A stretch of 47,467 nucleotides of DNA from Persephonella sp. (GTDB lineage: Bacteria; Aquificota; Aquificia; Aquificales; Hydrogenothermaceae), in contig QNZF01000042.1 of assembly GCA_003978485.1 (NCBI GenBank), positions 1 through 47,467 of the forward strand, read 5' to 3'. Under the pieces are notes generated by a model that made no database searches, had not been told where the DNA came from, and saw only the letters and a program-made list of their open reading frames with translations. Of the stretch, positions 1 through 47,467 are shown in pieces (position 1 is the stretch's first letter; each line of letters opens with the position of its first letter). The position numbers were made by a program, and so were the translations under genes.

Positions 1-1354
1 CAAGCATTATAACTGCGTAGTATTCAGAAGGTTTATAATGTTTTTCAACTCCTTTATTTTCTAAATATTTATAAATCTCTTTTAAAGTTTTTAACATCTG
101 ATTAGCTTTTTTATCATCAGCCCCAATTACTTCATAATCATTTTTATTCTTCCAAGTATCCTCTAAAAACCATTCACCGTCTATATTTAATAAACCTTCT
201 ACAAAGCTTTTTAATTCAGGATTTATATCCTTTAACTCTTCAGAAAATTTTTTTACATAGTTTCCTTTAGTATCTCCTAAATTAAAAAATTGACCTAAAT
301 TTAATAAAAATTCTTCTAATTTATCATCTTTTTTATTTTTTAATATTTTTAAAATTTCTTTTTTAAACAAAGTTGCTCCAATTTCTGAAGTAGAAGGAAA
401 TCCTAAATCTTCAGTTTTTATCTTATATTTTTCTTGTATATATTCTCTAAAATACCTTTTAGCTAAACAAACACCACAAAGCCTTTCTCCTCTACTGAAA
501 TACTTCGGATTAGCTTCCCATAATGGTTTCCAGATAGTATTACCTTTCCAATCTTTTAAAGTTGCCCCTATGATTATATGCTCTCCACAGGAGGAACATC
601 TATAAACACCCTGTAAATACTCCAGATTTTCTATTTCTTCCTTTCTATCTTTTTTACTTATAATTTCTTTTTTTAAACCATTTTCATAAAATTTTTCCCA
701 ATTTTCCCATTTATCCCAGCTTTGAGGTAACTTTACAAGTTTATAATTTTCTATGTACTCTATATCTGGAAGTTGAGATTTTTTCTGATAGTTTATTAAG
801 TTAGCTAAATCTTCAGATGTTTCTTTATAGTCATTTATATCCTTTAATTCTAAATATTCAACGAAAAGTTTTAAAGTTTCTTTTATCTGATACTTTGCTA
901 AATCTACATAGTTTGTTTTTTCATTACTATCAAATAAACAATCAATTTCTATTTTTAAAGCTCTATTTTCTATTTCATCTTTAAATATTAATTCTTCCTG
1001 ACACAGTTTATCTGTCCCGAATTCTGCAATATCGTTTAGGAGTTTTTCAAAATTTTTTTCTAAGTCTTTTTTTATTTCTTCTGCTTTATTCTCGTTAATA
1101 TATCTAACTATAAAAATGGCTATGTTTGGAATGTTGGCTATTAGCTTGTCTTCGTTTTCTTTATTTATATTAATAACAGGATAAATAAGCTCTGCTTTAT
1201 AATCTTTTATAGCAATTTCCAAAAGCTTTTTCATCAACCAGCTAACCATAAAACTGCCAGCCCATAAATCTGCACTTTTTCTTGAACTGCTTATAAATTT
1301 TTGCACCGATGGAATTGTTATTTGAAATAGATAGGTTTTAGTTTCTCCTAACAT
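1..1354 (-). CDS. cmr2: Type III-B CRISPR effector Cmr2/Cas10, N-terminal part (runs off the left edge)
   Basis: Own translation of the minus strand from ATG at 1354: MLGETKTYLFQITIPSVQKFISSSRKSADLWAGSFMVSWL..., zinc-finger-like CSSCGE...LCGVCL, ending ...SEYYAVIML at the edge, the usual lead-in to a Cas10 palm. Open for 451 codons and overlaps the cmr1 end by 17 bp. Confidence 0.9.
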   Translation of the reverse strand, partial: MLGETKTYLFQITIPSVQKFISSSRKSADLWAGSFMVSWLMKKLLEIAIKDYKAELIYPVININKENEDKLIANIPNIAIFIVRYINENKAEEIKKDLEKNFEKLLNDIAEFGTDKLCQEELIFKDEIENRALKIEIDCLFDSNEKTNYVDLAKYQIKETLKLFVEYLELKDINDYKETSEDLANLINYQKKSQLPDIEYIENYKLVKLPQSWDKWENWEKFYENGLKKEIISKKDRKEEIENLEYLQGVYRCSSCGEHIIIGATLKDWKGNTIWKPLWEANPKYFSRGERLCGVCLAKRYFREYIQEKYKIKTEDLGFPSTSEIGATLFKKEILKILKNKKDDKLEEFLLNLGQFFNLGDTKGNYVKKFSEELKDINPELKSFVEGLLNIDGEWFLEDTWKNKNDYEVIGADDKKANQMLKTLKEIYKYLENKGVEKHYKPSEYYAVIML

Positions 1355-2612
1355 TATTAAAACCTCTTAAAAAACTCTTTACTTTATCTTTTAACTCGTC
1401 AGCATTGTATTGAACTTCTATGGATTTAGGTGGATTATTACATTTTCTATTTAAAGGTAAAAATTTATCAAACTCAAATATTATTTTGTCATTGTTTTCA
1501 TCAGGAAATAAGTTGCCTTCTAAATATGTAAGTATTGCGTAATATTGATTATTTTTTTCTTTTATAGAAAACCAAACGGTTGAAGGTAGTCTTTCTAAAT
1601 AATCATTCTTATGCTCTACTTTAAATCTCCCTATTGTAGTAGGAATTATATTGCCTCTTTTATTTCTTTTTGGTGGCACATTTAATACGTTTGGAATACC
1701 TTCTCTTGAATTTATCTGAATAGGTAAACCAAATGCAAAATTCCATTGATTTTTTCTTATTTTATCCCATTCACACTTATTAGATATAAAATTCCTGATA
1801 TTATAATACTCGGGAGTTACAAACACTCCGTTTATTCTAATTTTTCTGAAATTCTTATATTTGTTACCTAAATTATCTAAAACATCTTGCCAATTGTTAC
1901 TATTTAACCTGTGAATATAAATAAAATTTTCATCTATAGTCTTAAAGTTATAATTTCTGTTTAAATTAGTTATTTCCGTTAAATTTTTTATTAATTCTTT
2001 AAAACCTTCAATTATTCCTTTAATATTATGAATTTTATCTTTTCCTAAATCATAATCCTTTAAATGTTCAAAATCTTTACTTGTTTTTTCTTCTATTCCT
2101 TCTGTTCTAACATCTATAATCTGCCAACTTCCAAAACCTCTTCTTGCTCTTAAGCCGAAACCACCTAAAGCAGTAGCAAGATAAAAAGAGTAAGCAACTA
2201 ATTTTATAATTCTTTCATCTACAGAATTTTTAAATAAAAATTTAACTTCAAATTTTGAACCAGCCTTAATGACATTATTTAATCTTTCTTTATTCATATT
2301 TATAACAAAACCTAAATATTTAACTCCTTTTTCCAAGTTATTCCAATCCAACTTGTATTCTTCATATTCTTTCAAATATTTGATTACTATCCCAAATGGG
2401 CTTCTTCTCTCCTGTGAACCAAATACCAAACTTTCTAATTTTTTCAAAGCTTTAATATCATCACCAACGATAGAACCAGCCACAGCCCTGAACCAGTATC
2501 TCATTAAGCCTTTGATTTCAGAAGGGCGAATACTATCGTTTTGACCAAAACCTCCTCCCATAAAAGTAGGAGTTATAACTTTCACTGTAAAAGTTAACTC
2601 TTTTCTCTTCAT
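1338..2612 (-). CDS. cmr1: Type III-B CRISPR RAMP protein Cmr1
   Basis: ITPTFMGGG...IRPSEIKGLMRYWFRA...LESLVFGSQERRSPF is the Cmr1 signature; glycine-rich FGLRARRGFGSW loop; adjacent to cmr2. Confidence 0.9.
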   Translation of the reverse strand: MKRKELTFTVKVITPTFMGGGFGQNDSIRPSEIKGLMRYWFRAVAGSIVGDDIKALKKLESLVFGSQERRSPFGIVIKYLKEYEEYKLDWNNLEKGVKYLGFVINMNKERLNNVIKAGSKFEVKFLFKNSVDERIIKLVAYSFYLATALGGFGLRARRGFGSWQIIDVRTEGIEEKTSKDFEHLKDYDLGKDKIHNIKGIIEGFKELIKNLTEITNLNRNYNFKTIDENFIYIHRLNSNNWQDVLDNLGNKYKNFRKIRINGVFVTPEYYNIRNFISNKCEWDKIRKNQWNFAFGLPIQINSREGIPNVLNVPPKRNKRGNIIPTTIGRFKVEHKNDYLERLPSTVWFSIKEKNNQYYAILTYLEGNLFPDENNDKIIFEFDKFLPLNRKCNNPPKSIEVQYNADELKDKVKSFLRGFNNVRRN

Positions 2613-2673
2613 ATTATTAACTCCCTACAAATATACTTCTATTTTACAATTAACCTATTATTTAGTTAATAGC

Positions 2674-3795
2674 TTACTCCTCTATCTTAAAACCTTTTGG
2701 TAAGTCAGGAAGTTTTTCTATATATATACTTTCTGATGGAAATGCAAAAGCTGAACCATTTTTCTCCACGATTTCCATTATTTTAAACATAACATCCTGT
2801 TTTATAGCCAAATACTCCTCCCAATCTGCCGTATCTGTGAATGTGTATATAAATATATTCAAAGAACTGTCTCCGAATTGGTCAAAATAAACTAGTAAAG
2901 TTAAATTTTTGTCTATTCTAGGATGTTTTATCAGCATTTCCCTTATCTCTTTCACTATTTTTTGAACTATGGAAACAGGAGTATCGTAAGTTAAACCTAT
3001 ATACATCTTAATTCTTCTGTTTTGTCTTCTGGAAAAATTTTCTATAGGATTGTTGGCTATATAGCTATTTGGAACTGTTATTAAAGATTTTTCAAATGTT
3101 CTTATTTTTGATGTTCTTAATCCTATATCTTCAACAATTCCTTCAACAGCCCCAACTTTAACCCAATCACCTAACTTCATAGATTTATCAGCAAGTATAG
3201 TTAAACCACCAAATAGATTTGCTACAGTGTCTTTAGCCGCCAATGCAAATGCTAAGCCACCTAAACCTAGCGATGCCACAAATGCAGAAACATTTATTCC
3301 CCATTCCTGTAAAACGGCAACTACAGACAAGGCTATTATTAAAACTTTTAAGGTTTTTATAAAGAAATTTCCTATTTCCTGTGATAAATCCTTTCCAAAT
3401 TTAGCAGAAAATTTATAGATTTCAGACTTAAATATATTTACCGCATTGTAGAATGTCCAAAAGACGGCAATTATTAATAAACTTTTAATGAAATGATTAA
3501 AAAATTCTCCTTTTACACCTAAAATTTTTAAGGAAGACCATAAACCAAAGACTAATAATAGGTATCTTAACGGAGATATTAACAGTTTTAATATTTTATC
3601 ATCTAGCTTAGTTTTTGTTCTTAAAATTATTCTTCTTACAACTTTTCTTACAAAGAATGAAAATAGTCTTCTTAATATTAGGAAAAACAGGAATACTAAA
3701 AGGGCTGATAACCATTTATAGATAGGTATTCCTAATAAAGTATGTTGAAATAATGCTAAAAAATCTTTGTCAAATAGATTTAAAATTTTATCCAT
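2674..3795 (-). CDS. Small-conductance mechanosensitive channel (MscS family)
   Basis: TM-rich N-terminus, then ASLGLGGLAFALAAKDTVANLFGGLTILADKSMKLGDWV...GIVEDIGLRTSKIRTFEKSLITVPNS. Confidence 0.92.
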   Translation of the reverse strand: MDKILNLFDKDFLALFQHTLLGIPIYKWLSALLVFLFFLILRRLFSFFVRKVVRRIILRTKTKLDDKILKLLISPLRYLLLVFGLWSSLKILGVKGEFFNHFIKSLLIIAVFWTFYNAVNIFKSEIYKFSAKFGKDLSQEIGNFFIKTLKVLIIALSVVAVLQEWGINVSAFVASLGLGGLAFALAAKDTVANLFGGLTILADKSMKLGDWVKVGAVEGIVEDIGLRTSKIRTFEKSLITVPNSYIANNPIENFSRRQNRRIKMYIGLTYDTPVSIVQKIVKEIREMLIKHPRIDKNLTLLVYFDQFGDSSLNIFIYTFTDTADWEEYLAIKQDVMFKIMEIVEKNGSAFAFPSESIYIEKLPDLPKGFKIEE

Positions 3796-3800
3796 ATCTT

Positions 3801-4307
3801 TTAAGATTTAAAAATATTTACTGTAAATTCTAAACTTCCAGAAAGGCTTAATTTATCTCCATTTTTCAATGGGAATTCTTGAAGTGGCAAAAGCTTTAAA
3901 CCGTTTAAATATGTACCATTTGTACTGTTTAAATCTTGTACAAACCAAGTACCATCTTTATAACTGAATTTAGCATGTTTCCTAGATACTGTTTTATATC
4001 TCTGTAAAAAATCGCTACCTACAGCATGTCTACCTACAACATCTCCATCTCTAACAACTATCTCAAAATCTTCACCTTTTAGAATTAATTTACTTTTACT
4101 GAGAATAACTGTTTTTTCATCTTCTTCTAAATCTAATAAATCAAATGGTATTTTACTTTCCTGAGTTTTATGCTCAATTCCCTTTTTACTTATTTCATCA
4201 CACTCTATAGGTGGCACAGATGTTATATCTGTCATACAGTTTATACATATAGGTTCATCAGGAGGGTTTTTCGTTCCACAAGTAGGGCATATCTTACATA
4301 AACTCAT
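3801..4307 (-). CDS. Zinc-ribbon plus FHA domain protein
   Basis: N-terminal CxxC...CxxC (CPTCGT...CINCMT) and FHA core GRH...VSRKHAKFSY...VQDLNSTNGTYLNG. Confidence 0.88.
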   Translation of the reverse strand: MSLCKICPTCGTKNPPDEPICINCMTDITSVPPIECDEISKKGIEHKTQESKIPFDLLDLEEDEKTVILSKSKLILKGEDFEIVVRDGDVVGRHAVGSDFLQRYKTVSRKHAKFSYKDGTWFVQDLNSTNGTYLNGLKLLPLQEFPLKNGDKLSLSGSLEFTVNIFKS

Positions 4308-4878
4308 CCATTATCTCCTTTATATCTTTTTGATAAGGTATTCCTAATATATATATATCGTTATTTTTTTCTACAATTTGTAGTCTTTTATCTTTTTTCT
4401 TTTTTTTATAATCATTATAAATTTTTTCAAGTTTCTTATTAAATATATACATTTTTTGATTTTCAGACCCTTTCCATATGTATTTACTTTCTAATCCTTC
4501 TATAAATCTTCCTGCTATTAAAACATCTATATAATCTAATATATTTTTGTATTTTTTTATTAATTCATCGTACTCGTAACCGGTATAAACTAAAATATCG
4601 TTAAAATTATTCTTCTTAAGTTTTTTCAATATGTACTCTAATGCTTCCGATTGGTCAAAAGGTTCACCACCTGATATTGTTATCTTTTTTACATTAAAAC
4701 TAAATATCTCTTTTAAAACATCTTCCACATCTGTTTTATACTTTTCATCAAACTCCCACGTATATTTAGACATACAACCTTTACATCTTATACTACAGCC
4801 TTGAAACCAAAGACCTATTCTTTTACCAACTCCTAAAGTATAAACAGGAAAATGTATAAGATTTATAAAAACTTCCAT
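4294..4878 (-). CDS. NrdG-like radical SAM / 4Fe-4S single-cluster protein
   Basis: WFQGCSIRCKGCMSKYTW (CxxxCxxC) and TISGGEPFDQSEAL. Confidence 0.87.
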   Translation of the reverse strand: MEVFINLIHFPVYTLGVGKRIGLWFQGCSIRCKGCMSKYTWEFDEKYKTDVEDVLKEIFSFNVKKITISGGEPFDQSEALEYILKKLKKNNFNDILVYTGYEYDELIKKYKNILDYIDVLIAGRFIEGLESKYIWKGSENQKMYIFNKKLEKIYNDYKKKKKDKRLQIVEKNNDIYILGIPYQKDIKEIMDEFM

Positions 4879-4983
4879 TTTGTCTCCTTTGTAAATATCG
4901 GTATAAACAAATCTTATTCTTGTTTGATTAAATCTAATATTATAAACTACATTAATTAATTTTCTTTTCTAGAGGTAAGTAAA

Positions 4984-5754
4984 ATGGTAGATTTGGTTAT
5001 CAAAACATTAGACGGTGAATTGATGGAAGATAAAAAAAGACCATTAAGGACAACTTTATACGGAGAAGGTATTTTTGAAACATTTAGATATAACGGTAGC
5101 TTACCTAAGAGTATAACAAAACATTATGAAAGATTATCTAAAGGTGCTGATTTATTATCTATCCCTAGAATAACTTTAGAAGATTATATCTATTACATAG
5201 AAAAAAGTTTAGATTTGGCTGAAGAAAACAATGTAGGTAAAGATTTATATATAAAAACTGTTTTATTATCTGAAGGTGGAGATTATTACGCTTTAAAACC
5301 TTACAAAAGCCATCTATTGGTTATTATAAAACCTTACAAACAGCCTAAAAAGGAAATCTGTTTAACTGTTTCTCCGTACAGAGTTAACAGTTCAAATCCT
5401 TTATTAAGATTTAAAACTACAAACTATATGTTAAATGTTTTGGCAAAAAGATATGCAATAGAAAAAGGTTATGATGATGCAATTTTATTAAATGAAGAAG
5501 GTTATATAACTGAAACAACTTCCGCGAATATATTTTGGATAAAGGGAAGATGTTTATACACTCCTTCCTTAGAGTGCGGCTTGGTGGAGGGTATAACAAG
5601 GGAAAAGATTTTAAGGAAAGCTAGAGAGGTAGATTTAGAAGTTAAAGAGGGTAAATATAAATTAAAAGATTTATTTGAAGCAGATTATATATTCGTGTCA
5701 AATTCCTTGAATGGTATAATTAAGGTTAAGAGAATAGATTTCATCCAATCTTAA
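4984..5754 (+). CDS. Class IV (branched-chain / aminodeoxychorismate lyase-like) aminotransferase
   Basis: LYGEGIFETFRYNG, HYERLSKGADLL, ETTSANIFWIKGRCLYTPSLECGLVEGITREKIL. Confidence 0.88.
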   Translation: MVDLVIKTLDGELMEDKKRPLRTTLYGEGIFETFRYNGSLPKSITKHYERLSKGADLLSIPRITLEDYIYYIEKSLDLAEENNVGKDLYIKTVLLSEGGDYYALKPYKSHLLVIIKPYKQPKKEICLTVSPYRVNSSNPLLRFKTTNYMLNVLAKRYAIEKGYDDAILLNEEGYITETTSANIFWIKGRCLYTPSLECGLVEGITREKILRKAREVDLEVKEGKYKLKDLFEADYIFVSNSLNGIIKVKRIDFIQS

Positions 5755-5781
5755 AATACAGATAAACAGGAGGATTTAGAC

Positions 5782-7020
5782 TTGCCACTTCTAGTTCAAA
5801 AGTTTGGAGGTACTTCTGTAGGTAGTATTGAGAATATTAAAAGGGTAGCTAAAAGAGTAAAAAAGGCGGTAGATGAAGGTAATAAGGTTGTAGTTGTTTC
5901 TTCTGCAATGTCAGGGGAAACAGATAGACTTATAGAATTAACTAAACAGGTTTCAAAGAGACCTGACCCAAGGGAATATGATGTTGTCGTTTCTACAGGG
6001 GAACAGGTTGCAATAGGATTGTTAGCTATGGCTTTAAAGGATATAGGTGTTGATGCTGTAAGTTTAACAGGGTGGCAAGTACCTATATTTACAGATAACG
6101 TTTATACAAAGGCAAGAATAAAAAAAATAGGTATAAGAAGAATAAATAAAGAGCTAGAAAAAGGTAGAGTTGTTGTAGTTGCAGGTTTTCAAGGTATTAC
6201 AGAAAACAGAAATATAACAACTTTAGGTAGAGGTGGTTCTGATACAACTGCAGTTGCTCTGGCGGCGGTTTTAAAGGCCGATTACTGTGAGATATATACA
6301 GATGTTAAAGGTGTATATACTGCAGACCCTAGAATTGTTCCAAATGCAAGGAAAATTCCAGTTATAAGTTATGAAGAAATGATGGAGATGGCATCGTTAG
6401 GCTCGAAAGTTATGCAGATAAGGTCTGTAGAGTTTGCCGCCAAGTATGGAGTAAAAATTCACGTAAGGTCTACTTTTTCAGAGGAAAATGGAACATGGAT
6501 ACAGGAGGAAAATGAAGAGATGGAAAAGGTAGTAGTTAGAGGTATAAGCCACGATTTAAAGGAAAGTAAGATAACTGTCGTCCAAGTTCCCGATAAACCG
6601 GGTATAGCCGCTAAACTGTTTTCAGCATTGGGAGATGCGAATATTGTAGTTGATATGATAGTGCAAAATGTATCACATAAGGGACATACTGATATATCTT
6701 TCACTGTAAATAAAACTGATGCTGAAGAGGCGGAAGAGATAGCTAAAAAAGTAGCGAAAGAAATAGGAGCTGAAAGGGTTGATAGAAACGACAGAATAGC
6801 AAAAGTCTCTGTTGTAGGTTTAGGAATGAAGACCCACTCAGGAACTGCAGGGAAGATGTTTAACATTTTGGCAAAGGAAGGAATTAATATATATGCAATC
6901 TCAACATCAGAGATAAAAATATCCTGTCTTATAGACGAAGATAAAGCAGAACAGGCAGTTAGAGCTTTACATAGAGAATTCGTTGAAAATGATAATATAG
7001 AAATTTTTGAAGAGAAATAA
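5782..7020 (+). CDS. lysC: Aspartate kinase with C-terminal ACT domains
   Basis: [12 protein letters not shown]...[39 protein letters not shown] start after GGAGG. Confidence 0.96.
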
Positions 7021-7055
7021 TTTTCTTCTCTTAAAAACTTTCAGGAGAATTTAGT

Positions 7056-8492
7056 ATGGTTGTAAAGAAAAAGATAAAAAAAGTTTTAGTAGCTAACAGG
7101 GGAGAAGTAGCAACTAGAATTATAAGAGCTTGTAAAGAGTTAGGTATAAAAACAGTTGCAATATACTCTGAGGTTGATGCAAACGGTATATGGGTAAAGA
7201 AGGCTGATGAAGCCTATATGATACCGGGAGACCCGATTAAAGCATATCTAAATTTTTATAAAATTGTTGATTTGGCAAAACAGACGAGATGTGATGCCAT
7301 TCATCCGGGATATGGTTTTTTAGCTGAAAATGCAGATTTTGCTGAATACTGTGAAAAGAGAGGCTTAATATTTATAGGTCCAAAACCAGAACATATAAGA
7401 CTGTTTGGAGATAAGATTACATCTAAAAAAGTTATGCGGGAAGTTGGAGTTCCAGTTTTACCGGGAACAGTTGAACCAATAAAAGATATAGAAGAGGCTA
7501 AAAGGATAGCTAAAGAAATAGGCTTTCCTGTCATTATAAAGGCGGCTTACGGTGGTGGCGGTAGAGGAATGAGAATAGTTGAAAGGGAAGAAGATTTTGA
7601 AAGTTTATTCAAATCTGCTACCAGTGAAGCTGAGAAGTTTTTCGGAAAGGGAGACGTTTTTATAGAAAAGTATGTTAAAAATCCAAGACATATAGAGATA
7701 CAGGTTTTAGCAGATAAGTATGGAAATGTTATACATCTAGGTGAAAGGGATTGTTCAATACAGAGGAGACACCAAAAGATTATAGAGATTGCACCATCAC
7801 CAAAATTAAACCCTGAAGTAAGGAGAGAGTTATACAGAATAGCAGTTAAAGCAATGTTTAAACTAGGTTATGAAAGTGCAGGTACACTGGAGTTTTTAGT
7901 TGATGAGAATGATAATTTCTACTTTATAGAGATGAATACAAGACTTCAGGTGGAGCATACTATAACAGAGACTATCACCGGAGTTGATATTGTCCAAAGG
8001 ATGATAAGAATAGCTGAAGGGGAAAAATTACCTTTCCTACAGGAAGATATAAACTTTAGAGGTTATTCTATAGAATTTAGAATAAACGCGGAAGACCCTA
8101 CAAAAAATTTTGCACCATCTCCCGGTAAGATAACATCTTACTACTCACCCGGTGGACCCGGTGTAAGAATTGACGCGGCAGTTTACAAAGATTACATAAT
8201 TCCGCCTTACTATGACAGTATGATAGCAAAACTTACAGTTTGGGCGTTAACTTGGGAACAGACGGTAAACAGAGCAAGGAGGGCGTTGGAAGAGTTCCAA
8301 GTTAGAGGCGTTCCTACAAATCTACCTTTACTCAGACAGATTGTTAGGGATAAAGATTTTAAAGAAGGTATATTTGATACAGGTTATCTAGATAGAAAAT
8401 TACCTACCTTTAAACTTAAACACAAAGAGGAAAATCCAGAAGACTTGGCTGTTGTTATCTCTGCCGCTATAGCTGCATACCACAGGATTTAA
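7056..8492 (+). CDS. Biotin carboxylase-type subunit (acetyl-CoA, pyruvate or 2-oxoglutarate carboxylase)
   Basis: KVLVANRGEVATRIIRACKELG...IHPGYGFLAEN...IKAAYGGGGRGMR...FIEMNTRLQVEHTITE. Substrate class cannot be fixed by eye. Confidence 0.94.
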   Translation: MVVKKKIKKVLVANRGEVATRIIRACKELGIKTVAIYSEVDANGIWVKKADEAYMIPGDPIKAYLNFYKIVDLAKQTRCDAIHPGYGFLAENADFAEYCEKRGLIFIGPKPEHIRLFGDKITSKKVMREVGVPVLPGTVEPIKDIEEAKRIAKEIGFPVIIKAAYGGGGRGMRIVEREEDFESLFKSATSEAEKFFGKGDVFIEKYVKNPRHIEIQVLADKYGNVIHLGERDCSIQRRHQKIIEIAPSPKLNPEVRRELYRIAVKAMFKLGYESAGTLEFLVDENDNFYFIEMNTRLQVEHTITETITGVDIVQRMIRIAEGEKLPFLQEDINFRGYSIEFRINAEDPTKNFAPSPGKITSYYSPGGPGVRIDAAVYKDYIIPPYYDSMIAKLTVWALTWEQTVNRARRALEEFQVRGVPTNLPLLRQIVRDKDFKEGIFDTGYLDRKLPTFKLKHKEENPEDLAVVISAAIAAYHRI

Positions 8493-8566
8493 ATCTTAAG
8501 TTTTTTTCTTTTTTTTGTTTTATAATATCTTAGTTATTATTTATCAATTTTAGGAGGACAGATGGA

Positions 8567-8992
8567 TTGTTAGGATTTGGTCCACATTTAATGGTTGATG
8601 GTTATCAAGCAGATTACAATGTACTATCCAGCATTGAGGCTATCACAAATTTCTTAGATGAGCTTCCAAAAGAAATAGAGATGACTAAAATAATGCCCCC
8701 TTATGTGTTCAAGTACGACGGTGGGGAAAAACCTGAAGACTGGGGAATATCGGGATTTGTTATAATAGCTGAAAGTCATATAAGTATACATACATTTCCT
8801 GAAAAGGAATACTTCTCACTGGATATATTCTCATGTAAAGATTTTGATATAGACAAAGCTTTAGAAATAATAAAGAATTTTTTCCATACAGAAAATTTAG
8901 AGATAAGGACAACAAAGAGAGGAACAGAATTTCCTAGAGATATAAGGATTGCAACATCTATAACGAAAGCACAGAGAAATAGATTAATATAA
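8567..8992 (+). CDS. speD: S-adenosylmethionine decarboxylase proenzyme
   Basis: [29 protein letters not shown] start after GGAGG. Confidence 0.9.
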
Positions 8993-9018
8993 TTCTTTTC
9001 CTTTTTTTTCTTTTATGT

Positions 9019-10089
9019 ATGGAAATTTTAGATTATCTAGAATTAGCCTTTATTAAAGGTGTAGGAAGTAAAACTTTAAAAATTTTAATTGATAAATTTA
9101 AATCTCCAAAAAATATATTTAATTTATCTGTCTCTGAATTGTCCCAATATGTTCCAAAAAAATCTGCAGAGATTATTTTAAATAGAGATAAAATCTACAG
9201 AAAGTTAGCTGAACAGGAACTGTTAAAGGCAGAAAGAAAAAGTATAAATATAATCCATATAAATCATAAAGACTACCCTTTACTTTTAAAGGAAATAGAC
9301 GAACCACCTATAGTTTTATACTATCTGGGAAATATAAATATAACTGAGTGTAGCATATCAATAGTTGGTAGCAGAAAGTATTCAAGTTATGGAAGACTTG
9401 TTACAGAAAAATTTAGTAAAGAGCTAGCTGAAGATGGTATAAATATTGTGTCAGGTATGGCTTTAGGTATAGACAGTATAGCCCATCAATCTGCATTAAA
9501 GGTTAAAGGAAAAACGACAGCTGTTTTAGGTAGTGGTATAGACATTATCTATCCTTATGAAAATAAAAGCTTGTACTATCAACTAAAAGAAGAAGGATGT
9601 ATTTTGTCAGATTTTCCAATAGGCACTAAGCCTTCAAAATATACATTTCCAAAAAGAAACAGGATTATTGCAGGTTTGTCGTATGGAACAGTAATAACTG
9701 AAGCCTCTGAAAAATCTGGAGCTTTAATAACTGCCAATTATTCATTGGAGTATAACAGGCTTGTTTTTTCTGTTCCTACGAATATAAACAATCCTTATGG
9801 AAAAGGTAATAACAATTTATTAAAGGAAGGTGCATTCCCTCTAACTGATGTTGAAGATATATACAAAGAAATTGGATTTTTAAAAAGTATAACTAAAAAC
9901 AGTGAAATTGAGTTAACAGATATAGAGAAAGAGATTTTAAAGTATCTATCTAAACCTACACATATAGATGAGTTATCAAATTATACAGGCATTGGAGTGG
10001 ATGAGTTATTAGAGATTTTGTTTGAAATGGAAATGAAAGAGTTAATAATAAATGAGAATGGATTAATAATATCTAAAACTGTTTTGTAA
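9019..10089 (+). CDS. dprA: DNA processing protein DprA
   Basis: SIVGSRKYSSYG...GMALGIDSIAHQSALK...TAVLGSGIDIIYP...FPKRNRIIAGLS...EASEKSGALITA. Confidence 0.95.
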   Translation: MEILDYLELAFIKGVGSKTLKILIDKFKSPKNIFNLSVSELSQYVPKKSAEIILNRDKIYRKLAEQELLKAERKSINIIHINHKDYPLLLKEIDEPPIVLYYLGNINITECSISIVGSRKYSSYGRLVTEKFSKELAEDGINIVSGMALGIDSIAHQSALKVKGKTTAVLGSGIDIIYPYENKSLYYQLKEEGCILSDFPIGTKPSKYTFPKRNRIIAGLSYGTVITEASEKSGALITANYSLEYNRLVFSVPTNINNPYGKGNNNLLKEGAFPLTDVEDIYKEIGFLKSITKNSEIELTDIEKEILKYLSKPTHIDELSNYTGIGVDELLEILFEMEMKELIINENGLIISKTVL

Positions 10090-10104
10090 AGTTGATTTAT
10101 CTAA

Positions 10105-10188
10105 TGCGAGCGGAGGGAGTCGAACCCTCACGGCCTTTCGGCCACGGGATCCTAAGTCCCGCGCGTCTGCCAATTCCGCCACGCTCGC
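10105..10188 (-). tRNA. tRNA-Leu (anticodon UAG)
   Basis: Minus strand GCGAGCGTGGCGGAATTGGCAGACGCGCGGGACTTAGGATCCCGTGGCCGAAAGGCCGTGAGGGTTCGACTCCCTCCGCTCGCA: acceptor GCGAGCG/CGCTCGC, long variable arm, GGTTCGA T-loop, anticodon loop CTTAGGA. 3' CCA not encoded. Confidence 0.97.
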
Positions 10189-10237
10189 AAAACCCTTATT
10201 TATTTTATAACCTTCCAACGATAACTGCAACCTATCC

Positions 10238-10588
10238 TCAATAATCTTCTTCCTTAGAATACTCAAAAATTATCTCTATTATTAACATAATTATAGATAT
10301 GGCATTAGCTACTGCCGCACCTATAGCCAATCCTACAGCTAAATGGACATGTGTTTCTGTAAAATAAAGGATTGTAGCAGGTATTAGATGTAAATCTGCA
10401 ACTAATGCAGTTGCCAAAAGTTCCGCCGATAATATTTTCTTTGCTCCAAACTTTAAAACTGTAGCTATCAAATTAACTCCTACTGCTATTATAAGCTGGT
10501 AAGGGTCTCCACTGAATATAAAACCTACATTACTTGTTAAAGCTAAAAATATAAAAAAATCAGACCATACCTTAGACCATTTAATCAT
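10238..10588 (-). CDS. Small conserved membrane protein (possibly DUF6394-like) next to a K+ channel
   Basis: Hydrophobic 116 aa protein, 10 bp downstream of the K+ channel gene, same strand. Family name from memory only. Confidence 0.7.
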   Translation of the reverse strand: MIKWSKVWSDFFIFLALTSNVGFIFSGDPYQLIIAVGVNLIATVLKFGAKKILSAELLATALVADLHLIPATILYFTETHVHLAVGLAIGAAVANAISIIMLIIEIIFEYSKEEDY

Positions 10589-10598
10589 ACTCTACTCC

Positions 10599-11750
10599 TT
10601 AAACCTCTGTTTTTTCAATTTGATGCTTCTTTATAAACTCTTCTGCCCTCTTTAAAGCCTTAGGATGACCTAAAAGTATAAGATGGTCACCTTCAGATAC
10701 CGTAGTATCTCCTGAAGGAGATATTTTCATTCTTCCATCATTTTTTACTATAGCGACAACAGTTGTCCCTGTCTGTTGAGGTAGTTTTATTTCTTTCAAT
10801 TTTTTATTCGCCAACTCGCTGTCCTTATCTATAGCTACTTCTATTAAATCAATGTCTGTCTTTTCTCCGTAAGCTATTCTCTCTAAAAATCTATCTAATA
10901 TAGGTGTAGGCTTATGAAAAATAAAGGATGCTATTCTTCTACCTACAGTAAAACTTGGAATTATTACCTCGTTAGCACCTAAAAGCTTCATCTTTTCTGC
11001 ACTTTCTTCATTTGTTGCAGTTGCCACAATATAGAAATTTTCCTTATCAGGTCTTATCAATCTTGCTGTAACAATAACTGCTATGTCTTGTGTATTTTCT
11101 TCAAAAGCTGTAACTAATCCTCTTGCATTTTCTAAACCAACCCCAAGCAAAACGTCCCGTTTGTAAGGTTCATCTATAACATAAAATTCCACTCCAAAGT
11201 CTCTAATTTCTTTTTCTTTATCAGGATTGGGCTCTATGAGGACAAACTTTACTTTTCTTTTTTTTAGCTGCTTCATTAACTCTTTAGTTATCTCATTAAA
11301 ATGACAAATTATATAATGCCCGTTTAACTTCTCCATTCTTTTATACATCCTCCAATACCTGTATATTTCCTCAATATTACCGTTCATAAAAACATTTACT
11401 ATACTGACAAGACCATACATATAAACTAACGGTAATGTAACGATTATAAATATAGAAGTGAAAAGTCTATTTATCTCTAAATGTTCCGTATCATAACCTT
11501 CAGTATATCCTACAGTTGAAAATGTAATAATTGTATGAAAGAAATAATTTAATACACTTTTACCATCAGACTTTTGATTTATTATCATTAACATTAATAT
11601 ACCTAAAGTAGTGAAAAATATAATCGTCATTAAAGGGTATCTTAGCTGTAATAAGACATCATAAAATTTTTCCTCGTATATAGCCCTATAATTTTTTGGT
11701 TTGATATTACCGTAAGGTTTTCCTTTTCTTCTACGATGATTTTTTTCCAA
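10599..11750 (-). CDS. Potassium channel with RCK/TrkA-N and TrkA-C domains
   Basis: Selectivity filter TIITFSTVGYTEGY, TrkA-N-like HYIICHFNEITKELMKQL, C-terminal EGDHLILLG. Confidence 0.9.
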   Translation of the reverse strand: MEKNHRRRKGKPYGNIKPKNYRAIYEEKFYDVLLQLRYPLMTIIFFTTLGILMLMIINQKSDGKSVLNYFFHTIITFSTVGYTEGYDTEHLEINRLFTSIFIIVTLPLVYMYGLVSIVNVFMNGNIEEIYRYWRMYKRMEKLNGHYIICHFNEITKELMKQLKKRKVKFVLIEPNPDKEKEIRDFGVEFYVIDEPYKRDVLLGVGLENARGLVTAFEENTQDIAVIVTARLIRPDKENFYIVATATNEESAEKMKLLGANEVIIPSFTVGRRIASFIFHKPTPILDRFLERIAYGEKTDIDLIEVAIDKDSELANKKLKEIKLPQQTGTTVVAIVKNDGRMKISPSGDTTVSEGDHLILLGHPKALKRAEEFIKKHQIEKTEV

Positions 11751-11760
11751 TGTATTCCAA

Positions 11761-12180
11761 AAAAGTTAAAAATTAGATTTTTAATTATATTAAGTGATTA
11801 AAAAATCTTAGGCAAGGAATATCTAAGACGGAGATTTTCTTAAATTCACATCAGTATTATTACTTTTATTTAATTATATTTTAACTAATATACATAACTA
11901 TAATAATAATAATAATAAGGTGTGAATTATGTGGATAACTCCGCAAAATATTGATATATAAGGCTTTGAAACAATTTTAAAATGTGAGTTTAATGTGGAT
12001 TTAAATGTGGAAAGTGTGAATTTAAAATTATTATCCACTTTGATGAAAAATCGTATAATCGGCTTAGCTACTGGCTTAGAGAAGATTTTCTCCATATTTT
12101 TAAATTGACAACCTGATTTTTAAAATGACATTAAAATGACATTAAAATGACATCTTATCCACAGGTTAAAATCAGGCTAG
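11761..12180. promoter_or_regulatory. DnaA-box cluster / candidate replication origin or DnaA-responsive regulatory region
   Basis: Perfect DnaA boxes TGTGGATAA at 11930-11938 and TTATCCACA at 12155-12163; TTATCCACT at 12031-12039; degenerate TGTGGATTT 11994-12002, TGTGGAAAG 12006-12014, TGTGAATTA 11921-11929; (TAA)6 at 11901-11918; AT-rich flank. Confidence 0.6.
12121..12153. repeat. Three perfect tandem copies of the 11-mer TAAAATGACAT
   Basis: Read directly: taaaatgacat x3, flanked by inverted repeat CCTGATTTT (12112-12120) / AAAATCAGG (12168-12176). Confidence 0.95.
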
Positions 12181-12231
12181 ATGTAAGATGTTAAAATAAA
12201 AACAGTTCCATTAATAAATAAAGGTAATAGA

Positions 12232-14352
12232 ATGGCTAAAAATAAAAATTCTGTTGTGAATATAGAATGTGAATGTAGTAAACCTTTAATTGAAGGCAAA
12301 GAATGTTTTCAATGTGGTATTCCAATTACAGGTAAGCCTTTACAATTTGAGATAGATGGGAAGAAGAAAGATTTTTGTTGTTTCGGATGTTATTTGATTT
12401 ACAAAACTACAGGCTTAAGAGGTGAGGAAGGCACAGCTGTAGCATTTCTCGGGAAGTTTGGTTTCGGTTTTTTCCTATCAATGATTGTATTCATGCTAAG
12501 TACATATCTTTACGGAGCTCATTTTACACCGGATGACCCACAGGCTAAGATGTTCACCAACATTATAAAATGGATAATATTAATACTTGCCACTCCTGTA
12601 ATGGCTTTAATTGGAATACCTATTCTAAGAAATGCAATAAATGACGGAAAGGTAAATATAAGCACAGATTTATTAGTCGCTTTAGGTTCATTTTCTGCTT
12701 ACTTCCTATCTGTTTATTCGGTATTAACAGATAAACCACATATATATTTTGAAACTGCGACTATGATTTTAGTTTTGTTAACTTTTGGTAGATATATAGA
12801 GACATCTTCCAGAGCTAAAGCTTCTAACTTTATGAGGACTTTACTTGATTTAAGTCCTAAAAAGGCAACTGTAATCAGAGATGGAAAAGAGATAGAAATT
12901 AATCCTGAAGAGATAGAAGTAGGTGATATTGTAAAAATTACACCCGGTGAAAAGATAGCCGCCGATGGTGTTGTTATAGAAGGTCAGGGATATGTTGATG
13001 AAAGTTTGTTAACTGGAGAAACAAAGCCTGTTTTAAAAAAGGTTGGAGATGAACTTTATACTGGGACGACAAATATAGACGGTGTTTTTAAGATACAGGT
13101 CAATAAACCTTCGGAAGATTGGACACTTAACAGATTTATTGCCTTAATGAAGGAGATTAGAAGCTCTAAAGCTCCTATAAACCGTATAACTGATACGGTA
13201 GCATTTTATTTTCTACCAATAATAATAATGATAGCCACAATCTCAGCCTCTTACTGGTATATAAATGAAGGTTTTGAAAAGGCTTTAATAGTATTTTTGT
13301 CTGTCCTGTTAATATCCTGTCCCTGTGCCTTTAGTATAGGAGCACCTTTAGCTTTATGGGTTGGTTTAAGTGAGGCAATGAAAGAAGGAATTATAATTAA
13401 AGGAGCTGATGTTTTAGAAAAGTTATCCAGCGTGAAAAAAATATTCTTTGATAAGACAGGAACAATAACAGAAAGGAATTTGGATATTACAGATATATAT
13501 CTGGAAGAAAAATATCTAAAAGTTGTATGTTGTTTAGAGGCTAATTCTGAACACCCTATAGGAAAAAGTATACTTTCTTATTGTAAGAAAAAAAATTTAT
13601 CCTGTGATTTAGATGTTGAAGATATAAAAGTTCATTTTGGATATGGTATAGAGGGGCTGGTTGACGATAAAAAGGTGTATATAGGTAGTAAAAGATTTAT
13701 GGAAAGATTAGGTATAAATATATCTGAAAGGGAGATTGAAATTTTAAAAAATGCAGAAGTAGAAGGTAAGATACCTGTTTTTGTCGCTGTAGATAAGGAG
13801 TTAAAAGGATTAATATTATTTGGGCAAAAGATAAAAAAGGAAGCTCCAAAGGCTATTGAAGCCTTAAGAAAGTTAGGTATAGATGTGGCTGTTTTAACTG
13901 GGGACACTAAATATTTTGCTGATGTTATTAAAAGAAAGTTAAATATATCTGAAGTGTATGCAGAACTATTACCTGAAGATAAAGTTAAGATAATTGATGA
14001 AACTAAGAAAAAAGGAATTACAGTTGGTATGGTTGGAGATGGAATAAATGATGCTCCTGCCTTAGCTAAGGCAGATATAGGTATAGCTTTAGGTTGTGGT
14101 ACAGACCTTACTAGAGAAAGTGCAAATGTTAGTTTATTAAGTGATGATTTAAGAAAAGTTCCTTTAGCGGTAATACTTGCTAAAAAGGTAAAAAAAGTTA
14201 TATACACAAATATGTTTTGGGCTTTCATATATAATGTTATAGGAATTGGTTTAGCTGTGATGGGAAAGTTAAATCCTATATTTTCTGCATTGGCTATGAT
14301 TTTAAGTAGTGCGTTCGTTATAGCTAACTCTTTAAGGGTAAAGAATTGGTAA
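12232..14352 (+). CDS. P1B-type copper-translocating ATPase (CopA/CcoI-like)
   Basis: LISCPCAFSIGAPLAL (CPC), DKTGTITERN, SEHPIGKS, MVGDGINDAPAL; Cys-rich N-terminus CECSKP...CFQCG...FCCFGCY. Confidence 0.94.
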   Translation: MAKNKNSVVNIECECSKPLIEGKECFQCGIPITGKPLQFEIDGKKKDFCCFGCYLIYKTTGLRGEEGTAVAFLGKFGFGFFLSMIVFMLSTYLYGAHFTPDDPQAKMFTNIIKWIILILATPVMALIGIPILRNAINDGKVNISTDLLVALGSFSAYFLSVYSVLTDKPHIYFETATMILVLLTFGRYIETSSRAKASNFMRTLLDLSPKKATVIRDGKEIEINPEEIEVGDIVKITPGEKIAADGVVIEGQGYVDESLLTGETKPVLKKVGDELYTGTTNIDGVFKIQVNKPSEDWTLNRFIALMKEIRSSKAPINRITDTVAFYFLPIIIMIATISASYWYINEGFEKALIVFLSVLLISCPCAFSIGAPLALWVGLSEAMKEGIIIKGADVLEKLSSVKKIFFDKTGTITERNLDITDIYLEEKYLKVVCCLEANSEHPIGKSILSYCKKKNLSCDLDVEDIKVHFGYGIEGLVDDKKVYIGSKRFMERLGINISEREIEILKNAEVEGKIPVFVAVDKELKGLILFGQKIKKEAPKAIEALRKLGIDVAVLTGDTKYFADVIKRKLNISEVYAELLPEDKVKIIDETKKKGITVGMVGDGINDAPALAKADIGIALGCGTDLTRESANVSLLSDDLRKVPLAVILAKKVKKVIYTNMFWAFIYNVIGIGLAVMGKLNPIFSALAMILSSAFVIANSLRVKNW

Positions 14353-14369
14353 AAGAAATCAGTTAGTAT

Positions 14370-14399
14370 TTGTTTACAGACTTTTTTGTTCTGTATAAT
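14370..14399 (+). promoter_or_regulatory. Possible sigma70-type promoter upstream of the lipoprotein gene
   Basis: TTGTTT(ACA)...TATAAT at 14394-14399. Confidence 0.35.
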
Positions 14400-14430
14400 T
14401 GGGAAAAATTTAATATTGGAGGAATAAAGG

Positions 14431-14784
14431 TTGAAAAAGTTTATTATAGCTTTAGGTATAGGCTCTGTTATGTTGGCATCTTGTGGAACTGCTACAAAAA
14501 ACACATCTAACTTAGGTGTGGAAGTTAAACAGGAAAAGTATGTAAAGGCTACATATCCTTTAAGTGAAGCTGAAAGAATAATAAAAAATTATGTTACTGG
14601 TATGCATATGGTTTCTGATGTTAAAGTTTATGAAGGAAAGAAATATTACATAGGAGAAGTATATTTAAAAGGGTATAACGGTTTTGATATAGTTAGAAAA
14701 ATATATCTAAGTAAAACTGATAAATCTGTTATCCTTCCAACAATGGCTGAAACTTACGATTACAAATATATGCAAAATAAATAA
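14431..14784 (+). CDS. Putative small lipoprotein
   Basis: TTG start, signal peptide and lipobox VMLASC. Confidence 0.7.
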   Translation: MKKFIIALGIGSVMLASCGTATKNTSNLGVEVKQEKYVKATYPLSEAERIIKNYVTGMHMVSDVKVYEGKKYYIGEVYLKGYNGFDIVRKIYLSKTDKSVILPTMAETYDYKYMQNK

Positions 14785-14787
14785 AAT

Positions 14788-15996
14788 TTATTCTTCCTTT
14801 TTCATCTTTAACTCTTTATAAGACTTTAAAACTTCTTCAAGTGCTTCTTTACAGCTTTCCTTTTCCGTTTCCCAAACAATAATACCAGCCCTAGCCAAAT
14901 CCCATCTAACCTCAAAATCTAATGGATGATTTTTAGACACAATCATATCTAAATTGTTTTCTATTGACTTTTTAGCAACTTCCTTTTCTCCACCTTCAAC
15001 GCTAACTTCGTATCTATCCTTTATACTAAAATCTTCATCTATAAAAATTACTTTAATTTTTTTTGCAGACTTAAAATCTGTAAGTGTATTTTTATCATCT
15101 GTTAAAATTCCTAGTTTTAAACCATACTGTCTAACAGGTTCATAATGGATAAAAACACTGTCAATATTGGGTATCTCCCTTTTTATCTGGTCTGCTATCT
15201 TATCAACAATCTTATGGGCATTTCTTAAACTAGAATTGTTTAGAAGTATTTCCATTTCTAAAAATTTAAAACTTCCAGCTTCTCTTCCTCTGATATATTT
15301 TATCTCTCTAACAGAAGGAAATCTTTTTATAATATCTTTTATAGCTTCTAACTCTGCTTTATCCAAAGAAACGTCTAGTAGAGTTTTTAAACCAGATGTA
15401 AATATTTCCCAACCACTGTGGACAATAAATAATGAAACAATTATCGCTGTATATTTATCTAAATTGAAACCTAAATACGTTCCCACTAAACCTACTATAA
15501 CAATTACTGAAGATAAAAAATCAGCCCATATATGACTTGCGTCAGCCTTTAATGTTGGAGAGTTTAATCTTTCAGAAGCCCTTAACTCCAGCCTTGAGTA
15601 AAAGAATGTAAGTATCATTGTTATAACCATAACAAAAATTGCCAATTCTACATTTTTTAATTCTCTTTCTTCCGTAGAAAATAAAGCTTCCTTTACTATT
15701 TCATAAGCAGTAAAAATTAAAAATATTGAGATTATTATTGATGCTATGTTCTCTATTTTATAAAGACCGTAAGGAAATTCTTCAGTTTTTTTATTTGCCA
15801 ATTTAACACTAATCAGTGAGATGATGGATACAACTAAATCTGAAAAGGAATGTATAGCTTCTGCCATAAGAGATAAACTACCTGTTATCAATGCAAATAT
15901 AAATTTTATTGATGTTAAAAAGATATTTAAAATCAGTGAGCCTAAAGCCCACTTTTCTTTTTCTAATTGTTCTACTGTTTTTTTGTTAGAATTCAA
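14788..15996 (-). CDS. Cation diffusion facilitator (CDF) transporter with extra C-terminal NifX/NifB-like domain
   Basis: SLSLMAEAIHSFSDLVVSIISL, LKADASHIWADFLSSVIVIVG; C-terminal KLGILTDDKNT...SIENNLDMIVSKNHPLDFEVRWDLARAGIIVWET. Confidence 0.88.
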   Translation of the reverse strand: MNSNKKTVEQLEKEKWALGSLILNIFLTSIKFIFALITGSLSLMAEAIHSFSDLVVSIISLISVKLANKKTEEFPYGLYKIENIASIIISIFLIFTAYEIVKEALFSTEERELKNVELAIFVMVITMILTFFYSRLELRASERLNSPTLKADASHIWADFLSSVIVIVGLVGTYLGFNLDKYTAIIVSLFIVHSGWEIFTSGLKTLLDVSLDKAELEAIKDIIKRFPSVREIKYIRGREAGSFKFLEMEILLNNSSLRNAHKIVDKIADQIKREIPNIDSVFIHYEPVRQYGLKLGILTDDKNTLTDFKSAKKIKVIFIDEDFSIKDRYEVSVEGGEKEVAKKSIENNLDMIVSKNHPLDFEVRWDLARAGIIVWETEKESCKEALEEVLKSYKELKMKKEE

Positions 15997-16010
15997 ACTT
16001 AAAACTCCAA

Positions 16011-17216
16011 TTATTTTTTCTTTTTTTGAGCTTTAGCAAAAACTTTTAAAGGTAATCCCCATACTTTTGTAAAATATTCCCCTGCCTTATGGTCAAACTC
16101 GTCTTCAGGACTGTAAGTTGCCAAATTCTCAAAGTATAATCCGTTAGGAGATTTTCTACCTACAATTTGAGCATTTCCTTTATAAAGTTTAAATCTAACT
16201 ACTCCGTTAACTAATTTTGCCAATTCGTTTGTAAAACTATCTAAAGCTTCTCTAAGTTTTGAAAACCATAAACCGTTGTAAACGAGGTCTGCGTATGGTT
16301 GAGATATATGTGTTAATTTATAATGATACGTAAACCTATCTAAAACTAGGCTTTCCAACTCATCATATGCTTTTATCAAGATTAATCCTGCCGGGCTTTC
16401 GTAAACTTCTCTAGTTTTAATTCCAACTAATCTGTTCTCTACCATATCTATTCTTCCTACACCATGTTTACCGCCAATCTCATTTAAATCCCAAATTAAC
16501 TTCCATAGTTCTTTATACTCTTTACCATTTAGTTTTATTGGTATCCCTTCTTTAAATTCTATTTCAATATATTCTGGTTCATCTGGGGCATTTAAAGGAT
16601 TTACCGTAATCTCAAACGCGTCTTCTGGTGGTTCTTTCCATATATCTTCTAAATCACCTGCTTCAATAGCCACTCCCCATAAGTTTCTATCGTATGAGTA
16701 AGGTTTTTCTTTTGTTGCTTTTACTGGAATACCGTATTTTTTAGCGTATTCTATCTCTTCATCTCTAGATTTAAACTCCCAATCTCTAACAGGTGCTAAA
16801 ACTTCTATATCTGGGTCTAAAGCCCAAACTGAAGTTTCAAATCTTACTTGGTCATTACCTTTTCCTGTTGAGCCATGGGCTACATAATGGGCATTATATT
16901 TATGGGCTAGTTCTACAAGTTTTTTTGATATTAATGGTCTTGAAAGGGCTGAAAGAAGTGTATATCTATTTTCATATAGAGCTCCACTTCTCATTAATGG
17001 TAGGCAATATTCTCTTGCAAATTCTTCTTTTACGTCATCAACTATTGCTTCTATAGCTCCTGACGCTTTTGCTTTTTCAGGTATTTCGTCTAATTCTTCC
17101 CCTTGTCCAACATCTGCAGTATAGGTTATTACTTCAAATCCTTTTTCAGTTAACCATCTAACTATAACTGATGTATCAAGTCCTCCTGAATAGGCTAAAA
17201 CTACTCTTTTTTTCAA
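16011..17216 (-). CDS. argG: Argininosuccinate synthase
   Basis: VVLAYSGGLDTSVIVRWL...YVAHGSTGKGNDQVRFE...YSYDRNLWG. Confidence 0.97.
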   Translation of the reverse strand: MKKRVVLAYSGGLDTSVIVRWLTEKGFEVITYTADVGQGEELDEIPEKAKASGAIEAIVDDVKEEFAREYCLPLMRSGALYENRYTLLSALSRPLISKKLVELAHKYNAHYVAHGSTGKGNDQVRFETSVWALDPDIEVLAPVRDWEFKSRDEEIEYAKKYGIPVKATKEKPYSYDRNLWGVAIEAGDLEDIWKEPPEDAFEITVNPLNAPDEPEYIEIEFKEGIPIKLNGKEYKELWKLIWDLNEIGGKHGVGRIDMVENRLVGIKTREVYESPAGLILIKAYDELESLVLDRFTYHYKLTHISQPYADLVYNGLWFSKLREALDSFTNELAKLVNGVVRFKLYKGNAQIVGRKSPNGLYFENLATYSPEDEFDHKAGEYFTKVWGLPLKVFAKAQKKKK

Positions 17217-17357
17217 AACAAATCCTCCTTAAATCTACTTTTGACTATAAAAATTATAAGCTAATCGTTGGGATATATCTTGAATATAGTGTTCCTGAGG
17301 TTTTTATTAGAAAATTAAACTGGAATTTGATTAAAGTAAAAAAGTTAATTAACCTAC

Positions 17358-18602
17358 TTACTCGTCTACCAATTCATCTGCCACAACTAAAACATTAGAT
17401 GTTTGATTGTAATGACCTAACGAGCCTCCTAAAGTTCTACCTTGTTCTCCGTATGTGTTAAATCCTATGACTGGAATATCTTCTCCTATTATATTTTTTA
17501 TAAAAAATAAATCATTTACTCCGTAATGACATTTTAGAAGATACCTTAAAGCACAGTTAAATATTATTATCGCACCTAATTTTTTCGGTAAACCTGCATC
17601 TTTTACAGCATCTAATAAAGTCTTTTTAAATTTCTCTATTAAATACTCTTCATCTGTCTCCATTACAGTTAGGAATGAACCTTCAGGTATTTCTGCGTGA
17701 AATACCACTCCACCATTTTCTGTTTCATGCATAGGGCTCTTTATCATATACTCTCCAAATATATCTATTGATTTTATTCCTGTTGTGTATCTCGCAAATA
17801 CCTCAGTTGATATTCTATCCGTCTTTAATAGCTCTTTTAAAACATCTGCGGCAGGTTTGTTATTTAATTCATAAACAACTCTACCTTTCGCCTTTGTTAC
17901 TAATGCACCTTTTTTAGTTGGATAGTAAGGATGTCCAATTGCAGTTCCAACCTTTAAAAATGTGTTAATCATAGTTAACACTACTGCATCTGTATAAACT
18001 CCATTACCTATTAGGTATGTTTTCTCAAATTTAAAATCATCTCCTGCAGAGCCACCTATTACCGTTGTTTCTTTTGGTATATGTAAACTTAAATTTCTTA
18101 AATAATTTTCTTCCTGCCCTACCAATCCATCTAATAAAAGCATATTTATAAAAAATTTCGTTCTTAATAACTCATGCAAAGATTTCTTTATATATGCCCT
18201 TTGTAAAATATTTATTATCGTCATTCTTTTATTCTTGTCTAAAGATTTAGTAGCATTAACGACAGATTGTTTAGTTGCCCTTTTTATATCTTTAGAAAGA
18301 TTTTCTCCTACACCTATTCCTATATTGATGTAAGGACTTTCTATAGCCATAATGGATATAGTGTTAACTCTACAGTCCGTTTTACTTGATATTTCTCCAG
18401 CAGTAGAAGCACCTACTATTTCTGTATTTTTATCAACATAACTTTTTATTTTTGAATAAACTTTGTAAGGGTCAAATTTAGATGAAAAGAATGTTATTAC
18501 TATATTCGGATTTTTCACATCTTTTAATGCATCTTTTATTGCATCATCAATATTATCACTGTGTCCAACTGAAGCTTTTAATTTTTTCAAATTTTTCTCC
18601 AC
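17358..18602 (-). CDS. FIST N/C-domain putative sensory protein
   Basis: VGASTAGEIS, IGGSAGDDFKFEKTY, AIIIFNCALRYLL, PVIGFNTYGEQGRTLGG. Confidence 0.8.
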   Translation of the reverse strand: MEKNLKKLKASVGHSDNIDDAIKDALKDVKNPNIVITFFSSKFDPYKVYSKIKSYVDKNTEIVGASTAGEISSKTDCRVNTISIMAIESPYINIGIGVGENLSKDIKRATKQSVVNATKSLDKNKRMTIINILQRAYIKKSLHELLRTKFFINMLLLDGLVGQEENYLRNLSLHIPKETTVIGGSAGDDFKFEKTYLIGNGVYTDAVVLTMINTFLKVGTAIGHPYYPTKKGALVTKAKGRVVYELNNKPAADVLKELLKTDRISTEVFARYTTGIKSIDIFGEYMIKSPMHETENGGVVFHAEIPEGSFLTVMETDEEYLIEKFKKTLLDAVKDAGLPKKLGAIIIFNCALRYLLKCHYGVNDLFFIKNIIGEDIPVIGFNTYGEQGRTLGGSLGHYNQTSNVLVVADELVDE

Positions 18603-18735
18603 TTATTAGTGGTATATCTCAAAATTTATTACCAACATAATGAAAATACAATAAAATTTAATCCATTTGCTTTGCTTTTATAGTTAGTTTTATAATTGGA
18701 TTGAATTAAATGAAATAAGGAGGTTTAAGGAAAGA

Positions 18736-20124
18736 TTGAAAAGATTTGTTTATTCATTTTTTTTAATTTTGCTTATTTTAAACATAACCCTTGCTGAAAC
18801 TTTGTTAGAGAGATTAGATAAGGAAAAGATTAATCTTATAAACAAAGTTTTACCGGGAGTTGTAACTATTAATGTTGTGAAGAAAATACCTTCAAGTCAG
18901 TTTTTTCCATTTCCGCTTCCACCTGAATTTGCACCACCTAAAAGCTATGGAGAAACTAGGGCTGTAGGTTCAGGATTTATAGTTAGTATAGATTACAAAA
19001 AGAGGAGAATTTATATACTAACAAATAATCATGTTGTGGAAGGTTCTGAAAAACTGGTTGTATGGTTTCAGAATAACCAGAAAGTTAAAGGTTATGTTGT
19101 AGGAAGAGATAAAAAAAGTGATATAGCTGTGGTAGCTGTTCCATTTAGAAATGGGATTGAGAAGTTCGCACAAAAACATATTTTACCTTTAGCTAACTCA
19201 GATAATATAAAAATTGGGCAAACTGTTTTTGCTATAGGTAGCCCTTTAGGTTTAAAAGGAACAGTAACTATGGGAATAGTTTCTGCTTTAAATAGACATA
19301 TGGATATAAACTCTGCTGTTTCTTTTATACAGACAGATGCACCTATAAATCCGGGTAATTCTGGAGGACCATTAGTTAATGTTAAAGGACAGGTTATAGG
19401 TATAAACACTGCCATACTTGCAGGAGCACAAGGTTTAGGATTTGCAATTCCTATAAATGACGCTAAATGGGTAATGGGTGAGATACTAAACTACGGTCAT
19501 GTTAGAAGAAGTTATATAGGTGTTTTACTTCAGCCTTTAACTCCTGAACTGGCAAAATATTTTAAAGTTAAAAATGGTGTAATAATTGCTAAAGTTTTTC
19601 CTAACAGTCCTGCACAAAAGTACGGTTTAAAAACTGGTGATATTATCGTTGCAGTTAACAATAAACTTGTAAGAAGTATAGATGATGCTGTTAAGTATAT
19701 AACTAGAAATCCACCGGGGACTAAGTTAACTCTTAAAATATACAGAGACGGTAAATACTTAAATGTAAAAATAAAAACAGGTGGAAATGAAACAGTTATA
19801 TCAAGTTCTTCAAGTATAAAAGATTATGAAGAAAAATATGGTTTAAAGGTTATACCTGCTACAGAGGATATTTTAAGAAAGTATAATCTTCCTAACGTTC
19901 CTTACGGTGTAGTTGTTTGGGCTATAAAAAGAAACTCCCCAGCTGAAGATGCAGGTTTAGCTGAAGGGGATATTATAATTGCAGTAGATAAACATCCTGT
20001 AAAATCTCCTAGCCAATTCTGGAATTATATAAAGCAGGCGGAGAGAAACAATCAATCTGAAGTACTGTTAACTGTTAGAAGGGGAGATATAAATATATTT
20101 ACAGTTCTGAGAATAGTTAAATAG
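18736..20124 (+). CDS. HtrA/Deg-family periplasmic serine protease with two PDZ domains
   Basis: TNNHVVEG, SDIAVVAV, NPGNSGGPLVN catalytic motifs; signal peptide; TTG start. Confidence 0.94.
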   Translation: MKRFVYSFFLILLILNITLAETLLERLDKEKINLINKVLPGVVTINVVKKIPSSQFFPFPLPPEFAPPKSYGETRAVGSGFIVSIDYKKRRIYILTNNHVVEGSEKLVVWFQNNQKVKGYVVGRDKKSDIAVVAVPFRNGIEKFAQKHILPLANSDNIKIGQTVFAIGSPLGLKGTVTMGIVSALNRHMDINSAVSFIQTDAPINPGNSGGPLVNVKGQVIGINTAILAGAQGLGFAIPINDAKWVMGEILNYGHVRRSYIGVLLQPLTPELAKYFKVKNGVIIAKVFPNSPAQKYGLKTGDIIVAVNNKLVRSIDDAVKYITRNPPGTKLTLKIYRDGKYLNVKIKTGGNETVISSSSSIKDYEEKYGLKVIPATEDILRKYNLPNVPYGVVVWAIKRNSPAEDAGLAEGDIIIAVDKHPVKSPSQFWNYIKQAERNNQSEVLLTVRRGDINIFTVLRIVK

Positions 20125-20132
20125 GTTTTCCC

Positions 20133-20555
20133 TTAACCTTTTTCTTTTCCTTTCATAACTTTTACAACTTCAGGAACAATTTTTTCTGCACTTCTTCCAA
20201 TTATATAGCCACCCATACCTAACTTAAGTAAATCCCACATATCAGGAGGAATTGGTAATTGGTCTAGAGATAACAAAGGACTAATAATAAAGTTATGAGC
20301 AATTATATAAACAAAAACTAACATAGTTATAGGTCTCCAATTTCTCTGTATCCAACTTTGACCTGTAGCTTCCGCTACTATAATATCTCTTTTAGCTTCT
20401 ATCTCCTTTTGGATTAGGTCATACTCTTTTGTAAGTAAAGTTAATTTTATTTCTGCCTTTATTTTATTTGCTAAGTCTTTGTCTTCAACCGTTTGGTCAA
20501 TTATTGATGATACTTTGTCTACAATTGTGGCTATAATCGGTAGTAAATTAAACAT
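20133..20555 (-). CDS. GTA/phage-type 3TM holin family protein
   Basis: QSWIQRNWRPITMLVFVYIIAHNFI...PIPPDMWDLLKLGMGGYIIGRSAEKIVPEVVK resembles the 3TM holin family. Confidence 0.75.
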   Translation of the reverse strand: MFNLLPIIATIVDKVSSIIDQTVEDKDLANKIKAEIKLTLLTKEYDLIQKEIEAKRDIIVAEATGQSWIQRNWRPITMLVFVYIIAHNFIISPLLSLDQLPIPPDMWDLLKLGMGGYIIGRSAEKIVPEVVKVMKGKEKG

Positions 20556-20693
20556 TCTTTACACCTCTAAAGCTAAGTAAATAAAAATTATTATAGATAG
20601 ATTAATTAGATTTTCACATCTTTCAATAATGTTTAAAACTTTAGGAGTTATTAAAATTTTTCAATTAATCAGATAAATTCTCAGTTTAAAAAC

Positions 20694-20723
20694 TTGACAC
20701 CGATATTTTTTTATTAATGTAAT
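20694..20723 (+). promoter_or_regulatory. Possible sigma70-type promoter for the TonB receptor
   Basis: TTGACA at 20694-20699, TGTAAT at 20718-20723, 18-bp spacer. Confidence 0.35.
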
Positions 20724-20798
20724 CCTAAATGTCCAAAAACTCGTTAATTATATGTTAAAATTATCAAAAATTTAACGTTAAATTAAAAGGAAATTGTA

Positions 20799-22850
20799 AT
20801 GAGAAGAATTTTTTATTTTATTTTAGCTATTCCTTTTGTATCGTATGGAGAAGAGCAGGTTTTTAGACTGGGGGATTTAAATATAAAACGGATAGATAAA
20901 AATACAAAGGTAAATATAAATCAGGAAGAGCTTAGTATAAGTGAGATTGTAGCAGATAGAAATATAGATTTGGGAGATATACTATCATCAAAATTTCCAA
21001 ATATATACAAAGTAAGGAAATCAGGAATAAATAACGATATATACTTAAGAGGTTTTGGAAGAGATAACATAAATGTTTTGTTAGATGGTAGTCGTATTTA
21101 TAATGCCTGTCCTAACAGAATGGACAGTCCTATCAGTCATATTGATTTATCTGAAGTTGAAAAGGTTGAAATATCTGAAGGTGCTTTTGATGTGGAAAAT
21201 GAAGGGTCTCTAGGTGGTATTATAAATGTTATAACAAAAGAGCCTTCAGAGGATAATTATTTTAGATTAAGTGCAATTTTAGGCAGTTATTCTTATCAAT
21301 CTTTTAATTCTTTATTTAATGTAGGTGATAATTTAGTACACGTTTTAGTAGGTCTTTCTCTACAGGATAGTAAGGTTTTTAAATCAGGTGAAGGTAAATA
21401 TTTAACTGAATATTCAGGTAGCCCGTATAAACAGGGAAAGATAAACGGAAATTTCTTTTTAAAAAAATCTGGATTTGCTAAGCTTAACTTTAATCTGTTT
21501 GAGGAAAACCAATTAAAACTTTACGTAGGTTATGAGTATCTTCAAGATGTTTTATATCCTTACTTGCTTATGGATACATCATCAGAAATGACTTATAAGA
21601 CAAGATTAGAATTAATAAACAAACCTTCAGACTTAAAAATTGCAGTTTATTTTAACTCTGTAAAACATGATATGTCTGATAAGTTTAGGCTCAGTTCTGA
21701 TAGAGCTATGGCAGGCTATAATTACAGTATGAGGACAGTTGCAAAATCTAGGGTAAAAGGATTTAAAGTTAGTAAGAGTTTTTCAATACAGGATACAAGG
21801 TTAAAAGTTGGTTTGGAAGGCTTTGAGAGATACTGGTTAGCAGATAACATTATCACAATGGGAACGTTAATAGATAACAGAGGTATGATACCTGCAGTTA
21901 AAATAAAAAATTTAGGTCTATTTATAGATGGTAAGAAAAAAATTAAAAACATGATTGTAGGTGCTGGATTAAGATACGATATTTTAAAATCTAAAGCTGA
22001 TGAGAATAGTTTCGGGGTAAGTAATAGGAATTTATACCAAAGATATTACCAATTTTTTAGTTATAAGAATAATGATTATCTAATATCAGGAAATATAACT
22101 TTTAAGTATAAATTCAACAAAAAGAATAACGTATATGTAGGATATGGACACACAATTAGAGTTCCTGACCCAGAAGAAAGATATATCGCCTTAAACAAGC
22201 CTATGACTAAACCTGATTGGGTAGGTAATCCAAACTTAAAACCTGTAAAAAATGACGAAATAGATTTAGGCTTTGAATACTACAAAGGATTATTTTCTAT
22301 AAAAGGTAAAGCTTTTTACAGTAAGCTTACAGACTATATCTATCTAACTAGAATAAGTAGTTTAGATAACACATCTACAGCAACAAGTTATAAAAATATA
22401 GATGCCCATATATACGGCATAAGTTTGTCTTTGATTAGCTATATAACAAATAATTTATACACAGAGTTTTCCTTAGCTTATCAAAGGGGCAGAAAGGACA
22501 GTGAAGGATATAACGATAAAGATTTAGCAGAGATACCACCTTTAAAAGTTAGATTTGCTTTAAATTATGAAAATGAAAAGTTTAGAGGTGAATTGGAAAA
22601 TATATACTCTTCTTCACAAAAAAATGTTGATACAGATTTAAACGAGTATAAAACATCTGCTTACTATATAGCTAATATAAAAGGTAGATACAGTATAAAT
22701 AAAAATCTTAACGTCGGATTTGGTATAGACAATTTTTTTAATATAACTTATTACTCCCATCTATCTTATTTGAGAAATCCATTTAGTAGTGGCACTAAAA
22801 TACCTGAACCGGGAAGATTTACCTATTTAAATGTAAATCTGAATTTTTAA
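20799..22850 (+). CDS. TonB-dependent outer-membrane receptor, candidate copper receptor (OprC/NosA-like)
   Basis: Plug SGINNDIYLRGFGRDNINVLLDGSRIYNACPNRMDSP...GSLGGIINVITKEP; C-terminal aromatic strand; CxxxM and HxM motifs. Confidence 0.88.
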   Translation: MRRIFYFILAIPFVSYGEEQVFRLGDLNIKRIDKNTKVNINQEELSISEIVADRNIDLGDILSSKFPNIYKVRKSGINNDIYLRGFGRDNINVLLDGSRIYNACPNRMDSPISHIDLSEVEKVEISEGAFDVENEGSLGGIINVITKEPSEDNYFRLSAILGSYSYQSFNSLFNVGDNLVHVLVGLSLQDSKVFKSGEGKYLTEYSGSPYKQGKINGNFFLKKSGFAKLNFNLFEENQLKLYVGYEYLQDVLYPYLLMDTSSEMTYKTRLELINKPSDLKIAVYFNSVKHDMSDKFRLSSDRAMAGYNYSMRTVAKSRVKGFKVSKSFSIQDTRLKVGLEGFERYWLADNIITMGTLIDNRGMIPAVKIKNLGLFIDGKKKIKNMIVGAGLRYDILKSKADENSFGVSNRNLYQRYYQFFSYKNNDYLISGNITFKYKFNKKNNVYVGYGHTIRVPDPEERYIALNKPMTKPDWVGNPNLKPVKNDEIDLGFEYYKGLFSIKGKAFYSKLTDYIYLTRISSLDNTSTATSYKNIDAHIYGISLSLISYITNNLYTEFSLAYQRGRKDSEGYNDKDLAEIPPLKVRFALNYENEKFRGELENIYSSSQKNVDTDLNEYKTSAYYIANIKGRYSINKNLNVGFGIDNFFNITYYSHLSYLRNPFSSGTKIPEPGRFTYLNVNLNF

Positions 22851-22956
22851 AAATTAATAATAAGATTTAATTTTCTCTTTTTTCTTCCAATTTTTTACAT
22901 ATCTATGAAAAGATTAACTTAATGTAAAATTATATAAAAACAATTCAGGGGATTAA

Positions 22957-24855
<1,899 letters not shown>

Positions 24856-24856
24856 G

Positions 24857-26326
24857 ATGGAAAACTTCTTTGACATACCTTTACCACACGATGAGTTAGC
24901 AGAGAGGGCTATTTTAGGAGCCCTTATGTTCCATCATGAAGTTGTAGAGTATGTTGTTAATTTTCTTAAGCCTGAGGATTTTTTTAATGAAGCCCATAGA
25001 GTTATATATGAAGCTATACTTGAAATAGTGGAAAGGGGTGAAACGCCCCACATTTTAACTGTCAAAAATCTTTTAGAGGAAAAGGGTAAGTTAGATACAG
25101 TCGGAGGACTAATATATCTATACAAACTTTTAGATGAAGCGGCTACTCCTAGTATTGTAGAGATAGTTGTAAAACAGATAAAAGACAAGGCAGTTGCTAG
25201 AGGTCTTATAGAAATATCTAAAAAAATAATAATAAAAGCTAAAAACTCTAAAGATGTTAATCAACTTATAGAAGAAGCAGAAGCTGAAATATTCCGTTTA
25301 AATGAAAACAGAACAATATCCCAGTATTACTCTATATCTGAAGTAATAGCTGAAACATTAAAAATAATAAATGATTTATCTAAGAAAGATACTATTATTA
25401 CAGGTATACCATCCGGTTATTACAATCTGGATAGATTAACAACTGGATTTCATGAAGGTGATTTAATCATCATAGCTGCTAGACCTGCAATGGGAAAAAC
25501 ATCCTTTGCCCTTTCAATAATACATAATACATCTGTTATAGAGAAATATCCTTCTGCCTTCTTTTCACTTGAGATGTCAAAAGAACAGATAGCTATGAGA
25601 TTACTATCTTTAGAAAGTAGAATTCCTTTAAAAAAAATAAGGTCTGGTTTTCTATCTGAAGAGGAGTTAAACAGGATAACTGAAGTCGCCGCTGAGATTT
25701 CCAACTCTCCAATTTATATAGATGATACAGCATCATTGTCTATTTTAGAGCTGAAGGCGAAGGCTAGAAGATTAAAAAGGGAAAAGGATATAAAACTTAT
25801 AATTATTGACTATTTACAGTTGATGAGGTCTAACCGTAGGGTTGAAAGTAGACAACAGGAAGTAGCTGAAATATCTAGAGGATTAAAGGCTTTAGCTAAG
25901 GAGCTTAATATTCCTGTAATAGCTTTAGCCCAACTATCTAGACAGGTAGAGATGAGGGCTGATAAAAAGCCCCAATTAGCAGATTTGAGAGAAAGTGGTA
26001 GCATTGAGCAGGATGCTGATTTAGTTATGTTTATACATAGACCTGAGTATTATAAGAAAAATCCTACACCTGAAGAGGAAGGAATTGCAGAGATTATCAT
26101 AGCTAAACAGAGAAATGGACCAACAGATATAGTAAAACTTGCATTTATAAAAGAGATAACAAAATTTGAGAACCTTGCAGAGGGTAAGGAAGAGGAGATT
26201 TTAAAAGAAGATGATATAATAGAGGAAAATAGTCCCATAAATGAAGTGGAAGAAAATACGGATAATATAGAAAGTGAGATTATATTTAATGATAATATGT
26301 TTGAAGATGATGAAATAGATATTTAG
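24857..26326 (+). CDS. dnaB: Replicative DNA helicase
   Basis: PHDELAERAILGALM, IIAARPAMGKTSFAL, IIDYLQLM, LRESGSIEQDADLVMFIHR. Confidence 0.97.
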   Translation: MENFFDIPLPHDELAERAILGALMFHHEVVEYVVNFLKPEDFFNEAHRVIYEAILEIVERGETPHILTVKNLLEEKGKLDTVGGLIYLYKLLDEAATPSIVEIVVKQIKDKAVARGLIEISKKIIIKAKNSKDVNQLIEEAEAEIFRLNENRTISQYYSISEVIAETLKIINDLSKKDTIITGIPSGYYNLDRLTTGFHEGDLIIIAARPAMGKTSFALSIIHNTSVIEKYPSAFFSLEMSKEQIAMRLLSLESRIPLKKIRSGFLSEEELNRITEVAAEISNSPIYIDDTASLSILELKAKARRLKREKDIKLIIIDYLQLMRSNRRVESRQQEVAEISRGLKALAKELNIPVIALAQLSRQVEMRADKKPQLADLRESGSIEQDADLVMFIHRPEYYKKNPTPEEEGIAEIIIAKQRNGPTDIVKLAFIKEITKFENLAEGKEEEILKEDDIIEENSPINEVEENTDNIESEIIFNDNMFEDDEIDI

Positions 26327-26335
26327 GTAAAAAGT

Positions 26336-27079
26336 ATGGGCTTTACAAAATTCTTAGAGCATGTAGGTGGTATAACTTTACTACTAATTGAAACAATCAT
26401 ATCAATAGTAAAATCCCCACCTAAAATTAAGCACATATTTAAATATATGGATGATATAGGGGTAGGAGCTGCACCTTTAATAGCAATAACAGGTTTTTTT
26501 ACTGGGGGAGTTCTAGTTGTAGAGACTTATCCATCATTCCATAAATTTAATGCAGAATTTCTAATTGGAGCTTTAGTCTCCGTATCTCTGGCTAGAGAGT
26601 TATCTCCTGTTTTAGTCTCCTTATTAATAACCGCCCGTTCAGGTTCTGCAATAGCGGCAAACATAGGTACAATGCGTATAACAGAGCAGATAGACGCTTT
26701 AGAGGTTATGGCAGTTGACCCAATTAAATACCTTATATCTCCCAGACTTATAGCAGGCTTAATAATGGTTCCTTTACTTACATTACTATCATATACAACA
26801 GGAATATTAGGTGGTTATTTTGTAGGAACAGTTCTTTATGGAATAAATCCTTATCTATTCGTTGAAAAAATGAAAGATTTTACAGAATTATACGACATTA
26901 TCGGAGGTTTGTATAAATCTGCCGCCTTTACAGTATTAATAATAATGGTTTCCTGTTATTTTGGCTATATTGCCAAAGGTGGTGCTGAGGGAGTTGGAAG
27001 GGCAACAACTACAGCCGTAGTGGTATCATCGGTATTGGTCTTAATATTTGATTACTTCCTAACAGAGATAATCTTTTAA
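26336..27079 (+). CDS. MlaE-family ABC transporter permease
   Basis: ARELSPVLVSLLITARSGSAIAANIGTMRITEQIDALEVMAVDPIKYLISPRL. Confidence 0.93.
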   Translation: MGFTKFLEHVGGITLLLIETIISIVKSPPKIKHIFKYMDDIGVGAAPLIAITGFFTGGVLVVETYPSFHKFNAEFLIGALVSVSLARELSPVLVSLLITARSGSAIAANIGTMRITEQIDALEVMAVDPIKYLISPRLIAGLIMVPLLTLLSYTTGILGGYFVGTVLYGINPYLFVEKMKDFTELYDIIGGLYKSAAFTVLIIMVSCYFGYIAKGGAEGVGRATTTAVVVSSVLVLIFDYFLTEIIF

Positions 27080-27155
27080 AGGATATTTTTAATAAAACAA
27101 CCTTTAGATTATAATTAATAACTCTAATTTTAGGATTTTAATTTAAGGAAAATAA

Positions 27156-28154
27156 ATGTTAATAGATATTTTTATTTTAGCTGTAGGTTTAATATTTATC
27201 CTATTCTCTGCAGAACTGTTTACAAATAGTGTTGAGTATATAGGTGATAAACTTAACCTATCAAAAAACTTTACAGGTAGTGTTTTAGCCGCTGTAGGTA
27301 CTGCTTTACCTGAAAGTATACTACCTATAATAGCAATACTTTTTTTTAAGGATAAATCAGGGGAAGATATAGGACTTGGAGCAATCCTTGGAGCTCCCTT
27401 TATGCTTTCAACTTTAGCCTTTCCTCTTATAGGTTTAACAGTAGTCATAGGTTATCTATTAAAGAAGAGAAGTTTAGAACTTAAAGTTGAAGAAATGGCG
27501 TTAAGGAAAGATATTGTCTTTTTTCTTTTTGCCTATACGATAGCCTTATTTTCTGTTCATTTCCATAATATTAGTTTGGTAAAAACTTTAACTGCCATCA
27601 TATTAGTATTTATTTACATTTTATATATAGTTATAGTCTTAAAAAATGAAAGTGCAGAAATGGAAGAAACACACAATTTATTCTTCTCAAAATTAAAAAT
27701 AAAAGAAAGTTTACCTTTAGCCTTTTTCCAATTTTTTACGGCTTTAATAATAATGATTGTTGGAGCACACATATTTGTGGACGGTATAGAAAAATTAAGT
27801 AAACTTGTAGGTTTATCCCCTTTAATATTTTCATTACTACTTGCCCCTATAGCAACAGAATTACCTGAAAAAATAAACAGTGTGATATGGGTTTTAAGGG
27901 AACAGGACACTTTAGCGGTAGGTAATGTAAGTGGAGCCATGGTTTTTCAAAGTAGTATACCTGTAAGTATAGGTCTTATACTGACAGATTGGAATTTAAG
28001 TACTTTAGCCTTAACTTCAGGTTTTTTAGCAATAATATCGGGTTTTTTAGTTTTAGCAATATCATATTTAGATAAAAAATTAATACCTTTTGGTTTCTCT
28101 GTAGGGATATTATTTTATATAACCTATATAGGAATAATTTTAGGTGTAGCGTAA
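27156..28154 (+). CDS. Sodium/calcium exchanger (CaCA) family membrane protein
   Basis: SKNFTGSVLAAVGTALPESI and SPLIFSLLLAPIATELPEKIN internal alpha repeats. Confidence 0.82.
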   Translation: MLIDIFILAVGLIFILFSAELFTNSVEYIGDKLNLSKNFTGSVLAAVGTALPESILPIIAILFFKDKSGEDIGLGAILGAPFMLSTLAFPLIGLTVVIGYLLKKRSLELKVEEMALRKDIVFFLFAYTIALFSVHFHNISLVKTLTAIILVFIYILYIVIVLKNESAEMEETHNLFFSKLKIKESLPLAFFQFFTALIIMIVGAHIFVDGIEKLSKLVGLSPLIFSLLLAPIATELPEKINSVIWVLREQDTLAVGNVSGAMVFQSSIPVSIGLILTDWNLSTLALTSGFLAIISGFLVLAISYLDKKLIPFGFSVGILFYITYIGIILGVA

Positions 28155-28156
28155 AG

Positions 28157-29314
28157 ATGAGATTAACAGGAAAAAAAGAGTTAATAAAAGTTATAAAAGA
28201 CAGAATAGAAAAAAATGGGAGTATATCCTTTAGGGATTTTATGGATATGGCTTTATACTATCCTGAGCTTGGATACTATACATCTTCAAAATCAAAAATA
28301 GGCGGTTATGGAGATTTTTTTACTGCTTCTGAGCTGGACAGGGCTTACGGTGAACTGTTGGCTAAACAGTTTGTAGAGATATTTGAGAAAAAACTTACAG
28401 ATAAACCCTTTCAGATTGTAGAATTAGGAGCAGGAAAAGGATACTTAGCCTACGACATACTTAATTACTTAAAGGAAAATCATAAAAATATTTTTGATAA
28501 CACAGAGTATATAATTATTGAAAAATCTCCTTATCATATAGACATACAGAAAGATTTACTAAAAGATTTTAAAAATGTAATATGGGTTCAGGATATTATA
28601 GATTTTGAGGATAACAGTATTAACGGAGTTATTTTTTCCAATGAATTATTTGATAGCTTTCCTGTTCATCTAATAAGAAAGATTGACGGTAAAATTTACG
28701 AGGTTTTTATAACTTTAGATAAAGACGATACTGTTAGGGAGATACTTAAAGAAGCTAATGAAGATATACTGGATTATTTAAAAGAGCTTAATATTAACCT
28801 ACCTGAAGGTATGCAAACAGAGATAAATCTTGATGCAAAAGATTATATACAAAAGATAGGTAAAAAGCTAAATAAAGGTTATGTAATAACAGTTGATTAC
28901 GGCTTTCCTTCCGCCGAGCTTTACAAACCTTACAGAATGAGAGGAACACTACTCTGCTACCACAAACATAAATACTCTGAAAATTTCTACGAGAATGTAG
29001 GTCTACAGGATATAACATCCCATGTTAACTTTTCTGCGTTAAAGTATTACGGAGAGCTGGCAGGATTAAAATATTTAGGATTTACAGACCAAGCCCACTT
29101 TTTAATAAACCTAGGATTAATTGATATTTTAAATGAGCTACAACAGAGGGATGATTACGAAAGTTATGAGAGAATAAATAGGTTAAAAACTTTAGTATTA
29201 CCAAAGGGAATGGGTGAAAAGTTTAAAGTTTTAGTTCAATACAAAAATATATTAAATCCCAATATAAAAGGTTTAGAATTGCTACCATATCAAAGTGAGA
29301 GGTATAGGTTGTAA
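28157..29314 (+). CDS. SAM-dependent methyltransferase, MidA/NDUFAF7 family
   Basis: FMDMALYYPELGYYTS, IVELGAGKGYLAYDIL, GVIFSNELFDSFPVHLI, MRGTLLCYHKH. Confidence 0.9.
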   Translation: MRLTGKKELIKVIKDRIEKNGSISFRDFMDMALYYPELGYYTSSKSKIGGYGDFFTASELDRAYGELLAKQFVEIFEKKLTDKPFQIVELGAGKGYLAYDILNYLKENHKNIFDNTEYIIIEKSPYHIDIQKDLLKDFKNVIWVQDIIDFEDNSINGVIFSNELFDSFPVHLIRKIDGKIYEVFITLDKDDTVREILKEANEDILDYLKELNINLPEGMQTEINLDAKDYIQKIGKKLNKGYVITVDYGFPSAELYKPYRMRGTLLCYHKHKYSENFYENVGLQDITSHVNFSALKYYGELAGLKYLGFTDQAHFLINLGLIDILNELQQRDDYESYERINRLKTLVLPKGMGEKFKVLVQYKNILNPNIKGLELLPYQSERYRL

Positions 29315-29316
29315 AG

Positions 29317-29730
29317 ATGGAAAATATTATAAATCAAGAATGGGTTAAAGTTTTAATAATGGCTGTATTTGTTCTTATAGCTTCCAGTTTTTCATTATGG
29401 TACGGAAGTAAATTATCCCAATTTAAAATTATTTCCTTTAAATACTGTTTTTATGCATCATTAATAGCCCTTGTTAGTATAGGTGGAGCAAAGTCTTTAT
29501 TAAAATATGTATACCCAGATTTAAAAGGTGGAACTGCAGTAATAATACTTATATTAATAGGATTAATAGTAGAAACTTTCACGGTAAATATATTATTCAG
29601 AGAAAGTTTAATAAAATCTGTAATAACTGTTTTCTTTTCTTTTATAGTAATAGTTATCATAGTAATATCTATATTAATGTCTGCAGGTTTTCTAATGGCT
29701 TATTTTAAACAACCACCGCCGACTAAATGA
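29317..29730 (+). CDS. Hypothetical membrane protein
   Basis: Four hydrophobic segments; 2 bp after the preceding gene, same strand. Confidence 0.65.
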   Translation: MENIINQEWVKVLIMAVFVLIASSFSLWYGSKLSQFKIISFKYCFYASLIALVSIGGAKSLLKYVYPDLKGGTAVIILILIGLIVETFTVNILFRESLIKSVITVFFSFIVIVIIVISILMSAGFLMAYFKQPPPTK

Positions 29731-29734
29731 TGTT

Positions 29735-30058
29735 TTACCTATCTAATGTTTCATCTATCCATTTTAAATAATCATCAGAACCTAACAGTACTGGCATTGC
29801 TATAATTTCCGGTACTGTGTAAGAGTGTAATTTTTTAACTTCCTTAACTAACTCATCAAACTTATCCTTTCTGGTTTTTATTATCAAAAGATACTCTTCA
29901 TCATCTTCAATATTCCCTTGCCAGTAATAGATAGAGTTAATCTTAGAAATAATATTAACGCAGGCACCTAACTTATTCTCAACAATATAATTTGCAATTT
30001 TCTTCCCTTCTTTTTCATTAGATACTGTGATAAAAACTACTATATATTTCATTTTCAA
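29735..30058 (-). CDS. cutA: Divalent-cation tolerance protein CutA
   Basis: YIVVFITVSNEKEGKKIANYIVENKLGACVNIISKINSIYYWQGNIEDDEEYLLIIKT. Confidence 0.93.
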   Translation of the reverse strand: MKMKYIVVFITVSNEKEGKKIANYIVENKLGACVNIISKINSIYYWQGNIEDDEEYLLIIKTRKDKFDELVKEVKKLHSYTVPEIIAMPVLLGSDDYLKWIDETLDR

Positions 30059-30336
30059 TTCTCCTGATTTAATTTATCTAATAAATTTATTCCTAATTGT
30101 TTTAATGTTTCCAAATTTATATTTATAAAGTCTCTTTTTTTTATAGTTTTTCCAGTATGTTTTTATTGTTTTATCACCGTAATTTAAAAGATTTGCCACT
30201 TCCTTTAGCGTTATTTTAAGGTTTTCTTTAAAAGTATTAGCATTTTAATTCTTGGAACAAATCTCTTATGTTTTACCGTCTTTTAAAGCTTTTTTAATTC
30301 TCTTATATCTTCTTTTATTATTTCTCTATTTATCAT
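30055..30336 (-). pseudogene. Frameshifted small HTH-like protein gene abutting cutA
   Basis: Three-frame composite on the minus strand: MINREIIKEDIRELKK / LKDGKT / RFVPRIKM / NTFKENLKITLKEVANLLNYGDKTIKTYWKNYKK / RDFININLETLKQLGINLLDKLNQEN*. Breaks include an A8 homopolymer. Confidence 0.5.
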
Positions 30337-30489
30337 CTTCACATAAATTATTATACCATTGTTCTGGTATTAAATTTTAAATCATTATTTTAATTTACTT
30401 AGGTATTAGCTTAACACTTTTTATCTAAAATTTTTAAATTAAATGACTTAAAATACTCTCTATTAAAAATAATTTAAAAGGGTATTTAA

Positions 30490-31653
30490 ATGGAATTATT
30501 AGCAGAAGAATATTTAATGCCTAACTACGCTAGATTAAATATATTTTTTGAAAAGGGAGAAGGGGTTTATCTATACGATAAAGACGGAAAAAAATATTTA
30601 GATATGTTAGCTGGTATTGCAGTTAATACTTTAGGATATAATCATCCTAGATTAACAAATGCTATCTGTGAACAGGCAAAGAAAATTTTACATATATCAA
30701 ATCTTTTTCAGATTGAACCACAGATAGAAGTGGCAAAAATACTATCTGAAAATTCTATAAACGGTAAAGTTTTCTTTTGTAATAGTGGAGCGGAAGCAAA
30801 TGAGACAGCAATAAAGTTAGCTAGAAAATATTTTTATTCTAGAGGAATTGATAAATATGAGTTTATATCCTTTAAAAATTCTTTCCACGGAAGAACTTTA
30901 GCAACTTTAACTTTGACAGGACAGGTTAAATATCAAGAAGGTTTCTATCCTTTACCTGCAGGTTTTAAATATGCAGAATTGAATGATATAAATTCAGTAA
31001 AAAGGTTAATAACTAACAAAACGGCAGGAATATTTATTGAAATAGTGCAAGGGGAAGGTGGAATAAATCCTGTAGATGAAAAGTTTGTATATGAATTGTA
31101 TGAATTAACTAGAGAAAAGGAAATTCTCCTAATAATTGACGAAGTCCAAACAGGAATTGGTAGAACAGGTAAATTTTTTGCTTATCAACATTTCAACATA
31201 CAGCCTGATATTATTACATTAGCTAAAGGTTTAGGTGGAGGAGTTCCTATCGGGGCAGTAATAGGTAAAAAAGATATTGCCAATACTTTTACCTCAGGTA
31301 GTCATGGTTCAACTTTCGGAGGTAATTATTTAGCAACTGTATCGGCGAAGGTTATTTTAGAAGAAGTATTAAAGGAAAACTTTTTAAATGATGTAAAGGA
31401 AAAAGGGATATTTTTAAAAGAGTTATTAAAAGATTTAGGTTTTAATCCAAGGGGATTAGGCTTAATGGTAGGGGTTTCATTACCAAATGATATACAGTCT
31501 GTTGATGTTATGAAAGAAAGTTTAAAAGAAGGATTAATTGTAGGAATTGCAGGGAACAACAGTTTAAGATTTACACCACCTTTAATAATCAGCAAGGAAG
31601 AAATTAAAGAAGGAATAGAAATATTAAAAAAGGTTTTGCAAAAATTTAATTAA
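30490..31653 (+). CDS. argD: Acetylornithine aminotransferase
   Basis: FFCNSGAEANETAIKLARKYFY, FHGRTLATLTLTGQ, LIIDEVQTGIGRTGKFFAYQH, HGSTFGGN. Confidence 0.93.
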   Translation: MELLAEEYLMPNYARLNIFFEKGEGVYLYDKDGKKYLDMLAGIAVNTLGYNHPRLTNAICEQAKKILHISNLFQIEPQIEVAKILSENSINGKVFFCNSGAEANETAIKLARKYFYSRGIDKYEFISFKNSFHGRTLATLTLTGQVKYQEGFYPLPAGFKYAELNDINSVKRLITNKTAGIFIEIVQGEGGINPVDEKFVYELYELTREKEILLIIDEVQTGIGRTGKFFAYQHFNIQPDIITLAKGLGGGVPIGAVIGKKDIANTFTSGSHGSTFGGNYLATVSAKVILEEVLKENFLNDVKEKGIFLKELLKDLGFNPRGLGLMVGVSLPNDIQSVDVMKESLKEGLIVGIAGNNSLRFTPPLIISKEEIKEGIEILKKVLQKFN

Positions 31654-31724
31654 ATTGGGGGTTTATTTTGATTTTCTGATATTATAATTTTTTAATAAGA
31701 GTAAAAAAATTAGAGGTAGAAAAA

Positions 31725-32381
31725 ATGGTAATAGAAATAAAAGCACCTGAAGTTAACAATTACGATTTAGAACATTTAGTAGGTAGAGTTTTCTTTAAAG
31801 CTATTGATTTATTAGGTGGTTTGTCCAAGTTGGCAGAGTATAGAACATTAACCTGGTTACCATCTCTAGCAAGGGCATCTTTTGCTATCGTTTTAAGACA
31901 GGAGTATTTAAAAACTGAAGAAGAGATTGCGGAAATTGTAGGAATTACAAAGAACACTGTAAGAAATATACTTAGGGCTGACCCTAACGCCGCATTATAC
32001 AAAATTCAACATATTGATGAATTAACTAAGGAAGAAAAACAACAGTTAAAGGTTCATACTGCAGGTGGAATTGCTAAATTGGCTTATAGGCTTGTAAAAG
32101 AGGGTAATGAAGCACAAACATTATTAGAATTCTGTAGAGAAATGTCTGCTAAAGCTGTTCAAACTTGTGATGCACCTTGGGCTTATTTAGTATTGAAAAA
32201 TATAAAAGGTGTTAAGTATCCAATAGAAAATCCTGATATTTTAAAAGAAAGAATAGGTCATCTTTCTATTAAAGGCATTGATGGAAACGAAGTTGTCAAA
32301 AATCTTAACTATCCTATTAAAAATCCTGCAGAACTACTCCATGAAATAAAAGAATACTTAGATATGAAAAATTTTGCTTAA
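31725..32381 (+). CDS. Putative HTH-containing regulatory protein
   Basis: EEEIAEIVGITKNTVRNILRADPN helix-turn-helix; possible near-KaiC-type regulatory domain (recollection only). Confidence 0.6.
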   Translation: MVIEIKAPEVNNYDLEHLVGRVFFKAIDLLGGLSKLAEYRTLTWLPSLARASFAIVLRQEYLKTEEEIAEIVGITKNTVRNILRADPNAALYKIQHIDELTKEEKQQLKVHTAGGIAKLAYRLVKEGNEAQTLLEFCREMSAKAVQTCDAPWAYLVLKNIKGVKYPIENPDILKERIGHLSIKGIDGNEVVKNLNYPIKNPAELLHEIKEYLDMKNFA

Positions 32382-32550
32382 TAATTTTCTTTTCTTTTTT
32401 ATAAAAATATTTTTCTAAAATTATGGATTAAAAGTGTAATTAGACCTAATGAAATTTTTACAGCTTACAAAGATTTAATTCTCTATAAAGTAGGGCATAT
32501 AAAAGAAGAAAAAATATGTAAAGTATTAGAAAAATTAAAAGAGATAATTA

Positions 32551-34647
32551 ATGAAAAATAAAAAAGACAGATACATAAAAAATATAAAGGGGGTATTAAA
32601 CAGTTATTCTGAGATAATATTTTTAGAAGATTACAGAGTAGGGTTAGTTTTACTAATACTAACTTTTATTAATCCTAATTTAGCTATAGGTGGCATTATC
32701 TCTGTAATATCCGCCTATCTATTTGCAAAATTTTTAAACCTAGCTGAACAGTTTTTATCATCTGGTTTTTATACTTATAACTCACTTTTAGTTGGTTTAT
32801 CTATAGGTTATCTTTTTAAAATAGATTTTTTAACTTCCTTATTCTTAGTAATAGCTGGAATATTTACATTTATAATATCATTTGCTCTTTACAGTATATT
32901 CTCTTACTATTTAAAAATACCAATATTAAGTTTTCCTTTCGTTATAGTAAGTTCCCTAGTTTATCTTTCGGTTTATAACTTTTCTAATCTTTTTGTTATA
33001 TCCCTTTATCCACATAACAAAATAATAGATATAAATTTAAATCTTCCTAACTGGATAGAAGGTTATTTAAAATCTTTAGGAGCTTTATTTTTCTTACCTG
33101 AGGCTTTTGTAGGTTTAATAATTACGGTAATACTCTTTCTGTCTTCAAGAATTTTATTTTTACTGTCTGTTATAGGCTATTATGTGGGAAGTCTGGCTGT
33201 TGCAGTTTTATCAGGTTCATTCAATATTGAATTCTCCGATACAAGTCATTTTAACTTTATTCTCATATCTATGGCCTTAGGTGGTATATTTTTAATTCCT
33301 TCCATCAGGTCTTATATGATAAGTATATTTGCAGTCTTAACATCAATTATAGTACTGTCTGCAACTAAAACATTTTGGGCTTTATACGGAATACCTGCCT
33401 TTACACTTCCTTTTAACTTAATAACATTACTCTTTGTTTATATATTGGGAATAGTTTCGTATCCATTTATAGCAAAGATTATTAGAAAAACTCCTGAAGA
33501 GACTTTGGATTTTTATCTGACAAATATAAATAGATTTAAAGGATACGATAGGGCTATACATCTTCCTTTTTCTGGGGAGTGGACGGTATGGCAAGGTTTT
33601 AATGGTAGATGGACACATAAAGGTGCTTGGAAATATGCTTACGATTTTGTTATCACAGATGGCGAGGGGAAAACTTACAGAAATGAAGGTTTATATTTGG
33701 AGGATTATTACGCTTACCGTAAACCTGTTCTATCTCCAATTAGAGGTAGAATTGTAAAAGTAATAAACGATTTACCTGATAATCAAATAGGTGAGGTGGA
33801 TAAAGAGAATAACTGGGGCAATCTGGTTATTATCTATGATGAAAGGGGCTTCTATGTGGAGATTTCTCATTTTGCCTATAAATCAATAAGGGTCAGAGAG
33901 GGAGATTGGGTAGAAATAGGGACATTTTTAGGTTTGTGTGGTAATTCTGGATACTCACCACAACCACATATACATATACAGGTACAACCTTACGATTATA
34001 TAGGAGCTTATACAATACCATTCAGTTTTGTTAACTATCTTTCAGAAGGCATTTTCTATTCCAATGATTTACCTAAAGAAAATCAAAAAGTTGAACCATT
34101 GTTTGTAGATAAAAGTTTAGATTTAAAAACAAGTTTTGCTTTAGATAACAGATTTATTTATGAAGTTTATGAGGATAATAAAAAGATAGATGAGTTTGAA
34201 ATAAAGGTAGAGATGGCTTTAGATGGAACTTTTTACTTTAATTCAGGTAAAGGGAAACTTTACTTTGGAAAATCTAATGGAACATTTTACTTTTACAGAC
34301 TTGATGGAAATGATGAGTATTTAAAAGATTTCTTTTTAAGCCTTCCTAAACTGCCTTTAGCTTATAGAAATGGTATAAAATGGGTTGATTATATTCCTTT
34401 AAAAACCGTTTTAAATATTTTCCAAAAATCTTTGTTTTTACTTATTGCATCATTTCATCATAACTTTGTAAAGGTTGAGTATAAAGGGAGATTTATAGAT
34501 GAGCAAACTATTGAAGGAAATGTATTCTTTAAGCTTCTAAATATAAAGAAAAACTTTACAGTTGTTTTAGATGAAAGATTAGGAATAAGAGAGATAAAAA
34601 CAGAAAAAAGAAGATATGTTTTAAAAAAAGTTTTTTACACCAGTTAA
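32551..34647 (+). CDS. Urea transporter-like membrane domain fused to M23 (LytM-like) peptidase domain
   Basis: N-terminus [16 protein letters not shown]...[18 protein letters not shown]...[14 protein letters not shown]...FTLPFNL; C-terminus [12 protein letters not shown]...VEISHFAY...[32 protein letters not shown]. Confidence 0.82.
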
Positions 34648-36731
34648 TAGTTTAAGGTTTTTATTCTTTCTCTAATTTTCCACATAACCAACGAAAGAAT
34701 TAATACGATTATTAGGAGAGAGATATAAGGATATTTAATAGAATAGATTATTGGAGTAAGTAAAATTCTCGTTAAAATTTTTAATGTTTCGTGTTCTCTT
34801 ATAACTTCAGCTAAGGGTGGTGAGTAAGTGTAATATTCATTTACTATGAAACGTCCTATAGAATTCGTTAATAGATACTTATCTCTAAACTCTCTTAAAA
34901 CTTTAACTTCAGGTTCTAGATAACTTCCATATACGGCAGTTGCTATAAAACACCCACCACCTCCGCCACCACCGGGACTTACCTTATCAGATGGTTTTTG
35001 AGTTCCTACATTGTTAGATAATAGGCTAACTACGGCATTATATCTTAAATTATCATTATTAGGTATATTTAACTCAGCAAAATGAAAACCTGATGCATCA
35101 GTTGAAATAATAGCAATTTCACAACTTTCATTTGTAGATAAAACTGTATTGGAACAGGTATCAGATGTTATAGAAAATTTATCTTTATCTCTACCTGTTA
35201 GATAAGCAGTATCAAATTTAATATCTGTATTACCTTTATTAGTTATAATAACACTGTCTTCATATCTGTTTTTATCTAAATAGATTGTATTCTTAGAAAA
35301 ACTTAAATCAGAAAATGTTATATTTAAAATTGCATTACCGTTGCTATCTTTACCTGAATAATAAATCTTTATTCCTCTGTAAGTATCTAAAAATGTAGGA
35401 TTAGTATCTGTTAAGTCTACAAATGAATTGCTATAACTATCCTTTGCAAATCTGATAGTAGTATATTTATAAACATTTATTCCACCAGTATTTCCATAAT
35501 AAAATGGATTTCCGAAAAATCTTATTTGTACACTATCTTCATTATCAAAACTACCTATAGGTTGTCTAAACTCTATCCAGTAATAAACAGGTTGATTATT
35601 TATATTCTTTCCAACATCTATTCTTATAGCCTTATTATTTGTCTTTGTGGCATCTTCAACAGGTGTTAATATATATTGTCCTGAATTGGTTATATCTAGT
35701 ATCTGTGAACCTGTTATCCATCCAGCCCTATATTTCCAAATAGTAGAAAAATGTTTATATTTTCTCCCCATAGTATCAGATAAATCCCCATACTCACTAT
35801 AATCAGAACAGTCTTGGTATAAAGGGTCTATAAGATTTTTTGGTATATAGTTGTCTGTTGAACAGTAATAACTTGAGGCGTGCTTAAACTCAAAATTGTG
35901 ACCTAATTCATGGGCTAATACATATGAATCTATATTATAGATACCATTTATCCATACAACTGAAATGTAAACATTCCCATCTTCTGTTGTTAACAACCAT
36001 TTCCCAATTGTACCTAATCCCCACCAATCAACATTATTAACTTTGTTATATATAAAAAGCACTCTGTCATAATTATTAAAATCAACTTTGTTATCTATTA
36101 CTTTTATGCTGTCTTGCAATAATAAATTATAATCTCCATTATAATCACTAACATTTTTAGGTAGTGTAAACCAATCATCTGTTGTACCAGATGAAGGAGT
36201 TGTAGATGGTGTCCCTGTATCTCTATTTTCCAAATAATCGACATTAAAGTCCGGAACTGAGTTGTAGGAATTTTCTTTGTAAAAATTTTCAGTGGAAGTT
36301 GTATTGGTTTCTAAATAATTCTTAACATCATTCATATTAAAACCGGGGTCTGTATCATCATCAGGATATTTAAACATAGCAACTAATACTCTTTGAACTC
36401 CAGTTTTATTATTTGTGTAAGGAAGGACATATTGATTATTTGACAAATCAATTTCTTTAAAATCTTTTATTAAGAAATAATTATTTTCATAATCACCTAT
36501 AAACAAATATACTTTGTTTTCTTGAGGAAAAATCTTAAGAGTAGGTTCAAATTTTGTAAGTATCAATTTATTATTTGTTGTTTTTATGTAATATCTATAC
36601 TCTGTATACAACTTACCTGTTATTGGGTCTACATTATCTATGGCGATAGATAATAATCTACCTTTTATCTCTTCTGAAAAAGCAAAAACTACTAATGTAA
36701 GAAACAGAAAAATAATTGATTTAATTCTCAT
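34644..36731 (-). CDS. Secreted zinc metalloprotease (M6/M11-like) with CFI-box-type C-terminal tail
   Basis: Signal peptide; [13 protein letters not shown] zinc site; Gly-rich linker then [34 protein letters not shown]...TM...KIRERIK. Confidence 0.83.
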
Positions 36732-36745
36732 AGCTTTTTACCTCT

Positions 36746-37822
36746 CTATTTTTTATAGAAATAATATACTAAACTTCCAAAGTAAAGAATTATAAATATT
36801 ACAAAAATTATAGGGTTAAAACTACCCTTTGAGATTATTTTCAAAATATAAAAGCTAATGGATATATAAACTATGGATATAAGTATACTTAAAGCTAAAA
36901 TGTAATCTTTACCTTTAGTTGATTTTAAACCTATTAAAAATCCCAGTATTCCTATAAATAAAAATGGTATTGGGAAAAACATCCTTTCTATTAAAATAGA
37001 TAAAGCTTTATATTTATTTTTATCGTTAGAATTAATAATATTTAATAGCTTTTTATTATCAAAATCTTCAATTTCGTAATTTTTTATGTAGTCTATATCT
37101 ACGATAAATTTATCCTTCTCAAATATTATTAAATTTATCCCATTAGTTGATGGTAGTTGAATATAGCCATTTTTTAAAGTTAGATTTAATCCTTTAAAAT
37201 AGGCTTCTTGGGACGTTACTATCTGTCCACTTTCTTTATTAAAAAAGAATAGATTTTTAAATTTTCCTTTTTCTCTTTTTTCTATATAAACAACTGTATT
37301 CTGGGAGAGATTAGAAAAATTTTTTTCCTGTATAGAATCTAAAAAGTACTGTCTAACGCTAAATGTTATAAAGTTTGCCCTTTCTCTGTTTGCAAATGGC
37401 ACTAACCATAAACTTGATATTATTGCAAGTAAAAAAAATAATAAAGATAGATATATAATAGGTTTTAAAAGCTGGTTTAAAGAAATTCCTGCAGAAAAAA
37501 TCGCATATATTTCTCTATTTTCTCTTAAACTATAACCTACAAGTGTAGTTGAGATAAAAAAACCGAAGAATAAGATAAATTTGAAGAATGAAAAGTTTAT
37601 AAGTAGTAATATTTTTAGAAAATCTGTAAATTTTGCGTGGTATATTATAGAAGGTAAATGTAATAGTTGGGAAGATACTATCACAATGGAAAATATTCCA
37701 AGTAATATTAAAAAATTTTTTAGTATACTAACTGCTAAGTATCTGTAAAGTATTTTTATTTTAAAAAACAAAACTAACCTCCTATTATTAGGATAATCTT
37801 TATAATACAATCTAAAAAGCAT
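36746..37822 (-). CDS. LptF/LptG (YjgP/YjgQ) family permease
   Basis: YRYLAVSILKNFLILLGIF, LRENREIYAIFSAGISLNQLLKPIIYLSLLFFLLAIISS, PIPFLFIGILGFLIGLK. Confidence 0.82.
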   Translation of the reverse strand: MLFRLYYKDYPNNRRLVLFFKIKILYRYLAVSILKNFLILLGIFSIVIVSSQLLHLPSIIYHAKFTDFLKILLLINFSFFKFILFFGFFISTTLVGYSLRENREIYAIFSAGISLNQLLKPIIYLSLLFFLLAIISSLWLVPFANRERANFITFSVRQYFLDSIQEKNFSNLSQNTVVYIEKREKGKFKNLFFFNKESGQIVTSQEAYFKGLNLTLKNGYIQLPSTNGINLIIFEKDKFIVDIDYIKNYEIEDFDNKKLLNIINSNDKNKYKALSILIERMFFPIPFLFIGILGFLIGLKSTKGKDYILALSILISIVYISISFYILKIISKGSFNPIIFVIFIILYFGSLVYYFYKK

Positions 37823-37884
37823 TTATTAATATAAACTGAAAAATTTTAAACTGTTATAATTTAATCTAAAGATTTCAACTTTAT

Positions 37885-38469
37885 ATGGAGAAAGATATGG
37901 AAAATTTTAAGAGAATTAATACACCTTTAACTGATGATGTAATTGAAGATTTAAAAGTTGGAGATAGGGTTCTAATAAATGGAGTTATTTATACTGCTAG
38001 AGATGCTGCCCATAAAAGGATGTTAGAAGATTACGAAAAGACTGGAAAACTGCCATTTGACATAAAAGGTCAGGTTATATACTATGTAGGCCCTACTCCT
38101 CCAAAACCGGGTCAGGTTATAGGTTCTGCAGGTCCTACAACTGCCTACAGGATGGATAAATACACTCCTAAACTTTTAGAGTTAGGTTTAAAGGGAACAA
38201 TCGGTAAAGGATGGAGAGGTAAGGAAGTAAAGGAAGCATTAAGAAAGTATAAAGCAGTATATTTTGCGGCTTTTGGCGGCTTAGCGGCGTTGTTATCAAA
38301 ACATATAGTAGCAGTTGAAATGGTTGCTTATGAAGATTTAGGAACTGAAGCTATAAGAAAGTTAACTGTAAAAGATTTTCCTGTTATAGTGGCTAACGAT
38401 ATATATGGTGGAGATATTTTTGAAGAGGGACAGAAAAAGTACAGAGAGTTAGATGTTTTATCATTGTAA
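37885..38469 (+). CDS. Fumarate hydratase class I beta (C-terminal) subunit
   Basis: LKVGDRVLINGVIYTARDAAHKRM, YYVGPTPPKPGQVIGSAGPTTAYRMD, IGKGWRG. Confidence 0.93.
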   Translation: MEKDMENFKRINTPLTDDVIEDLKVGDRVLINGVIYTARDAAHKRMLEDYEKTGKLPFDIKGQVIYYVGPTPPKPGQVIGSAGPTTAYRMDKYTPKLLELGLKGTIGKGWRGKEVKEALRKYKAVYFAAFGGLAALLSKHIVAVEMVAYEDLGTEAIRKLTVKDFPVIVANDIYGGDIFEEGQKKYRELDVLSL

Positions 38470-38472
38470 GGT

Positions 38473-39546
38473 ATGGATATGGCTAATCTAAAAATAAAAA
38501 GAGTTATAAAGAAAATAAAAAAACAAGAATTAACCTCTTTTTTCTTTAAATCTTTTTCCAATGTTTTCTACCTTACCAATTTTAGCTCTACAAACGGTTA
38601 TGTGCTTTTAACGGAGAGAAAAAGATATTTTCTTACAGATAACCGATATTATTTAGGAGCTAAACGGAAACTTAAAGACTGGGAAGTTGTATTAATTCAA
38701 AGTTTAAAAGATATAAAAGATAATTTAATAGCTTTAGGTGGTAATAGGATAGGCTTTGAAAAAGATGTTATAACTTTAGCCTATTATGAAGAATTAGTTA
38801 AAGATACAGACTTAGATAAAAGATTTATCGGTTTTTCAGGTTTTTTAGATGACATTAGGGCTATTAAATCTGAGGAAGAGATTAATATTATAAAAAAAGC
38901 TGTAAAGAAAACTGATGAGATTTTCAGTTATTTAGTTAAAAATATAAAAAGTTTTAAAACTGAACTGGATGTTAGAAGGGAGATAATAAATCAGATTTTT
39001 TTAAAAGAAGGGGAAGGAGAAAGTTTTCCTGCAATTGTGGCGTCTGGAGAAAACTCTGCTATTCCACATTATCAAACGTCAGCCACAGAGATAAAGAAAG
39101 ATGCATCTCTTTTAATAGACATGGGAATGAAGTATAAAGGATACTGTTCAGATTTTACAAGGACTATTTTTATAGGTGATGTTCCTCAAAAATTGATAGA
39201 TATTTATAAAATTGTTATGGAAGCTAATCTAGAAGCTACAAGTATAGTTAAGGAAGGAGTTCTAGCTAAAGATGTTGATTTAGCCGCAAGAAAAGTTATT
39301 GAAAAGTATGGTTATAAAGATTACTTTATCCACTCAACTGGGCATGGAATAGGAATAGATATACACGAATATCCTAGAATATCTCACAACTCGGAAACTG
39401 TTCTAAAGAAAGGTATGGTTTTTACAATTGAACCGGGTATATACATTGAAGGATTAGGCGGTGTTAGACTGGAAAATATAGTTCTATGTAAAAAGGAAGG
39501 TGTTGAAGTTTTAACTAAAACTCCTTTAGATTTAATAACTGTTTAA
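38473..39546 (+). CDS. M24 family Xaa-Pro aminopeptidase/dipeptidase
   Basis: IVASGENSAIPHYQTS, LLIDMGMKYKGYCSDFTRTIFIG, HSTGHGIGIDIHEYPRI, GMVFTIEPGIYI. Confidence 0.94.
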   Translation: MDMANLKIKRVIKKIKKQELTSFFFKSFSNVFYLTNFSSTNGYVLLTERKRYFLTDNRYYLGAKRKLKDWEVVLIQSLKDIKDNLIALGGNRIGFEKDVITLAYYEELVKDTDLDKRFIGFSGFLDDIRAIKSEEEINIIKKAVKKTDEIFSYLVKNIKSFKTELDVRREIINQIFLKEGEGESFPAIVASGENSAIPHYQTSATEIKKDASLLIDMGMKYKGYCSDFTRTIFIGDVPQKLIDIYKIVMEANLEATSIVKEGVLAKDVDLAARKVIEKYGYKDYFIHSTGHGIGIDIHEYPRISHNSETVLKKGMVFTIEPGIYIEGLGGVRLENIVLCKKEGVEVLTKTPLDLITV

Positions 39547-40249
39547 ATCTCTCCAAATCTTCCTCTGTATCTATTCCGATAGTGTCTTCTGTAGCTTTTA
39601 CAACTTTTATTTTATATCCGTTATATAAAAATCTTAACTGCTCCAACTTCTCTATATCTTCAATAGGTGAATGCTCTAACTCATACGCAAATTTATGTAA
39701 AACATCTTTTTTGTATCCATAGATACCTAAATGTTTAAAAACATTATTTTTTATACTGTTAAAACTGTCATCTCTTGGATAAGGTATTGGACTTCTTGAA
39801 AAGTATAAAGCATAGTCCCATCTGTCCAGGACAACTTTAACTATATTAGGATTGAAAAAATCTTTTTCATTATCTATTTTGTAAGCTAAAGTTGATACTT
39901 TTTCATTTTTCAGTGAGTTTATAAGTCTTTCTATATCCTCTGTATTAACTAAAGGCTCATCACCTTGAACATTAACAATATCTTCGTCATTTATATAGCA
40001 GAGTATGTAAGCTATCCTATCAGAACCACTTTTTATGTTATCTGGGGTTAGAAAAATATCTATATCCAAATCTTTTAAACTGTCTTTAATCCTTTCACTA
40101 TCTGTGGCTACAACTATTCTATCTGCATTTTTCACTTTTAAACAGTTTTCAACTGTCCATCGTATTATAGGTTTACCTTTTACATTTATAAGCAGTTTAT
40201 TCGGTAATCTTGTAGATTTTTCCCTTGCCGGTATAACTATTGTTGCCAT
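39515..40249 (-). CDS. kdsB: 3-deoxy-manno-octulosonate (CMP-KDO) cytidylyltransferase
   Basis: IVIPAREKSTRLPNKLL, IVATDSERI, LTPDNIKSGSDRIAYI, DIVNVQGDEPLV, HLGIYGYKKDVL. Confidence 0.93.
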   Translation of the reverse strand: MATIVIPAREKSTRLPNKLLINVKGKPIIRWTVENCLKVKNADRIVVATDSERIKDSLKDLDIDIFLTPDNIKSGSDRIAYILCYINDEDIVNVQGDEPLVNTEDIERLINSLKNEKVSTLAYKIDNEKDFFNPNIVKVVLDRWDYALYFSRSPIPYPRDDSFNSIKNNVFKHLGIYGYKKDVLHKFAYELEHSPIEDIEKLEQLRFLYNGYKIKVVKATEDTIGIDTEEDLERFKQLLNLKEF

Positions 40250-40974
40250 TAATCACCTTCTAAAGAAGTTAAAAATCTTCCACAGTTTGGACATCTAAAG
40301 ATTTTATCAGGATTTTTTAAAATTTCACTGTAAAGTCTAGGTGGTAAGACCATAAAACATACTGGACAGGCATCACTATCACTATCAACAACTCCAATCA
40401 CTATACCATTTTTAGTTTTTTTCCTTAACAGTTCATACTCATTTAAAGATTTTTCATCTATCTTCTTAGCCAATTCTTCCCTTTTTAATCTTAACTCTTC
40501 TAATCTTTTTTTCTCTTCCTCAAGTTTTTTCTTCTTTTCCTCTATAACTCTGTCTATCTTTTTAATATCACTATCAACAACTTTTTTTAACTCTTCCCTT
40601 TCCTTTTCAAGCTCCTCTAACTTTTCCATAAGATTTAAAACTTCATCTTCCAAATTTAAAATTTCCTTCTCACGTAATGCTTTCTGTCTTAACAACTCTC
40701 TGTATTCATGATTAGTTTTTACATTGTTTAAAGCTTTTTCTGTCTTTCTTATTTTTTCTTTTAGCTCTTCAATATCTAACTCTTTATTCTTTTTCTCCAT
40801 ATTTAATTTTTTTATTCTTCCATCTATTTCTTTTAACTTTTTAAGCTCTTCCTCTTTCTGTTTTTCTAATTTTTTTATCTCCTCCGGATAATCAGATATT
40901 ATCTTTTCAAGTTGATAAATCTCTTTGTCTATTTCTTGTATTTGTAATAGATTTTTTATAACTTCTTTCTCCAT
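40249..40974 (-). CDS. Coiled-coil protein with C-terminal C4 zinc ribbon
   Basis: Extended Glu/Lys heptads then CPVCFMVLPPRLYSEILKNPDKIFRCPNCGRFL. Confidence 0.85.
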   Translation of the reverse strand: MEKEVIKNLLQIQEIDKEIYQLEKIISDYPEEIKKLEKQKEEELKKLKEIDGRIKKLNMEKKNKELDIEELKEKIRKTEKALNNVKTNHEYRELLRQKALREKEILNLEDEVLNLMEKLEELEKEREELKKVVDSDIKKIDRVIEEKKKKLEEEKKRLEELRLKREELAKKIDEKSLNEYELLRKKTKNGIVIGVVDSDSDACPVCFMVLPPRLYSEILKNPDKIFRCPNCGRFLTSLEGD

Positions 40975-41146
40975 TCCTCTTTATTCCTCTTATTTTGTAT
41001 AACTCCAAAATTAACTCTAAAACTACAGAATTAATAAGTCAAGTTTTTGTAGTGTCAAAGCTTTACAGTATGAAAAATTTTAATATTAATAATAATAAAA
41101 ATCGTTTATTATATTTTCTACATTTTTGATATAAAGGAGATAAAAG

Positions 41147-41809
41147 ATGCTTTTGTTAAAAAGAAGACTGGAGGAAATAAGAGAAAGACTTATAAATATG
41201 GCAGAGTTAGCTGATAGAATGATAGAACAGTCTGTAAAGGCAATAATTGAACATAAAAAAGATTATTTAAAGGATATTGACAGTATGGAAAGAGAACTTG
41301 ATAAGATGGAAGTAGAAAATGAAACAATGATAATTACAACTATTGCCAGGTATCAACCTGAAGCTAAATATCTAAGGATTTTATTAATGGATTTATTTGT
41401 TAACAGAGATTTGGAGAGGATTGGAGACCATGCAGAAAATATAAAGGAACAGGCTGAAAGGATTATTGATAAGCCAAAGTTGAAGGAATATATAGACCTA
41501 CCTGTAATGACAGATATAACTATAGGAATGGTTAGAGATGCTGTTAAATCTTTGGAAACACTGGACACAGAACTGGCTAGAGATGTTATTGCAAGGGATG
41601 ATAAGGTTGATAAATTGAACGAACAAATAATTAGAGAACTCTACACCTATATGGTAGAAGACCCTAAAAATATAAAGGTTGGTATAAGGCTAATTACTGT
41701 TTCTTCAAATCTGGAAAGGGTAGCAGATATAGCAACTAATTTAGCTGAAGAAGTTATATATATGAAAGAAGGAAAGATGTTAAGACATCAGGAGATAGAT
41801 AAGGATTAA
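41147..41809 (+). CDS. phoU: Phosphate-signalling protein PhoU
   Basis: DSMERELDKMEVENE, LMDLFVNRDLERIGDHAENIKEQAE, VSSNLERVADIATNLAEEVIYM. Confidence 0.94.
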   Translation: MLLLKRRLEEIRERLINMAELADRMIEQSVKAIIEHKKDYLKDIDSMERELDKMEVENETMIITTIARYQPEAKYLRILLMDLFVNRDLERIGDHAENIKEQAERIIDKPKLKEYIDLPVMTDITIGMVRDAVKSLETLDTELARDVIARDDKVDKLNEQIIRELYTYMVEDPKNIKVGIRLITVSSNLERVADIATNLAEEVIYMKEGKMLRHQEIDKD

Positions 41810-41811
41810 AG

Positions 41812-42702
41812 ATGTTAGTAAAAAGAGTAGTAAGCATATTTTTATTACTATTTATTTTTTCTCTTGATGTAAACGCAAAGGTTAAAGTAACAACTACTAT
41901 AAAACCTTTAGCTGATATTTTTAGAGAGATTGGTAAGGACAAAGTATCAGTTGATTATGTAATACCACCTAACATATCTTTCCATATCTACGAGTATAAA
42001 ATTTCAGATATAAACAAAGTTAAAGATGCTGATATATTTGTTTATATAGGTTCAGGTGAACCGAAGGTTGAAAGATTAGCTAGGATTACAAAAGGGCAGA
42101 TTGTAAAAATAGGAAGTTTAATTCCTGAAAATCTTTTAATAAGAACATTTGAGATAGAAGAACATAATCAACACTTTGATATAGAACATAGTAATGAAGC
42201 TTTTCATCCTGCTGTATGGTTAGACCCAAGATTAGCTATAATTATTGCCAATAGCTACTATAAAACATTGGTAAAGCTAGACCCTAAAAATAGGGATTTT
42301 TATTATAAGAACTACTCAAAGTTTGTTTTAAAAAGTGTAAATTTATATATACAGTGGAAGGATAAGTTTGATAAGCTTAACAATAAATATTTTATTTCCT
42401 ATCACTACCTTTATCCTTATTTAACAAAAGCCTTTGGCTTAAATTATATAGCTGTAATAGAGCTAGGGCATGGTAGAAAACCTACAATAAAACATATCCT
42501 TCATATTTCTGAGTTAATTAGGAAGAAAAAAATAAAATATATATTTGCATCACTATACTTTTTTAACCCAAAATATTTAGCTTTATTAAAGAAAGAAGGA
42601 GTTAAAATTATCTATCTGGATCCAATGGGTGTACACAGCAAAAATTATTTTGAAACTATGAATAATCTTTTGGAAAACATTTATAAAGGTTTAAAGAAAT
42701 AA
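41812..42702 (+). CDS. ZnuA-like metal ABC transporter substrate-binding protein
   Basis: Signal peptide; VTTTIKPLADIFREIGKDKVSVDYVIPPNISFHIYEY, HPAVWLDPRLA, FISYHYLYPYLTKAFGL. Confidence 0.87.
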   Translation: MLVKRVVSIFLLLFIFSLDVNAKVKVTTTIKPLADIFREIGKDKVSVDYVIPPNISFHIYEYKISDINKVKDADIFVYIGSGEPKVERLARITKGQIVKIGSLIPENLLIRTFEIEEHNQHFDIEHSNEAFHPAVWLDPRLAIIIANSYYKTLVKLDPKNRDFYYKNYSKFVLKSVNLYIQWKDKFDKLNNKYFISYHYLYPYLTKAFGLNYIAVIELGHGRKPTIKHILHISELIRKKKIKYIFASLYFFNPKYLALLKKEGVKIIYLDPMGVHSKNYFETMNNLLENIYKGLKK

Positions 42703-42708
42703 AAAAAT

Positions 42709-42774
42709 GTAGTGTTAGACAGACCTGAACTAACACATGTGGAGAGGAAAGCCACTGCACACAGGTACTTGGGA
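42709..42774. ncRNA. Candidate structured RNA / structured 3' UTR in convergent intergenic region
   Basis: About 49% GC island (hand count) in AT-rich DNA; GTGTTAG/CTAACAC 7-bp stem, GTGG/CCAC hairpin, loop ACCTG complementary to downstream CAGGT. Confidence 0.35.
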
Positions 42775-42780
42775 AAAATG

Positions 42781-43917
42781 TCACAACTCAACTTCCACAA
42801 GCTTACCTTCGTAATTTTTGAATACATATCTTTTTTCTCCTTTTTTTTCTATTAAATAATTTGGAAAAACAGGTACTTTTCCTAAACCTTTAGGTAAATC
42901 CACAGCATAAATTGGATATGCTAAACCTGACACTCTACCTCTAAGATATTCCATTATTTCCAATCCCTTTTCTATATCTGTTCTGAAGTGTAAAACTCCT
43001 TTTGTCGGGTCACAAAAAAAGAGATAGTAAGGTTTTATTTTTACTTTTAATAACTCCCTCATAAGTCTTTCAATAATTTTTTTGTCATCGTTTATTCCTT
43101 TCAATAAGACTGTTTGATTTAAAACAGGTGTTCCTGTAGACAGGATATTTTTTACTGCAATCTTTGTTTCTGTGGTTATCTCATCATAATGATTAAAATG
43201 TGTTACTAACCATACCTTATCATATTCTTCAAATATTTCTAACAACTCCTCATCATAAAATCTGTAAGGATTAACCACAAGCTCCCTAGAACCTACACGG
43301 ATTATATCAATATGGTCAATTTCATATAAATTTTTCAAAATAAACCTAATTTTTCTATTAGGTAAGGTTAATGGGTCTCCCCCCGAGATTAAAACCTCCC
43401 TTATATTTTTATTTCTTTTTATATACTCAAACATAGGAATTAATTCTTCTTTTTTTAATGCCCTTTCACCCGTTAGGAATATTCTTTTTCTCATACAGTG
43501 TCTACAGTAAACACTGCAAAAGGTTGTTACTCTGAATAAAACCCTATCTGGATAACGATATGTTATATTGGGGACAGGACTTAATATTTCTTCATTAAAA
43601 GGGTCTAAATAGCCTTTTGATTGTATATTTTCATCTATTTCCTCATAAACAGGTAATATCTGCTTTAAAATTGGATTATTCTTTTCTGTTTTAAGAAGGG
43701 CTAAAGATAAATAGTAAGGTGTTGTTCCGAAGTGGTATATTTGGGAAACTTTGCTGAATAATTTTTCGTAATCATCAGATATTTTTAAAAAATTTTTTAA
43801 ATCACCTAAACTTTTTAATCTATTTTTTATCTGCCACTGCCAATTTTTCCATTGGTAAGGTTTAACATTTTCCCAATAATTAAACTGTTGCCAATAATTT
43901 TCTTCTAAATGTAGCAT
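42781..43917 (-). CDS. KamA/lysine 2,3-aminomutase family radical SAM protein
   Basis: TYRYPDRVLFRVTTFCSVYCRHCMRKR, EVLISGGDPLTLPN, PVLNQTVLLKGINDD. Confidence 0.93.
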   Translation of the reverse strand: MLHLEENYWQQFNYWENVKPYQWKNWQWQIKNRLKSLGDLKNFLKISDDYEKLFSKVSQIYHFGTTPYYLSLALLKTEKNNPILKQILPVYEEIDENIQSKGYLDPFNEEILSPVPNITYRYPDRVLFRVTTFCSVYCRHCMRKRIFLTGERALKKEELIPMFEYIKRNKNIREVLISGGDPLTLPNRKIRFILKNLYEIDHIDIIRVGSRELVVNPYRFYDEELLEIFEEYDKVWLVTHFNHYDEITTETKIAVKNILSTGTPVLNQTVLLKGINDDKKIIERLMRELLKVKIKPYYLFFCDPTKGVLHFRTDIEKGLEIMEYLRGRVSGLAYPIYAVDLPKGLGKVPVFPNYLIEKKGEKRYVFKNYEGKLVEVEL

Positions 43918-43954
43918 TAACAGATATTGTTAAGGGGCAAAAGCCCCGTTGATG

Positions 43955-44296
43955 TTAGCAAGAGAAAGAATTTCCACAACCGCAAGAGTTTACAGTGTTA
44001 GGATTTTTAATTGTAAATCCACCACCCATAAAGTCTCTTACATAGTCTAAAGTAGCTCCGTTTATGTATGGTGCAGAAAACTCATCTATTGCGACTTTTA
44101 CACCATTTGACAACTCTATTATATGGTCATTTTCGTTTGTGCTCTCGTCAAATCCCATTGCATATTGAAAACCTGAACATCCACCGGGAACAACTCTAAC
44201 TCTTAAAATAGGATTTTGTATATTCTCTTGGTCAGCAATCTTTTTAATCTCCTCAGCTGCTGTGTCTGTTACATAAAAATTAATAGTAGTTTGCAT
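43955..44296 (-). CDS. IscA/ErpA-type iron-sulfur cluster assembly protein
   Basis: LRVRVVPGGCSGFQYAMGFDE and C-terminal NPNTVNSCGCGNSFSC. Confidence 0.95.
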   Translation of the reverse strand: MQTTINFYVTDTAAEEIKKIADQENIQNPILRVRVVPGGCSGFQYAMGFDESTNENDHIIELSNGVKVAIDEFSAPYINGATLDYVRDFMGGGFTIKNPNTVNSCGCGNSFSC

Positions 44297-44369
44297 ATTA
44301 AAAACCTCCTAATTACTTAGATTTACATTTATATTAAATTTTATACTTATCATATAGCTATGATACCTG

Positions 44370-45221
44370 TCAGAATGAGGTTAGATAGTATATACCTGTG
44401 TTTTGTATATTAAGCAGATTATTAATTTTTTCTCCTAAATCTGAACCTAAAAGTTTATCTAAGAACCCTTTATCATCGGTCAATTCTATAATCTGATACT
44501 GACCTTTTTTTAGATTTGCTAACTTTCTAGCCTCTTCTAAAGCATCTTGAACATTCCCTAACTTATCTACTAATCCCAGTTTTAAAGCCTGTCTTCCACT
44601 GAATATACGACCATCTGCATACTTCCTAAGTTTTTCCTTTCTAATAGGTCTGTACTTAACTATAGCGTCTAAAAATTGGTCATAAACATCCTTTATAGTA
44701 TCTTCTAAAAGTTTTTTTTGTTCATCGGTTAAATCGTTGTTAGGATAGAGAATATCTTTATTTTTTCCACTCTTTATATTCTCAACTTTAACACCAACCT
44801 TGTTTAGAAGGGATTTAACATTAACATGCTGAATTATAACTCCAATACTACCTGTTATAGTTCCCGGATTTGCATATATAACATTTGCAGGAACAGATAT
44901 ATAGTATCCACCTGAAGCCGCAACGTTCCCCATAGAAACAACTAGAGGTTTTTCCTTCCTAAGTTTTTCCAATGCCCTATAAATCTCCTGAGAAGACCCT
45001 ACTGCACCACCGGGGCTGTCAACAACTAAAACTACAGCTTTTATACTTTTATTTTTTCTTGCTGTACTTATCTTTTTTACATATGGAACATAATCACTTA
45101 TAACTCCATTTACATAAATTACGGCTATTTTTTGAGTATTAGCTTCAACAAATCTTAATACAACAACTATAAAAATTAAAAAGGCAAGTATACCTAAGAT
45201 GGCTATAACGATTTTTTTCAT
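44370..45221 (-). CDS. sppA: Signal peptide peptidase SppA
   Basis: VVLVVDSPGGAVGSSQEIY, VVSMGNVAASGGYYISVPANVIYANPGTITGSIGVI, YADGRIFSGRQALKLGLVDKLG. Confidence 0.95.
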   Translation of the reverse strand: MKKIVIAILGILAFLIFIVVVLRFVEANTQKIAVIYVNGVISDYVPYVKKISTARKNKSIKAVVLVVDSPGGAVGSSQEIYRALEKLRKEKPLVVSMGNVAASGGYYISVPANVIYANPGTITGSIGVIIQHVNVKSLLNKVGVKVENIKSGKNKDILYPNNDLTDEQKKLLEDTIKDVYDQFLDAIVKYRPIRKEKLRKYADGRIFSGRQALKLGLVDKLGNVQDALEEARKLANLKKGQYQIIELTDDKGFLDKLLGSDLGEKINNLLNIQNTGIYYLTSF

Positions 45222-45227
45222 CTTTTA

Positions 45228-45752
45228 TCAATCTTTTTTAGGATTTTTAGGAACTAATGTAAAAATCATATTCCTACCTTCCTTTTTAGGAGGCTTCTCT
45301 ACTTTAGCAATATCTGATAAATCCTCTATTATCCTGTTTGCCAACCTTTCACCAAGCTCTGGATGAACATTTTCCCTACCTTTAAACCATATCCAAACTT
45401 TAACCTTATCACCTTCTTCTATAAATTCCCTTATATGTTTAACCTTTGTTTCATAATCATGTTTTTCAATCTTTAATCTAAACTTAATTTCTTTAACGTT
45501 TTGCATTTTAGCCTTCTGTTTCTTTTTAGCTTCCCTTTCCTTTTTCTTCTGCTCAAACTTATACTTTCCATAATCCATAATCTTACAGACAGGTGGCTTG
45601 GCATGTGGTGAAATCTCCACTAAGTCTAATTCCCTCTCCTCTGCTAATTTTAAGGCTTCCTCAAGAGGAACTATTCCTAGGTTTTTACCATTTTCGTCAA
45701 TTAATCTTACTTCCCTAGCCCTTATTCTCTCGTTAACTCTTAATTCCTGAAT
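45228..45752 (-). CDS. infC: Translation initiation factor IF-3, start re-assigned to an ATT codon
   Basis: The ORF track starts at an internal GTG (45620). The frame is open upstream to nadB's stop region: ATT CAG GAA TTA AGA..., giving IQELRVNERIRAREVRLIDENGKNLGIVPLEEALKLAEERELDLVEISPHAKPPVCKIMDYGKYKFE, the full IF-3 N-domain; GGAGG lies 10 nt upstream of ATT. Confidence 0.92.
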   Translation of the reverse strand: MQELRVNERIRAREVRLIDENGKNLGIVPLEEALKLAEERELDLVEISPHAKPPVCKIMDYGKYKFEQKKKEREAKKKQKAKMQNVKEIKFRLKIEKHDYETKVKHIREFIEEGDKVKVWIWFKGRENVHPELGERLANRIIEDLSDIAKVEKPPKKEGRNMIFTLVPKNPKKD

Positions 45753-45754
45753 GA

Positions 45755-47329
45755 CTAACTAACCTCCAATTTTATTTCTAAATTTTTATAAATCTTCGTA
45801 TGTTTTTTATACTTGTCTCTTTCAACGGGGTAATCTTTTCTGTAATGAGCTCCCCTGCTCTCTTTTCTATTTAAAGCCGAAAGAATAATACCTTTACAAA
45901 GTAAAACTATATCTTTTATATATCTAGTATTATGATATTTAAAAATCTCTTTTTCAATATTAACTAAATCATTTAAAGCATTTTTTAAACCGTTTTCGTC
46001 CCTGATTAAAGATACCTTATCCCACATAATTTTTTTTATTTTAACTAAATATTCTTCAAATTTTTCTTCAGTCAAGTAATCTTTTTTGTTAGTCCTGTTA
46101 ACAAATTTTATTACCTTAGGCTCTTCTGTAAAAAGATTATACTTGTAAATTGAAAAAGCTACCCTATATCCAAAGACTAAACACTCTAAAAGAGAATTGC
46201 TGGCTAATCTATTTGCTCCGTTAATTCCTGTACAAGCTACTTCGCCAATAGCAAAAATACCTTTAACATTTGTTTCACCATAACTGTTTGTTTCAATTCC
46301 ACCTATAGAGTAGTGGGTTGCAGGACTAACAGGAATTTTATCTTTTATATCTTTTTCTTTTAACAGCTTAGCTATAGTTGAAAATCTTTTTTCAAAATTT
46401 TTTATTTGAGATATATCTAAAAAGACCTTTTTACCTTTTTGATACTGTAAAAATATTGCCCTTGCCACTTCATCCCTAGTTTTTAACTCGTCTATAAACC
46501 TTTCCCCATCACTATTTATTAGTATTCCTCCTTCTCCTCTAACTGCCTCAGATATAAGTTGTGCTTCCTCCTCATTACCCTCTATATAAAGTGCTGTAGG
46601 ATGAAACTGGACAAATTCTAAATCTTTTAGAATTAAACCTGACCTTAAAGCTATTCCTAAAACATCTCCGTTATTCTTATATGCTGATGTATTTCTCAAA
46701 TATACAGGGCTGTATCCACCTGTTGCTAATACAAGAGATTTTGCATATATAACTATATATTCATTATTTCTTTTAAATAAAGCTCCTATAAACTTGTTAT
46801 CTTCAATAAAAATCTCTTCAAGCTGATAACCTACTAAAATTCTTTTTTTATTAAAGTATCTGAATAAGTCTTCTATTATTTTTTTTCCTGTTTCATCTTT
46901 ATAATGGATAATCCTCGGTTTTGTATGAGCTCCTTCCCTCGTTAACAAAGGTCTATTTTTTTTATCTTTATCAAAATCTACTTTAAATACTTCTAAAAGC
47001 TCTCCAACTCTCTGTATACCTTCATCAACCAGAATTTTTACATTTTCCTCTATACATAAACCTTTACCACTTCTAATTGTATCTTCAAAATGTTCTTGTG
47101 GCGTATCATCTGGAGAAAATGCTACTGCTATTCCTCCCTGTGCCAAAATAGAGTTAGATATTTTTATATCGTTTTTAGATATAACTAGATAGTTAACATT
47201 CAACTTATCTAACTCTAAAGCAACCCGTAGACCAGCAAGACCTATACCTACAATAACAGTATCAACTTTAATATTTTTTATTTTTGATGTGTCAAACTCT
47301 GTAATATATCTTTCCATAAACCGTTCCAT
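45755..47329 (-). CDS. nadB: L-aspartate oxidase
   Basis: VDTVIVGIGLAGLRVALEL, ILAQGGIAVAFSPDDTPQEHFEDTI, FVQFHPTALY, GIFAIGEVACTGINGANRLASNSLLECLVFG, RKESRGAHYRKDYP. Confidence 0.95.
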   Translation of the reverse strand: MERFMERYITEFDTSKIKNIKVDTVIVGIGLAGLRVALELDKLNVNYLVISKNDIKISNSILAQGGIAVAFSPDDTPQEHFEDTIRSGKGLCIEENVKILVDEGIQRVGELLEVFKVDFDKDKKNRPLLTREGAHTKPRIIHYKDETGKKIIEDLFRYFNKKRILVGYQLEEIFIEDNKFIGALFKRNNEYIVIYAKSLVLATGGYSPVYLRNTSAYKNNGDVLGIALRSGLILKDLEFVQFHPTALYIEGNEEEAQLISEAVRGEGGILINSDGERFIDELKTRDEVARAIFLQYQKGKKVFLDISQIKNFEKRFSTIAKLLKEKDIKDKIPVSPATHYSIGGIETNSYGETNVKGIFAIGEVACTGINGANRLASNSLLECLVFGYRVAFSIYKYNLFTEEPKVIKFVNRTNKKDYLTEEKFEEYLVKIKKIMWDKVSLIRDENGLKNALNDLVNIEKEIFKYHNTRYIKDIVLLCKGIILSALNRKESRGAHYRKDYPVERDKYKKHTKIYKNLEIKLEVS

Positions 47330-47467
47330 CTATCCATATCTATAATCGTGTAAATCTATCCATCTGATTAGTTTTTTGAGCTTTATTGCTGATACTTCTA
47401 CCAAACCACTGTAAGCTACAAGTCGTGTTAAAGGAGTTATTGACAGTAAGCTGGTGAAACTGGCAAG
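47330..47467 (-). CDS. C-terminal end of an unidentified ORF running off the right edge
   Basis: Open minus-strand frame of 45 codons (LASFTSLLSITPLTRLVAYSGLVEVSAIKLKKLIRWIDLHDYRYG*) with its TAG immediately before the nadB ATG. Confidence 0.4.
   Translation of the reverse strand, partial: LASFTSLLSITPLTRLVAYSGLVEVSAIKLKKLIRWIDLHDYRYG

Follow-up and report, generated by a model that had tools for sequence, protein, structure and literature searches.

A candidate DnaA-dependent replication-origin module, one of two homologous modules in a draft genome of the Hydrogenothermaceae

Bacteria are thought to use one origin of replication per chromosome. Here we ask what part is played by an intergenic locus with the look of such an origin, found in a 47,467-nucleotide stretch of DNA (hereafter the window, meaning that whole stretch at its full length) from a hot-vent bacterium of the Hydrogenothermaceae (Aquificota). 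This stretch corresponds to contig C2 of G000, a 1.16-Mb draft genome in 74 contigs that is 78.6% complete with an estimated contamination of 0.57%. Its sister genomes in the genus are G032 (JALSPY01, 97% complete) and G031 (QNZC01, Persephonella sp. MAG 16, 69% complete). The genome-wide work on G000 consisted of searches together with sampled stretches (241 kb for box score and stability), and gene names near the modules were judged from sequence. The initial annotation proposed a chromosomal origin or, alternatively, a site for DnaA titration or DnaA-dependent regulation. We conclude that the element is very probably a complete DnaA-dependent replication-origin module, one of two in G000. 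As regards the type of module, there is good support for oriC; what falls away is the definite article, since with two modules per genome "the" origin is not assignable to the window copy.

The module (Table 1) lies between divergent gene starts at 11750 (-) and 12232 (+), and the parts from which an origin had been proposed are indeed there: two perfect DnaA boxes TTATCCACA, a single-mismatch box (TTATCCACT), abutting degenerate boxes, and (TAA)6 beside both the first box pair and an AT-rich stretch. In the basal unwinding system, trios (5'-TAG/TAA-3') share a strand with the DnaA boxes and precede them on the 5' side, and spacer lengths peak around 10-13 nt (PMC8287927, PMC10316083). The polarity of the window layout, left unverified at first and now checked, is the same, 5'-DUE-trios-spacer-boxes-3', with at least three trios 5' of a box on the same strand and a spacer to the better box that falls within this range. 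Two bases separate the trio tract from the abutting pair, TGTGAATTA-TGTGGATAA at 11921-11938. The left-array boxes share the orientation of this pair, while the right array faces the opposite way. In the gap between the left anchor and the left array, a site at 11944..11956 (-) matches the IHF consensus, WATCARNNNNTTR, and is offered as a lead only; the pattern of this IHF-like site, TATCAAnnnnTTR, recurs at a similar place in the origins of other genera.

Read along the minus strand, the right array is TGTGGATAAGA-TGTCATTTTAA-TGTCATTTTAA-TGTCATTTTAA; the 11-mers and the perfect box at 12155 together make up a single array with an 11-bp period. The right array of G031 shifts gradually from TGTGGATAA through an intermediate unit, TGTCGATAA, to TGTCATTTT. 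Because the 11-mers keep an exact 11-bp register with a DnaA box and grade into a box in G031, we read them as putative weak DnaA-type sites, and a separate iteron system is less likely for the same reasons. The tandem 11-mers that had been reported are thus present, but as part of the register of the terminal DnaA box and not as a separate element. The near-perfect box at 12031 was also considered as a core part and set aside, since it is conserved in no other copy.

Table 1. Parts of the candidate origin module in the window and the basis on which each was placed.
Feature	Coordinates	Strand	Basis
Whole candidate origin module, window copy, DUE to terminal DnaA box	11839..12163	+	homologous to C5:20930-21240 and to the G031 and G032 modules
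AT-rich DUE, overlapping the trios	11839..11918	+	least stable 80 bp nearby, nearest-neighbour energy
(TAA)6 DnaA-trio tract, 5' of the boxes, 11 nt upstream of the perfect box	11901..11918	+	sequence; polarity and spacer as in PMC8287927
Degenerate DnaA box, TGTGAATTA on +, abutting the next box	11921..11929	-	sequence; spacing to next box conserved
Perfect DnaA box, left anchor (R1-like)	11930..11938	-	sequence
Left array of four degenerate boxes, starts 11983, 11994, 12006, 12015	11983..12023	-	TGTG start spacing across copies
Single-mismatch DnaA box TTATCCACT, window copy only	12031..12039	+	sequence; absent from other copies
Three TGTCATTTTAA units (tandem 11-mers), read as weak DnaA-type sites	12120..12152	-	11-bp register with box 12155
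Perfect DnaA box, right anchor (R4-like, opposite orientation)	12155..12163	+	sequence

Perfect DnaA boxes as such are not enriched in the genome, with 31 in the 1.16-Mb assembly against 28 in the reversed control. Two perfect boxes less than 300 bp apart, however, occur in the G000 assembly only in the window module and at C5:20933-21188, where box density alone would give about 0.24 such pairs (arithmetic on the assembly count). When segments of 260 bp were ranked by weighted box score in 241 kb of G000, the window module ranked first and the C5 copy second. The unwinding element adjoining the boxes falls in the lowest 0.01% of stability over 241 kb of G000, and extreme instability is seen in both copies. 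GC skew was weak, irregular and uninformative for origin placement, both in three complete relatives (about a fifth of each genome sampled) and around the two copies.

Conservation in relatives was a further expectation of the origin proposal, and it is borne out. The trio-plus-box-pair pattern matches in 21 of 41 family genomes and never in the reversed control; beyond the family, only two more genomes in the class match. A search with the origin of G018, a genome of another genus, matched 25 genomes from other genera, always at a single homologous locus, and G000 alone at two (G031 and G032 fall below threshold with this distant query and were found with queries from their own genus). Boxes and spacing are kept in these relatives and in four gene contexts within the genus, although in other genera the arrays consist mostly of perfect TTATCCACA boxes. 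That the majority of array boxes in the window module are degenerate counts against the origin reading. The series of TGTG start spacings, 9, 53, 11, 12, 9, is the same in all copies with two small exceptions: the pair spacing (boxes at 11921 and 11930) is 9 in five of the six copy sequences and 10 in the remaining one, and the left array is spaced 11, 12, 9 in the G000 and G032 copies and 11, 12, 11 in G031. When the G000 copies are compared with each other, 9 of 117 positions differ in the predicted sites, against 50 of 172 in the remainder (Fisher p = 6e-6; the site set was taken from patterns resembling boxes in a single copy, a choice that favours matches that are conserved). On this comparison the predicted sites are under constraint, diverging far less than the spacers. 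In G005 (C25, L080, about 25011-25450), a portion of the box array of the origin occurs again in the intergenic region that holds it.

The second full module of G000 lies at C5:20930-21240, in reverse orientation upstream of purD, and is about 80% identical to the window copy. It is near accD and an ankyrin-type gene, which flank the module in G031 and G032. The first G032 module is on C135, between a gmhB-like gene and purN; the second spans a contig break, with one piece at the end of C278 and the other at the end of C112, and has an ankyrin-type gene and guaA as its neighbours. The two pieces appear to be one locus because their sequences overlap. G031 has one module, between guaA and the ankyrin-type gene. 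We also asked whether purN marks the second copy across genomes, but the purN of G000 is on C31, without a module. As the genes beside it vary from locus to locus, the module is not bound to any one of them. Within a genome the copies are 80% (G000) and 92% (G032) identical, and G000 and G032 copies are 63-69% identical to each other; the guaA copy of G032 is likewise 92% identical to its own paralogue as against 81% to its positional orthologue in G031. Because copies within a genome are more alike than those between genomes, there has been either homogenisation between copies or separate recent duplication.

At the location that corresponds to that of the window copy, the sister species G031 and G032 have the P-type ATPase gene following proC, without a module. 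The P-type ATPase on C2 is 87% identical to these orthologues, and the tetranucleotide profile of C2 and C5 is one shared with other contigs of the bin; on these two grounds both contigs are assigned to the genus. In G032, G019 and G016 the P-type ATPase gene is near an rRNA operon, as judged from rRNA-translation-like ORFs (L146 11461-15513, L160 599-3426, L161 299-3884). Elsewhere in the window are dnaB, the replicative helicase gene (24857-26326, Pfam DnaB_C), 13 kb away from the module, and, near the contig start, an ORF that by sequence judgement resembles a Cmr/RAMP-type (type III CRISPR) protein (1338-2612).

The initiator protein of the genus is itself unusual. Each of the three genomes has one DnaA above the family cut-off (G000:C21:4302-5600 = L031; L227; L228), and in all three the residue equivalent to E. 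coli D433 is His, whereas 26 of 26 other relatives compared have Asp; the helix-turn-helix motif reads K-H-H-T-T in the genus and K-D-H-T/S-T in those 26 family members. A dnaA-proximal origin was looked for on C21, which holds dnaA, and set aside, since no box cluster stood out there. Because the change at the D433 position coincides with degenerate boxes in exactly the same genus, coevolution of protein and boxes is suggested, as a single correlated change in a single lineage. An oriC-type module is ordinary for the family; its duplication and the D433H DnaA are not.

If the module works as its anatomy suggests, DnaA would bind the two high-affinity anchor boxes, 11930 and 12155, and weak sites would next be occupied from each anchor toward the middle, the two series running in opposite directions, by way of the degenerate boxes on the left and the 11-bp-phased units on the right. 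From the box pair at 11921-11938, DnaA would pass onto the (TAA)6 trios, the AT-rich DUE would melt, and DnaB would be loaded. What the sequences show is the anatomy of the module, its polarity and spacing, its conservation and duplication, and constraint on the predicted sites; binding of the weak units by DnaA, melting of the module, and firing of the window copy in the cell, together with the C5 copy or instead of it, are inferred.

Which of the two copies acts as an origin is a separate matter. The C5 copy may be the only active origin, the window copy being a duplicate that is decaying or that titrates DnaA or sets the timing of initiation, like E. coli datA and DARS or the B. subtilis DnaA-box clusters; we regard this as a serious possibility, if somewhat short of an even chance. 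If there is a single main origin, C5 is the likelier of the two, because its branch is shorter (0.08 as against 0.26 for the window copy), because its accD and ankyrin-type neighbours are those of the module in the sister species, and because those species have no module at the location of the window copy. A weak, non-significant sign change of the skew near the C5 copy points the same way. The window copy, however, retains every part of the module, including a DUE and trios that a titration site would not need, and its predicted sites appear constrained. Titration sites do resemble the situation in G000 in being a second chromosomal DnaA-box cluster. The titration sites named are not known for a DUE-trio unwinding part, and both G000 copies keep one, so that a box cluster without an unwinding part is not what is found here.

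Alternatively, both copies may be active origins on one chromosome, which we consider less likely than not. Two full modules in each of two species, the retention of all parts in both copies, and the greater likeness of copies within a genome than between lineages all argue for this. Against it, one review knew of no bacterial chromosome in nature on which two homologous origins both function, and in a draft of 74 contigs the copies may lie on separate replicons. The later natural exceptions are fused chromosomes, which have two unlike origins (PMC6284228). A plasmid or chromid origin was set aside, there being no match among 72,556 plasmid records; no rep gene was seen beside either copy, and both lie among housekeeping-type genes. 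The fuller account, that in this genus a single chromosome is naturally replicated from a pair of homologous DnaA-dependent origins, which have stayed alike as they moved around the genome, with the box-reading DnaA residue changed from D433 to His and the boxes relaxed into tandem weak sites, is one we put forward as conjecture, more doubtful than probable.

It is unlikely that the copies come from two strains or species binned together, each with one relocated origin. The assembly is a draft in 74 contigs, and origins do move in this genus, in which all four module locations differ; but contamination is low (0.57% and 2%), C2 and C5 have the tetranucleotide profile of other contigs in the bin, and the two-copy state recurs in the independent genome G032. 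The copies also lie inside large contigs and differ at ~20% of positions, so they are not a repeat misassembly. That the module serves as a DnaA-controlled promoter for the divergent KTN-type gene or for the P-type ATPase gene, between whose starts it lies, is scarcely credible, given that the same module stands beside unrelated genes elsewhere and that the orthologous P-type ATPase gene of the sister species lacks it.

The module is a candidate origin of familiar type in an unfamiliar number. A duplicated full module matters against the one-origin-per-chromosome view; with at least two of its species carrying a pair of homologous full modules, the genus would allow the question of origin number to be tested directly, even by metagenome read depth. 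The nearest parallel for the unwinding half is the oriC of B. subtilis with DnaA-boxes 6/7 and DnaA-trios (PMC8287927, PMC6669920), where the trios likewise lie 5' of an abutting pair, 11 nt from the better box; the window module differs in being far from dnaA, in having the weaker box next to the trios, and in being present twice. In the oriC of E. coli, R1 and R4 anchor the ends, arrays of weak sites 2 bp apart fill inward in opposite orientation, and IHF bends the DNA between R1 and R5M (PMC6727663). The window module similarly has opposed end anchors, inward weak sites about 2 bp apart and an IHF-like site after the left anchor, but its weak units are of the TGTCATTTTAA and TGTG(A/G)(A)TTT types, it has no R2-like box in the middle, and it has a true trio tract. 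Other origins of the Hydrogenothermaceae (such as those of G016, G018 and G037) have a DUE, TAA/TAG trios and a box pair homologous to those of the window, yet their arrays are mostly of perfect boxes and each genome has one locus. Putative double bacterial origins (PMC4403523) and fused Vibrio chromosomes (PMC6284228) share with G000 two origin-type regions per genome; those, however, are bipartite, acquired, dnaA/hemE pairs or two unlike types, whereas the genus described here carries two homologous full modules across species.
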